NCBI GenBank assembly: GCA_963922205.1
Contig: CAWUHX010000069.1
Coordinates: 558,001 to 622,000 of the forward strand
Direction: 5' to 3'
From: Romanomermis culicivorax
Lineage: Eukaryota > Nematoda > Enoplea > Mermithida > Mermithidae
Length of the DNA stretch: 64,000 nt
Positions 1 through 64,000 of this stretch are shown one piece after another; position 1 is the first letter of the stretch; every line of letters starts with the position of its first letter. The notes below the pieces were generated by a model. It was not told the DNA's origin and did no database searches. It saw only the letters and a program-made list of their open reading frames with translations. The position numbers were made by a program, and so were the translations under genes.

Positions 1-1332
1 ATGAATAAGACTCCTCGACAGGACTGGTCGAAGCAGGTTCAATCGTTTCAACTCGGAACGGACTGCTACCAACCAGTGGAAATCGACACCGGTATGGCTA
101 AGTATGACAGAGATCACTGGATGGCGGACTTGAGGAATTACGAGCATGTCATGGACTCAACAAAGTTCCCTGCGTTGGAAAAGGCATGCAACCTAATTCC
201 TCTACCATTCTTTGTTTTCTGGCCTCATAGCCGTGCCGAGTACGATTACATACTGAGGGAATTATTGAATTATAATTTCCTCAAATCCTACTCGAAGGAG
301 GATGCAGAATTAATAAAGAAGATGGCATGGAAGACCAATGACAGGGTTTTACAGAATTACGACCTAGTAGCATCTTTACCGCCAACGGAACCTGAACATG
401 CTGTAAAAGGCAAAAGGGTTACGACCTGGCAAAATAGGTTTGGTTTTATGCCTATTCGGTTGCGCTTGCGCGACAAAATAGGCTCTCCAATTTCGACGGA
501 AAAAGCAAAGGACAATATTACCCATAACAAGGATTATTGGGCCAACTGCTTTTTCTACGTCAGATTCTACTATGTGGAATTCGGTAGTAAAACCCCGTCA
601 CTGCGATATGGCCTATCACCAGACACGCCTACTCTTCAGACGGGTCAGATCAGATGTATACCGGCTGATTATCCGTTGTATACTTTTGAATTTCCTGAAA
701 AGTGTATTCACCGGAGGCCTCTGCCGTCGGAATTACCTATGGTTACCTATTCACACGGTAATCAAACCAAACAATCCGATTTCAGGACGAAATCCGATAT
801 ACTAGACCCTGATAATGAACCCACAGTTCAAACAGGTCTAGTGGACGAGGACGTCACGGAATTGGAGAAAGAGGATGAGGATAATTCCGCACTCCTGGGA
901 GAGGAAAGCTGCAAGGAGGTTGACGACGAAGATGCATTATTGTATATTTCGATCGCCGACCCCCAAGTAGCCGAATCTGCGATGACAGCATCCTCTGTCA
1001 TGCAGTTGCAACTGCAACCACAAGTTGTGACGCAGCTGCAGACGGAAATGCTGCCACCGCCGCCTGGCTTACCTACGCCACAAGCGATACAAACATCTAT
1101 GGATGCGAGTCAGTACTTGTCTAGCGTAGAAAGTCAAGCGCAATCGGAAGAAATTCCGATTGCCCAGGATGAGCAGAACGTGTATGAGCAAGCTTACATT
1201 AGCGAGTACATGGATGCCGAAGGTGTGAAGCAAAAGGAGGAAGAACAGACAGCAGGCACACCTAGCCATACTGTGGTGGAAACACCACAAGAGCTAGCGG
1301 CCCGGCTGGCTGAAGAGGATAAGGAAATTTAA
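1..1332 (+). CDS. Unrecognised retroelement- or virus-like protein, first half
   Basis: An open frame of 443 codons begins with ATG at the first base of the window, so the true start may lie upstream. I do not recognise the family. The first 240 residues look globular and aromatic-rich. From about residue 270 the protein is acidic, then rich in Gln and Pro (a PPPPG run near residue 352) and becomes low-complexity. It ends with TAA at 1330-1332, and the same frame stays open for another 480 codons, so this and the next entry may be one protein interrupted by a stop codon. No RT, protease, integrase or zinc-knuckle motif is visible. Long intronless coding in a gene-poor, AT-rich window suggests mobile or viral origin; that is inference. 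Confidence 0.5.
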   Translation: MNKTPRQDWSKQVQSFQLGTDCYQPVEIDTGMAKYDRDHWMADLRNYEHVMDSTKFPALEKACNLIPLPFFVFWPHSRAEYDYILRELLNYNFLKSYSKEDAELIKKMAWKTNDRVLQNYDLVASLPPTEPEHAVKGKRVTTWQNRFGFMPIRLRLRDKIGSPISTEKAKDNITHNKDYWANCFFYVRFYYVEFGSKTPSLRYGLSPDTPTLQTGQIRCIPADYPLYTFEFPEKCIHRRPLPSELPMVTYSHGNQTKQSDFRTKSDILDPDNEPTVQTGLVDEDVTELEKEDEDNSALLGEESCKEVDDEDALLYISIADPQVAESAMTASSVMQLQLQPQVVTQLQTEMLPPPPGLPTPQAIQTSMDASQYLSSVESQAQSEEIPIAQDEQNVYEQAYISEYMDAEGVKQKEEEQTAGTPSHTVVETPQELAARLAEEDKEI

Positions 1333-2772
1333 GTATTAGCCTTGACCTGGGATAAAGAAGGTGTTCCCGGATATTATACTGCTGAGGCAATAAAAAATAT
1401 GAAAATAAAAGGTTTAAATGATAGGCAAATTTTGGTTAACTTGAAAAAGAAACGAAAAACAAAAGCCTGTCAGGAGAAGAAAAAGGTAGAAAAGGCAATT
1501 GCGCAGCCTGCAAAGGTTACGCAGCCGAAACCTGCCAAAACTTCTGCTCCAGCTTCAGCAACAGTATCCGTGACCACCGTATCTTCAACTACTCCTGTGT
1601 CGCAGACTGTCTCTACAGGTACTTTATCGATGGCAATGAGTCAGTCCACGCAATTTGTGTCGCAGGCTACGGACACCTCTGCTTCCGGACAGCGTCAGCC
1701 TAAGGTGCAGGGAGCTCCTAGCAAGCCACAGGTTGCAGGACAAAAAGTTCAAATCTTTACACCAGGAAAGATAAAGCCGTTAACTCTGGTTACTGTTGAC
1801 CCAAATCAACAAACACCAGAAATGACGGTGGAGTTATTCCGGGATGTATTGTTGGATTTTTGGCAAGTCACCAAAGATAAAAGTAGAGCCAGAGGTCCAA
1901 TTTCTTTTGCTACACCGGAATTGGCTAATTATTTTTGCGACGAGCAGTTTGAAGATCCAGAGATTTGGCTGATGGTCAATAAAGCGGTCAGGACTATATA
2001 CAAACTGTATCAGCCACAGTTTGATGTCCAAGGTGGATTTTTATACGACTCGCGAAATATTCCAGAGCCACTATGGGATAGGATCATTCGTGAGATTGTC
2101 CTTGAATGGCTCACGGAATATCGAGCGAGTGTCGTATTTGCAGCTGTCAGATATTTATGCATGATGATATTCCTTATGCTTGACTATGCACCACTTACGG
2201 CTGAGCAGATCGGTAAACGATCGGTATCAGCCAAAGTGTTTGCAAACATCATACTGTTACAGGAATATCGGAGTGCCACTGCTTCGGATGTTTTTAAGAC
2301 TGCCTATCGCTTGGTGATGTATAATTACAGTCAACAAGCGGCGGAGATGGATGTCAAAAGGTCAGGTAGCCCAAGTCCTCCGACTACTGTTAAATTTAGC
2401 AAAGTTCAGAACGATGCGGGACAGACCTTTCGGGCACCCGGACCCGCAAGCAGTCAAACTGGTGGTCAAGGAGCCACGGTTGGTATAGCCAACCAGGTCT
2501 TCGCTGGCCCCAGTTCTGGCACTGGGCAAGCCTCCAGAACCGTTCCGAAACAACAGCAACCTATACAGCATCTACAGGGTGCTAGGGGAGCTCGTGGAGG
2601 ACGGGAAAGGGGTGCCCAACCAGGCCAGTTTCATTTTAACAATCCGAACAGGGGCAGAGCTGGTTACGTTGGTGGCCGAGGTATATACCGAGGACAACAC
2701 CCTCGTGGTGCATTCCGAGGTCGCGGAGGTCATCAACAAGGCCAGCAGCAAGGCGGCGGGCAGCAACAATAA
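1333..2772 (+). CDS. Unrecognised gag-like protein, in frame after a TAA stop
   Basis: This frame continues directly from the previous one after TAA; the first in-frame ATG is at 1399. The order of parts is a basic Lys-rich segment (about residues 25-60 from 1333), a Ser/Thr/Gln-rich linker, a helical globular domain of roughly 190 residues (about 1810-2350), and a C-terminal tail rich in RGG, GRG and Gln (about 2570-2770). A helical domain followed by an Arg/Gly-rich tail is what a capsid or nucleocapsid protein with an RNA-binding tail looks like, so I call it gag-like by architecture only. There are no CCHC zinc knuckles. The next bases are AT-rich and LTR-like. It could instead be an RGG-type cellular RNA-binding protein, but the absence of introns argues against this. 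Confidence 0.5.
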   Translation, partial: VLALTWDKEGVPGYYTAEAIKNMKIKGLNDRQILVNLKKKRKTKACQEKKKVEKAIAQPAKVTQPKPAKTSAPASATVSVTTVSSTTPVSQTVSTGTLSMAMSQSTQFVSQATDTSASGQRQPKVQGAPSKPQVAGQKVQIFTPGKIKPLTLVTVDPNQQTPEMTVELFRDVLLDFWQVTKDKSRARGPISFATPELANYFCDEQFEDPEIWLMVNKAVRTIYKLYQPQFDVQGGFLYDSRNIPEPLWDRIIREIVLEWLTEYRASVVFAAVRYLCMMIFLMLDYAPLTAEQIGKRSVSAKVFANIILLQEYRSATASDVFKTAYRLVMYNYSQQAAEMDVKRSGSPSPPTTVKFSKVQNDAGQTFRAPGPASSQTGGQGATVGIANQVFAGPSSGTGQASRTVPKQQQPIQHLQGARGARGGRERGAQPGQFHFNNPNRGRAGYVGGRGIYRGQHPRGAFRGRGGHQQGQQQGGGQQQ

Positions 2773-3203
2773 TTTTTAGCCGCCAAAATTTTGGTCAAAA
2801 ATCCTCCATTCTTGACTTCATTTCATTTATTCAAAAAATACAAAAAACACAAAAACATAAAAAATTACAAAAATCCAAAAACATTATAAAACATAAAATA
2901 CAAAAATATTATTTAAACTTTTGGTTGTGTTGTTGCCTTTCAAAAAAATCTCATTTTTGGCCAAGCTCATCGCTTGAGTCCACATTTTTGGTTTAATATT
3001 CCTTTCACTATTTTGCATTTGTTATTATTTTTCTCGTATTTTAATCTCGTCATTTCGCCTCGTATTTTTCTTGTCGTTCTTTCGGTGCCTTGTAAATATT
3101 TTGCCATTTGTGCCTCGTATTTTAAAATTTTTGCTCAATTTTTTCGCCCTACTAGTTTTGTAAATATTTGTTCGTCATATCGTATTTTAAATTTTTTCGT
3201 ACA
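2773..3203 (+). repeat. AT-rich LTR-like stretch
   Basis: There is no gene here. The segment is very AT-rich and repeats CCTCGTATTTT about three times and TTGTAAATATTTTG-like motifs twice. It ends ...CGTACA just before a site resembling a retrotransposon primer-binding site. Its position after a gag-like frame and before that site suggests a long terminal repeat, but the other LTR is not in the window and the left boundary is not defined. Confidence 0.3.
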
Positions 3204-3209
3204 AAAAAT

Positions 3210-3224
3210 TGGCGACGAACCGAA
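3210..3224 (+). other. Primer-binding-like site
   Basis: TGGCGACGAACCGAA lies 6 bases after ...GTACA. LTR retrotransposons carry a TGG-initial site, complementary to a tRNA 3' end, a few bases after the LTR. TGGCGACGA is a common form in Ty3/gypsy-type elements. The spacing resembles that of the complete element at 22662-31943. The call rests on this short match only. Confidence 0.3.
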
Positions 3225-3496
3225 AGGGGCGATGGAACGGACGAAAGTAGCCGATTACTGCAAGGATTGGGACGCTGCTGCCAAAGACACTCCACATCAC
3301 TCAATGGGATGAAGCGATCGACTGTGGAGGAAGGTACCTAGGAGCCTCAAGGCACGCTGGCGAAGCCAGGGAAAAGTCAAGCCGATGCAGAGTCGTCGAT
3401 CCGTCAGATGCTGGATCAGTGATCGATCGTGCCGCGGCATCTCAGTGGACAGACCTAGGTAACCTTGTAAAAAGACTTGACGTTGGAGGTGGTCTT

Positions 3497-3518
3497 GACC
3501 CGTACACCCTTCGGGGTC
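3497..3518 (+). other. UUCG-capped hairpin, copy 1
   Basis: A 22-base unit contains ACCC-TTCG-GGGT, a perfect stem capped by the very stable UUCG tetraloop, flanked by GACC and GGTC that extend the pairing. A near-identical unit follows at 3535. It lies in a GC-richer leader-like stretch (3204-3720) with no convincing reading frame, so a structured RNA leader or packaging-type signal is a reasonable guess. Confidence 0.4.
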
Positions 3519-3534
3519 AGGTCAGGACGATTAT

Positions 3535-3556
3535 GACCCATACACCCTTCGGGGTC
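3535..3556 (+). other. UUCG-capped hairpin, copy 2
   Basis: This is the second copy of the 22-base unit, with one base changed outside the stem. Flanking GATTATGA and TCATAATC can pair around it with a small bulge, making a longer stem than in copy 1. Duplication of a hairpin with conserved stem and loop points to RNA function or to a recent tandem duplication. Confidence 0.4.
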
Positions 3557-4592
3557 GGATCATAATCCTTTTAAGTTGGGATCCAGTAGTAGGTCACACC
3601 GTAAAAGGTAAAAGTCCTGCTCACGGTTTCCTTCTTCACCTCCCGTTGGTCAGTTTCAAGGCCCGAGGGATGTTGGGGATGTGCTTACGGCAGTAGCAAT
3701 CCCACATCTATGCAAAATTGGTGAATCGACAAAGTTATGATTCCACCAAAAAAGAAGAAAACATTCATTCGTGTTTACCTTCTGCAATTTGGTGTGTTTT
3801 GGGCGAGTCGCGTCCATTAGAACATTGTATTGTTTCGTTTCGCCTAGTAAAGGCCAACGTTGACAGCCCCACACCATATTTGCATATTATTATTATAATA
3901 ATTATTTATTATTTATACTATTATTATTACTCGCGCATTGAGCGGTTGGAGGGAGTCGCCTTACACAGGAGCCAAGCCAAGGTGAAGCCCCAGTCCTTTT
4001 GGATATTATTGAAGTGAGTTCTGTGTATTTGTGTGAACCTTTAGGAGGCATCTGGAGAGACCCTGAGTGCCCTTCGATTGCAAGAGTTAGAGTTTCCAGT
4101 TACTTACTAGTGACTGAAGGTTGTGTTTATTTCTGCTTAAGGACTGTTGCACTGTGTTCAGTTGATTGCTAATAGGAAGCTCCTTTGAGTGACCTACAGT
4201 AGTTGATTGAGTACAAGCCGATAGGACTTGAGTTATATTGCTGACATCTTCGGATCTAAGCAGAGAAGTAAACATAACAGGAGTGAGTACCGTTTCTATT
4301 TAATCACAGGATTTGATGAAATTTCATAGAGTAGTCGTAGATTTGCAACATATTGTCATTTTATAGTTTTTAGCAGCATAGTGACTAACTTCTTTAAGTA
4401 GATAGTGACTAACTTCTTTTTTTTCGAAATCCATGTGATAGCCGTTGTTAGCAGCATAGTGACTAACTTCTTTAGATGTTAAGAAAAACTGTTCGGACGC
4501 AGTTTATCTACCACATGGATTTCAGTTTGTAAAATTGTAAACTCATTAGACAGAGTTATTGAACGCACTTCATGGACTACCTAGTTTGTTCG
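3557..4592. other. Non-coding stretch with simple and tandem repeats
   Basis: No supported gene. An ATT/TTA microsatellite lies at about 3884-3931. The 18-base unit ATAGTGACTAACTTCTTT occurs three times, starting at 4378, 4402 and 4456. GAAATCCATGTG near 4426 and CACATGGATTTC near 4513 form an inverted pair around the third copy. Confidence 0.4.
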
Positions 4593-4834
4593 ACTATACT
4601 CCATTAATATTGAAAGATCGATGCACTGAGGTCGTAGCTAAACTTTCACTCAAAATTATGGAAGTCCTTTATGATACAGACTCCTCGATGATCACTCTTT
4701 TCAACCAGTTCAAGATTGCCGAAGTTTATTCCTGGTTTGATTTCTTGATTTGATTTGATTTGATTTCTAGTAAGACTGATTTTCCCGAAACTCCCACCGC
4801 TTCATCGATCATTTCAAAATGAATAGAGTATAGT
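4593..4834. repeat. Small inverted-repeat element (MITE type 2), copy 1
   Basis: The left end reads ACTATACTCCATTAATATTG and the right end is its imperfect inverse, ending GAATAGAGTATAGT. About 30 bases pair at the ends, including GATCGATG/CATCGATC. It is 242 bp with no coding capacity. Related copies lie near 37476, 44592 and 57895. A (TGATT)n-like run sits inside near 4737. Confidence 0.55.
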
Positions 4835-6167
4835 AGGTCAACTCAGAGAAGATTAAAAGTGGATATCAACTATATACCATTCGGTATGCCAGGAACCATA
4901 CTCTGATCACGCCCTGATGCGGATCCAATAATTTTCGGGATAAAATCCAGAACTGGATTATGAATTTAACCTGTTTTGAACTTTATTTCAAGAATTGTTG
5001 AATTTGAAAAATTCCCTCCTCTAGAACGTCAAATCCGGAGCTAGTGAGCAAATGGGACGTTTCAAAATGTAATTTTTAAGCTTGTTATCGTTTATTTCGG
5101 TTTTCAGGGTTGAACTCCATTTTTTCAATTCAGTCCTTTCTGTCACTGCAAAGCTGCAGCCTAATAAGAAAATCTGATTGTTAGAATCAAATGTTGTAGT
5201 TGAATACGTAGCATATTAATTTGTTCAATTGAAGAAAATATATCTTTCAGATGGAACCATTATATGCATAATAGTGCTATATGGTTGTCATGATAAATGA
5301 ATGCAAGCAACCTGAAAAATTCTCGATTAGTTATGTTTATCAGTAGGCATGCAACCAAATGTGCGGTTGTGTCCCGTTACCTCGAAATCCCATTATCCCG
5401 AACATGCCGTTACCTCAAAAATGATTAAACGCCAATATCAAAATTCCCGTTACCTCGAAAGTAACATTACCCTTTTTTAAATCTTTCGAAATTCAATAAT
5501 GACAAAAATCATCAGTTTTTTCAAAATTGTTTACAGAAAGTTTTTAGTATAAGATTTTTCATTTGGAAAATTGTTAAAATTTAGTTGAGTAAATCTACAA
5601 ATTTCATGTCTTATGTGACTCATGGTATAGCCAGGAATCGTAGAATTAAACAGTTCCTGCTCTTTTCACGTACGTTTATAATTTAGAAACGTTGCCAAAA
5701 AGTAGACTATATAGCGCTTCGACATTATGGTCTGTTTTTCTATAAAATACTTGTTAATTGAAAAATAATTTTATGCATTATTCGATGTAACGGGACGTTC
5801 GAGGTTACGGATCACAATCAAATGTTCGGCACTTGCATTGTATCGAAATTGAAATGTCGTCTATAGAATCGCTTGCACGGATTTTTTGGCTCAAAAAAAT
5901 TTTTAAGCGGTAGTCGAGTTATCTCTTAAATTTGCAACTTTACATGGCGATTGGTTCAGTAAGAAATAACAAATATATGAAATTGTACATACTAATTTTT
6001 AGAAGCATTTTAAGAAAAACAGAATTTGATGTTGTGAATTTTAAGTTCGGTTTACTGTAAAACCATACTTTGAGATCTTGGTTTATTTAATCACCTTGTA
6101 CTTCTTGATCAATTATACGTTCATTACCGGGCGAAGTTGGCGATCTTCTAGAATGCATTTTTTCAGG
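4835..6167. other. Non-coding upstream or intronic DNA with old repeats
   Basis: No exon is recognised. The motif CCCGTTACCTCGAA and variants recur at 5374-5470, and an inverted form (CGAGGTTACGG) lies near 5801. A copy of MITE type 1 without its left end occupies about 5500-5700. The upstream exons of the phosphatase at 6168 must lie in or beyond this stretch, but I cannot point to them. Confidence 0.4.
5731..6023. repeat. Small inverted-repeat element (MITE type 1), copy A
   Basis: It starts TCTGTTTTTCTATAAAATAC and ends AGCATTTTAAGAAAAACAGA, which is the approximate inverse. The family shares these ends with copies near 9385, 12354 and 36258. The interior of this copy differs and contains a CGAGGTTACGG motif, so it may be composite. 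Confidence 0.45.
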
Positions 6168-6618
6168 AGCTTCGAATAAAAAATTAGCCAAACGTTTCGC
6201 CCCGACCTCTTCCTATCTGCATGTACCGATCGAAGATGAAGATCGCGAAAAAATAGACAAACATTTCGATAGAGTCATCAATTTTTTGAGCGATCAAAAA
6301 TCTCAAAATCGCCGCGTTGTCGTGTATTGCGGATTGGGCGTTAGTCGTTCGGCCGCTTTCGTTTTAGCTTATTTGATGGCCGATCAACGTATGACCCTTT
6401 TCGACGCTTACAAATTTTTACGATCTAAACGATCGGTCATTCTACCGAACGTTGGATTTTTCAAACAATTGATCGATTTAGAAAAACGACTATTCGACGG
6501 TCGAAAAACCGTCGATATAATACGACCTTTGGAATCGAATAAAATCGAAGTGCCGGACGTCGTTTGGGCCGAAGTTTACGAGGAGGTATCGAAAAAATTG
6601 AGTCGCGGATGTCGATGA
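6168..6618 (+). pseudogene. DUSP14/18-like dual-specificity phosphatase, last exon, frame-broken
   Basis: The acceptor TTTTTTCAG precedes 6168. From 6181 the frame runs to TGA at 6616-6618. It shows the general-acid loop VPIEDED, the P-loop YCGLGVSRSAAFVLAYLM with the nucleophile Cys and invariant Arg, then PNVGFFKQLIDLEKRLF and VPDV, typical of the DUSP14/18/21 group, which removes phosphate from Tyr and Ser/Thr in signalling proteins. Two things are odd. The residue before the catalytic Cys is Tyr, where the family signature has His. Reading from the acceptor meets a stop in an A-run near 6179-6183, consistent with one missing base; the same spot could be a sequencing error. The N-terminal half of the domain must be on upstream exons that I did not find. 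Family call is firm; working or broken state is unresolved. Confidence 0.75.
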
Positions 6619-7291
6619 TACGAAACTTTGTTACAAAATGTATCTACCACGTTTGGCACGAAATTTTACAATCTTGAAGCTGCCTTCTTGATTACCAAAA
6701 CTGACGTACCGAACAACGAATTCAAAATTCCAATTATATTCATGTACGATTTAATTGAAAATTTGATGTTTTTCAACGTGCATGATTTGGTAGTCTTCCA
6801 AAACTCCTCAACATCCCTTTTGATTCTGTTTTCAACGCATATCATTAGGACTTTTAAATATTATTTTTGTGTTTTTTAAATTCATCTGTTGTGTAATATG
6901 TATGTTCGAAGTTCATCTGTCAAGTTTTTAGTCGCAATATGACAGTCTGATGTTCAGTATATCATAACATGCATCATTTTGATTCGAACGAACACGTAAA
7001 TAATTCTTTCATGTTTTACAATTTGTCGAGATATTTAGTAAATTTGAAACGTGTGTAAAAGGATGTTGGAAAAATTTTCGACTTTTTCTTGACATTTATC
7101 ACGGCATCAACAAATTTTTCGAGAAATTTCCGCCAAGTTTTCTTGTTTATTTTTTTCAATATTACTGAATAGAGAAATTTTTGTTGCGGCATCTTATCCG
7201 AGAAATCCTGTTGCGCATCCATCGTAAATGGATCAATTAAATTTTACCAATAATTCTACTCACATCTTTTATTTTCATTCGTCTACTCTAA
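6619..7291. other. AT-rich intergenic DNA
   Basis: This is the region 3' of the phosphatase exon. Short open frames here are AT-driven, and I see no conserved motif, RNA gene or clear poly(A) signal. The TAA at 7289-7291 is the left target duplication of the next element. Confidence 0.5.
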
Positions 7292-7585
7292 AGGCCCTGT
7301 CATACTTCACCGCGCGGTACCGCGCGGCGCCGGTTGCTCTATTCATACTAAAAAGGGGCGCCGGCCGGCGCTGCGCGGCGCCGCGCCGCGCGGTACCGCC
7401 TTTGAAGTATGAATAGGTTTTTGCAATTTTTGCGACACCGCGCGGCGCCCCATCAGGTTTCAACTAAACCAATACACATTTTTTGAGAAGAGCAAAATCC
7501 AAAAGTAAAAAAGCGGCGCCGCCTGTTAGTATGAATTGGACAACCGGCGCCGCGCGGTACCGCGCGGTGAAGTATGACAAGGCCT
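7292..7585. mobile_element. PIF/Harbinger-type MITE, GC-rich, 294 bp
   Basis: The ends are long inverted repeats of about 44 bases, starting AGGCCCTGTCATACTTCACC on the left with one mismatch in the outer part on the right. Direct TAA flanks at 7289-7291 and 7586-7588 match the 3-bp TWA target duplication of PIF/Harbinger elements. The inside is GC-rich and self-complementary (GCGCGGTACCGCGCGG, GGCGCCGGCCGGCGC). It has no coding capacity, so mobilisation would need a transposase from elsewhere. Confidence 0.8.
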
Positions 7586-7588
7586 TAA

Positions 7589-8368
7589 GGCCCGTATTCA
7601 CAATCGCGTGTTAGCGGCGTATTAGGCTGACACGGTGTTAAATTTTGGCTAACACGTTGGTAACACGGTGCTAAGTTTTATCCCCGTATTCACAATCGCC
7701 TGTTAGGGTCGAAAAATGGAAAAGTTAACACGGCGTTCTAAACCTGCCCCCTACCAGTTTTAGCGGTGTGTTAGCAGTAGTCTGTTAGTTAATTTTTTCA
7801 ATTGTCATGGATATTATTGACCTATTGGATCATATTGATGAAAATGAAGAAATAGTACATCATATTCGTCACTTTCGGGATAGGGTCAATCCATTTGAGG
7901 GCTACGATGACGTTACCTTTAAATCAAGATACAGATTGTCGAAAAATGGTGCCCGAGATCTGATTACGCTTCTCCAGGATCAATTAGAAATTTCTGGTCG
8001 AAACCATGCGATTCCTCCAATACAGAATCATGAGTTTTATTCATGAAAATTAACTGCTCATCAAATGACTGTTCAAACTCAAAGATTACATACTGAAAAA
8101 AGCTGGCATTGTTGAAAAACCTTGTTGACATTGACCACATTGTTTGTTTTCTTCCTGTTATATCATTTTTCATATTAAAAAACATGCTTGAGCTTATTCT
8201 GCCACCCTGTTAACACGGTGGTAACACGGTGTTGGCTAACACGGACTTGACACGCTATTGTGAATACGATGTGATACTTGAAACGGTGTTAGCTCGATCG
8301 CCGTGTTAGCCAACACGGTGTTAATTCCTAACACCGTGATGACTTAACACGCGATTGTGAATACGGCC
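7589..8368 (+). mobile_element. PIF/Harbinger-type element, internally deleted, 780 bp
   Basis: The ends are inverted (left GGCCCGTATTCACAATCGCG, right lacking one C) and flanked by TAA at 7586-7588 and 8369-8371. The left TAA is also the right target duplication of the preceding element. Inner copies of the terminal sequence lie near 7684 and 8247, giving subterminal repeats. Inside is a short frame resembling the N-terminus of a Harbinger transposase, so this is a deletion derivative of a coding element. Confidence 0.8.
7807..8046 (+). pseudogene. Harbinger transposase (HARBI1-like), N-terminal remnant
   Basis: A 79-codon frame starts ATG at 7807, soon after the left end of the element. 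Residues 35-60 (FEGYDDVTFKSRYRLSKNGA and a following helix) resemble the conserved N-terminal segment of HARBI1-like nucleases that precedes the helix-turn-helix. It stops at 8046, well before any catalytic Asp/Glu region, and the rest of the element lacks further transposase coding. It is therefore a remnant without nuclease function. Confidence 0.55.
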
Positions 8369-8371
8369 TAA

Positions 8372-10290
8372 AAGTTTCCAACTTTTCCTGCGTCTCCTTG
8401 ATAGTACATTTAATGGGATTAACCACCAGTTTTGTACCAACTTCCAGAATATGCGTACACCCTTGCAGCTCCCAAAACGGTAGACAAATCTGACTGAAAT
8501 TTCAACACAACATTTTGGATATTAGTGGCTACAGAAATGAAGAAAAAATTCTGCAACATCCTATGAAAGATTTGCGATATGTATACAGACTGAAAAATGT
8601 CAAAAAATGTAAAAATTATGAACTGGGTACTGTAGCTATGCAAATTTTGTTTTGTATACGGAATGAATGCTGCCACGATACTCAAAGTGTAAAACTTTTC
8701 AAAATATTCATTTTCGGATATTATTATCTTTCACTCCATCATAGGTCAATGGAACAGATAGTCGAATCTCTAAAAAATCGTATCTTAAAATTTAAAAAAT
8801 CGAAAAAAACATGTATATGAATGTGAACATACGTTGTCCTCTGAAAATAGCGAGCAGCAATCCAATGATGACATAGGTGAAGTAGAAATTTCAATTTTGG
8901 ATCTGTTCTCTTCATCGAGCAGATTACCTATCTTTAATCCTTGAATTTAAAAAGATGAAAAATATACCATAGAAGAGTAATTCAACGTCGATTACTATGG
9001 GATGAACATCAAATTATTAGCGTCAGATGAAAATTAGAATGATTTACCGTTATTATATTTCGTCCTATCATTTTCCACAAAGTTAACTGTTTCATACACT
9101 AGTAGTAACGAAAGGATATCACGAACTTACAGAAATTAAATTAGCAAGTCGATTCAAAATTCAAATGGAAATTTCAATTTTTTACTATTGCATGTGATCA
9201 GACATTTTCTAGTTATGAATGTATCTCGTTCAATTTATCACTGTGACTTTGGGCAATACGATTTGACTGGATTCTTTTTTATACTTATTCCGATTTTATA
9301 GTCTGTTTTCTTGAAATATTTACAATTAATTTTTAAAATTTTTGATAAACAATGGCACACAAGACTTTCAATATCTTGATTAAGTTTGTTTTTTATAAAA
9401 TGCTTCTAGATTGAAAAATGACAAACATAATCCATGTGGTAAAAATTGCGTACACAAACTTTTACAGTAAATTTTTTCATGGAAAAATTCTTAAAGGTTG
9501 ATTAAATAAGCATTGAAATTTTCAGTCTCACTTGACGAATGGTTTTGCAGAAAATTGCAAAAATTTAAAATAGTACTTACTTTCCACTGTTATAATTTAG
9601 ATGCATTTAAAAAACACATTATGCAATAGAAACCTTGTTTAAACTTTCTTGACTTATGCTAATTGCTGTTATTTTTAAATGTGTGAGCATTTTCGAAAAA
9701 ACAGATCAACTTCGTCTTCCGTCATGACTTTTTTCTTTGAATCGTTTTTCCGCCCGAAAAAAGATGAAATTTTTATATTTACCAGGACTACGATGAACAA
9801 CATTTACCAATTTGGACTTTCACATCGTTTCCTTCTCAGGTTTCCGATAAAATATGATCTTCCTCTCCAAAAATGGATTATACGTGGAAAATAGTCTGGC
9901 ACGCAAAGACCCAAGGTTTTGAAGTCAGTTGATCCCACATTTTTTGGCAACCTACCTAACCTTGAAAATTTCTTTAAACGATGTTTACTAACTTTTCGAC
10001 CAAGATTTTTTAGATAAATACGGGTTTGCGTAATTTAATTTGACATCGGAATGAATAATTAGCTTTCATCTAGTTTTAATTAGATATTGCGGCCAAAAAA
10101 GTCAACCAACAATGGGTCTATAGTTTAAAAAAGCACACGTGACACATGTTTCCCAAAATCACAAGTTGGTCCAAATTTGCTATTTAAATGACGTCCTGTG
10201 AATAGTCAAGTTCAGTGTGAAACTTGGCCATTCAAAAACAAAGCCATCTATTGTTCTGTTGATTGTTGAAAGTTTATTCAAAGAAAAATA
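8372..10290. other. Intergenic DNA with old dispersed repeats
   Basis: No supported gene. A decayed repeat around 8560-8800 (with motifs like GTACTGTAGC and AATTTTGTTTTGTATACGGAATGAATGC) has relatives near 53290-53530, 62380-62480 and 63480-63700. A MITE type 1 copy lies at about 9385-9620. Confidence 0.4.
9385..9620. repeat. MITE type 1, copy B
   Basis: The left end TTTTTTATAAAATGCTTCTA and the right end near TTAGATGCATTTAAAAAACA are imperfect inverses. The interior shares with the other copies the order ATGACAAA..., ...TTTTACAGTAAATTTTTTC..., and AGTACTTACTTTCC. Ends are approximate. Confidence 0.45.
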
Positions 10291-11191
10291 ATGTTTTCGT
10301 ATAACGCCTTGGCAATTATTGTTATTGTGTGGAATGTGCTCACAGTTGATGGTATGTATTTGATATGATTCATATACTGATACAATTCTTTTATACATTT
10401 TTGATAAGCAACTATATGATTTTCATGGGAATATGATAAGCCAGGAAAGATCGAAAATAACTCTTTAATCAACAGAGTGTTCGACACCGCTTGTGAATTC
10501 CTGATAATGTGCAGATTCGAATCCGGGCTTCGCAAACTATGACTACAGTAAATAACTTATGATTCACGAAGTTTCTTGAAACCGTAATGCTATCCTCAAT
10601 CATGTTCTATTGAACAGCAAGTGATGAAGATATATTCGTCCTACGTTATCAAATACAGAGTCAATCGTGGAGTTTAGTATTCATTTCTGTAATTTGAAAT
10701 TGAGATTCGTGAAGCCTAAACTTGCAAACATCACCAGAACTTTTGAATTGTCGTCTAGTATTTTAGCAAATATGTAGCTTGAAAGATCATAAGTGTTGCA
10801 GTTCTTTTCAATAAGTCGTTTGGTTTTGTTACGTTATTCCATTGTTCGATTTGCACAAAAAAATTAGTACCAAACGGCAGGTTTATTTGACTCTAATCCA
10901 AAAATGTCATTCATTTTGTAAAAATCATTTTTGGATGATTGAGACACGTTTGCTCGAGAATCATTTGGTTTTCTATACTTGCTTATTTTTCCTTTAGCAC
11001 TTTGGGTAGAAATCAAGAACAGTAAATGCGAAGGTGTTGAACGGAACGGTCTGAAAGCCTGCGCCGGTTGCTACAGAAAAGTTCCAAAGTCCGATAGTAA
11101 CGAAGAGAGTAAAAAACTTTGCTTTTGCCAATTTGGTTCGAATTGCCATTTCGGGCATCCGAAAACTTGCGGATTTCTGGACATGTGCTGA
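10291..11191 (+). CDS. Secreted 8-cysteine peptide, family B, gene B1 (two exons)
   Basis: Exon 1 is 10291-10351 and exon 2 is 10998-11191; the 646-bp intron starts GTATGT and ends TTTAG and is phase 1. The product has 84 residues. Exon 1 encodes almost only a hydrophobic signal peptide (MFSYNALAIIVIVWNVLTVD); exon 2 encodes the mature peptide. Its cysteine spacing is C-x10-C-x2-C-x16-C-x-C-x5-C-x7-C-x5-C, which allows four disulphides, with a conserved NSKCEGVERNGL start and an FGSNC..FGHPKTC core. B2 and B3 have the same exon layout and spacing. An AATAAA lies at about 11303. I do not recognise the fold; a secreted defence, venom or effector peptide is possible. The gene model is strong because three paralogues agree. 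Confidence 0.8.
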
Positions 11192-13512
11192 AGTGATTTT
11201 TTGTATAAATTAGCATTAATATGAGTCTCATATTTGATATTGTTATACTTGTTGTTACTATTTTGTTCATTAGTTATCAAAAGGTGTCTTCTAGATTACG
11301 AAAATAAAAATATCGTGCAGATTGCGTACAATTTTCAAGAAATATTGCAGAATAAAAGCCAACAATTAAGACTTTAGCTCCAACTGAACTGCAGCTCAAT
11401 CTATAGCTTAGCCCTACGTGTTATATTATTGCTGTACAGGTGCAACTCGGCTGCAGCTCAATTCATTCACTTAAAAGATGCAAGATAAGCTACAGCTAAG
11501 CTGTCAATTCTGTATCTGTTGCCGTTGAGGTGCAGCTCAGGTTCAATTTAACTTTTTTGATATGTTATGCGTATGCGAAAGCTTTTTAAACTACATCCAG
11601 ACAGTGTTTTGGTGTTTGAGCCCACCCAGACACCAAAATTTCTAGGCGAGCAGGATTTGTTTGCTCAAAAACGCTGCCATTTGGGCATCAATCGATCGAT
11701 CTCGTTGAGATCTAACCAAAAACATAATTTACAATGACTAATTTCAATATTTGACGCCGTAAGAAGCCGTCGACGTTTTATTAAGATTTAGTTGACCTCA
11801 CAGGTTTTTCTTGTTGCTACTATTTTATGACTGATTCATTGATTCTATTTGTCACCTGATTGAAGAGATGAACTTGTTTTTTTTTATTCAAGGGTGATAA
11901 AAAGTGGAAGATGTTGACTTCTAATCCAGGATAACATAAATTAACGAAGGACAACCGATGTTGACTTCAGTAAAAAGTGGTGAAAGCTTATAAAATATTT
12001 ATTCGCTGTAACACAGAAAAAACAAGATTTCGGTCAGAAAAAATCGCTGCTAACTTTACTCTGCGCAGTTCAGTGAAATTATGGCTGAACATTCAGCACA
12101 CGAACGTTCATCATTCAAAAGTAGACTGTACTTTCGATTAGATTCGAGTGTTAAAAACACCATCACTTTTATGATATTAAGGAATGTGTTGAAAGCAAAA
12201 ACCATGATGTTCAGAAGAAATCACATTTTCAGCACAGAGCTCATCTGGTGAAATCAAAACCATGTCTTATGTTTTTTTTCGTTCCAAGTACAGTTTGAGT
12301 AGTAAGAACAGAAGATCAGGAGTACTCCTATTTGTTTGATACAAAGGTCTATAGTCTGTTTTTCGTAAAATGCTTCCAAATGCAAAAATGACACAAATCA
12401 GTACTGTCGTCAAAAGGGTTTACATAAAGCTCTTAACGTAAAATTTATCCCTCGAAAAATTGCTGAAGATGAGCTCAGTATGCTTACAAATTTCCAGTCC
12501 TATACGACATATCATTTATCAGAAAATCGCGAAAATCTGTAATACTACTTGCTTTCCACTTTTGTTATTTGGAAGCATTTCAAGAAAAACAGACAATAAC
12601 TAGACATTATTCTCAACATTTCAAAATTTAACATTTTCATTGCAGAGGTTCATTTTGAAAAAAATGGACTAGACAGAGACACGGTTTATATACTTTCTTA
12701 TGAAATGCTTCGGGGAAATAAAAGTGAAAAGCAAGTAATATTTAATTTTTCTTATTTTTTGCTAAGCAACAAGTCATTGAAAGTGCAAATTTGAGAAAAA
12801 CCCAACTAAACCTATACATTTTTGTGTAAAAATTCTACAAGCTTCAAGCGAATCACTTTGAAGTTGATATTTTTTACTTACAAGCGTTATATAAAAACAA
12901 AGTATAGCCGTTGTCAGTTTTTGAAAGATGCTGTAATATTGAAAATGAGAAAAATAATCAGTTCTACCAAAACATCCGGGTCAAATCTGCACATGATCTT
13001 TTTTCAGATTCGTCGGGAGTATAGTTGATTAATCAATCGACAATTTTTTATTTTTATTGCGTCATCCAACAAGTCATCGGATATCAAGGAAGAAAGTAAG
13101 ACTTTTTGAGCCATGAAGAAAAATTGCCGCCGGCAAATAAAAAATATAGAAACTAAGATTTTCAAATATATATAAATAACTGGTTTTAGTAACTATTTCT
13201 ATTGAATAAAAAATATGAATGACATTTTATAGACTATTTTGACGTTTTCATTTAAATTAATGCAAACGCGAAGGCGGTTCCAAGAATTCCATCCAACTTG
13301 ACGCAACACCTAAATGGGCTGATGAAATAAAAACATTGGATGAATCACAAAAATTTGGTTCTCACAGAAAAATCAGTTCAAATTGACACGAAGTTACGAG
13401 TATTATCGTAACATTTGTTCCAATGAACAGATCACAATTCTATTTTAAATAAATATAAAAAATTCTTTTGCTTTGAGATGCAAAAATTTCCGCCAGTATG
13501 AAAATCTGTTAA
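11192..13512. other. Intergenic DNA with repeats
   Basis: No supported gene. At 11360-11575 a stretch rich in GCTGCAGCTCA and ATAGCTTAG motifs looks like a decayed relative of the foldback element at 56957. A hairpin around ACCAAAAT/ATTTTGGT lies at about 11604-11640. MITE type 1 sits at 12354-12594 with partial copies after it. Confidence 0.4.
12354..12594. repeat. MITE type 1, copy C (clearest copy)
   Basis: This 241-bp element starts GTCTGTTTTTCGTAAAATGC and ends GCATTTCAAGAAAAACAGAC, an inverted pair of about 28 bases with three or four mismatches. It has no coding capacity. It is the best reference for this family within the window. Confidence 0.6.
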
Positions 13513-14406
13513 AGCCGTAGGCATACTTAGCCGCAACGGGCGAAAAAGTCTGCGGCTCGCACACTTTTTTGCGGTTTTCAAAAATTGCGACCCGCAAGTC
13601 ACCCGCAAAACCGCAATGCGGTTGCGGTTGGCAAACCGCAACCGCATTGCGGTTTAGTGCGGTTTATCGACCCGCAAAGAGTTCTCGAGTGGAGTACTTT
13701 TTGCGGTTCTGGCAGCCGCACTTGATACAGTATATGCCGTTTCGCGCTGAATAACACTGAATACCTGATCTTTATCAACTAGAAAACTCAATTATTTCCA
13801 GAATTTGCTTTGTCCTGTGCTTTTTTTTCTGCAAAGGAATCTTCTGAGGAGAAAAATTCGGGAACAAAGAATAAAATTTATGCAAGGTTCTCATTGTCGA
13901 AAAAATTTTCGGGAATCGGAAACTGAAAAGATGTATTTTGGTGAACACTGTTTTTCCCGCCGGCTTTTTCGTCAAATGGCGATAGGGGTAAAAAATTTTT
14001 CCCCAATTTTCTAAAGTCTTTTTTCGCTTAAAAATGCTCATAGACGGTTTATTTTAGTGTTTTTAAGCTTTTAAAACATGATGTTTTTAGAGCGGTTGAT
14101 TTTTTCCACATGAGAACCGGACCCAAAATTTTTTTCCTCATTTTATAAAAATTTTTTCCATTTTTAAAAACGTGCCTACCTACGGATGCTTTTCCATGCA
14201 ATTAGGAGCATACCCAAGCATTTTGACGCTTTTGGATTCGGAAACCTACAACCTTGCATCTCTTAAGTAATTTCCGGTTCGAAATTGCGGTTAACTATGC
14301 TTACAATTGCGGTTTTCCGGTTCCGCAAAAATGCGGAACCGCGACCCGCAATTGCGGGTCGCAAAATTTGCGGCCGCAAAAAAACCGGTCAAGTATGCCT
14401 ACGGCT
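13513..14406. mobile_element. PIF/Harbinger-type MITE, 894 bp
   Basis: It starts AGCCGTAGGCATACTT and ends with the exact inverse AAGTATGCCTACGGCT, flanked by TAA at 13510-13512 and 14407-14409. Near both ends are dense GCGGTT/AACCGC and GACCCGC motifs that pair with each other. The inside (about 13840-14140) holds an inverted pair around GGTTCTCAT and GAAAAAATTTTCGGG-like sequence. Part of this interior matches the element at 54634-55552, so the two are relatives. No transposase is seen. Confidence 0.75.
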
Positions 14407-14409
14407 TAA

Positions 14410-15160
14410 CTAATTACGGCTGTATCATTTGATTTTGTGGTGAAAAAATAAAAATCCAAAAATGCGTATTGGAAGCAATCATCAAGATTCTTGATGTTTG
14501 CAGTATTCCTGCTGCGTTTCATCGAAATTTAATACAATCTGAAGCTCTAGAATGATTAATTTTTTTAAATAGTTGGTTTCGGAGCTGTTTTCTTGCTGCG
14601 TCTTTGCTCAATCTCCATCACTTCAAGATGAAAAAGGTAAATATCGCTAAAAGTTAAGAAAACAAGTGTCTTAAAGTCAAAAAATTTGCTTCTTGTTGCT
14701 TCGAAAAATAATCTTTAGTTGTATAAGTACGTAAAAAATTTCCCAGTTTTTTGTTGATGATATTGAAGCAAAATCTAGTGCGTAGTCGTCGAAATAGATG
14801 TGAAAAATATTTTCCCGTACTTAATATTTGCATGCAGAAGGGTAATTTCCCTTACCTCGAATGTCCCGTTGCCTCGAATGTCCCGTTACTTCGAATAAGG
14901 ATTCTTTGCTGTAATTATAAAATACTGACACTATAATCTTTCGGGATACTATAATCTGTTTTTTGTAAAATGATTAAAGATTGAAAACAAGACAAAGACC
15001 ATTACTATCGTCAAAATTCTTGCACAAAACCGTTACAGTAAGATCTTTAACTCAAAAATGGCGAAGCACTAGTTAAATAAATTCATAGATTTCAAATCCG
15101 GTGTGACAAATATTTCAGCAGAAAATCGTAAAAAAAGTTCAATAGTAATTACTGTCGGTC
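14410..15160. other. Intergenic DNA with repeat motifs
   Basis: No gene. The motif CTCGAATGTCCCGTT is repeated in tandem near 14857-14898. A truncated MITE type 1 copy runs from about 14948 and ends abruptly where the foldback element starts at 15161. Confidence 0.4.
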
Positions 15161-16448
15161 TATTCCCAAGTGAGCGATTTCCAACTGAGCGATTCCAAAC
15201 TGAGCGATTCTCATTTGAGCAATTCCCAAGTGGGCGATTCTCAATTGGGCGAATTCCCAATTGAGCGATTCCTCTGTGAGCGGTTCCCAATCGAGTGAAT
15301 TCCCAAATGAGCGAATTCCCAATTGGCTGATTCCAAACGAGAGATAAAAAATGTAATAAAACCTTCTTCAGATTTTTCTTCTTTACCTTATACTTTTCTT
15401 TGTATATATTTCTTTTTTCTTTCGTTCTGTGTGTTGTTTATGTTTTCGTTTATCTATGTTTTTGGAAATTTATCTTTTGTCTCTACTTTCTCTAATTTTT
15501 TTTCTCGTCATCTACTTTTTTCTTTTTTGCTCATGAAACGATACATTACAAGTTGTCATTTTTAATAAACATTGTCCCCGATATTATTCTTATACAATTC
15601 GGCACCCTCTATTCCCTATTTAATTTTATCCACCGCGATTTTTTCTTTATTCTCAACTACATTTCATAGTAGTTTTTTGCTTTTACTTCTTTATCTTTCT
15701 CTCTTTCTACTCTCCTGATTCCTTCTTTTTTCGTTTTTTTCCACATTATTTTTTTTCTTCCTTGCTGCTTTCTCTACTTTGCTTCTTCTTTCTTTTCATT
15801 TTTTCATGTTTTTATTCTTTTTCTGATCCTTCTCCACATAATTTCGCTTATTCTTAATGTCTTCATTTTTGTTGACGTTTCCTTTCTCTTGATATTTTGC
15901 TTCATCCAGCATTCTTTTGTTTGTTTTTTTAATGAAGATTTTCACTCTTATAACGATGAAAGACTCAAGCATGCCGAACCGTAACAAGAATTATACGGAA
16001 GACAACGATTATTTAAAATGACAACTTGAAATGCATTGTATCATGAGCAAAAAAAGAAAAAATTACATGACAAGAATGAAGAAAATGAAAGAAAGCACAG
16101 GCATAAAAACATGCATAAACGAAAAAAGTGGCAATACACACAGAAAACGAAAGAAAAAAGAATTACATAAAAAGAAAACTACGAGGTAAAGAAGGAAAAT
16201 ATGAAGAAATCGCTTGTTTGGAATCGCCCAATTGGAAATTCTATGATTTGAAAATTCGCTCAATTGGGTATTCGCTCATTTAGGAATTCGCTCAATAGGG
16301 AATCGCTCAATGGGGAATTCGCTCACATAGGAATTCGCTCAATTGGGAATCGCTCACATGGGAATCGCTGAATTGGGAATTTGCTCATTTGGGAATTCGC
16401 TGAATTGAGAATCGCTCACATGGGAATCGCTGAATTGGGAATTCGCTT
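15161..16448. mobile_element. Foldback-type element 1, copy 1
   Basis: The left part (15161-15350) is an array of 16-18-base units of the form GAGCGATTCCCAATT; the right part (about 16205-16448) is the same array inverted (AATTGGGAATCGCTC). Inside each array the arm continues as pyrimidine-rich sequence on the left and matching purine-rich sequence on the right (TACATTACAAGTTGTCATTTT versus its inverse near 16020). The arms total about 400 bp each around a pyrimidine-rich centre. Three copies in the window share arms and centre. No transposase is visible. Hydrophobic open frames inside are translations of pyrimidine runs. Confidence 0.75.
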
Positions 16449-16808
16449 TCAAAATTCCAGTTTCATCTTTCTTAAGCGCAGGCTTAGGATTAGGCTTAGG
16501 CTCAGGCTCGGGCTTAAGCTTAGTATTGTATTCGAGGCAACGGGATGCTTAGCATAAAAGTTTTTTTGAACGACAATATCATTGTTCGAGGTAACGGGAG
16601 ATTAGGTGATGGGACGTGCGGAGGGATATCCTCTTGTGAATAGAAGGAATGTCACGCGATACTGCTGTGCATACAAATCCGCTCACGATAAGGAAAGTAC
16701 TATTCCTAGATGAATTTTGTTGTGGAAAGTGAGACCCCGTTCAGTTGACCCTTGAAACTTCTTGCCATGCGCAAATATGTACCGTGAACCATTCCAAAAT
16801 TATTGTAA
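16449..16808. other. Non-coding, repeat-like
   Basis: GGCTTAGG/GGCTCAGG hexamer-like repeats lie at about 16484-16520, followed by inverted forms of the CCCGTTACCTCGAA motif near 16534 and 16585. No gene is seen. Confidence 0.35.
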
Positions 16809-17045
16809 ATTTGTCCGGAATTTTCTAATATCCTGAGCATTTCCATCCGAGTCGGTCTTTTAGCGTCTATGGAAGGTGATTTAACTGACCCTAAAAGATC
16901 AATTAATCGAATGAAGTCGTCTGTTTACGTGTTGCAGGTTGCTCTTGCGACTACTTTCACCAAGCAACTAAAAAAATCTGCACAGGTTTCAGGATGGCAA
17001 CATAACAAAAGGTCAAAATTCATTGCACTCACAAAATTTGAGTAG
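16809..17045 (+). other. Possible coding exon or gene fragment, unrecognised
   Basis: A frame of 78 codons between stops (first ATG at 16869) has unusually protein-like composition for this AT-rich DNA, with mixed charged and polar residues and few homopolymers. It is directly followed by another modest frame at 17065-17283. I recognise no family and see no firm splice sites. It could be an exon, a decayed gene, or chance. Confidence 0.2.
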
Positions 17046-17064
17046 CTAAACCATGGACCATTAA

Positions 17065-17283
17065 TTGAATTTCGAAATCTTCATGAATTATTGTTGTAAG
17101 CTTCGAAAAAGGAACGGACAGGATATAAAAAAATCATGTGCAAATGTTCGATCTTTACACAAACTTTTGACTGGCCTGTTGTCCGAAAGTTCGGAAGGCT
17201 GCAACTTGTACTGTCAAACTGGGTTTACTATGAACAATTTCGAACTTGTGGATCAAACGGGTCAGGCAGGAACTACAACATGA
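17065..17283 (+). other. Possible small coding frame, unrecognised
   Basis: There are 72 codons from ATG, ending TGA. The product has six cysteines (including GCNLYC) and a Gln/Thr-rich end. It has no signal peptide in this frame. A possible acceptor (TTGTTGTAAG) lies inside. It may be a chance frame or an exon paired with the previous segment. Confidence 0.2.
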
Positions 17284-18823
17284 ACACTTTTTAATGAAAA
17301 ACGAAATTTGCTGGATAGTGAAGGGGATCGCTATTTTTCAACTTTCATTTCGATCGCAAAAATACCGAATAAACTTTTAGATACGCATAACTAAAAAATC
17401 AAGACCCTGTTCACGAAACGTATCAGACTTATTCTATTTGCAATGAGGAAAAGAAAAAAAGAAGAAAATAAAAAGAAGAACAAAGTGAAAAAAACTGAGA
17501 AAGAGAGAAAAAGAATCTTTTTCTTTTTTTCTTTCTTTCATATTTTTCGTTCTAATTTCCTTTTTTTGAGACATTTTTAATTTAGAAATCTTGGCAGCGC
17601 TCCTTAAACTTTCAGCTGAACCACTGTCTGAAGGATTTAGTCCTTCCAGTCGGCTGATCCAGCTTTTTTGAGTGAGACCCGGAACAGGCTCTCATATTTG
17701 CTGCTTCCGGCTTGAGCTGTATAGTTAGTCGGATTGTGGTAGCACTCTTGAATCGGACGACTAGGAATTCGACTTGAAACCATTTTATGCGAGGTTATTT
17801 GTTGGTAAAATGATGGTTTAGGTGTGTATAGCGAATACCACCGTGGTCATGAATGAGTTTTCAAGTTACCCGAGCGACCCTTAGTCACTCTGATGATCTA
17901 TCGATAAGGAACGAATCATCCGAATGACTAGTGGTCACTCGGTTCACTCGTATGACCCTACCTTATCTTCAAAATGATTTGCCAGCTAATTTCGTGATTT
18001 TTCACGGATAGGTCACTCGATGGCTTCAAATCATCAATTGACGATCTTGTTTTCTTTTGCTGAACCTAGAACTCGACAACCAGACTTTTTAATAAAAAAA
18101 CGCGTTTATACTTTACGGCCGTGGAAGTCATAATAAAGGTAAAATCTGATTGGTTACGCCAGCCGTGGCCGTAGACATCGGATCGAGAAGTGCAGACGCG
18201 GCTCAGCTGCTACAGTCAACTAGAGAAAAAGTGTAGGGTTTATTATTTGCATGAAAATCTTTCTGTGCTCCGAGGATCATTTAAAAGACAGACTACAGAT
18301 CCATTACAAAACTGTAATAATTGTCAATGATTCTATGAACTTCAAGGTTGAAGATCATGGAATGAGTTCAATGATACTGTAGCTTTGATCTTTAGTAGCT
18401 CTATTTCTTTCAACAGAGCTGGGACTTCAAAAAGACTTCAATTGCCCCACAAAGTTTGATGAAGTCGAGAGTTTATATTGTGATGTCTAGGACAGAACGT
18501 TTTTTTGTCACAAGAATCCATTGGTCGTCAGTAAACCCTTACTAGAATCCCATAACCCCATGATCTGTGTTTCATACAGTTTTTCAAATATAGCTTCTGA
18601 TTTCAATATCAACTCAAATAGAACCGGAAAATAGTTTTCATCTAGTTTTCGATATCGTATGTTGCTAAAAAAGTTCTTAGCTTGTCTTTAAAGGGAGGCA
18701 TCATTTCCAATGAAAACTTCGTAAACAATTTTGGCTGTATAAATGACATTAAAGGCTTGGAAAATTTAGTGGAAACAAAACTATCTATCATTTAATAAAT
18801 TATTCGATGTTTATTTGCTTGTG
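17284..18823. other. Intergenic DNA, no gene seen
   Basis: A purine-rich then pyrimidine-rich block (17445-17560, AAGAAGAAA... then TTTTTCTTT...) can fold on itself. The rest is non-repetitive at the scale I can read, with no frame or RNA gene that I can support. Confidence 0.4.
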
Positions 18824-20012
18824 ATGACGTTTTTGAAGGCTACTGTCGTAATTCTTGTTATAGCTGTTAATACTTTCGGAGTTGAAGGTATAGATTGCTA
18901 ATCAACGCATAGACAATTATAGTCCATTTTCCAGTGTGAGCCTTAAAACGCAAGTTACTACTCATGCAAACAGTAAATAGCATGTAGGCGAACGTCTTCT
19001 TGTCGTGATGACGGCTGCAGTCAGGACTACAGCGTCGGGATAGACGATGCAGATTTATTACATGTTTATGGATTTCTTTAGAGTGCCCAGCAGATTTGAA
19101 AATTACCTTACTGATTTTTTAGCTGCTCTTGAAAATAGCTGTTACCAACTGGGAGTAAAAATTTTTTACATGAATCGTAGTGTAGCTACAAATATTGTAA
19201 CAATGGTGCATTACTTCCATGACATAAAGCGACTAATTGATTTTTGCGACAACTTTCCAGGCTCATTACCAATGAATCATCGATTTACTTGCAGAGGATA
19301 ACCTTTTCAATTTAGGAAGTGAATTGATCATAAACTATCATCTGGCTGAGAAGCATCAATAAAATTAAAAGTTCGGACGATAAAGTCTTCTATAGGTTTT
19401 GGATATCGAAATAGTCTCCGTAATCTCTTTTGCTATAAATAAACATCTATAAGATTCATCAGGAAACACGAGAATACAATTGAAGTCCTCTTGAAGTAGC
19501 GCTCAAAGATCATCAATCAGGAGTGAAATAAACTTTTAACCATCGGAAATACTCGCGGAACGATCATGAAACACTACATGTGATCTGTTATGTAGAATCT
19601 ATTGCATAGAAACTTTTGATCGTTAACACCATTGCTGATGTGACCAGTTCCACATCATTGTTGATCTTCCTAATAACTCATTTGAATGTGCATATGGATT
19701 CTATTATATTTTTTTCGAATCTGAGTTCAGTATCATAATTTAATATACAAACCGAGCTGATCATAAACTAAAAATAGCATATCATCATACCATAAAACTT
19801 TATCAGTATAATTTTTAGGCATTTGGACCAGCATCAGAAACAGTAAGTGCGAAGGCGTGGAACGCAACGGTTTGATTGCGTGCGGTGGTTGTTCAAAGAA
19901 AATTCACGATCCCGATGATAATCGCAAGAAAAAAACATTGTGCTTCTGCCAATTCGGATCGAATTGCAATTTCGGTCACCCGAAAACTTGCACTTTTTTG
20001 AAAGCGTGTTGA
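18824..20012 (+). CDS. Secreted 8-cysteine peptide, family B, gene B2 (two exons)
   Basis: Exon 1 is 18824-18887 and exon 2 is 19819-20012, with a 931-bp phase-1 intron (GTATAG ... TTTTTAG). The product has 85 residues. Exon 1 is a signal peptide (MTFLKATVVILVIAVNTFGV). Exon 2 starts IWTSIRNSKCEGVERNGL and has the B1 spacing exactly: C-x10-C-x2-C-x16-C-x-C-x5-C-x7-C-x5-C. The block CFCQFGSNC and the FGHPKTC core are identical or nearly so to B1, while the central loop diverges, as expected under selection on loops. An upstream ATG ends in TGATG overlapping the chosen start; the chosen start gives the paralogue-like signal peptide. A TTA-rich microsatellite follows the gene. Confidence 0.8.
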
Positions 20013-20049
20013 TTTTTCGTTGCATTTATCCGAAATGATCATCGTTTCT

Positions 20050-20106
20050 TTTTTATTTGTTATTTATTATTTATTATTATTATTTATTATTATTTATTAT
20101 AAATTA
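20050..20106. repeat. TTA/ATTT microsatellite
   Basis: A run of ATTTATTATT-type units lies just 3' of gene B2. Similar ATT-rich runs occur at about 3884-3931 and 50750-50790. Confidence 0.7.
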
Positions 20107-22661
20107 TTAGAATGATGTCGCTAAAATTAAGTATTCAAACGATTCTTTTCCTTTGATTTTCGACAGTGTGCTGCAGTGAATATTTTTTGCAGATTTGCTA
20201 CGCTGGTCTTTGTCTAGAGTATGTAAATCAGATGGTTCTCCCGTGAACAACTTTTCGTTGGATAAGGGCGACATGTCTAAGAATATTTGGTCCTATGATT
20301 CAAAATATGGCATAATGATTGACTTTTAGAACACGATAGTGGACGTCAAATTTAGGCGTTGTATGTTTAATTGTTCAAAATGGGAACGCCCTGTTATTGA
20401 TGTTGACTTTTATTCAAGATTTTTAATGATTATTAGAAGAGACAGGCGATAGATTTTCTGGACAGCAAAAAATTTCGATGACTTTTGGGAAAAGACATAC
20501 ATTGACATTGATAACTTTGGAATGATATCTTTTCCTGTCTATTATCACTTTGGTGTTTTCGTTTGCGTTCCAAACATACCAAATGGCAAATCCGAGGTTT
20601 GGTTCGCCTGGTACCGATCAGTTATAAAGATAAACGCGTGCAAATAACGTGATTGAAAAATAATTCTTACTGTAAATTAACAGCTTAAGACGCGATATCT
20701 GATAGGACATGTCTTCCAAAATAGAAATCCACAACAACGTGAAAAGTAAATGTACTTCAAAATCTGATATGGTGCATATTTCGGATGTGCTAACAATCAC
20801 GTTTTGGGCTTTTCTTGTATGGAGCAACTTTTTGTACACTAAAAAATCGCACGTTTGCATGTTTGTTGCACAAACCTTTATATGCAGATAGAAATTAAGT
20901 CCATGTCCTTGATGCATAGCACCAAAGTACACAGCATTAACTTAGACTTCCTGAAAATTACTTCCTGGATGCTTCTGAATGGAAATTTATCTATACAAAT
21001 TTTAGTAAGAAGTTAGAAAAATTGAGATTTTGATCTTGTAAAATACACCAAAATTCACCCTTTTCATGTCTAACGCTCAACTTATTCCCTTTTCCGGAAA
21101 TTCTTTTTCTAAAATGTCAATCCAAAAAATTTTCCAATAGAATCCGGGCGAAGAGCCGGAAAATTATTCTATGTTCTCTGATTTTAGGGCCTAGATCTGA
21201 CCAATTAATGTCGAGAAAATCTCTTTTCCGACGGTGCCCAAAAATGTTTGTATGGAGTCAGGAATGTTTTTCTTGTAGAAAAAAACACTGATCACTGTAA
21301 CATTCATGTTGTCAGAAAATCGAAATTGAGTGCTCGCTGATGAATGCACCAAATATTTCGATTTTTGACAGTTTTACTCAAAAATTGCATGTCCAGATGA
21401 TTCGCTGCCAAAAAGTCAAAATACAAAAAAAAACATTTAAAAATGAGACAAAATTTGTGGTTTCCTTTTTTCTACGGTGTATCGCAGAATTTTTTTTTTA
21501 AATTGTAAGCTTCAGCGGCGATTTTCCATTAGTTGAACTATTCAACGGTATTCAAAGACTCCTACGTTTGGAGCGTTTATAAGAGCAGTGCTGGAAATGT
21601 TGTCAAAGAATTTAATGTTTGTCGTGATAAGTTTTGCACTAGACAAAATTCCAGAATTCTTTTATAAAGATAATGACTCTCGAAATTTCACTTAAATTCA
21701 TCTATTTTTTTGGGAATTTTTCAATGGTTGATGAAACACAAGCGAGTAGTGTTCCTGCAAGTCTTTTTTCTCAAATCGAGTGTGCATGATTATGAGCTAG
21801 ACAGAAGAAAAATAATTCGTTATACATACCTGGAAAAACTTTGCATCAGGTCATTTCCAAATATAAATTTTAGCAGTGATCAAAAATTAGATTATTCTCA
21901 TTACATATCATACTACTCATTTAGAAGTGGGGCAAGTCGAATCGGAGGAAAAATTTCTGCAGCGAGAAATCATCAGGTATACATAACAGAATCGAACCTC
22001 TTAATTTTGTGCAATTCAAACTTTTCTAATATCGGTACCATTTTAATTCATCTCTGAACTTTTCTTTAGGTAACCGTTCAAACAGGAACCTTTTTACTTG
22101 CTCATAGGACCGGTCCTCTATTATTTATTCGGACACATATGTTAGTGTCCAAGTATTCTAGCTTGCTTGACAGCAAAAATATTGTCCATTTTCGTAGAGA
22201 CGAAAAACGACTTACTCTGATTCTAATTTACAAGCGTTTTATAAAAAGCGGGAAAAGAGTCATCCTTGACCTGCAAATCGATTTGCGTTAAGCCATAATA
22301 TTAGGAATTTTTCAGATACATTAATTCAATTCAAAATACTGTACAGAATTTACATGAATGAAGGGTAGGGTTTGCTTTTCAAGTGACAGTTTGAAGTAGT
22401 TTGCACTTTGGGTGATGTCAGACCTCATCCCACGAAAGTGGAATTGAGATCAACAAGACGATCAGAAGTCAGCATATTGTTGGGTGACGCTGGATCCGTC
22501 AAAAATTGTGCAAATCTAGACCACATTCACCTAGTGAACTAATATATTTATGAGAAAGCAGTCTCAGACATGCCTGAAAGGATCATTTCTCAAAATAGTG
22601 ATCGTATAATACTTCACATAGTCTACTTTCATTAGTTGTATATTGGAGGCACCCTGGAGGG
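20107..22661. other. Intergenic DNA, no gene seen
   Basis: Open frames up to about 115 codons (for example 21710-22057) have AT-driven composition and no motif, so I do not call genes. The last bases (ATTGGAGGCACCCTGGAGGG) resemble the inverse of a repeat near 53020-53035, so the retrotransposon may have landed in an old repeat. Confidence 0.4.
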
Positions 22662-23559
22662 TGTAACGTACCTGCTAAAGCAGTACTGTAAATATGTAGC
22701 ATACTGTATGTGATAAACATTTATTAGATATTATTTTATTTTCACATTTTATCGTCTCAAGGATGTCTGGGATTCACACCCAAACATTCCTATAAAATTA
22801 CGTGAAGTACTTTATTTTGATCCGTTCACACCCCGGTAGCCCAATTAAGATGCCCTAATTAATTTGCGCAAACGGCAGCTGTTCCCCTAGAACCTACACT
22901 AAACTACACATTCCACAGCTACCGTAATCCTCTGTAAAAATCGTAAACAACACCTGCACACAGTAAAATACGTAGAAGCCCCGCCGTACAGTAGTCTCAA
23001 GTGTAACGGTAGCGGCGGCCCCACAAAACATGTGTATACAGGGAAACCGATACAGGAAGCATGCACAGAAGCACAAAGGTGTGGCCAAACCCACCGTAGA
23101 AAGCAAGTGAAGCACAGAAAGCATACGGTACCAGAAAAGCGTTAGAGGGGCGTAACTAAGTAAGCATAAAAAGCGTGGCAGGAAACGACGATTGGCGGAA
23201 GAAGATGGACAGAAGCTCGACCTCCCGCGACGCCCCGGGAGTGGCCAGAATCGCCGTATAAAAGAAGAAGCAAAGCGTGATTTGATTCATTCTATTTCTT
23301 GTATCGTTCAATTTTTCGACCCGGCGCCCGTATTTGCAAGCATTGTTTTGAGAGCGAGTCTCATTTTTATTCGGAAGCAATTAAGCCGTGTATACTCGCC
23401 GCGTTTATCGTTATCGTTGTCGTATCGACGTCTAAAGCAGCCGTCGAGTATTGTAAAGCCGTATATTATCGCCCCGTATTGTACCGCCCGTGCCCTTGTC
23501 CCCGCCCTATCGACTGATTGGTTAGTAGTAAAGTACCTCACACAAATCTGGTCGTTACA
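22662..23559 (+). repeat. Left LTR
   Basis: It starts TGTAAC and ends GTTACA, a perfect 6-bp inverted terminus with the usual TG...CA. A promoter-like TATAAAAG lies at 23257-23264. It is 898 bp, the same length as the right LTR. Short open frames inside are not genes; they recur in both LTRs. Confidence 0.95.
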
Positions 23560-23564
23560 TATTT

Positions 23565-23582
23565 TGGTGACCGTACCGTTAC
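23565..23582 (+). other. Primer-binding site
   Basis: TGGTGACCGTACCGTTAC begins 5 bases after the LTR. A TGG-initial site here pairs with the CCA 3' end of a tRNA to prime minus-strand DNA. I cannot name the tRNA from the sequence alone. Confidence 0.7.
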
Positions 23583-23802
23583 GTTAACCACTGGAACTCC
23601 CTGCCCCCAATTAGGTGTACTCTTATCCGGGCATTTAGAAGCATTAGATAATACAGTAGTAATCATTTCCTACAGTAAGATAGTATTCGTAGAAAGCAAA
23701 CTGGAAATCCCCTCCAACGAGACATTAAGCGATACATTTAAACGAATACAGCGTGAAGCAAAAATTGAAGCATTTAAGCAGAAATCCCAACATGAACCAA
23801 GA

Positions 23803-25549
23803 ATGACCCACCAAACGCAAGATCATTTAGGAGAAATTGTTAGAGAACAGATAAACGATTTGTTTTCAGAACATTTTCATACCCTACTCACACAATTGAA
23901 TCAGAATACAGTAAACCCAACCCTAATAGATGATCTAAGAACTGCAAACATTCGTAATAACATGGCAAATAATTTCTACGCGAAACCTACAGTATTCACG
24001 GGCGGCGTGACCCAACATTTTGGTGAATGGAACAAAAGATTAGAACAATTCATGGCACTCCAAGGCATGAAAGATACAGACGTACAGTTAAAGTTAGCAT
24101 GTTTAAAAATTCATTTACGAGGAGCCGCATTAGCAAAATTCAAAAGTTTAGCAAATTCCGAAAAACCCTCCCCACACATACGAGCAGTATAAAGTCGCAT
24201 TACAGGCATTTTTCCCAAACAATAGAGATAATGAGCTACATCAACAATTCTTGCGCGAAAGAAAACAAAAGCGTTCAGAAACAGTAACAGAATTCTTATT
24301 TGATTTAGAACATCTTGCAACCCTCGCCTACCCTAACTTTAACACAGACGCACGAGAAATGATCATAAAACCCCTCTTTGTAGAAGGCATGCAAAACGAA
24401 ATCAGGGAAGCAATTAAGTATAGAAGGTTCGCGACTCTAAAAGAAATGTCAGACGAAGCAGCTTACATTGAACAGCAAATTCTTAGAAATGAGTTAAAAT
24501 CTAACGTTCTTCCCTTCATACCCCCAAAACCCGAACCCATCTTTTCCCTAACCAAAAATACAGACCAACAGGATCTATTGCATCAGTTAGAACAACAAGT
24601 AAAAGATTTACAGTTGCAGATCAAACAAAAACCTCAACCCCCACAACAGAGTAGCTACAACAATTTCAGTAACAATACTTTCAGCAGGAATAATGCTTAC
24701 AGGAACAATACCACCCCTAGGCAACCCACATGCTTCCAGTGTGGACAAATCGGACACGTAGCTCGTAATTGTAAATCAGTAGGCACCCGAAAATCATGTG
24801 AAATCTGTTTCCGTAATAATCACAGTACACGCGATTGTAAAAGCCGATGCATCCACTGCTCCCAAACAGGACATAGATCAGACAACTGCCTTTCAAAACC
24901 CTACTCCAATTTTCAATGTTTTCTATGCAAGCAGAGAGGTCATGCAAGCAGGTATTGTCCAAATCGGCAGAGTCGTAATATTCAAAATTGCATTGAGTAC
25001 AGGCAACCCCAAACCCTCATGGACATTGACGACCCCGCATTTTACTCAAAATTACCCGCCATAACTAACGGCCCTCAGACTACTTTAGGAACAATCATGC
25101 CCAACACCCACTGCCGTAGTGACGAATACGTCCTTGATCTGGACGTACCCGATTGGTGCGCCATGTCACCAGCCCCCATGCCTGAAGCCGCAAAAATCGA
25201 AAAATTGCCGCCGACCATCCCCGTAGGCTACAAGATCCCCCGAAAGCAAGACACCACGCTGCCCACCGCCCCCGAAACCCCGTCGAAAACAAGCCGCAAC
25301 TTGTTATCCCTTCTCCATGGCCTGACCCCCGAACCCTACCAATTCCGCCCCCGCCAAACACTTCTACCGACCCCCATAAGTAAGCAAGTCCAAACCCCAT
25401 CCCATAACTCAACTTCTAAAGTTTTACAGAATGTTCAGATTTCAAACCGGCCACCCCCCCCAGCTCAAAATCCCAAAACGACAACACCAAAAGCCCCAAC
25501 ACCAAACCAGCCACAACGAAAACATACAGTGCCCCGCCGCCTCCACTAA
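23803..25549 (+). pseudogene. gag: gag (capsid and nucleocapsid), one frame break
   Basis: The structural protein that forms the particle and packages RNA. The first in-frame ATG is 23803, although the frame is open upstream into the LTR. The N-terminal part ends at a TAA at 24190-24192. The rest continues in the +1 frame from about 24176 to 25549; the change falls near the A/C-rich run at 24161-24173. The capsid-type segment spans the break. Then come a Gln-rich coiled segment and four CCHC zinc knuckles in a row, starting at 24731, 24797, 24848 and 24917 (CFQCGQIGHVARNC is the first). Ty3/gypsy gag usually has one or two. A Pro-rich tail follows and overlaps the next frame by 119 bases. The break could be a mutation, a sequencing error or, less likely, programmed. 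Confidence 0.8.
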
Positions 25550-27989
25550 AACATTCTATTGGCCGATGTTTTGTATTTTTCTTTGTATAATAATCCCCAC
25601 ATCGAGTAGTGCCCAATTTCAGATGTGTGGAACTTCATTGAGCGGTCACTCAGTCAGCATACCGAAACTTGTATCATGCATGCCCCCTTCCACACTAGAC
25701 AAACCCGTACAGACACTCGGAAAAATCTATATCCCCTCCACTAAGCCCGACATTACAGACGCATACAAATGCAGTGTTCGCAAACGCAAAATTTGTACTA
25801 ATACAGGATTTTTTGGATCAAAAGGTATTGTCTTCGACCAAACCGAAATGCAAAATCTAACCCCACATGTTTGTAAGGCAATCGTTATAGACAAAGAACA
25901 CAATGGTCAAAAATTATACGAAACCCAACCAGGATTTTGGTCAACAAATAACTCCCAAAGCATAGAATACACATGGTGTTGTACAGACCATTGTACCTCA
26001 GTCACTAACGTCATCATAGAAATAGGACAAATAGCATCTTGGAATGGAAAATCTATGACAGGTACATTAGGCGACCTAGGATCATGCAAACCGACATCAG
26101 GTCATTGTGTCACAGCCGACGGATCTATCATCTGGAATGAAACAGCATTTGAAAACTTATGCCCTTTCGAGTACAAAAATACACATCCCATCAAACTCAC
26201 GCAAACACACATGATAATAGAAGAGCTACAAGGTGCATTCTCGGTTAAAAATACAGTTTTTTCAAACCCCAATTGCCCAGAAATCCAAGACAGCATTCTA
26301 ACCGAACAAGGCATTATCGTACAATTGGACAAAAGCACCCCACATCGTAACGCATTTTTAACCCCAAAAACCAACGAAACTCATACTACACTATACGATT
26401 TTGATGATTTTGAACCCATCAATGCAAAACTCAACTATCTAGCAGATAAAATCCAGGAATTCGAAATTCAAAATTTCAAAAATGTATGGAATGAATTATG
26501 CAGACAGGCACAGCATCACCTTGATCTCGTATGGCAAATTTTGCATCTTGATGCAACCCTTGGAGCGCATGCATTTCTACAAAGAACCGACATAATAGCA
26601 GAATTCACAGGAGAAGCCCTCACAGTCTGGCCCTGCAAGCAGGTAAACGCGTCCAAAGTCTTTTACAACCATAAAATCAACCAAACATGCTACAAACTTT
26701 TGCCCATTCTCGTAGGAACTGAACTCATCTTTTCAAATCCAGGTGGCAACGACTTGACCCCTTTCTCACAAACCGTTGACTGCCATCACATGCATGTAGC
26801 CCTTTACAAACAGAATAATACATGGGTAAGTGAAACAGGATCCCCGCATGTCACAAATTTACCTTTAGAAATCGTCTGGAACCAAAATTTCTCCCTTTTC
26901 CATTTTAATACACCCGCCATTTTTCATGATCAACTTGCAACTATTTCAACCAACTTACTCTTTTTGAAACAATACATTTACAAAACTCACACTCTGGAAA
27001 ACGTTGTCAAAAAACTCGTCAATTACACCGCCCAAATGTCTCTCAATTCCGATACAGTTTACAACATGATCTCAGGCACTGGCCAAGCACTCGGAAATAC
27101 ACTCTCTGGTGCCGGTCAAGGCATAGAACATGTAATTACCGGTACCACCCAAAGCCTCACGGACGGACTAAACAATTTACTCAAAGGACCCCTGCAAATC
27201 ATTATAAATCTCGCCCTTATTACTGTAGTTCTTGCAGGCGTCTTTTATTCGTTTCTCGTTCTTCGAAAATATTTCCCCTCCCCAAAGCATCAGGTCACAC
27301 ATGAACATACATACGAAATACCATCGAACAACAGACATTTACATGAGACCATACCCCCATCATTCGGCCATGCTCTCTTAGAATTAGCTAATCGTCGTGG
27401 GGCACAAACACAGCAGAAATACGTCCTTGTCGATATTGATACCCCCCAAACCCCTGCAATCGAACTGATTAATCAAATTCACCAATCTGCATCAAACAAG
27501 CCACCCCAGAATCTACCTGAAAAACATACCCCTCACATCCCAATTACACTTAACAACAAATTAATGACAAAAGGCATGATTGACACTGGTGCAGTTTACT
27601 CACTCATTGATTCCCGAGTCGCGCAACTTTTACAATTAGACATGAAACCCCCGCTAGTCCAAGCAAAAGCAGCAAATAATCTTCCGATTCACTTTGTAGG
27701 AACCACTTTTGTCACTGTGACAGCCCAAACAATCCAGGAAACAATCATGATCCATGTTCAAAAAGATTGTACAGCAGACATCCTTCTAGGCAAAAACTTT
27801 CTCAGTCGATTTTCGGAATACACTATCAACAATCAAAAATCACAGGTCAAATTTGGCAATGTCATACTACCTTGTGATGGCCTAGAATACAGCCCACTTT
27901 CGACCGGAAAAATTAGAATTACCACCCCGTACAGTAACCAAATTTACTGTCCCCTTGCCCAAATCGTACTTACTGGTCAAACAGCTTGA
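25431..27989 (+). CDS. Envelope-like glycoprotein fused to retropepsin protease
   Basis: 852 codons from a true ATG, in the +1 frame relative to gag. After a basic, Gln-rich leader, a hydrophobic segment (about residues 41-58, TFYWPMFCIFLCIIIP) acts as signal peptide. The ectodomain (about 62-585) has many cysteines and nine N-x-S/T sites, a helical middle and a Gly-rich stretch before a transmembrane segment (about 588-612, LQIIINLALITVVLAGVF). A tail of about 100 residues leads into an aspartic protease: active-site DTGA at residues 718-721 and ILLGKNFL near 784. The protease should cut gag and pol; the glycoprotein would be membrane-inserted. How the protease reaches the cytosolic side is explained by the single membrane pass, since it follows the tail. 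The frame is intact, unlike gag and RT. Protease call is firm; envelope call rests on topology and glycosylation sites. Confidence 0.8.
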   Translation: MFRFQTGHPPQLKIPKRQHQKPQHQTSHNENIQCPAASTKTFYWPMFCIFLCIIIPTSSSAQFQMCGTSLSGHSVSIPKLVSCMPPSTLDKPVQTLGKIYIPSTKPDITDAYKCSVRKRKICTNTGFFGSKGIVFDQTEMQNLTPHVCKAIVIDKEHNGQKLYETQPGFWSTNNSQSIEYTWCCTDHCTSVTNVIIEIGQIASWNGKSMTGTLGDLGSCKPTSGHCVTADGSIIWNETAFENLCPFEYKNTHPIKLTQTHMIIEELQGAFSVKNTVFSNPNCPEIQDSILTEQGIIVQLDKSTPHRNAFLTPKTNETHTTLYDFDDFEPINAKLNYLADKIQEFEIQNFKNVWNELCRQAQHHLDLVWQILHLDATLGAHAFLQRTDIIAEFTGEALTVWPCKQVNASKVFYNHKINQTCYKLLPILVGTELIFSNPGGNDLTPFSQTVDCHHMHVALYKQNNTWVSETGSPHVTNLPLEIVWNQNFSLFHFNTPAIFHDQLATISTNLLFLKQYIYKTHTLENVVKKLVNYTAQMSLNSDTVYNMISGTGQALGNTLSGAGQGIEHVITGTTQSLTDGLNNLLKGPLQIIINLALITVVLAGVFYSFLVLRKYFPSPKHQVTHEHTYEIPSNNRHLHETIPPSFGHALLELANRRGAQTQQKYVLVDIDTPQTPAIELINQIHQSASNKPPQNLPEKHTPHIPITLNNKLMTKGMIDTGAVYSLIDSRVAQLLQLDMKPPLVQAKAANNLPIHFVGTTFVTVTAQTIQETIMIHVQKDCTADILLGKNFLSRFSEYTINNQKSQVKFGNVILPCDGLEYSPLSTGKIRITTPYSNQIYCPLAQIVLTGQTA

Positions 27990-28011
27990 ATTCACCCCGA
28001 AACCCAAATAG

Positions 28012-28965
28012 AATCCCAAAGTCCATTTTGCAGCTTGTGTCTCTGAAAATCAAAACAGTCGCATATGCATATCGGTCCTAAACACGCAAGAAACAGCTCA
28101 AATTCTTTACCCCGGAACATGCATTGGTACAGTCTCCTGTTACATTCCAAAACAAAATACTCCCGTTAACATACCCCCCTCCACGCAAAGTCAGCCCAAC
28201 CGTTTTGATACATTCACATGGTTAAAAGAAAACGTTAATTTAACCTCCAGTGACCTGACAGAAGCAGAAAAAACGCAACTCCTACGCGCCCTATCAAAGT
28301 ATCCCACATTATATGCTAAATCCAAAATGGATGTAGGTAGAACCACCCTCGTTTCACATACAATTGACACCAATGGCTCCCAACCCGTACGTAGACAACT
28401 TTATCGGACTTCCCCAAAAGAAAAGCAAATTATACAAGCAGAAGTTGAGCAACTCGCAGCAGCAGGTGTCATAAGCCAAAGCAATTCTCCATGGTGTACC
28501 AACACAGTTTTACTTCCAAAAAAAGACGGAGGCCATCGTTTATGCATTGATTTTAGAGGCCTCAATAAAGTAACCAAGAAAGATACATACCCCCTGCCCC
28601 CCATAGATGAAATTCTAGACACTCTACATGGCATGAAATATTTCACCTCTCTTGACCAATCCAATGCATATTATTCCATTCCTATAGCCCAAGCAGACAG
28701 AGAAAAAACGGCCTTTAATTGCTCAGCCGGCCAGTATCAACTCAATTACCTCCCTTTTGGACTCACCAATGCCCCAGCCACATTCCAAAGGTTAATGGAT
28801 GTTATTCTTTTGGGCCTGCAATGCAACACATGCCTTGTATATCTCGACGATGTTTAGGTATTCGCAGACTCCCATGCCCAAATGCTGGAACGTTCAGACA
28901 CTATTCTTGCCCGATTCTCACAAGCAGGCCTTAAGCTAAACATACAAAAATGTAAATTCTGATAG
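28012..28965 (+). pseudogene. pol: Reverse transcriptase, interrupted by stops
   Basis: The frame is +1 relative to the protease and is preceded by an in-frame TAG at 28009-28011. Clear RT motifs follow: PVRRQLYRTSP, VLLPKKDGGHRLCIDFRGLN, FTSLDQSNAYYSI, LPFGLTNAPATFQRLMD and the catalytic YLDDV. An in-frame TAG (28855-28857) comes directly after YLDDV, and TGA-TAG (28960-28965) stand in tandem where the next conserved block (CKF, then a Trp or Gln position) continues. The enzyme would copy the RNA genome into DNA, but this copy cannot make a full RT without reading through at least three stops. The catalytic Asp pair is intact. Confidence 0.9.
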
Positions 28966-31014
28966 CCCCAAGTCCAATACTTAGGCCACGTCATTTCTCA
29001 GCAAGGCATTTCACCAGATCCCCATAAGGTACAGGCCATCTATGACATACCCACACCCAAAAGCTCAAAAGAAGTTAAGTCTTTCCTTGGCCTACCCTCG
29101 TATTATCGTAGATTCATTCCAAATTGCTCTCAAGTTTCTAGCCCACTCACATCGCTACTCAAAAAGAATTCGGAATTTTCCTGGGGCCCTGAGCAGCAAA
29201 ACGCATTCACTAAACTAAAAGAATTACTCATTCATGCCCCAATACTGCAGCATCCCGATTTCACAAAACCATTTATACTGCAAACTGACGCCTCAAAACT
29301 CGGAATCGGCGCCATTCTCAGTCAGCTAGATAGCAAAGGTCAGGATCGCCCCATCGCTTTTGGGAGCCGCACATTGAAACCCGCAGAACGCAACTACCCA
29401 ATAACTGAGTTGGAAACCCCTGCAGTAGTTGAGTTTGTCAAGTATTTCCGCCCCTACCTTTTCCAGCAACATGTTATTGTACACACTGACCATACAGCAG
29501 TTCAAGCAGTTCTACAGAAGGAAAACCCATCCCCTCGCATTGCCCGTTGGGGATTAGCCCTCTCTGGTATTCAGCTAGACATTCGACCCAAGAAAGGCAC
29601 TGCTAACAACAACGCAGATGCAGTTTCTCGATTCCCCTCACAAACAGCAAAGCAATCCTTTGATATTGAGCAATTAGAAACCCGCCCCGAAATACCAACT
29701 ATCAATTCAGTTTTGGAAGCCGAAGCAACTGAACAAGAAGAGCAACAGAAAAATTATGCCGAACTCCAACGCACTGACCCAACTGTCAAAACTATTTTAG
29801 CAAAAATCGCCCAAAAACACCCCCTTACCCTTATCAAATTCGCAGTGCATCACAACATTCTCTTCCGTATAGTCGACAAACAGGCAAAACTATACATTCC
29901 CAAGTCGCAAGTCCAGCATCTCATCGCCTCACATCATGACAGCAAATTCACAGGTCATTTTGCTGCCCAGAAAACTTTACACTTGCTCCGACAAAAATAT
30001 TTTTGGCCCCAAATGAGCCGTGATATCAAACGATACTGCAAAACTTGTCACCCATGCCAGACACAGAAAGCTCTTAGACACAAGGTACATGCAAATTTAG
30101 TACCAATTCAGCCGACTGGCCCATTTGATAGAGTCGGTGTTGATTGCATGGGACCGTTACCCCTCACTGAAGACGGCAACCGATTCATTGTCATTTTCAT
30201 CGATTATTTCACAAAGTATGTAGAGGCATTCCCGACCCCTGACATCACTGCAGCCACTATTGCCAAGCTATTCGTAACCAAAATTGTTTGCCGTCATGGG
30301 TCCCCAAAAATCATCCATTGTGATCGTGGCTCCGATTTTGAATCCGATCTCTTCTCACGGATAACTAGTTTATGCAATACTCAGAAAATTCATACCACCC
30401 CATATCATCCCATTGCCAATGGGGAAGTTGAGCGTTGCAACCAAACCCTAGCCACCCGTATCTGCATGTACATCAATTCAAATCACACTGATTGGGATAC
30501 TTATCTACCCTATGCCGTTTTTTCGATCAACATTCATAAAAATGATAGCACATCGTATCCCCCATTTGAATTACTCCACGGGAGGCAAGCAAATCTGCCG
30601 TCAGACGCAGCCTTGAATTTTTTCCCCACATCCTACATGGTTGATTTAGACAATTACGCCCTTCGTGTAAAATCACATTTTACAGAAGCACTCTCAACCG
30701 TGCAGAAAAGTTTGCAAAAAGCCCAAGCCCACTATACCCATCAGTATAACAAGCATGCTCAGAACATACACTACAAGGTAGGTGATCTTATTCTCTACAA
30801 AAATCATTCGTGTAAACAAGGGGTGACTCCCAAATTCCTCCCTCGCCAAAACGGACCCTATACAGTTACAAATTTCATGTACCCCAACGTTACACTTAAA
30901 CATCCCTATAAGAATATTACATTTACGGTGCATGTAAACGAGACAACCCCTTTCTACCCTCGGAAAGCAACTATCGAATCTACCCCCACCCCTCCTCAAC
31001 CTCGAAAGCCTTGA
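28966..31014 (+). CDS. pol: pol: RT thumb, RNase H and integrase
   Basis: 682 open codons in the RT frame, without stops to TAA-free end TGA at 31012-31014. The first part is the RT end (YLGHVIS, FLGLPSYYRRFIPN). RNase H shows TDASKLGIGAIL, the ELE helix, HTDH and NADAVSR, i.e. all four acidic positions. Integrase has the HHCC zinc finger (HHDSKFTGHFA ... CKTCHPC), then the D, D-x35-E core (VDCMGPLP, IHCDRGSDF, NGEVERCN), and a C-terminal GPY module (NGPYTV). No chromodomain is seen. It would remove RNA from the hybrid and insert the DNA copy. The first in-frame ATG is 29374, but the domains start upstream, so it is part of a polyprotein rather than a separate gene. Confidence 0.9.
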   Translation, partial: PQVQYLGHVISQQGISPDPHKVQAIYDIPTPKSSKEVKSFLGLPSYYRRFIPNCSQVSSPLTSLLKKNSEFSWGPEQQNAFTKLKELLIHAPILQHPDFTKPFILQTDASKLGIGAILSQLDSKGQDRPIAFGSRTLKPAERNYPITELETPAVVEFVKYFRPYLFQQHVIVHTDHTAVQAVLQKENPSPRIARWGLALSGIQLDIRPKKGTANNNADAVSRFPSQTAKQSFDIEQLETRPEIPTINSVLEAEATEQEEQQKNYAELQRTDPTVKTILAKIAQKHPLTLIKFAVHHNILFRIVDKQAKLYIPKSQVQHLIASHHDSKFTGHFAAQKTLHLLRQKYFWPQMSRDIKRYCKTCHPCQTQKALRHKVHANLVPIQPTGPFDRVGVDCMGPLPLTEDGNRFIVIFIDYFTKYVEAFPTPDITAATIAKLFVTKIVCRHGSPKIIHCDRGSDFESDLFSRITSLCNTQKIHTTPYHPIANGEVERCNQTLATRICMYINSNHTDWDTYLPYAVFSINIHKNDSTSYPPFELLHGRQANLPSDAALNFFPTSYMVDLDNYALRVKSHFTEALSTVQKSLQKAQAHYTHQYNKHAQNIHYKVGDLILYKNHSCKQGVTPKFLPRQNGPYTVTNFMYPNVTLKHPYKNITFTVHVNETTPFYPRKATIESTPTPPQPRKP

Positions 31015-31032
31015 ACGAGGTCGTTCAACTCC

Positions 31033-31045
31033 GGAAGGAGGGAAA
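31033..31045 (+). other. Polypurine tract
   Basis: GGAAGGAGGGAAA abuts the right LTR. It primes plus-strand DNA in LTR retrotransposons. It starts 18 bases after the integrase stop, which leaves no room for a 3' env gene. Confidence 0.85.
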
Positions 31046-31943
31046 TGTAACGTACCTGCTAAAGCAGTACTGTAAATATGTAGCATACTGTATGTGATAA
31101 ACATTTATTAGATATTATTTTATTTTCACATTTTATCGTCTCAAGGATGTCTGGGATTCACACCCAAACATTCCTATAAAATTACGTGAAGTACTTTATT
31201 TTGATCCGTTCACACCCCGGTAGCCCAATTAAGATGCCCTAATTAATTTGCGCAAACGGCAGCTGTTCCCCTAGAACCTACACTAAACTACACATTCCAC
31301 AGCTACCGTAATCCTCCGTAAAAATCGTAAACAACACCTGCACACAGTAAAATACGTAGAAGCCCCGCCCTACAGTAGTCTCAAGTGTAACGGTAGCGGC
31401 GGCCCCACAAAACATGTGTATACAGGGAAACGGATACAGGAAGCATGCACAGAAGCACAAAGGTGTGGCCAAACCCACCGTAGAAAGCAAGTGAAGCACA
31501 GAAAGCATACGGTACCAGAAAAGCGTTAGAGGGGCGTAACTAAGTAAGCATAAAAAACGTGGCAGGAAACGACGATTGGCGGAAGAAGATGGACAGAAGC
31601 TCGACCTCCCGCGACGCCCCGGGAGTGGCCAGAATCGCCGTATAAAAGAAGAAGCAAAGCGTGATTTGATTCATTCTATTTCTTGTATCGTTCAATTTTT
31701 CGACCCCACGCCCGTATTTGCAAGCATTGTTTTGAGAGCGAGTCTCATTTTTATTCGGAAGCAATTAAGCCGTGTATACTCGCCGCGTTTATCGTTATCA
31801 TTGTCGTATCGACGTCTAAAGCAGCCGTCGAGTATTGTAAAGCTGTATATTATCGCCCCGTATTGTACCGCCCGTGCCCTTGTCCCCGCCGTATCGATCG
31901 ATTGGTTAGAAGTAAAGTACCTCACACAAATCTGGTCGTTACA
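31046..31943 (+). repeat. Right LTR
   Basis: It is 898 bp with the same TGTAAC ... GTTACA termini. The TATAAAAG box is at 31641-31648. About twelve substitutions separate it from the left LTR, for example near 31317, 31370 and 31432. Confidence 0.95.
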
Positions 31944-31947
31944 AGGG

Positions 31948-34511
31948 CAATGCTGAAGCCCAGCCAGTGCTGAAACATAGGCGGTTCCAAATATTTTTGC
32001 CGGATGAAATTTGGAGTCGGTAAGAATCTAATCAATCACATCAAGTGTAGGAGTCCAAGGCGGTAGCCACACGACTGAGCGATATTTAAAAATTGTAGTC
32101 AAAATGTTGTATTGATGTTGGTGGAAATACTAACCTGAGGTGCTAGAAGAACCGAATTATTATACAATATTTTAGAACAAGAACAGGTTTAGAGAGCTTT
32201 TGTTAAGCTCATTCAAAAGAGTCAGAATATGCTTCCGAATAATTTCATGGACTCAATTTCCAGGTAAAAAATCTAAAGTCGCTGCATTGGTATTTCATTT
32301 GGTGAAGATTGCTCTTACAGAAGCAAGAACTTTCCTTGAGTTGAAATTTGCCGAAATTAAGATCAAAAACTGTAATTGAAACTTCATCACTTGACTAAAA
32401 CTGATGTCTAAATTGATCTGTAAACTTTGATTTTTTAAATTCATCTTGGTTTTCACTTACAGAGGTCCCTTAAAACATCATTTAGCCTGAATTTCTTGTG
32501 CGGTTGGAGTTACTCTTCTGGTAAATTAGTAAATCTGTTAGTATTTCGGACCAAGAACAAGTCAGAGTTGAATTTTACGAGTAAACAAATGTTTTATAGA
32601 CTACCAGGTAGCTTCCTGAGCCTCCTTATCATCAAAGTTGAATTTTTCAACAAAGTGTGCTTCAGTTTCTCTTCGAGGTCACCGTTTTCTAGAGAGATAC
32701 TCCGAGAGATAAAATAGTCGTAGAGGTTGCAGCACTTCTGTTTAGCGCCGAGGACAGTAGGAACGATAAGCCGCGAGTGTTATTCTAAAGAGACAAACAT
32801 GCTCTAAATAGAATAACTAATCATTCGGTAAATTTGAAAGAAAATCTAACTGAACGTGGAAGGTGGATAAACACTGCGCAGTTCTAAATAATAGCAACGT
32901 TCTTGTCATTATTTGGAACTGATCTCACATAATAACATCAAAATCGTGTTCCAAAAACGGCACACTTAATCATTATTGTCGAGTCAGAGTCCTGCTTTGA
33001 ATGAACTGATCTTCACTAATGTATTGATCCAATTCTTCTGTGTTTAGTTGAATAATATAAAATAATATAAAACCTAATAAAATTCACTGAAAAATCGAGG
33101 ATTAAACCATTGAGTTTTGATGGAATCTGCTTTCATTGGCCGGCTTCTGCATAAAACAAAAATTATACCATGAACACTGTGAGCCAGAAAAAAGCGACCG
33201 GTGCTGACTGTCATAACTTTCCAGTGGATGAAGCTTTTTAAATGCGGTTTGCTGCCGTCGATAGATAAAACATCCGGCATAATTACCGCAAATTTTTAGT
33301 CATATTGCTCAAGTATTGACTGGCTAGAATCAAAAACACTAAGCGTTGATTTTTTGCAAAGTAAAACAGAAAAAAATGACAAAAATCAACATGTTTTATA
33401 ACAGAAACAAGTAAAATATATGCATTTATAAGGATCGTAAAACATCTAAAAACTACAAGAGAGCCGTTTCAATGTGCCCCCTTTCCTGTTTAAACACTAT
33501 TTTAATCGTTTTTAGAACTGGTCAATGGCAGAATTGATTTTGCTTTTTTCCAATTCCAAAACAAAATGGCAAAATTTTGACAAAATTTTGCCCATTCTGA
33601 AACAAGAAGTTAATGATCTTAAATTACGTGTAAATTACAAATCTGGGTGATTTTTAGACTATTATTGTGTGTGAACAGCTTTACAAAACTTTTTTCACAA
33701 TAGGACAACTTTTTCTTTGATTTCACAACTTTTACTTTTTGAAAAACGACCACTTATATAAAATTTCTGTTTATGGAAAAACTATAAAGGTTAGAAGTAC
33801 AAAACTTGACCATTACAACAAAGACAAATATGGGGTTGTTCGAAAGTTAGGAAAGTCAGCACAGGTCGCCTTTTTTTGGCTCAACTCATATCCAAAAATT
33901 ACGTACAGAATCATGTCAAAGAAATTCCAATTTTTGACTCAAAACTCTGTTTAAAATATGTCTCGGCAATTCTGAATTATTGATAATTTCCAGAGACTGA
34001 TGAAGAGGGTGTCCAACAGTTTACTTGTCTTACTAATTTGCCATTATATAGAGCATACACCCTTTTCGTGTTGAAAACGACCCTGCGCGGCTCTAAACCC
34101 ACTCCTAACGAGGATAAAAATCCTGGGATTTTTCACTCCTGAATAGGGCCTAACTGCTTTATGAATCGACGGCACAGCCCCACTTTTCCTGGTGCCACAA
34201 GTACACAGTTCACAGGCCCACGACTTAGATGAAACATCGAATTTGCTGGTTTTAGGAGAAATAAACGACCGCACTCTTTATACATCGCTAAACAATTGTA
34301 CCATTTTTGTGCTAAAAAATTATACAGTAAAGAGTTCCTGGAGACAGTACTTACTTTTGTCGTTTCTTGATTCATTAGCATGGTAATCAAAATTTACGAT
34401 TCGACGTAGTTTATCAAACTTTTACCTATTTTGAAACCTCGTCAGGATGTATCATAATTAATATAAATTAGAACTCAATTAACTCCTTTTGTTATTTTTC
34501 TATTTTTAAAA
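31948..34511. other. Intergenic DNA, no gene seen
   Basis: AT-rich with scattered short open frames that lack motifs or homologous copies in the window. No RNA gene or clear element boundary is seen. Confidence 0.4.
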
Positions 34512-34775
34512 AACATCTATGTGGTTACCTGCGCGGATGTTCAGCAATTATTAGCTGTTGACAATGACAATTTTGTTGAACGCCAAAGATTTATATGTTT
34601 ATTAGAAAGGTATTAGGCTCATTTAAGCCGTTGTAGATCAATGTTTCCTCGTGTATGGAGCGTCGATTCCAGGAGCTGTAAGACAGTTACCGTTGACATT
34701 GATCGGCTTTGGTGGACGGAAAAGGATAGAGATATCGAGACGAATTTTTGTCATTCGAAAAAGTACCTACTATAG
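34512..34775 (+). pseudogene. Possible gene fragment, one in-frame stop or 27-bp intron
   Basis: A frame from about 34512 reads through protein-like sequence (NIYVVTCADVQQLLAVDNDN and on) to TAG at 34614-34616, then continues in the same frame to TAG at 34773-34775 (including VWSVDSRSCKTVTVDIDRLW). A GT...AG segment of 27 bases (34609-34635) would remove the stop and keep the frame, but that is short for an intron. Composition is clearly more protein-like than the surroundings. I recognise no family. It may be a decayed gene or transposon piece, or a terminal exon pair. Confidence 0.25.
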
Positions 34776-35571
34776 TCTCTTGACTATTCATCGTTAACCA
34801 GAATTTTTTTCCAAGTAGTCCTACTTGCTACATTCAATCAGAAAAAGAGAAACAAGTATGCAGGTTGTGTGTTATTTGCATGAACATTTTTTTCGAGACA
34901 TTTGGAAAAAATGGAGCACTAAGATGGTCTAGAGTATTTAAAATTTCTTTAGTTACCGATTGGCGTGGATTTATATTTTAATGTAACAAAGCGATTCCCC
35001 ATCAGCTCAACTACACCTTGCAGATGTCACCAGAGAAAAAAAATAAAATATACCGGCAGTTAGTTGCAAATGATGATAAAATTATGTCCTGAGCAATACT
35101 TATCTACTTAGACTATGGAGTTGTGATAATTGCCTGGAGAAAATAAGTGACCTTAGTGAACAGTAAGCTACTAACGAAATATTAGCCAGAAAACTTACAA
35201 TATGCATATCAAGGCTACAGTGATCAAATATGTGGGATTTGCAATAAACGATACTTAACCAAATTGCCAGTAAAATATTGCTTTCTTGAAAAAATAATCA
35301 AACTACAGTAATAATATCATAACTAAACAAGAATCGAATTACAAATAACAGGTCGACGAATACGGTCTACTTGAAATACCAGCTATTCTGATATTTTAAT
35401 TTTGCCACCGAAAACCTAGATACAGTAAGCATTCATCATTGGAAATATCGATCTTGTAAGAACTGTAACTTACTTACTGATCTTCGATTTGCTATCATAA
35501 GTGAAGAAAACAAAAGTATCAACTAATATCTGAATTCCCGCGCTTTTCGATTTTCATCTCCTCATTTTTTC
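34776..35571. other. Intergenic DNA, no gene seen
   Basis: AT-rich sequence between the possible fragment and gene A1. No frame, repeat boundary or RNA gene that I can support. Confidence 0.4.
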
Positions 35572-35847
35572 TCAATGACGACATTCGCAGACGGTCGCTG
35601 CGTTGAACGTCACTTGAGCGCCCGACGACGACGCTTGGCATTTGGTCGAAAACCCGCCCGAACTTTGCGAACATTTTCGGACGCAGCAATCTTTGAACGT
35701 AGAACAAGCCTTTTGCAAATTCTGACCGTCGGCTTCTTGTTTGCAAGCTTCGGTGACCTGGCGATTGTCCACGGCGCCGGCGAGTATGTTCGTCGCAACG
35801 AGAAAAATCGAAAAAGCGACAAAGATCAAAATAGTAGATTTTTGCAT
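35572..35847 (-). CDS. Secreted 8-cysteine peptide, family A, gene A1
   Basis: A single exon of 91 residues on the minus strand. An ATG 18 codons upstream (35899-35901) is in frame, but the start at 35847 puts the signal peptide (MQKSTILIFVAFSIFLVATN) at the N-terminus, as in its paralogues. Mature cysteine spacing is C-x12-C-x5-CC-x3-C-x10-C-x16-C-x-C, ending in CECRH, enough for four disulphides. A2, A3 and A4 share the spacing and the CxxFKxCCxRxC core. The coding DNA is rich in NCG codons against AT-rich flanks. I do not recognise the fold. The double CC and closing CxC set it apart from family B. A secreted defence, venom or effector role is possible but not shown. Confidence 0.8.
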   Translation of the reverse strand: MQKSTILIFVAFSIFLVATNILAGAVDNRQVTEACKQEADGQNLQKACSTFKDCCVRKCSQSSGGFSTKCQASSSGAQVTFNAATVCECRH

Positions 35848-36257
35848 TTTTTGGTCAATGTGGAGAAATGAAAGTAGAAACTTTAGAATACGAGATGGCA
35901 AAAACTTAAAATTTTTAGCTATTTATGTGAGCCAAACTTGAAGAAAATTTAAGATGACGTAAAAAAGCTATTAATTATCGATAAGATAGTAAATTGGGGT
36001 TAATTAATTATTGTGCAAACTTTGGAAGGTGAACAAATATAATGCATCATACTTTGAAAAAAGATACCAATGCAGGCGAAATATCACATATGCCTAAAGA
36101 ATACAATTTCTTTAATTAAAAAAATATAGATTATAATGGTATAACTTTAATTCAATTCAGAACCCTAAAATTTGTAGGAACCTGAGAAAATACCAAAAAA
36201 CTTACTTGATACAAGGTTTGTATGTTAGTCTAACTATCGGAATATTCTAGACGACAT

Positions 36258-36508
36258 ATTTTGTTTTTTATAAAATGCTTCTACATTCAAAAACGACAAA
36301 AATCATTACCGATGTCGAAATTGTTTACAGGAAGTTTTTATTTGTTTACTTTAAGATTTTGCAGTCAAAAATTTTTTTGAAGATTAGTTGAGTGAATTTA
36401 CAAAATTTTGAGTTTTTATTTGACTCATGGTTCAGCCAGAAATCGTAGAAATATGAAACAGTACATACTTTCCTCTTTTATATTTTCGAGGCATTTAAAA
36501 TAACAGAC
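36258..36508. repeat. MITE type 1, copy E
   Basis: The left end TTTTGTTTTTTATAAAATGC and the right end GGCATTTAAAATAACAGAC are imperfect inverses. The interior (ATGACTCATGGTTCAGCC-like block, AGTACATACTTTCC) matches the partial copies at 5500-5700 and 43190-43345. Confidence 0.5.
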
Positions 36509-37475
36509 AAAAAATAAGACTTTTTTTCTAATAATTTTTAACATTCTTACATAAAGTTTCAAACTCTCCATAGAATAAGTTTTCAAAGAGCGCAGACCTA
36601 AATCAAAATTATATTCATTTTATTCCCAATATATTTGTTTGCACATTAATTTGAAAAAGAATTCACTTCTACAATTTATGGTATAAAATCCCAAAATATG
36701 ACCCATGTTCTTCCCCGATCAGGAGCCCCGGCAACTCCCCAAGAATATGTATGCTTATCACAGGTCACGATGCTGTTGCATCATACTGTGAGCCATTGAG
36801 TCTATTAAGGGACAGCACAGGGCTAAAATCTTATCTATCAATTTTTCAAAAAATAATGGAACATAAATTTTAAAAATACAGAAGAAATAATTTTTTGGAA
36901 TCAGTCCAATAATTTATACACTTTTAAACGCTATCAAGCAAATTTTAGCATTCGATGACCAAAATATAGCATGATGTTATATGCTAATTGCTTTCTATAA
37001 CAGTTTTCAACTGAATTAAAAGGCAAGTTTGCTTTTTAAACTTTCTTAAAGTCGGAAAGGCAAAAATCCATGTTTTCCTTCATAATTTTAATTTAACTCC
37101 ATCGAGCTATTCTAGATCAGCTTCCACCAGAAATTTCTGAACTTTTAGAAAGATTCAGAAGTGTCGAAATCAGAGTTAGAAACATTTCGCGTCTACTAAA
37201 ATCTACAAATTGAGGAAATCAGAGTTTCAGGAGTTAAGGAATCTTTTAGCATACATGTTTTCGAGAAACGCTTTTTAAAGATGGCCCATTCCTCTATTTT
37301 CATGCCGACGTTTACTTTCAAGAGTGATATGATCCGCAGAAGCATTGACCACGCACTACCACTGAGCTTGAGGCTGGAAGAGATTGTTTCGTCAACTTAT
37401 GAATTCAAAACCCATTAATCGACTTCTTAACTTCTAAACTATCAATATAAATCGATATCTTTGATGACTAGGTAG

Positions 37476-37853
37476 ATTATAGTCCATTGATTTTGAAATC
37501 ACAGACTCAGCGAGAACAAAAAAAGTAGGTTCAATTCGATACACAGTTTTCACGGTAGAAAAACGCTGAGTTTTCAGGACAATTGGGGAACGTCAAAATC
37601 ATAGAAAGACCACGCTTCGACTTTTGATTTCCATAAGACTACCTTTGACATCTGGGTGTTACGTGATAAATTTTGAGCATTTAACAAGGTAATGAGATGA
37701 AACTTCCGGTTGTTCGGTTTACCGTTCAGGAACGAAAATCCCCCCCCCCCCACCCCATTCATTACACTAATAAACCTTACCAGTTTTTCTGTGTTAAACT
37801 TACTTTCATGGGATCACTGCATCGATCATTTTAAAAAGAATAGAGTATAGTAC
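37476..37853. repeat. MITE type 2, interrupted copy
   Basis: The left end ATTATAGTCCATTGATTTTG and the right end CATCGATCATTTTAAAAAGAATAGAGTATAGTA (the inverse type) match copy 1 at 4593. The copy is longer because of inserted sequence that includes the C run. Confidence 0.4.
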
Positions 37854-37975
37854 CAGGTGGATTTGTAAGGTTTGTCAATTTTTAGGTCAATGGAAAATAC
37901 AGGTTACTGTAGCTGAATAACCTGCAGATCGGACGGAATTACTAAAACGTTCTTAATTTATTCTTTCTTCTTCAG

Positions 37976-38201
37976 AATCGTCAACGAAAACGTCAAAGGA
38001 TGGGTGGCAACGGCGACGATTTAGGAAAACGCCAAGGTAATTAAAAGGAAAATCTTAGTCTCGTAACGAAAATATATTTCTTCCAGCTTCCAATGGTCGC
38101 AAAAGCCGGACGGAACAATAGACGATTTATCCAGCGACCCTACGACGATGGTAAAGAGCAGAGAAAGCAGAGCCAAATTTATTAATGAAATGTTGAAGTG
38201 A
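37976..38201 (+). CDS. Host gene, last two exons (partial), unrecognised
   Basis: Exon 37976-38036 follows the acceptor TTTCTTCTTCAG and ends in AG|GTAATT. A 50-bp intron ends TTTCTTCCAG, and the final exon 38087-38201 ends TGA. With a 1-base carry-over from an upstream exon, the joined frame is open through both exons. It gives a basic segment (WQRRRFRKTP) then an acidic, soluble C-terminus (PDGTIDDLSSD ... FINEMLK). A poly(A)-type AATAAA follows near 38238. Splice sites, phase and composition make a real gene likely, but I do not recognise the protein and the earlier exons are not found. It shows that this genome uses very short introns. Confidence 0.5.
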
Positions 38202-39162
38202 AGTGATTTTAACATACAAAACCAACATATTTATATAAATAAAAAGACATAAAAAAAGACATAAAAACTAAGCATTGACGTCATAGTTTCATATAATCCT
38301 AGATCACAATCTTAATAAGCGTAGTCGTACGAAAATAAAAAAGTTAGATTGCGTAATCGAAGAGTCTTGGCACGATGTCTACAGTAGGATTGGATAACGT
38401 AGGTTCGCCTGGTGTGTGTGCGTGTGGGGGAGAGTCGCTGTTTACTGTAGGTTTCCTAATTATTGATTTTTAGCCCTCCCACAGATTAAGTTTGTTAACA
38501 TGTTATCTATTTCATTATATTTACGTCCTTCTTTCTGTTTAGCCCTATTTCTGCTTCATTTCACCGTCTCTCTGCTCTTTTTTTCGTTTCATTATTCTGC
38601 ATCTTTTTCAGAGTGACTGCAGAACTTCATTTCGCCCAAAATTTAGCGTCACTGTATGCAAAAAATGTTTTTAAAGCCTCTAAAAAGTATTGAAAAAATA
38701 TCATTTAAAAAAGCGGCCCTGGGAAAGCCATACTGAAAGCCACGTCCAGTACAGACACAAAGAAAAAAACTAACAATTGGTCTTTAAGCACCTTGTATCA
38801 TGAACTAGTAAGCCCAAAAAGTATAGAAAACAAACAAGACTGACTATTTAAATTATAATTCTGGGACCCAGAATCTTTAAAATTAGTTTTGAGAATAAAC
38901 TTTCGCTTTTATACATTTTTCGTGTTGCTGCGCCTTTGAAATTTTCGGCTGTGCTTTTGAGCCCGGAGCGTTTCTGACTCCCATTCTGAGCATTAGCAAG
39001 AATCTGTTGTGGGTTAGTCAAAATTTGCTTGAGATCCTTCAAACCCCCATGTGTATGTATGGTCGTGGTAACAAAACAATAGCGCCATTCAATAAACATT
39101 CCAGCATCGTCTACAGAACATCACATTATCACCACACTTGATTTCATGCAAATTTCGCCATT
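38202..39162. other. Intergenic DNA, no gene seen
   Basis: It contains a TG-rich patch (GTGTGTGTGCGTGTGGGGG near 38411) and pyrimidine-rich sequence near 38520-38610. No frame that I can support. Confidence 0.4.
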
Positions 39163-39423
39163 TCAAGAAGAGCGGCAGCCGCAAACAGACCATTTATTGA
39201 ACGTCACTCCGCCTTGGCGTCTATTGGCTCGTGCCTCGCAATTGATCGAATAACCGACGTTCTGGCCACATTGTCGGATGCAGCAACTTTTGAACACATC
39301 GCAGGCTTCTTCCACCGCTACTCTACTAGTTTCCTGCTTACAAATTTCGGCGGCTTGGTCCAAAGCATCTGCGACCACCGATTTTTGATTGAGTATGAAA
39401 ATAACGATGATGAGTAAAATCAT
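39163..39423 (-). CDS. Secreted 8-cysteine peptide, family A, gene A2
   Basis: A single exon of 86 residues. The signal peptide is MILLIIVIFILNQKSVVA. Cysteines fall at residues 28, 41, 47, 48, 52, 62, 81 and 83, giving C-x12-C-x5-CC-x3-C-x9-C-x18-C-x-C. It shares the LDQAAE.CKQE start and the CCIRQCG..GYSINC core with A3, so these two minus-strand neighbours are the closest pair and probably arose by tandem duplication. A truncated MITE type 1 and foldback element copy 2 begin within 250 bases of its start, which could affect its promoter. Confidence 0.8.
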   Translation of the reverse strand: MILLIIVIFILNQKSVVADALDQAAEICKQETSRVAVEEACDVFKSCCIRQCGQNVGYSINCEARANRRQGGVTFNKWSVCGCRSS

Positions 39424-39660
39424 TAATTCTAAAATTTTGAATTCAAGGTCCAGATTCTGTCAAAAATTTGATAATGCGAAAGATATTTTGTGTTGCTGCC
39501 AATCTAAAAAATTGGAACAATTACAGTTAATTTTTAACAAAATACTTTCAAAGGAAAATGACAAAAGTTGGTACCATTATCAAAATCCTTCTACATAAAG
39601 CTTGCAGCTAGATTTTTGAAAACAAGCTTCTTAATGTTGCTCGAGTAGGCTCAGTTGGTT

Positions 39661-40795
39661 TATTCCCAATTGAGCCATTCCCAAGTGACCGATTCCCAAG
39701 TGAGCGATTCCCCATTGAGAAAATTCCCAAGTGAGTGAATTCTCAATCGAGCGATTCGCACGTGAGCGATTCCAAACGAGCAATAGAGAATGCAATAACA
39801 TTTTCTTCATATTTTCCTTCTTTACCTCATATTTTTCTTTGTATATGTTTCTTTTTTATTTCGTTTTGTGTGTTACAATTATCTCTTCGTTCATGTTGCA
39901 TGTTTTTGTTGTCTCTGCTTTCTTTCATTTTCTTTTTTCTTGTCATCTACTTTTTTCTTTTTTGCCCATGGAACAATACATTACAAGTTTTCATTTTTAT
40001 TAGCCTTCTCTCCCATGTAATTGTTATACAATGCGGCACGCTCTATTTCCTGTTTAATTTTATCCTTTGTGATATTTTCTTCATTCGTATCTACTCTCCG
40101 TCTTAGTTTTTGCTTTTACTTTTTTATTTTTATATTTTCTATTCTCCAGGTTACTTCTTTTTTGTTTTTTTTTCACGTTCTTTTTCTTTCTTTTTTGCTG
40201 GTTTCTCTATCTAGCTTCTTTTTTCTTATCACTTTTTTCATTCTTTTTCTAATACTTTTCCACCTATTTTCACATATTCTTAACGTCTGCATTTTTGTTG
40301 ACGTTTCCTTTCTCGTGATGTTTTCTTTCTTCCTGCATTCTTTTGTTCATATTTTTTATGAAGATTTTCACACTTACAACGGTGAATGACTCGAGCGTGC
40401 CGAAATGTTCAATAATTATACGGAAAACTACGGTTATATAAAATGACAACTTATAAGGTGTTGTATCATGAGCAAAAAAAAATTTAGATGATGAGAAGGA
40501 ATACGAAAAAAAATATAAGGTAAGAAGGAAAATTTGAAGAAAGTGTTATTACATTCTCGATCGCTCGTTTGGAGTTGTCCAATGGAGAACTCGCTCATTT
40601 GTGAATTCCCTCAATTGGGAATCGCTCACATGGGAATCGCTCAATTGAGAATTCGCTCATTTGGGAATTTGCTCCATTGGGAATTGTTCACATGAAAATC
40701 GCTACATTGCGAATTCGCTAATTTGAGAACTCGCTCAATCGAGAATCGCTCACATGGGAATCGCTCACATGGGAATCGCTCACTTGGGAATCACT
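39661..40795. mobile_element. Foldback-type element 1, copy 2
   Basis: It has the same plan as copy 1: a left array of GAGCGATTCCCAAGT-type units, a pyrimidine-rich centre with TTACAAGTTTTCATTTTTATT, then purine-rich sequence and an inverted array (GGGAATCGCTCACAT). The right arm is shorter than in copy 1. Long open frames in the centre (39731-40389) are pyrimidine-run translations rich in Phe, Ser and Leu, not genes. The left array follows directly after a broken MITE type 1. Confidence 0.75.
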
Positions 40796-42303
40796 GGTTA
40801 TATCGATGACTGCCAGATGGTTCGGTCATTTACCTTCCATGTGAGTAAACAGATGCTTTTTTATATAGACGAGCCTTGAACAGATAAACAGTTATGACTT
40901 CACAACTATCAACTGTATGCCTTTCCTTAGTTCATACGCTGATAATATTCCCTCCAAGAATGAATGAAAGCGATTTGTGCCAACTAAAACCTAATGAGTG
41001 ATACACCCTTCATGATACAAGTGATTCTGAAAATTCTGAAAAATTAGTACTTGAAGCTCTGTTGATGCAAATGTTCAGAAATTTAAGTGTCGGATCTTAG
41101 TTTGATATGCAATATTTCCAGGCCTTTGTCGAGGAAAAAACATCGGTGCTCATGACCCTAACATAAATTAACAGAGGAAAACCACCAAGTCGAATCAAAA
41201 CAACTAATTAGGACAACAAAAATTATAGCGTAAACCGACTAAGTCACCAAAGTCATCCCTAATAATCAAACTTGCTGTCTGTCTTGCCCCAGATAAACTA
41301 ATGCAACATTCCCAGCTATAGCAGTTTAAATAAAATATAAATTCTAACCCAGAATCGTAGACTTATACAACATACCCTGAGATATGTAAAGTGACCTCAA
41401 GAAAGTAAAATGGAGAACAGCTTTGATCTTGCATTCACCATGCATATGCACCAATATTCCCCCCAACTTGGCCAACTATATACCCAACCCCTCCAGACTT
41501 GAAAAAATTCGAAAAAATTGGCAAAAAAGTATTTTTTGGCCTTTTTTTGGGAAAAATTTCAACTTTTTTCGACCCCCTCCCCATAAATTTCGGGTTTACC
41601 CCCTCCCAACTGGTCGGACATCTTACAGGTATGAAGTGAAGGTGTATATTCAGCTTTCATTACATACGATGCATCTCGCATACTTCTGGCGTTTTAACAT
41701 TCACGGATCCAATCGGGATCCAGATTTTTGAATGATTCCGGAAATTTACTCGATGCAGAAATAGCAAAATTCATGAAAACTTGATACATATTCACAGGCA
41801 AAGATAAAATGTAAGTGGTTATGTTTCGTTCTATTTCTCAGCATGCATCTTCATGAAAACACTTTGATTCTAATGAAGTGAATGATCCTTCATGGGCAAC
41901 CAAAATATATGCGGGGCCCGGTTGATCCCCATAGCGATCAAGCTTCCAAACGCATGGGAAGTCGTATAACAGTTGTTCGCATATTCATGTTGCAAATTCA
42001 CATCACAACTCGCAATGAATGATGTTCAACAAAGAAAAGGCATCCGCCGACAAAATGGATACAAGAATACAAAATCTTGAAATTTCTGTATCATGGTTTT
42101 TTACGCACCAAACATTACGAATTCAATCGAGCAAATCCAAAGTTTTACATAATGTTCTGAATGCATCCGACCGAGCTATGAGTTCAGTTTAAAAAACTTT
42201 CACGAAGGAAGCTTGTTCCCAAGACCATAAACAGACTATCCACTCCATAATTACCTTGTCACGTAAATAAGGAGTAACGGGAATTTTGATGTCATTCTTC
42301 CAG
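40796..42303. other. Intergenic DNA, no gene seen
   Basis: The first bases (GACTGCCAGATGGTTCG at 40808-40824) recur at 43378-43394, where they follow a MITE type 1 copy without a foldback element between. The stretch 41455-41620 is low-complexity (CCCCTCCC, AAAAAATT). Confidence 0.4.
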
Positions 42304-42395
42304 CATCAGTCGGGGTGATGGGTCGCACAGACGGGGAAACGGGACAATCGGCATCAATGGCCAAATCGCTTGAGACATTTATTTTGAGACGGTGA
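42304..42395 (+). other. Possible terminal exon, unrecognised
   Basis: The acceptor-like TTCTTCCAG precedes a 30-codon frame (SVGVMGRTDGETGQSASMAK and on) ending TGA, GC-richer than its flanks. There is no second exon to confirm it. Confidence 0.2.
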
Positions 42396-42782
42396 TTCGA
42401 ACAGTGTATTGTGATTTGTGCACATTTTTTCCGGTAAATGTGATGAATTACCACATCTAGATATTGTGACTCGTCACCTCGACTGTCCTGTTATTTCGAC
42501 AGACGTTGCGACGTCACAAAAAATTACGAAATGAAATTTACAAAATGTATAATTTCCCCACGGGCTTCTCTCAAATAATTACGCCATCAACTTTTGGTAA
42601 GAAATTGCGTCTGATTGTTCGTACTTCTCATGAAAGATTTTAGATTTACCAAAAGATTTTACTTGAATTTTTCCCCAAACGGAAGATTACGATCAAGTTT
42701 AGCCATACAAAACACAGAAGAACTGATTGATTAAAATACGAAAGTACGGCTCAGCTGAATCATTTCTACCTGTATCTGTTAG

Positions 42783-42861
42783 ATTGGCTGATGGATCATC
42801 TACTGATTGCTATCAATGCGGAAATTGTGATAAACTCGAGGACGAAAAAGGAAGAACAAGG
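42783..42861 (+). other. Possible exon of a secreted Cys-rich (Ly6-like) protein
   Basis: Between an acceptor-like TATCTGTTAG and a donor-like AGG|GTAAAA lies a 26-codon frame with STDCYQCGNCDKLEDEKG. A CYxC..C start early in a mature chain is typical of Ly6/three-finger type domains. The remaining cysteines would be on later exons, which I do not find. Low certainty. Confidence 0.2.
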
Positions 42862-44021
42862 GTAAAAAATAATGGAATAAGTAGCTATCCTAAAGTTGGT
42901 CGCAACCATCTTTATGCCCTAATAGATGCTGTGACTATTTATACATCAACATTGACTAGAAAGATGGTGAAATTTGCCAAAGATTGAATTAGATTAGATT
43001 ATGCATATCGAGATTCATAATACATGCAGCACAGTCGAGGTAAGGGATAGAGCAAAAAAGATTTCATTTTTCACAAAAATTCATTGGTCGATGTGACGAG
43101 AATTTTACTAATTTGTCGAGTTTATAGAACAGTCGAGGTGTCGTGACACAACACATTTGGGGCTGATTGCAATAAACATGATGATCCATGAGGATTCTTC
43201 ATAAAATTTGCAGTAAGATTTTTAATCGCAAACCTTGAAGTTGCTTGAGTCTCACAATCTTGCAGTCTGATGTGACATATGGTTCGGCAAAGTATATTAA
43301 AAATATGGAATAGTACTCGCCTATATCTTTTATAAATTAGGTGTATTTCGGACGAAACGTAAAATATTTACATCCACGACTGCCAGATGGTTCGTATTCA
43401 TTTACGTTTCCATGTGTTTTTTCGTCGATATTTGGCTCACAATTGGATAGAAAAACTTGAACTTTATGATCGTCGATATGGACGCTTCCTGGACTCGTAT
43501 AATAGATAGTGATGGAAGAAGACAAATTATATCATTTGCGTGATAAAATTGATGTTGATGAATTCGTGGAAATAAATGGCATAAATACATCTTAATATCT
43601 TTTGCGGTTGTCGTATACAAATTCCTCTTTTTTTGAAAATTGAAAAAAAACAATTGCAAATTGTCCTAAAATCGAAACTTTTCCCTCGTGTCAAGTCATT
43701 TTATTGACTTTTTAATACGGATTATCTTTTATGGAATGAATTTCCAGTCGACAACACGTGACGAAAAAATGATAATGGCATACAAAAAAAATTCGAGTGA
43801 ATATTTCAAAAATGAAAAGGATCAAGAAAAATGTCAAGAAAATCAATAGGAATGCCTTGATTACACAACAAATCATCTTTCTGAAAAAGTTCTCGAGTTA
43901 AAAATCTTTATCAACTACAAGATTTTCACAGCCACCCAAAAATTCAAGCCAATTATGTGCAACTTTGCTACACATCATGTGACTATCACATTTGATTTAA
44001 TTTTATGCGGACTTCAGCCTG
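42862..44021. other. Intergenic DNA with a MITE type 1 remnant
   Basis: A MITE type 1 remnant lies at about 43190-43345, followed by the GACTGCCAGATGGTTCG unit at 43378. No gene that I can support. Confidence 0.4.
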
Positions 44022-44291
44022 CTATCCGCTGCAGCCGCAAGCGGTATTGTCGCCGAACGTCGGTTTGCCTTTCATAATCGATTTCACTGAGCAATTGATC
44101 GAATAGCCGCTACCTTCGCCGCATTGACGGATGCAGCAGTTCTTGAACGTTTCGCAGACGTGTTTGAACTGTGCGCTACTGGATTCTTGCTTGCAAGTTT
44201 CGGCGGCTTGATCTAGGGGCACGGCGGTGATGAATTTTTGACCGAGAACAAAGGCGACGATGGACCAAATTGCGAATTGAAACATTTTCAA
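44022..44291 (-). CDS. Secreted 8-cysteine peptide, family A, gene A3
   Basis: A single exon of 89 residues. The signal peptide is MKMFQFAIWSIVAFVLGQ and the mature region starts near VPLDQAAETC. Cysteines are at 33, 46, 52, 53, 57, 67, 85 and 87, giving C-x12-C-x5-CC-x3-C-x9-C-x17-C-x-C. It keeps the family core FKNCCIRQCG and GYSINC. It is the closest relative of A2 in this window. The two ATG codons (M1, M3) are both usable. Confidence 0.8.
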   Translation of the reverse strand: MKMFQFAIWSIVAFVLGQKFITAVPLDQAAETCKQESSSAQFKHVCETFKNCCIRQCGEGSGYSINCSVKSIMKGKPTFGDNTACGCSG

Positions 44292-47200
44292 ATTAAAAAT
44301 CTAAATCAATATTAGATTTGAAAAGTGCTAAAGTAAAATTGCTAAAAGTCAGACATTACTGTAACCTGGTCAAGAACAAGTACCAAAGTTATTCTGTCTG
44401 CCGATATAACTTGCCTGGCCTGAATTTCGCATAAAATTGCCGTCAGGTACAGTCGGTTTTTAATAAAGTCATTTTGATATATTTTGAAAAATTTAATCAG
44501 CTAAAGCGAGAAATTTGAATATGCAAAAAATTTATGCTCAGAGTACCAGGAACATTTTCTAGAATTATTTTCCCGGGAAAGAAATTGTTTTACTATACTC
44601 CCCTCATTTTTAAATAGTCGATGCAGCGAAATCGCAGCCAAATTCTTACTCAAAATTATGCAAGGCTTGTTGATTCTGTTTGATAAATTGTTAATACTCC
44701 TTTCAACCATTTCAAGCTCATGGAAATAGTTCTCCCGATCTTCAGTAAGGCTGCGTTTTCTGAAACTCCGACCGTCGCTTCAAAATGAATGCAGTATAGA
44801 ATCAGGAGTGACCAGACAAGCAAGTGATTGACGTCTTTCACATATTTCGAGAAATTTTCGAGGCCTTCTGCAGATTCAACGTTTCAAACTTTTCATAAAA
44901 CTGGGACATGGACTTCGACCTAAAGCTCGATGCATGAAAATCCGCTGAACTGCATTGGAGAAACAATACGTGCGAAAAAACTTGTTCTAGATAGACGCTA
45001 TAAAAACGACACTTTTTTGTTGAAGGCGCTACAAAAGATTGAATTTTTTCGTTGAATGTTCCTCTTTGCTTTGATCAAGTATTTGGTTTTGTAATTTTCG
45101 TTATGCACATTAATATTCAGCAGGCTTTATGTATCCTTTGCATTTCAGTTTTCAACCAACACTGATTATTGGTACAAAATCTTTATTCAATGTGCGCTTT
45201 TAATGGATTCACTGTTGAATTTACATTTTCGAAAAAACGGATTTTTTGATTAGGTAACCGGTTCAAGAAGTCGTCCGAAAAAAATGCTTCATGAGTCAGC
45301 ATTAGGAACAGTAAAAATTCATCCATGCTCATGTCAGATCCATAAGAGCTCTCGTTGCAGTTTTTAACAAAATTAAGGAATAGTCTAGAGTACAGCTGTA
45401 AATCACCACATGCGGCATATCATTGGTTGTGTGTACCAAAGATATGCTTGAGATTCAGCGAAAAAATGAACTGTTTTTGAACTTTCAGAATTACCGGATT
45501 GAAAATATACATCAGCAGGAGGGAAATAATGTCAAATTTGAACGAAGTTTCGAGCAGCTTCGAGTCCACAAAAGCTAGAGCTGTGCAATTTTTAAAACAT
45601 TTTTTGCATACATCTTATAAGTGAGATGCCTGGATTGCTGCCTACTAAAGATCCTAAAATGTCGCTATCATTGAGAGTTTAAACACTGAGATTGAGCACA
45701 TTCTGGGAGATGTTTATCCTCATGCCCTTAAATTCTTAAATTTCAAGTGTTGAAGACTGGGGCAGGCAACTTGCCGATACTTCCCTAAGGCTGAACCACA
45801 AAGCTTATTCTTTTACGCCATTATTTAGAATATAACCAACTCTACAATGACCAATTTTGTTGATCGGGAGCTCAAACAGATCTACAGGTATTTGATTAAT
45901 TTTGCAAAATTCGGGTTCATAAAACTTGAGCCCAGGTGCATTTATTACACAAAATTCACAAGATGTCTCCGATATCGATATCTCAAAAGTCATTCGAATC
46001 AACAAAAACGTATGGAAGTTCAAGGAATTCGTGTCGTTCATCGAGAAAAGAAGACGTTTCTTGATGGTCCAATTCCCAGTGTATTTTTGGGTTTATTTTA
46101 AGCAGATCAACAATTCTACTGACTTCACTTTAATACAATGTGAAAAAATTTTCGTCATTGCATGATTTTGCACACACCTTGATCATTATGGAACATCAAG
46201 ATTGAGTAAATCACGATTATACGCACTGATTCTGCTCTATTTGTTGCTTTATGTTTTTTTTGGTTTGAATTTTTCGACATCGTAAAAAAAGGAGGTCGGG
46301 AAATCGGCACATTGACAGGGTCTTATATGCTGTTTTAAATTTACTTGATTGGCATTGCACGGCAACCATGAAATAGATTTTTTCGTTTATTGTGGTTACG
46401 GTAACTCATCACTTTTAGTTGATTTACAAATGTAAGGTTTCAATACTTTGCATTTTTCACGAACATTAATCTGAACACAATTTTCGGAAACATCAAGCAG
46501 CAGAGCGAACCTTAAAGGCCATTGCCGTTAAGGTGTTTCTGAGCATTAGCTCAACTCAAACGCAAGACAGAAAGTTAAGTTGCAGCGGAAATCCTCCTCA
46601 AATATAAGTGTGCGATTTCTGCAGAAATAGCATGCTCGTTAGTGCATTTTACATCTGGGAAAATTTTGGTGCTTAAAAATCCGACGCTTTTTCTTCGAAA
46701 AATTTCTAGACTACGCACGAGGACCGATACCATAAAAAATTTAGTTTTCGTGGAATATTTCATTCCGAATTTCTAAAATCTACAACTTCAAAATATGTCC
46801 GAGCATACACATCATCAGGGTACAAGAAAGCATTCACTGATTTTTCTTCAGATTTATTTTTATATCATGCATACTATTGGAGGAAGCATTTTTTACGCCA
46901 TCAAATTCATTTCCGTGATGAAGTGATAATTCCCTACGGCTTCTAATTTTAGTTTCGTCCTGAATCATTGCTCATTCATCTATGATGAACAAACAGCATG
47001 ATTCAAAATGAGTTCCGGGTTTTGTTCCTTCGTTCGATCGTGACACCTGTTTTCCGGTAAGTTCCGCATTTTATCTCTATATAACATATCGAAGTTTTCT
47101 ATTCGCCATAGTGTCCGATAGATTCGCAAAAGTGTCCATAGTTTGTCATGCTGTTGTTCAAGATGGCATAGCATTCCATTCTGTACTATTATTCGGCCGA

Positions 47201-47817
47201 ACTTTATTCAATTCCTTCTGAATTGTGAAAGGAATAAGGTTAATTTGAAATTGATTGGCCGAGAAAGTATATTTATGCTATTCAAACTTGAGGACACAAT
47301 CTCTAAACTGTCCGACGATAGCCCTAAACGATCAACCCGAAATATTTGAGATTTGTATCAAGATACCAAGGCTAATTTTTCCAAGAACTGTGCTCACAAA
47401 TATATAGAACAGCTCATCAGGGAGTGAAATTGATCCGTTTCAAAAGAATTATTCTTACTTTTGGAAATTATCCGTGAAGATATGATGGAATGAATCAAGT
47501 TTTCTCAGGGTTCCATTTTGAATACGACCATCGTGGAACTTGTAGATTTGATGATAAATGTTAGGAAGTTATAACAAACATTTCTGTGTGTTTTCTCTTG
47601 TCTATCAACTTTGAAGAACCGAATAAATCAAAAAAGATGCTGTATTATTGAAAAATTTCGTCGAAAAGCTTGAAGCACTCAAAAACTGAAGAAGTTTGGT
47701 AAATTGTCAAAATCAGATCGAAAAACCCTTTGGTAAGGCTAACATGCTTCAGTAGTAAGGCTAACATGCTCTCCATTTGTAACGATTATACGGTAGTTTG
47801 GGAATTTCAGATTCAAA
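44292..47817. other. Intergenic DNA, no gene seen
   Basis: A MITE type 2 copy lies at 44592-44799. Overlapping open frames at 45847-46165 have no motif and no copies, so they are not called. The rest is AT-rich with no visible RNA gene. Confidence 0.4.
44592..44799. repeat. MITE type 2, copy 2
   Basis: It starts ACTATACTCCCCTCATTTTT and ends TTCAAAATGAATGCAGTATAG, an imperfect inverted pair. The interior CGATGCAGCGAAATCGCAGC and CTCAAAATTATG are shared with copy 1. Confidence 0.5.
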
Positions 47818-48078
47818 ATGTCCAAATATACAATTTTATTCATCGCCGCCTTTATCGTCGGAGTAGTCGTCGCCGGGCCTGTAGATAAGGCCGCCGAAAA
47901 ATGCAAACGAGACGCCGGCAATCTACCGTTGGAACAATCGTGCAAAGCGTTCAAAAATTGTTGCATCCGCGAGTGCAGCGGTGGTGGCTACAACATCAAG
48001 TGCCGCGCGAAAACGATCGCTGGACAAAGCATAGGGATATTCACGAACGAGTCAGTTTGCGCTTGTAGTCGGTTTTGA
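47818..48078 (+). CDS. Secreted 8-cysteine peptide, family A, gene A4
   Basis: A single exon of 86 residues on the plus strand, opposite to A1-A3. The signal peptide is MSKYTILFIAAFIVGVVVAG. Cysteines are at 29, 42, 48, 49, 53, 62, 81 and 83, giving C-x12-C-x5-CC-x3-C-x8-C-x18-C-x-C. The FKNCCIREC core and the closing CAC match the family. GC-rich codons (GCC, GTC, CGC) stand out from the flanks. It is as diverged from A1-A3 as they are from each other outside the cysteines, so the cluster is not a set of recent copies. Confidence 0.8.
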   Translation: MSKYTILFIAAFIVGVVVAGPVDKAAEKCKRDAGNLPLEQSCKAFKNCCIRECSGGGYNIKCRAKTIAGQSIGIFTNESVCACSRF

Positions 48079-51000
48079 TCATTAGTCAAATGTAATTAAC
48101 ACGCGATGAATGGCAAGGTTTTTGAATGGTTTGAATAATTTTATTTGATTAAACGAGCAAACATCACTTAAATTGTTGTTTGAAAAAAGAAAAAGTCAAG
48201 AAAAAGTTGTGCACGGGGGATTGAGATGCGATTTTCAAAATTTTGATCGCAGACTCCGTCCGTCTTATTAGAATTTGTAGTAATTTTTTCAGCCTGTCTA
48301 TGAAGCGTTGCTCTTGTAGTGTAAAAACTACTCTTACAAAAGACACCCTACCAGTGTTTTTCTACACGTATCTCATCTACAGTGTTTATCGTAATGTTCT
48401 TTTTTGTCTAGCATTTGCTAGAAAATTTTGCGTCAAAGCAGAATTCTTGAAAAAAGTAAACTCACTGATGACTGACGCTTATGAACGTTAGAAAAATACT
48501 GCATACAATTGGATTCATTGTCTTTACTAAAGTTTAAATCAACAAATGTAACATTTTTTCCTGATCAATTTGTGAAAATTTTCAACAAAATCGCAGGGAT
48601 CAACTTGTGATAATTTTCAAAAAAATTCCAGGATTAGAAAAAAACGGTTGGCGGAATTCCACGAGGGACTCTAACATAGGTTGCTAGCAATTGCCTGCGC
48701 TTTTGCTCATCGATCATTCTCAATTTTTTGTATTTTGGAAGATAAAAATTCCTAAAAAGTCATTATTTGAGTAGATTTAAAGATTAATTTTACTGGGGCC
48801 AAATCTTCTCGGGAAAAAGTGGCACGCCGATTTATGATATCAATACTACATACCACGTCATCAGGGTCTAAAAAACGAAGCCAATGAAAGTATTACATCT
48901 GAAACTACGTAGTAACTTTTCCGAAATTGAAAAAATACTGGAACCAATATCTGTTTTGTTTCCTGAAGGACCTGAAACGTTCCAACATACATGCACATAG
49001 GGGGTTAGGGTTCTTGACGGTGGGTTCTAAACCCCAGCAGAATTAGGTTGACTTTCAACAGATTCTTCCTGACCTCCAGCACATTCGACACCCTAAGCAT
49101 TGATTCGTCATTACCGGGGAGGAAAGTGCTACATACAGAATTTTTGGTTTTGAAAAAATCGCTTTCAAACATGCTTGAATGTTTCATTTCTCAAAAGCCA
49201 AATTGTTTTTTAACTGGAGTTTGTTCCTCAAAGCAAGTACATGTTCAATGACAGTCATGTTAATACTCAAGATACACTAGCTATGGCGGTGAGTAAGCTT
49301 ATTTGTATACAGATCCTTTTTCCACATGGCTAATCAACTAAATTTGCTGTATATGGCACCTTCATCATAAGGAATCACCTATAATGGCCAGTTAAAAATC
49401 ATAGGAAATCAAAAAATATCATTTTACAGGTTCAAGCTATCATACTGGGTTGGTCTGATTGTAGCAACCTTTTGAAGCTCCAGAAACATAAAAAACATAC
49501 ACATTTAAATATGTAGTTTGAACTTGTCTATCTCCTATAATATTGACTCTTGTTATCTCAAATTTTACAAAAATGGTATATGGCACCTTTATCCCTGGTG
49601 GTGTTGGTATGATGAAGGAAAATGAGAAGACATGAAGACAAGTCGTCATGGAAATAATGTTGTAGTTTAACGGTTTTTTTTAATATTCCGAAAGAGAAAC
49701 ATAAAACTTTTAAAAAATTCCGATCAAGCGAATATTTTCGTATATTGGACTAATATAGATCGAAAAATGTGCTGCTTGGATTTTAGAAGACCTCTCGTTT
49801 TATTATCAAGAAGGAAAAAATTCTGTCGATACCCTGACCCGGATGACCCTCAGCAAAGTTTCCATGATGTGCATGTACGCGTTTCGCTATACTGAATTTT
49901 TATAATAAACAGTCTATCAGAAGTAAAAACATCATAGCGCCGAATCTTTTATGAATATAAATTTTCTCATTATATCGAAACTTTAAGCATGAGTCAATTG
50001 GATTTCTCGTCTGATCATCTTACTTGGCATAGAGCATTTCATAGTTCACTACCGGAATTTCTTATGTAAGTGCAAGAAAATTTTCAAAAATGCCATGAAA
50101 ATAAAAAAAGAAACTGTTCATTTGGATAAATAGTTGTGCTTTCATCAGCCGATATTTTCTAAAATGCTTCTGTCATTTTTCTAATCGACTTGAAAACAAC
50201 GAAATTTCATTTTATCCCGACTAAGTGAAAGATTTTTCAAAAGATACAAAATGAACTTCACCTGCTCAGTATGTCAAGAAAAAATTTTATTGGCTACGAT
50301 ATACCCGTATTGAATTTTTAAAAAATCATGTTTGAGGTAACAACTTGACTCAGTTTTGTGAACCTCGAATTTCATTTTATTCGAAAAACTGTGGAAAATA
50401 TGGTAAATTTGGCCACAGTCTGTGCAATGTTTGCATTACATACGAAGATTGAAATCGGCCTTAATGGATATCCAAGTTCAAAATCACATGTATAAAAACC
50501 AAAATTTGGTAATTTCCGAGCAGTCACATTGATTGTATGACGTGATTCCTCACGAAAAACGTTGAAATTATTAAGCATTCTGTTGAAAAATTTGCCGGCT
50601 TTTTTATTTTTCGGGCGTCGACACCTCAAGACTTTCATGAAAAATATATTGGGGTCTGAACGGAGAGGAGGGATCTCACGTGGATAATCATTGCTTCGAC
50701 ATCAACTTCTTCGAAAATACAATCGTTCATCAAAAACCTTTTTTACAATATTTATAATTATTTATATTTATAATAATAATAATATCATCAGTGACTTTTA
50801 CAGAGGACCAAATGAACACATTTTCGAACATCTTCGGAATGACCATCGAAAACAAATCGGCAGATGCTCGATGATTGTCCGGCATTTTTATTCTTACCTC
50901 CACGGACACCTGACAACCCGATAAGAACAAGCAGCTTGAACCAACGCATGAATTCAGGAGATGACATCAGGAATCCAGGCATCTTCGTTCGCACCAGACT

Positions 51001-54000
51001 AAGTATAACAGAAGCTCAGCTTTTTTGTTTCGATTTTGTTATTTAATTTTTCTATTTTATTGAATTTTTGTACTTTATTGTTCTTTAATGTCATTCTCTT
51101 TCCAGTATTCTGTGTCATAATTCTGTCATTTTATGTATAGGTCGTAATCTATGTGTTGTTCAGATCAAAAGCACATTCCGGACTTTAGATTCTTGACGAT
51201 CAATATCAATTAAATAATACATTTAAAAAGTCCTAGAATTTTTAGATAGACAACTGTAGCCGATTTTACAGAATAGTCAGCGACTATCACCGATTCCGTG
51301 GGACTTTCATCGGCGATTGTTCCCAACTTTACCGAATCAAAAGTGAAAAAACCCTGGGATCATTTTCAGCCACAATTGACAATTTCAATCATAAAAATCA
51401 GCTATGAAATCGGGGAAATAAAACTCTGATCTATTTTTCAGGACTGTCTCCAATTTTACATGCTAAGCATAAAAAGCCACAAGCTTGCTCGATGTATCAA
51501 AAGGTCATTTTAAACCTTCCTCTAGATTATAATGTGCAAGCATAATTCAAAACTTGAAAAACATGTAGTGTGCACGTGCCTTATTTAGAATTGACCTGTT
51601 GGAAGAAAATTTTGTTTTATTAATTTTCAGGTGCAATCTCATTTTCTTTTCTGTGAACGTGAAATTTCTGCATTTTTTCGAAAAATGTTGTCACTTTTCT
51701 TCTTTCTCTTTGAGATTTTGATGAAAATATTTTGCTATTGATTTAAGGAATGGTTGATATAAATTATACGCAATAATTCTACAGCTACCACTGATTCCAT
51801 GAATTCATTCTTAAAAATCGGCGGCCGTCGCCGATTCGGTCGACGCATTCGTTAAGACAGAATTTATAAAAGGCTCGACCGTCCCTATGATAATTTAAAA
51901 GATAATCATTTCTCAGACATTTTGAGTAGTTTCGTGCACTGAGTCTCTTGGTACCACTGGTTTCGCTTAAAAATGAAAATTCACGCCGCTAATATGTCAT
52001 AGTCTGAAAATTGACGATTTTTGGCGTTTTTCAGTGGTCTTGCTAGCCAAGCGATATTTCAGGATTGGAGTGATCTTATTCGATAAATGATTATTCATTT
52101 TACACAAGAGAGGATAGGCTATCGTTTGGTGTAATATTTACAGCATATTATTGCATATTACACCTTTTAAGAGAGTTTAAAGTTTCGGAAATGAGCCATC
52201 AAAATTAGCAAAAGTTTTGTAGATGATCACTCCCGAGCACTTTCCTATCGAATGACGCAAAATTTAATTTTATTATTTTATAGCTCATGCATTCTTACTG
52301 TACGGATAAAATTTCTATCAAAATCTTTGTACCTTTTGGAGGGCTGCAGGGCTCTAAAGAAGGCATGCCCATAGGAATTGCTCAGAAGTTACTGCATTTT
52401 CCAGGTGGCTCTTGTATACTCCTGGTAGAACTATAGAATTGACAAACTATAGTTTGATGTACTAATTGTTTCACAAACGAACATGTTACACTCCGAAAGA
52501 AAGTGTCGAAAATGAGACCAAAAAAAGAAAAATAATGTTTAGGAGCACTCCCGATTATCTTCAACTATGATGCTGCAGAATTTTATTTTTTTATTCTATA
52601 ATTCATACATTCCTACAGTAGCTGTAAAAGTAACATCATCGTCATCGGGCATCGTTTTGGGAGCTGTAAAGGTTTGCACACACTGCAGTCTCCTTCAAAT
52701 ATGTTCTTAAATCTTGATAGATGCCCAACCAATAAAATTCTGGGAATACAGGATGCGTCTCCACCCAATACATAAGAAGAGAAATGTGGATCAAAGTCTT
52801 GATAATTTTTTTTCTGATTTAGGTTTTATGGTTTCTGAACGAAGTGCTTCAAATGATAAATCGAAAACTTCGAAAATTTTCATTAAATTTCAGAAAACGA
52901 GTGATCGTTTGAAATTTATTCACACGAAAATGGAAAGAGTTATTTGGATGCCCTTTGCTGAAATACAATCGATCTGCTATAATTTGGTTCATTTTCGTCT
53001 TTCTAACTTAAAGTAGTTTTAAACAGGGTGCCTCCAACTGTAGAGCCCTTTCTCACAGCCTATAACATGGGCTGAAGTCAGGCAGCCGACAGTGATTTTG
53101 CATCATCTCAGCATCGATTTTTTTCAATCAAATTCCTGGAATGATGAATTTTCGTTCCACGTCTTCTTAGACAACCTGTTGCACAATCGTTCAAAGTATA
53201 TCAATGAAATTTCATCGGTGATCGACCCACATCTATTCTTTTTATTCGTCTAATCTGAACGTTTTCAATGTTTCTTGCATCCTTTTAATGGCATATTTAG
53301 TGGCAACATCACTTTTGTATGCAGCGAAGTCGTAAAAATGTTAAAATTCAAAATTTTGGAGTAGTGTAGCTCTGCGAATTTTTTTTTATGCTGAATGAAT
53401 GTTGTAACGATATTCAGCACGTGAAACTAGAACTACATGTCTAATTTTCAGGTATTATTAATTTTCAAGTTATCATCGGTCGATCGAGCAGAAGGTCGAA
53501 TCTCTCAGAAATCGTGTCTTGATATCAGCAACTATCGCCGATTAAATGCAATCGAGATTATCGCCGATTGTCGATTCATCCCTAAAAGTCTCCGACCGTT
53601 GCCGATCCAATCTTTATAATCGAGGACTATTGCACAACAGAATGCAATTCTTGACCATGCTGGAAGGTTTGAAATGCATAAAAAATCTATGAAACTGTTA
53701 GCAATGCATGGAACAGTCAAGATTTTTTAAACATATTGCTTCATTAGATTGCCTATGATCGAGCATTCCGTTATGTAATTTTTGCTATTTACATCAATAT
53801 TGATAAAAAAAATGTTTATTATGAAAAAACATTCATGTTACCTACTCTTGCGAAAAACTATAGTAATTTTTTTTTCAACTGTACCTGGGGAAGAGAAAAA
53901 GTTTGTTCATGCAAATTAGTTTATGTGTTCAATTATCCCATCAAATTGCTGCAGCAGTTATCTCTGCACTTGAAAAATGAAAATGTTGGCTTGCATGCGA

Positions 54001-54630
54001 TCCATGGTCATCATTAGTCTACAGATTTGTTTGCATTTTTGCACTAATTTGAAATTTTTCCGAGGATGGTACTATTAGAGATATAATAGGTGCGGATTTA
54101 TGAGCTTTCAAATGCTAGTCGAAAATGGACCATGCATAGATCGAAAGCTTAAATGTATTTTGGCGGCCAGGACAGAAGTTATTCTGAAAAGTAAATAGCT
54201 AAATGCCCGATTATAGCCTGTGAAATTTTGTAGCAACACAATTAAAAAAATACCATCTTTCCGGTTCAATGCATCGCTGAAAGTTTCACAGATTCTTTCT
54301 GTGCATCTCAGATAACCTTTTTTATAAAATCTTCCAGCATGGTCACGAGTAGGATGTGAATTCATCATCCTCCGTTAGATTTTGCCGTCCTTTTTAAATC
54401 GAGTCAGTTCGCGTAAGACACCTTCAGCCCCACCTGAATGTGAAGATTATAATCAACTACTTTGGCCCCATGATAGACTGAAAAAATTTTGATTCTTCAG
54501 AGATTGGATCTTTTCACTGCAAATTAATATAAATTTGGTACAATTTAATAAATTAAGGAACCAGTTAATTTCACCCCGAACCAGGACTGCAGAATACCTT
54601 TCTGATATTTGATTTCCCATCCCGTTAGAC
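48079..54630. other. Long intergenic stretch, no supported gene
   Basis: A frame of 100 codons at 52714-53016 has no motif. Old repeats occur at 51240-51340, 51780-51860 and 53520-53610 (CGCCGATT / CGGCGATT motifs), and a decayed repeat at 53290-53530 is shared with 8560-8800. An ATT-rich microsatellite lies at 50750-50790. Confidence 0.35.
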
Positions 54631-54633
54631 TAA

Positions 54634-55552
54634 AGCCGGGTATATACTTACCCGTACGCACGTGCGCCGCCGATTTTTGAGCGGGCCCCGCAATTTGCAG
54701 CCCGGAAATTGAACGCACAATCGTGCGCCGCATTGCGGGTGCCGGGCGGAAATTGAACGCACAATAGTGCGCCGCATTGCGGGTGCCGGGCGGAAATTGA
54801 ACGCACAATCGTGCGCCAAATAATTTTGCGCGTGCGGGCAAGTAGAAACCATTTCTACTTTTTCGCACATCTGTAATTCATGCGGATCAGGAACCACCGC
54901 CGCAGTACAGTAAAGTATTGTTTTTTGCCATGGCGCACGATTGAACTTCATTTTCGAGCCCCCCCCCCCCCGTTGGCGCGATGCGATCGCATGGGAATAT
55001 TATTAGCTTGTTTCTAAAACGGGGGGAAAACTTTGGACTGTTTCCCAAGTTGGGAAAAACATTTTCGGATACACAGTAGAAAACTCAAAAAATATTACGC
55101 GCGGAAAATACATGGCTACTGTGCCTGGCGCATTTTAAAACGCAATGTCATACGTTCGGGGAGGGGGCACCGTTTTTTTCCCTCAAATAAGGTGTTTTGA
55201 GGAAAAAAATTTCGAAATGAGGAAAAAAATTTTGGGTATGGTTCTCATTGAGGAAAAAATTTTGGGGAATTCAAAACTGAAAAGATGCGTTTTGGTGGAC
55301 TTAAAAGGGTCAAAATCTCAAAATAATCCGGCGCGTTAGCATATCATACTTGTAAACTATCGTTTTTTGCTCATGGTGCACGATTGTACTTGATTTTTCA
55401 GCCCTCCCTCACACCCGTACGCGTACGGTTAAGTATATTCAAATGCGGTCCACAATGAGGCCGCATGCGCATTCTTGGCTGAAGTATATACCGCACATTG
55501 GCAGGTTGCAAAACTGCTCCGCACGTGCGTATGGGTAAGTATATACCCAGCT
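54634..55552. mobile_element. PIF/Harbinger-type MITE with internal 44-bp tandem repeat, 919 bp
   Basis: It starts AGCCGGGTATATACTTACCC, and its right end is the inverse of AGCTGGGTATATACTTACCC, so about 35 bases pair with two or three mismatches. TAA flanks it at 54631-54633 and 55553-55555. The interior after the C-run (about 55190-55290) resembles part of the element at 13513-14406 (GGTTCTCATTG..GAAAAAATTTT, ACTGAAAAGATG). No transposase is seen. Confidence 0.75.
54704..54835. repeat. 44-bp tandem repeat, three units
   Basis: Units start at 54704, 54748 and 54792, each opening GGAAATTGAACGCACAAT and continuing CGTGCGCC. The third unit diverges in its second half. It lies inside the MITE, near its left end. 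Confidence 0.7.
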
Positions 55553-55555
55553 TAA

Positions 55556-56482
55556 ACATGTGTTTAGCTCATGTTTGCCCCTAAACAGCAAAACTATATT
55601 TTGAATTATGGCACTTTCGATCCTTTTTCAAGGTGTATGTGTCAGGGATGGACATAGTCTATCTCCAGGTTGCCAAGAAATAGCTAAAGTAGTCTACACA
55701 ATTTGTGTTGATGCCGATTTGCATAGACACCGTGCATAAATGTGCCCGTTGTTTATGGTTTTAGTCATTCTTTGTGTTAAGTAAAAATCGGCGGCCAGAC
55801 TGGCCATATATTATAATTATTTTATTATTGTTATATTTGTGGAGTTATGCGCCCAAATACAACGTTCACCGTTCGGACAATTGTTTACGATCCTGCAGTG
55901 AAGGGAACACAGGTTAGACCCCGGATTTCTGGAGAGCCACCCAGCATGCAAGTCTACATTTGCAACTCAATTCTCGGCCTCCATTTCTCGGTTTGTCCTT
56001 GATTTGAAGTTACTTGAGCTCAGAGAGTTATTTGATCTTCTGCAGTTCCCCAGAACGAAAGCAGGTGATCTTTGTTGAACTTGAGACTGACCAAACTGTT
56101 GCAAACTTATTCTACCTAAGGTTTAGGCCTGATTAGGTGAATTAGCGAGTGACTGATTAGGTCTATTTTTGATACCAATCCATTTATTATATTTCTCAGT
56201 CTAACCCAAGTCTCATTTCAACATATGTAGGGTATCAAGAGAGAACGTAGGTTTCTGCCAGAAGAGCGAGATAGTTTGAGTCAAGTAAAAAAAATCAGGT
56301 GGCAATAAGGTGGCCTGTCTTACTATGGTAAAATCCTGTTCGTGAAACGTCATTTGTTTTCAAAATAACATTATGGAGAAATTTCAAACGATTTGAGTGA
56401 GGTTCTGTGAACTATCATAATCACTCATAAAATTTTCTGTCTAGAAATCATTCCATTATTTAAAGTTATTCGACGAGAAATA
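55556..56482. other. Intergenic DNA with a possible short frame
   Basis: A 51-codon frame at 55847-56002 (MRPNTTFTVRTIVYDPAVKG at its start) has protein-like composition but no motif or confirmed splice sites. Nothing else is seen. Confidence 0.2.
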
Positions 56483-58628
56483 ATGTTTCCTGTCATGATG
56501 CTAACAATCGGCGCCATCGCATGGAATGTGCTCGGAGTTGACAGTATGGATTTTAAATAAATCATGATAATACATTGTTTGATACATTTTTGTGGTGTAG
56601 AGATTAGATCAATGAGGTTGGATAGATTAGAACAGAAAAAATTAAACATTACATTTTTTCAACATGATAGATCTGACCGACTCTGGCATCAATGGAAGGA
56701 TTCTTGAGAACACACTGAAGGCCTTATGGTTTTCTAGACTGAGTAGCACAATGATCTCTGATCTTCCCAACAAAATTATGAGTTTGTTCTTTACAAAAGA
56801 AAGTGGGATTTTAAAGATTGGGTACTTACTGTACATCAAACAGGATTGGATCCTTGTGTGATTTATTTTTCGCAGCATTGTATGCGACACTGCTCATGAA
56901 GGATTGGAGCCCAATTAGCATTCGAAACATATGTCAGCAACACAGCAAAGAACGGGGCCGGTATTACTATAATGCCGGGGCTTAAGTTTGAGCTGGAGCT
57001 TAAGACCGTCTTGGTTAAGCTACAGCTTAAGTCGGTATTACTAAGAAGTTAAGCTGCAGCTTAGCGAAGCTGTTGCTGAGCACCAGCTTAAGTTCCAGCT
57101 TAACTTTTTCATATATTTTGCGTTGGAAGTTAAGCTGTAGTTTAACTTTTTGTGTCAACACTTTTTGTGCCTCTACGATGTTTATTAGTTTATTGTGCCT
57201 CTACGATGTTTATTTTCTTCTGTGTGCATAATCCGACAGTAGCACATAGTATCTATATGCATCGCACATATTGAAAAATACTAACATGGATAAATAAGTA
57301 AAGCGATTAGTCATTATCGATTTTCTAGAAAAAGTTTCATTGTGATTTTTTTGCCTTGCTTTTTGTGGTCATTTTTGTCATCGAAATTTCGTCAATTTAT
57401 TCATTTATTGATCCTCTTGCTGATCTTGTTAATGAAAACGAAAAATGAAAAAGAAAATCACGAAAAATGTGATTTCTTGACGTTCTCCGTCATCAAGCAA
57501 TATAACGTAACGATCAGTCATTATCCTATAACAACATAAAATACGAACTTGAGACAGCTACCCCCAGTCTTAACTTTTTCACGTTAAGCTACAGCTTAAG
57601 CTCTAGCTTAACTTATGTAATACTGGTCAGACTTAAGCTCCAGCTTAACGGTCGAACAGACTTAAGTCCAAGACTTTAGTTTGAATCTTAAGTCTCTTGC
57701 TCAGCTGCAGCTTAACAATTTTTTAGTAATACCGGCCAAGCTGGTGCTCAGCTGGAACTTGCCTTTTTTTATATGTTATAACGTTGTAGAGACTTAAGTT
57801 GCATCTTAAGCTCCAGCTTAAGTCGCAATAGTAATACCGGCTCCAGATTATCACAGATGGTCCATAAATACGCTTGAAGCAATTTTTTATCATTACGTTT
57901 CATTTAAATTGAAATGATCGATGCTGCAAAGTTGCACCCTAACTTTATTCAAAGTTACAGGAAGCTTGCTGACTCTATTCAATAATTTTTTCTTTCATGA
58001 TACAAAGTTTGATGATAACTCTCTTCAATCATTTCAAGATTATCGAAAATTGATTTCCTGATCTCTAGAAAGGCGGAGTTTACCGAAACTTCAACTGCAG
58101 CACCGATCACTTCTAAATTGATGGAGTAGATAACTACATCAAAATTTCCATCGAAATTTAGTCGACAGATATAAGTTTCCTAAGAAAAAGTAGTTATAGC
58201 GAAATTGTAATTGATAAACGGATTCCATGTCGCGGTTAACGTCTATCCTACCGCTATTGTTCATAGAGACGACGTAATGTTTGACATACATTGCGACAAA
58301 ATGAGTATCAAACGTCGTATTCTGTTCAAAAATGTACCTTTTTTAAAGATCAGTTTAAAGACTAGCCTGCTCGTGCGAAATATCATTCTACTGAATATAA
58401 AATTTTTTATTCAGTTTCCTGAATCCTTTTTTTCTCCCATCAGCCCTGTTTTTCGAACTCAGAAACAGTAAATGCGAAGGCGTTGTACAGGACGGTCTAA
58501 AATCATGCGGCGGTTGTGCTGATTCGAAAAGTGCCCACGGTGGTAAAAACGGCGACGGACCACTATGCTCATGCCGTTTCGGTTCAGAGTGTAGTTACGG
58601 GCACCCGAAATGTGTGATAATGTGTTGA
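56483..58628 (+). CDS. Secreted 8-cysteine peptide, family B, gene B3 (two exons)
   Basis: Exon 1 is 56483-56543 (MFPVMMLTIGAIAWNVLGVD), exon 2 is 58444-58628, and the 1900-bp phase-1 intron has GTATGG and CCCATCAG ends. The product has 81 residues. The mature part keeps LRNSKCEGV and spacing C-x10-C-x2-C-x16-C-x-C-x5-C-x6-C-x3-C; the last two loops are shorter than in B1 and B2, and the core is SYGHPKC. The exon 1 end (AWNVLGVD) is close to B1 (VWNVLTVD). The intron holds a foldback element (56957-57841) and a MITE type 2 copy, which explains its greater length. The function is unknown, as for B1. Confidence 0.8.
56957..57841. mobile_element. Foldback-type element 2, inside the B3 intron
   Basis: It is bounded by GCCGGTATTACTAT and its exact inverse ATAGTAATACCGGC. 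Both arms are dense in CTTAAG, AGCTTAAGCTCCAGCTTAA and CAGCTGCAGCTTAA-type palindromic units, with further internal copies of the end motif (CGGTATTACTA near 57032, TAGTAATACCGG near 57725). The centre is AT-rich. No target duplication is evident and there is no transposase. A decayed relative may lie at 11360-11575. Confidence 0.7.
57895..58128. repeat. MITE type 2, copy 3
   Basis: The left part (ATTGAAATGATCGATGCTGC) and the right part (CGATCACTTCTAAATTGATGGAGTAG) match the family in inverted arrangement, but the ends are decayed. Boundaries are approximate. Confidence 0.4.
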
Positions 58629-58769
58629 TTTGATCCTGTAAAAATCGCTGATACTATCGTTTTCATATCTTGTTATTTCCATTATTGAGGAAAAAAGATT
58701 TTTAGGTGCACGATCATGAGGAACAAGTCAATGTATCTTGTATAAACCTTAGAGGGCGTGAAAATGGTC

Positions 58770-59967
58770 TATTCCCAAGTGAGCGGATTCCCAATTGAGT
58801 GAATTCACAATTGAGTGATTCCCATGTGAGCAATTACCCATTGAGCAAATTCTCAAGTGAGCGAATTCACAATTGAGCGATTCCCGTGTGAGCGATTCCC
58901 AGTTGAGCGAATTCTCAAAGGAGCGAATTGTTTTCAATTGAGCGACTCCAAACGAGCAATAGAGAATACAACAGCATTTTCTTCACATTTTCCTTCTTTG
59001 CCTTATACTTTTCTTTGTATACTTTTTTTTGTTTCGTTGTTCTGTGTGTTGCAATTATGTATTCGTTTATGTATGTATTTGCATTTTTATCTTTTGTCTC
59101 TGCTTTCTTTCCTTTTCTTTTTTCTTGTTATCTACTTTTTTCTTTTTTGCTCATAAAACAATACATTACAAAATACAAGTTGTCATTTTTAATAAGCATT
59201 CTCTCCCATGTAATTGTCATACAATTCGGTACACTCTATTTCCTATTTAATTTTATCCTTTGTAATTTTTTCTTCATTCTTATCTACTTTTCATCTTAGC
59301 TTTTTGCTTTAACTTCTTTATCTTAATTTTTTTATTCTCCAGATTCTTTCTTTTTTTGTTCTTTTTCACATTATTTTTTCTTTCTTCCTTGCTACTTTCT
59401 CTATATGGCTTTTCCTTTCTGGTCACTTTTTTGATGTTTTTTCTTTTTCTAATGCTTTTCTACCTATTCTCACATACTCTTAATGTGTCCATTTTTGTTG
59501 ACGTTTCCTTTCTCTTGATGTTTTCTTTCCTCCTGCATTCTTTTGTTTATATTTTTTAAGAATCACACTTATAACGACGAAAGACTCAAGCATGCTAAAA
59601 TGTTCAAGATTTATACGGGACACTACGGTTATCTAAAATGACAACTTATAGTGTATTGTATCATGAGTAAAAAAAGAAAAAGTTAAATGGCAAGAAGGAA
59701 TAAAATGAAGAAAGCACAGACAAATGATGAAAATGTTAAAACATACATAAACGAAAACATGTGCAATACACACAGACAACGAAAGAAAAAAGGAATAGTT
59801 ACAAAAAAAATAAGGTAAAGAAGGAAAATTTGAAGAAAGTGTTATTACATTGTCGATCCGTCGTATGAAATCGCTCAATTGGGAATTCGCTCACTTGGGA
59901 ATCGCTCACATGAGAATCACTCATTTGGGAATCGTTCAACTGAGAGTCGCTCACTTGAAAATCGCTC
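58770..59967. mobile_element. Foldback-type element 1, copy 3
   Basis: A left array (58770-58955) of GAGCGATTCCCAGTT-type units leads into the shared pyrimidine-rich centre. The right arm has the purine-rich inverse (about 59630-59850) and a short inverted array ending GAAAATCGCTC. Its left edge (TATTCCCAAGTGAGCG) is the same as in copy 1. Hydrophobic open frames inside (58928-59559) are translations of pyrimidine runs. Confidence 0.75.
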
Positions 59968-62900
59968 TTTGTGTGAAATACCTCATCACAACTCGCATTT
60001 TCTAGTAAAAAGCAAGTGAAAAATGCAGCTCTTTGTATCAGAAACATTAAATCTGCAAGACAATTGTGCTAATGAATTCGTAGAAGTTGATGTCAGTGAT
60101 GATATGAAATCCCTCATCAGTTGTTCATGTTGGCTTTTTGTCGACCCCTAAATTCTTATCATGAAAGTCCTGAAACATTAAAAAAATCGATCATATTTTG
60201 TAAAAGATTTTGAATAATTAAACGTTTTATGTCTCGAAGTAGGATGGAAAGTTGAAATAAATCTCTGGAAAGTTTTCCAAGCATCCATGTCAATAAATCA
60301 AAATTGGTTTTCATTGAAGCTTAAAATATTATAGCCTTTCATAGCTGGGTCCATTCACTTTTGATCCCGAAAAGCATCCTCGAAGAGTAAGCGGCATCAT
60401 GGAAAGCACGAGAAACATTAGTCAGAAAAAAAACAAGAATTTGGAAATTTTATGTTTATTCCAGCCTTCCGACGCAGGGACTTTTAGTTGACAACCTATC
60501 TTAGATGATTCAAAACTAATGTATGAGTATGAGTGACTGTTCAGAAAATGGTGGGTGGATGAGTCTCCATCTTGTAATATATGCAGTCAGTTTGAAGGCT
60601 TTGCACTCCATATATAATGCAGAATCCTAACAAGACAAATAAACACATACATTAATATGCATGAATATATGCTATATGACCGTTGTTCAGTGAGCTTGCA
60701 TGACTGCTTGTGTGCCGATAAAACTATCATAAAAAACAACTGAGCAATAAAAGAGCCAAGAAACATATTCACAAAGCTCGATTTTACATTTTTGTTTAAG
60801 ACAAAAAAGTTATTCTTATGCAAGTGTATTTTCATCATTGACAATTATTGTATTATTTGATGAAAAAAGAGGCACTGATTATCTTCTACAAAAGATCATA
60901 AAGCCAAGGCTTGCAAATGGGATGGGTTTTAAAGCATCAAGACACTGTCGCATGTTGAACTACAAGAACCGATTGTTTTAGGGAATTGACCAGAAAAAGC
61001 AACCTGAATGCGGATCTTGTTGCTATAGAAATGAGGGAGAATACTCGTTTCAAAAAAGAAGTTTTTGACGACCCAGTAAAACGCAAGTTTTTGGCTGGGG
61101 GAAGCAAGTAAATGGCATAGCGAAGCAAGTGAAAGAAATAGTGTAATGAGGAAGAAGAAATGACGAAATTTGATTAAAAATTCAGCATCTATGTTTCCCT
61201 TCCAGAAATCGAATGTGAGGTAGATGGTAGCACTGGTTTTGAATAAACTTATAAATTTTCTACCCTTGCTTTTACAATTATTTTTGAATGTCGATTTGTT
61301 ATTCTGAAGCCTTATAATCAGCCTATGCATTTTCTGAATATTCACTTAGTCTATGTGATTGTTGACAGACAAACTAAAGGATCTAGCAAATACAAAAATT
61401 TTTATTTAAATCATAGAGAGTTTCTATCTACAAAACGTACGATTTTTAATGAATTTTCCATGGATCATGACTTTTACGTGTACCTCCAGATTTGCTAGCA
61501 GTGCTCGAAAAACATAGCTTTTTTCTAAACTTGAAGTAAGAATATCGAATTAGATTATGTTATGTTCTACATTGGTGGAAACACTATTATCCGCTAGCTC
61601 TTAGATTTCTCTTGAAGAAAAAGTGCTGTTTTCATTAAATAACTATAATGAACGATGATACTAATACACTTGCATAAGAATAACTTTTTTGAAGCAAAAA
61701 AATGTGTTTGTTGGCTTTATTGTCGCTAAGTTGCCTTTTATCCGACAGTTATATCAGCAAACACAACAGTCACGCAAGCTTATTGAACAACTGGCATCTA
61801 GCATATATTCGTCTTGATTTCTGAAGTTATTTGTCCCGTTAGGATACTGTATCATATTTATAGAGTGCAGAACCTTTAAACTGACTGCATATGTGACAAG
61901 ATAGCGACTCATCCAACCACAATTTTTTGAGCAGCATAGTTAAAAACAAGTTGAATTTTTCTTACGCTGCTAAGTTGAATAGTTCGCTTTGAAAGAACAG
62001 AAAACGTCAAGTGTAGGGGCTCAAGTATCAACTTATACATCAGGGTGTCTCGAATGTATACCATCACATTAATGTCTCTGGTATGTTGTCTTGCTGAAAG
62101 CTACATACGACGATTATGGGGGATCAAGGCTCTAAGTGAATTTACAAGAAAAGTTTTAGGCGCGGCTCGCCGAAACATGATCTGCAGTTTAAAGAAATAT
62201 TCAAATTTTGTTATGCATGAAATCAAGGAAATTGAACTTTGACGTATAAACCATACAGGTTTAACTGTTTGTCAATACATCAGATGAAAGAGCAATAAAA
62301 ATTCTACTTGAAGAGGCAAATATTAGGACAGTTAGCTTATTTGATGTCTGCCTAGCACGAAGTAATGTTAAAATATACTTTTTGGTGAAATATGGTAAAA
62401 ATTGCAACTTTGTTATATTGTAGCTCGATGAATTTTCGTTTTCAGCTCGAATGCATATCACAGCTGTTATCAGCGCATACAGTTACCTCATGTAGAAAGC
62501 TTCGAGGGTCACTATATTTCATACTTGCCAATGTGATGATCGATCTAATCAGTAACTGTGTCTTAAACTCCGTCGTCTATAATCCGTTTTTCGAATGCTT
62601 GTAAATATTACAGTTGAGAGCAAGGATCATTTCTGGTCATTTACGGCCAAGCCATATGCCGTCTAATACTAGAGATTTGTGAGTCTACTCAACTAAGCCT
62701 TATTATTTTTGGATTAAAAAAGCATACAGTAAAAAAATCTAAAAGCATTGTGTAATGGATTTAGTGGGCAGTACTTATTTTTGTCATTTTTCAACAGGCA
62801 TGTATTTTGTATAAAACAAAGTATAAGCACAATAATACTATATTATCCACAATTTAAACATCTGGGGTCAGAAATCGAACGGTCATGCCAATCATCTAAA

Positions 62901-64000
62901 TTACTTTTTTCTCCATGAATGCTAACGTGTAACCTAATTTTATCTTATCATTTACTGGATTGTCAGGTTCGTATTCAATGTCAATTACTTGCCAATGTGT
63001 CGTAAACATTGCTTCGAAGTGAGCAGACTTTGAATTGATTGGATTATCGCCCCAAGAGCTTGAACGCAGCTTCTTATGATTAGAACTTATCAGTCACGAG
63101 CGAATTCTGGGAAAATTAGTGGATATTTCCATGCTTCACTATTGTCCATTCATTTTCGAAGTCTCGGGTGAACCTGTACCATATACAGACATGTTGTTTT
63201 TTAAACATGAAGTCCTGTGAGAGTTAGCACAGGACAAAAGATTTTCGCCTATGCCGCAAGTCTATTATTTGCATAAAACGTCCTTTGGCCTTCAAGCAGT
63301 CAATTGAAAAATGGGCTGGGAAGCATTCAGGTCGATTTATTTTTGGAGCAAAAATAGTTATCCCGAGTCGGATAAATTGGATGCAAAATTATAAATAATT
63401 GAATATGTTGGAGCAATAAAGTGTTATGTGACATGGTATTCAATTGTCTACTGCATATAATCAATATTTTACTATATGATTATGTATTTTCTACACTTGA
63501 ATATTTCGAATCGCTTAAAATGCCAGAAAATTGGAAAATTTCAAATTTTAGTATATTGTAGCAGCACGAATTTCGACTCTTATGCAAAATAAATTCCGGA
63601 ATGATATGCAAAACTACACAATATATCTGATTTTGAGGTAAAATTAATTTTTAAATCCTCATAGTCCATGTCGAACTTCTCAGAAACTGCGTATCAAATG
63701 AGCCATCGTTGACAGATGTGTGTTTTTCGAAAACCAGCAACGACTTGAAATGCGCGTAATAGAGCATGGCTTAACCACATGAGGTCTTAGATGCCCTATT
63801 AACTTTTCAAAAGCAGATATCCATTCCCCCTGAAGTTTGGAAATTCACCGAAGAAGTCATCTTTTTAAACAGAAGATTAACATTTTAAGGGGTTTAAAAT
63901 TCCTTCCTCCTGTACTGGTTGACTCCATACCCAAAAAAATTTTTGTCATGCATTCTGAGAGGATCTTAGGAATATTTTGTATTAATATATGAATACTTTC
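59968..64000. other. Intergenic DNA to the window end, no supported gene
   Basis: A decayed repeat at about 62380-62480 and 63480-63700 is shared with 8560-8800. A reversed MITE type 1 fragment (TTTTTGTCATTTTTCAACAG) lies near 62780. A 62-codon frame near 62057-62242 starts with a weak signal-like segment but has no other support. Confidence 0.35.

What the first reader, a model, noticed from the sequence alone, without database searches (positions are those of the whole stretch)
25431..27989. Envelope-like glycoprotein placed between gag and protease, fused to protease
One intact 852-codon frame carries a signal peptide, an ectodomain with nine N-glycosylation sites, a transmembrane segment and a tail, then a DTGA protease. 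The polypurine tract follows integrase by 18 bases, so there is no 3' env. Known env-bearing Ty3/gypsy elements have env after pol. A Gag-Env-PR-Pol order would make the protease a membrane-anchored, cytosolic domain of the glycoprotein, a different assembly logic.
Basis: partly seen in the sequence, partly recalled or inferred. Interest (0 to 1): 0.8.

Follow-up and report, generated by a model that had tools for sequence, protein, structure and literature searches.

The report
Retrotransposon lineage with mid-genome envelope gene
A group of retrovirus-like elements in a worm genome carries a virus-type envelope protein in the middle of a giant reading frame, between capsid and protease, rather than at the end as the standard description of such elements has it, which implies an unusual way of building the particle.

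Summary
Confirmed and extended. The window lies in a nematode assembly matching Romanomermis culicivorax v2 in size and scaffold count. At 22662-31943 is a Ty3/gypsy-type element (898-bp LTRs, AGGG duplication, polypurine tract); its 852-aa frame is a class III-like fusion glycoprotein followed by protease, with nothing coding 3' of integrase.

It is no one-off rearrangement. I read Gag, Env and protease in that order in five diverged families, and part of it in three more. All 16 ectodomain cysteines are shared by 7 of 7 full rows; dN/dS in the window family is 0.05-0.15. 31 of 53 scored window-family copies (one length unreliable) have an open frame of about 2,500 codons; in the copy checked through, it runs Gag-Env-PR-RT-RH-IN. 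A metagenomic relative also has a membrane segment before protease.

ICTV places Metaviridae env downstream of integrase. Gypsy elements with type III glycoproteins are already mentioned in print, so the gene order is the novelty. Best model: a membrane-threaded polyprotein; main rival: a spliced Env-Pol message. One key paper could not be read.

The parts
22658..22661 (.). target-site duplication AGGG, 5' copy
   Evidence: read directly
22662..23559 (+). 5' LTR, 898 bp, TGTAAC...GTTACA
   Evidence: repeat; ends read; 12 mismatches to the 3' LTR
23565..23582 (+). candidate primer binding site (TGGTGACC...)
   Evidence: read; no tRNA was matched to it
23803..25549 (+). Gag: Met at 23803; split over two frames in this copy; zinc knuckles in the second
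   Evidence: the counterpart in L009 (P0002) hits Retrotrans_gag and zf-CCHC
25431..27989 (+). Env-PR frame of 852 codons (open from 25380)
25563..25613 (+). hydrophobic internal signal segment of Env (about residues 45-61; cleavage site inferred)
   Evidence: Kyte-Doolittle scan; same place in other families
25614..27197 (+). Env ectodomain, class III-like fusion fold, 9 sequons, 16 conserved Cys
   Evidence: Pfam PF24664 E 6.6e-19; fold search
27198..27254 (+). Env transmembrane segment (residues 590-608)
27540..27809 (+). aspartic protease (DTGA), residues 704-793
   Evidence: Pfam PF13975 E 9.1e-8
28012..28857 (+). reverse transcriptase, N-terminal part, ended by a stop in this copy
28966..31014 (+). 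open stretch with RNase H and integrase
31033..31045 (+). polypurine tract
   Evidence: read
31046..31943 (+). 3' LTR
31944..31947 (.). target-site duplication AGGG, 3' copy
   Evidence: read directly

Best explanation
This is a decayed copy of a large, diverged Ty3/gypsy-type lineage that carries a class III-type fusion glycoprotein (gB / mononegavirus G-like) inside its polyprotein, in the order Gag-Env-PR-RT-RH-IN. In the window's family this is often one frame, about 2,400 codons from the Gag Met. SHOWN: the order, the shared frame in many copies, its recurrence over several families, and purifying selection. INFERRED: the chain is made as one membrane-threaded polyprotein. Gag stays in the cytosol; the internal signal directs the chain into the ER; the ectodomain is glycosylated in the lumen; the second segment stops transfer; PR-RT-RH-IN stays in the cytosol on the Env tail. 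Signal peptidase would cut Env from Gag, and the element's own protease would cut the rest during assembly, much as flaviviruses order capsid, signal, glycoproteins and enzymes (recalled analogy). Enzymes would enter particles attached to Env rather than to Gag.
For: 31 of 53 scored window-family copies have an open frame of 2,450 codons or more; one of the 31 borders a withheld stretch, so its length is unreliable. A search with RT, blind to env, scored 105 copies, 50 of them with such frames (same caveat for one; partly the same copies). I fetched the stretch before RT for 5 of these 50, from three RT identity classes: 5 of 5 have Env directly before PR in the same open frame. The last zinc knuckles, linker, signal and Env are in one frame in L019, L017, L037 and L038 and in the window family. 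All 16 ectodomain Cys are shared by 7 of 7 full rows (two fragment rows left out). dN/dS is 0.05-0.15 in Env, 0.02-0.10 in Gag and 0.10-0.29 in the Gag-Env linker. In four families a hydrophobic segment precedes, and another follows, the ectodomain; the signal is also seen in L037 and L038. No Met is conserved just before the signal: none in the roughly 45 residues shown for L017 and L037. A database protein 51% identical in Pol (P0006, JGI) starts with a membrane segment at 38-56, then DTGS protease at 114 and Pol.
Against: No RNA or protein data were available, so nothing shows how Env is expressed. In the most diverged family (L018, L035, L036) Gag and Env are separated by a stop or a frame change in 3 of 3 copies. 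In L017 an in-frame stop lies just before the zinc knuckles, so the capsid part is not in the Env frame of that copy. 4 of 11 window-family junctions are out of frame. Decay is the simplest reading, but a two-frame design in some families is not excluded. 22 of 53 and 55 of 105 scored copies lack a frame of 2,450 codons. One long chain gives Gag, Env and Pol in equal amounts, whereas retroviruses need Gag in excess (recalled).
Confidence: 0.6

Rival explanations
1. Env is made from a spliced subgenomic RNA that joins a leader or the start of gag in frame to the region before the signal, so that Env-PR-Pol is a separate fusion protein while the unspliced RNA serves Gag and the genome.
For: Drosophila errantiviruses make Env from spliced RNA, in one subclade from within gag (PMC12992720, passages); Cer1 makes CERV from a spliced mRNA that shares peptides with GAG (PMC10309623, passages). 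Splicing would suit the L018 family and L017, where Gag or its capsid part is not in the Env frame.
Against: The 202-codon Gag-Env linker stays open and shows dN/dS 0.10-0.29, and zinc knuckles and Env share a frame in five families, which splicing alone would not require.
Confidence: 0.3
2. The glycoprotein is a passenger: captured by an ancestral element and copied along without working as an envelope.
For: Many copies are broken.
Against: dN/dS 0.05-0.15; 16 of 16 Cys shared down to 37% identity; signal, anchor and fold kept.
Confidence: 0.06
3. The window copy is a one-off rearrangement or assembly chimera.
For: The copy is decayed.
Against: Flanking AGGG duplication; the same order in other copies and families.
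Confidence: 0.01
4. The middle protein is a fusion protein used inside the host, for spread between cells or tissues, and not the coat of a particle.
For: A class III fold is compatible with cell fusion (recalled), and no particle has been seen.
Against: It shares a chain with protease and Pol, which points to assembly (inference).
Confidence: 0.1

Closest known systems
Errantiviruses / insect endogenous retroviruses (gypsy, ZAM)
   Same: Ty3/gypsy-type Gag and Pol, LTRs, an envelope glycoprotein
   Different: Env is a third ORF downstream of gag and pol, from spliced RNA, of the baculovirus F type (PMC12992720, passages); here a class III-type protein between Gag and PR
Gypsy elements with type III fusion glycoproteins in mosquitoes, and envelope-carrying gypsy elements across metazoans (PMC13172572, passages and figure legends; it cites Chary and Hayashi 2025, not held)
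   Same: Gypsy elements with the same class of glycoprotein are already mentioned in print
   Different: The passages that I saw do not say where env lies; whether any has this order could not be checked
Metaviridae as profiled by ICTV (PMC7879559, whole text)
   Same: LTRs, PPT, Gag, PR-RT-RH-IN; one, two or three genes allowed
   Different: The profile places Env, where present, downstream of the integrase domain
Anakin (BEL/Pao with chuvirus glycoprotein, mosquitoes; PMC7642597, passages)
   Same: LTR element carrying a glycoprotein of the jingchuvirus / mononegavirus type
   Different: BEL/Pao, not Ty3/gypsy. The passages that I saw do not state where the glycoprotein lies in Anakin
Jingchuvirales glycoprotein EVEs in arthropods and nematodes (PMC10084718, passages)
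   Same: Related kind of glycoprotein; two nematode EVEs are mentioned
   Different: That paper (2023) found no clear evidence of capture by Gypsy elements
Cer1 of C. elegans (PMC10309623, outline and passages)
   Same: Nematode Ty3/gypsy; [quoted passage not shown]
Flavivirus polyprotein (recalled)
   Same: Capsid, internal signal, glycoproteins and enzymes in one membrane-threaded chain
   Different: Unrelated virus; a functional analogy only

Membership tests
Ty3/gypsy (Metaviridae) | PR-RT-RH-IN order in pol | tested here: met
   Pfam hits; PR precedes RT
Ty3/gypsy (Metaviridae) | RT closest to Ty3/gypsy elements | tested here: met
   Among solved structures RT-RH of L023 is closest to Ty3 (E 4.4e-84; the next other molecule, an 'Enzymatic polyprotein', 9.5e-52); a named hit is a transposon 412-type / Gypsy Pol. 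No BEL or copia sequence was compared on purpose, and the tree has no such outgroup
Ty3/gypsy (Metaviridae) | LTRs with TG..CA ends, 4-6 bp duplication, polypurine tract | tested here: met
Ty3/gypsy (Metaviridae) | primer binding site complementary to a tRNA | tested here: inconclusive
   TGGTGACC... follows the 5' LTR; no tRNA was matched to it
Env-bearing Metaviridae as profiled by ICTV | Env encoded downstream of integrase | tested here: not met
   Env lies between Gag and PR; 9-31 bases from integrase stop to the 3' LTR start in the five copies read there
Errantivirus | baculovirus F-type Env | tested here: not met
   Pfam PF24664 above cut-off, no F-type family listed, gB-like fold
Errantivirus | Env from spliced RNA | not testable with these tools
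   no RNA data
Class III viral fusion glycoproteins (gB / rhabdovirus G) | class III fold | tested here: met
Class III viral fusion glycoproteins (gB / rhabdovirus G) | fusion loops, trimer | not tested
   -
Monjiviricetes_fusion (PF24664) | score above Pfam's curated cut-off | tested here: met
   67.8 bits against 27; 4 of 4 family representatives pass; 0 of 14 control genomes match
Anakin | BEL/Pao Pol | tested here: inconclusive
   RT closest to Ty3 among solved structures, but no BEL sequence was compared directly

The most novel reading that the evidence does not exclude
A distinct clade of Ty3/gypsy endogenous retroviruses, found in a nematode genome and apparently in environmental samples, makes Gag, a class III-type Env and Pol as one membrane-threaded polyprotein, so that protease, RT and integrase enter the particle tethered to the envelope protein instead of to Gag: a retroviral assembly logic that I have not found described.
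Probability: 0.45. Interest if true: 0.9.

Novelty: new variant of a known kind. Interest (0 to 1): 0.75.

Why it matters
The ICTV profile places the envelope gene of Metaviridae downstream of integrase. A conserved lineage with the envelope inside the polyprotein shows that this order is not fixed, and gives a natural test of how a retroelement can balance Gag, Env and Pol without a separate 3' gene. The presence of this class of glycoprotein in gypsy elements is already mentioned in print (PMC13172572), so the position is what is new, if Chary and Hayashi 2025 have not reported it. Near-identical copies with long frames in several families suggest recent activity, so expression can be looked for in the worm.

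Tried and rejected
Chance or rearrangement: rejected by target-site duplication, many copies and diverged families. A non-envelope protein: rejected by Pfam and fold. An independent Env start codon next to the signal: not conserved among families. Troyka (PMC12440569, outline and passages): 3-bp duplications, CG..CG ends and no Env, so not this. Viral contig scans with P0001 and A1 found no relative. A first protein search with P0001, residues 40-640, found nothing at E 1e-3; the profile A1 found three. A PDB sequence search with P0001 found nothing. The first structure model was poor (pLDDT 52, pTM 0.34) and was not used for fold search. Paper searches; their listings show no title or abstract start that names this order (one search listed 20 of 33 papers, 20 of 71); 'gag-env-pol' gave no paper. 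Chary and Hayashi 2025 (eLife 108449) is not held and could have described this layout; I know it only from citing papers. I did not look for env-less elements inside the RT clade: of the 105 RT matches I fetched 5, all chosen for long frames.

Dropped rows: the L022 rows of the dN/dS count are not used; stop codons were skipped there. P0003 and L033 were left out of the second structure alignment. The tree used 33 rows that I chose out of 122.
Full report
WHERE IT IS. The window is G000:C69:558001-622000 of a genome of 359,112,060 bases in 595 contigs. Romanomermis culicivorax v2 is listed with 359.1 Mb and 595 scaffolds (PMC10879605, Table 1 passage). A UniRef protein of that species is among the glycoprotein's relatives and is up to 80% identical to copies in this genome. 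I take the host to be this mermithid nematode, a parasite of mosquito larvae; this is an inference.

THE ELEMENT. LTRs of 898 bp lie at 22662-23559 and 31046-31943 with TGTAAC..GTTACA ends, an AGGG duplication on both sides, and 12 mismatches between the LTRs. Zinc knuckles, a glycoprotein, an aspartic protease, RT, RNase H and integrase follow in this order. A polypurine tract begins 18 bases after the integrase stop. The window copy is decayed: Gag is split over two frames, Gag and Env are out of frame, and RT has an internal stop.

OTHER COPIES. A search with the 852-aa protein scored 53 of 5,471 candidates; apart from the window itself they are 95-97% identical, and 31 of 53 have an open frame of at least 2,450 codons. 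One of the 31 borders a withheld stretch, so its frame length is unreliable. One copy, L009, has a 2,546-codon stop-to-stop frame between LTRs identical over 870 bases; its first Met is at codon 138, motifs of NC, PR, RT and the integrase zinc finger lie in that frame, and it ends 31 bases before the 3' LTR. At the Gag-Env junction 7 of 11 window-family copies are in one frame and 4 of 11, the window included, are not. For most other copies the presence of Gag in the frame is inferred from its length.

OTHER FAMILIES. The Pfam family search scored 68 of 2,320 candidates; none of 14 control genomes matched. Six loci fetched from that list were compared first, and more followed. Ectodomain identity to the window is 37% (L018), 43% (L017) and 56-57% (L019, L030, L032); L022 is a nearer subfamily (86-91%). 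I read Gag zinc knuckles, Env and PR in that order in five families: the window's, L019, L017, L018 and L032/L037/L039. In three more I read a part: knuckles and Env in L030/L038, Env and PR in L040-L042 and in L021. Knuckles and Env share one frame in L019, L017, L037 and L038. They do not in the L018 family, in 3 of 3 copies. In L017 an in-frame stop lies just before the knuckles, so the capsid is not in that frame. A search with RT scored 105 of 8,700 candidates, 50 with frames of at least 2,450 codons (the same copy with unreliable length is among them, and the set overlaps that). I fetched the stretch before RT for five of the 50, from three RT identity classes: 5 of 5 carry Env before PR in one frame.

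SELECTION. Pairwise dN/dS is 0.05-0.15 in Env (L022 rows dropped), 0.02-0.10 in Gag and 0.10-0.29 in the 202-codon linker between zinc knuckles and signal. The linker is thus constrained as protein, less than Gag or Env.

POL. RT-RH of L023 is closest to Ty3 among solved structures. In an RT-RH tree of 33 chosen rows, four own families and four database proteins without organism name (P0006, P0007, P0013, P0014) form one side of a branch with support 100/95. P0006 (JGI) begins with a membrane segment (38-56) followed by a DTGS protease at 114 and Pol, so protease follows a membrane anchor there too; its upstream part is not held. P0004 (filed under a gammaproteobacterial MAG, probably misassigned) and P0005 (JGI) are glycoprotein fragments.

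MECHANISM. The two hydrophobic segments bracket the ectodomain as an internal signal and a stop-transfer anchor would, with Gag on one side and PR-RT-RH-IN on the other. No Met is conserved near the signal. I infer one membrane-threaded polyprotein. A spliced Env-Pol message is the main rival, with precedents in errantiviruses and Cer1. Neither is tested here.

LITERATURE. The ICTV profile says Env lies downstream of the integrase domain (PMC7879559, whole text). PMC10084718 (2023) found no clear evidence of Jingchuvirales glycoprotein capture by Gypsy elements (passages), but PMC13172572 (2026) states in figure legends that some gypsy elements have type III fusion glycoproteins. PMC10879605 describes the R. 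culicivorax repeats in general terms (section 3.3). Ten paper searches (listed under Tried and rejected) listed no report of this order. Chary and Hayashi 2025 was not available.

Noticed in passing
window 1-1332 and 1342-2772, + strand: Two long adjacent frames (443 and 476 aa, the second ending Gly/Gln/Arg-rich) without Pfam match at E 0.01; possibly another mobile element.
   Followed up: partly
window 6286-6618, + strand: Exon-like frame with a dual-specificity phosphatase domain (PF00782, E 4.4e-21).
   Followed up: partly
window 35572-35901, - strand: Short secreted-looking, Cys-rich 109-aa frame without Pfam match at E 0.01.
   Followed up: partly
window 16220-16468: Tandem array with unit spacing of 15-16 and 31 bases (GGAATTCGCTCA-like).
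   Followed up: no
G000:C180:404-17640: Three Env matches, each with one TGA, at a regular spacing of 8,365 bases, suggesting tandem element copies or an assembly repeat.
   Followed up: no
L018, L035, L036: The most diverged family separates Gag and Env by a stop or frame change in 3 of 3 copies: decay or a different expression strategy.
   Followed up: partly
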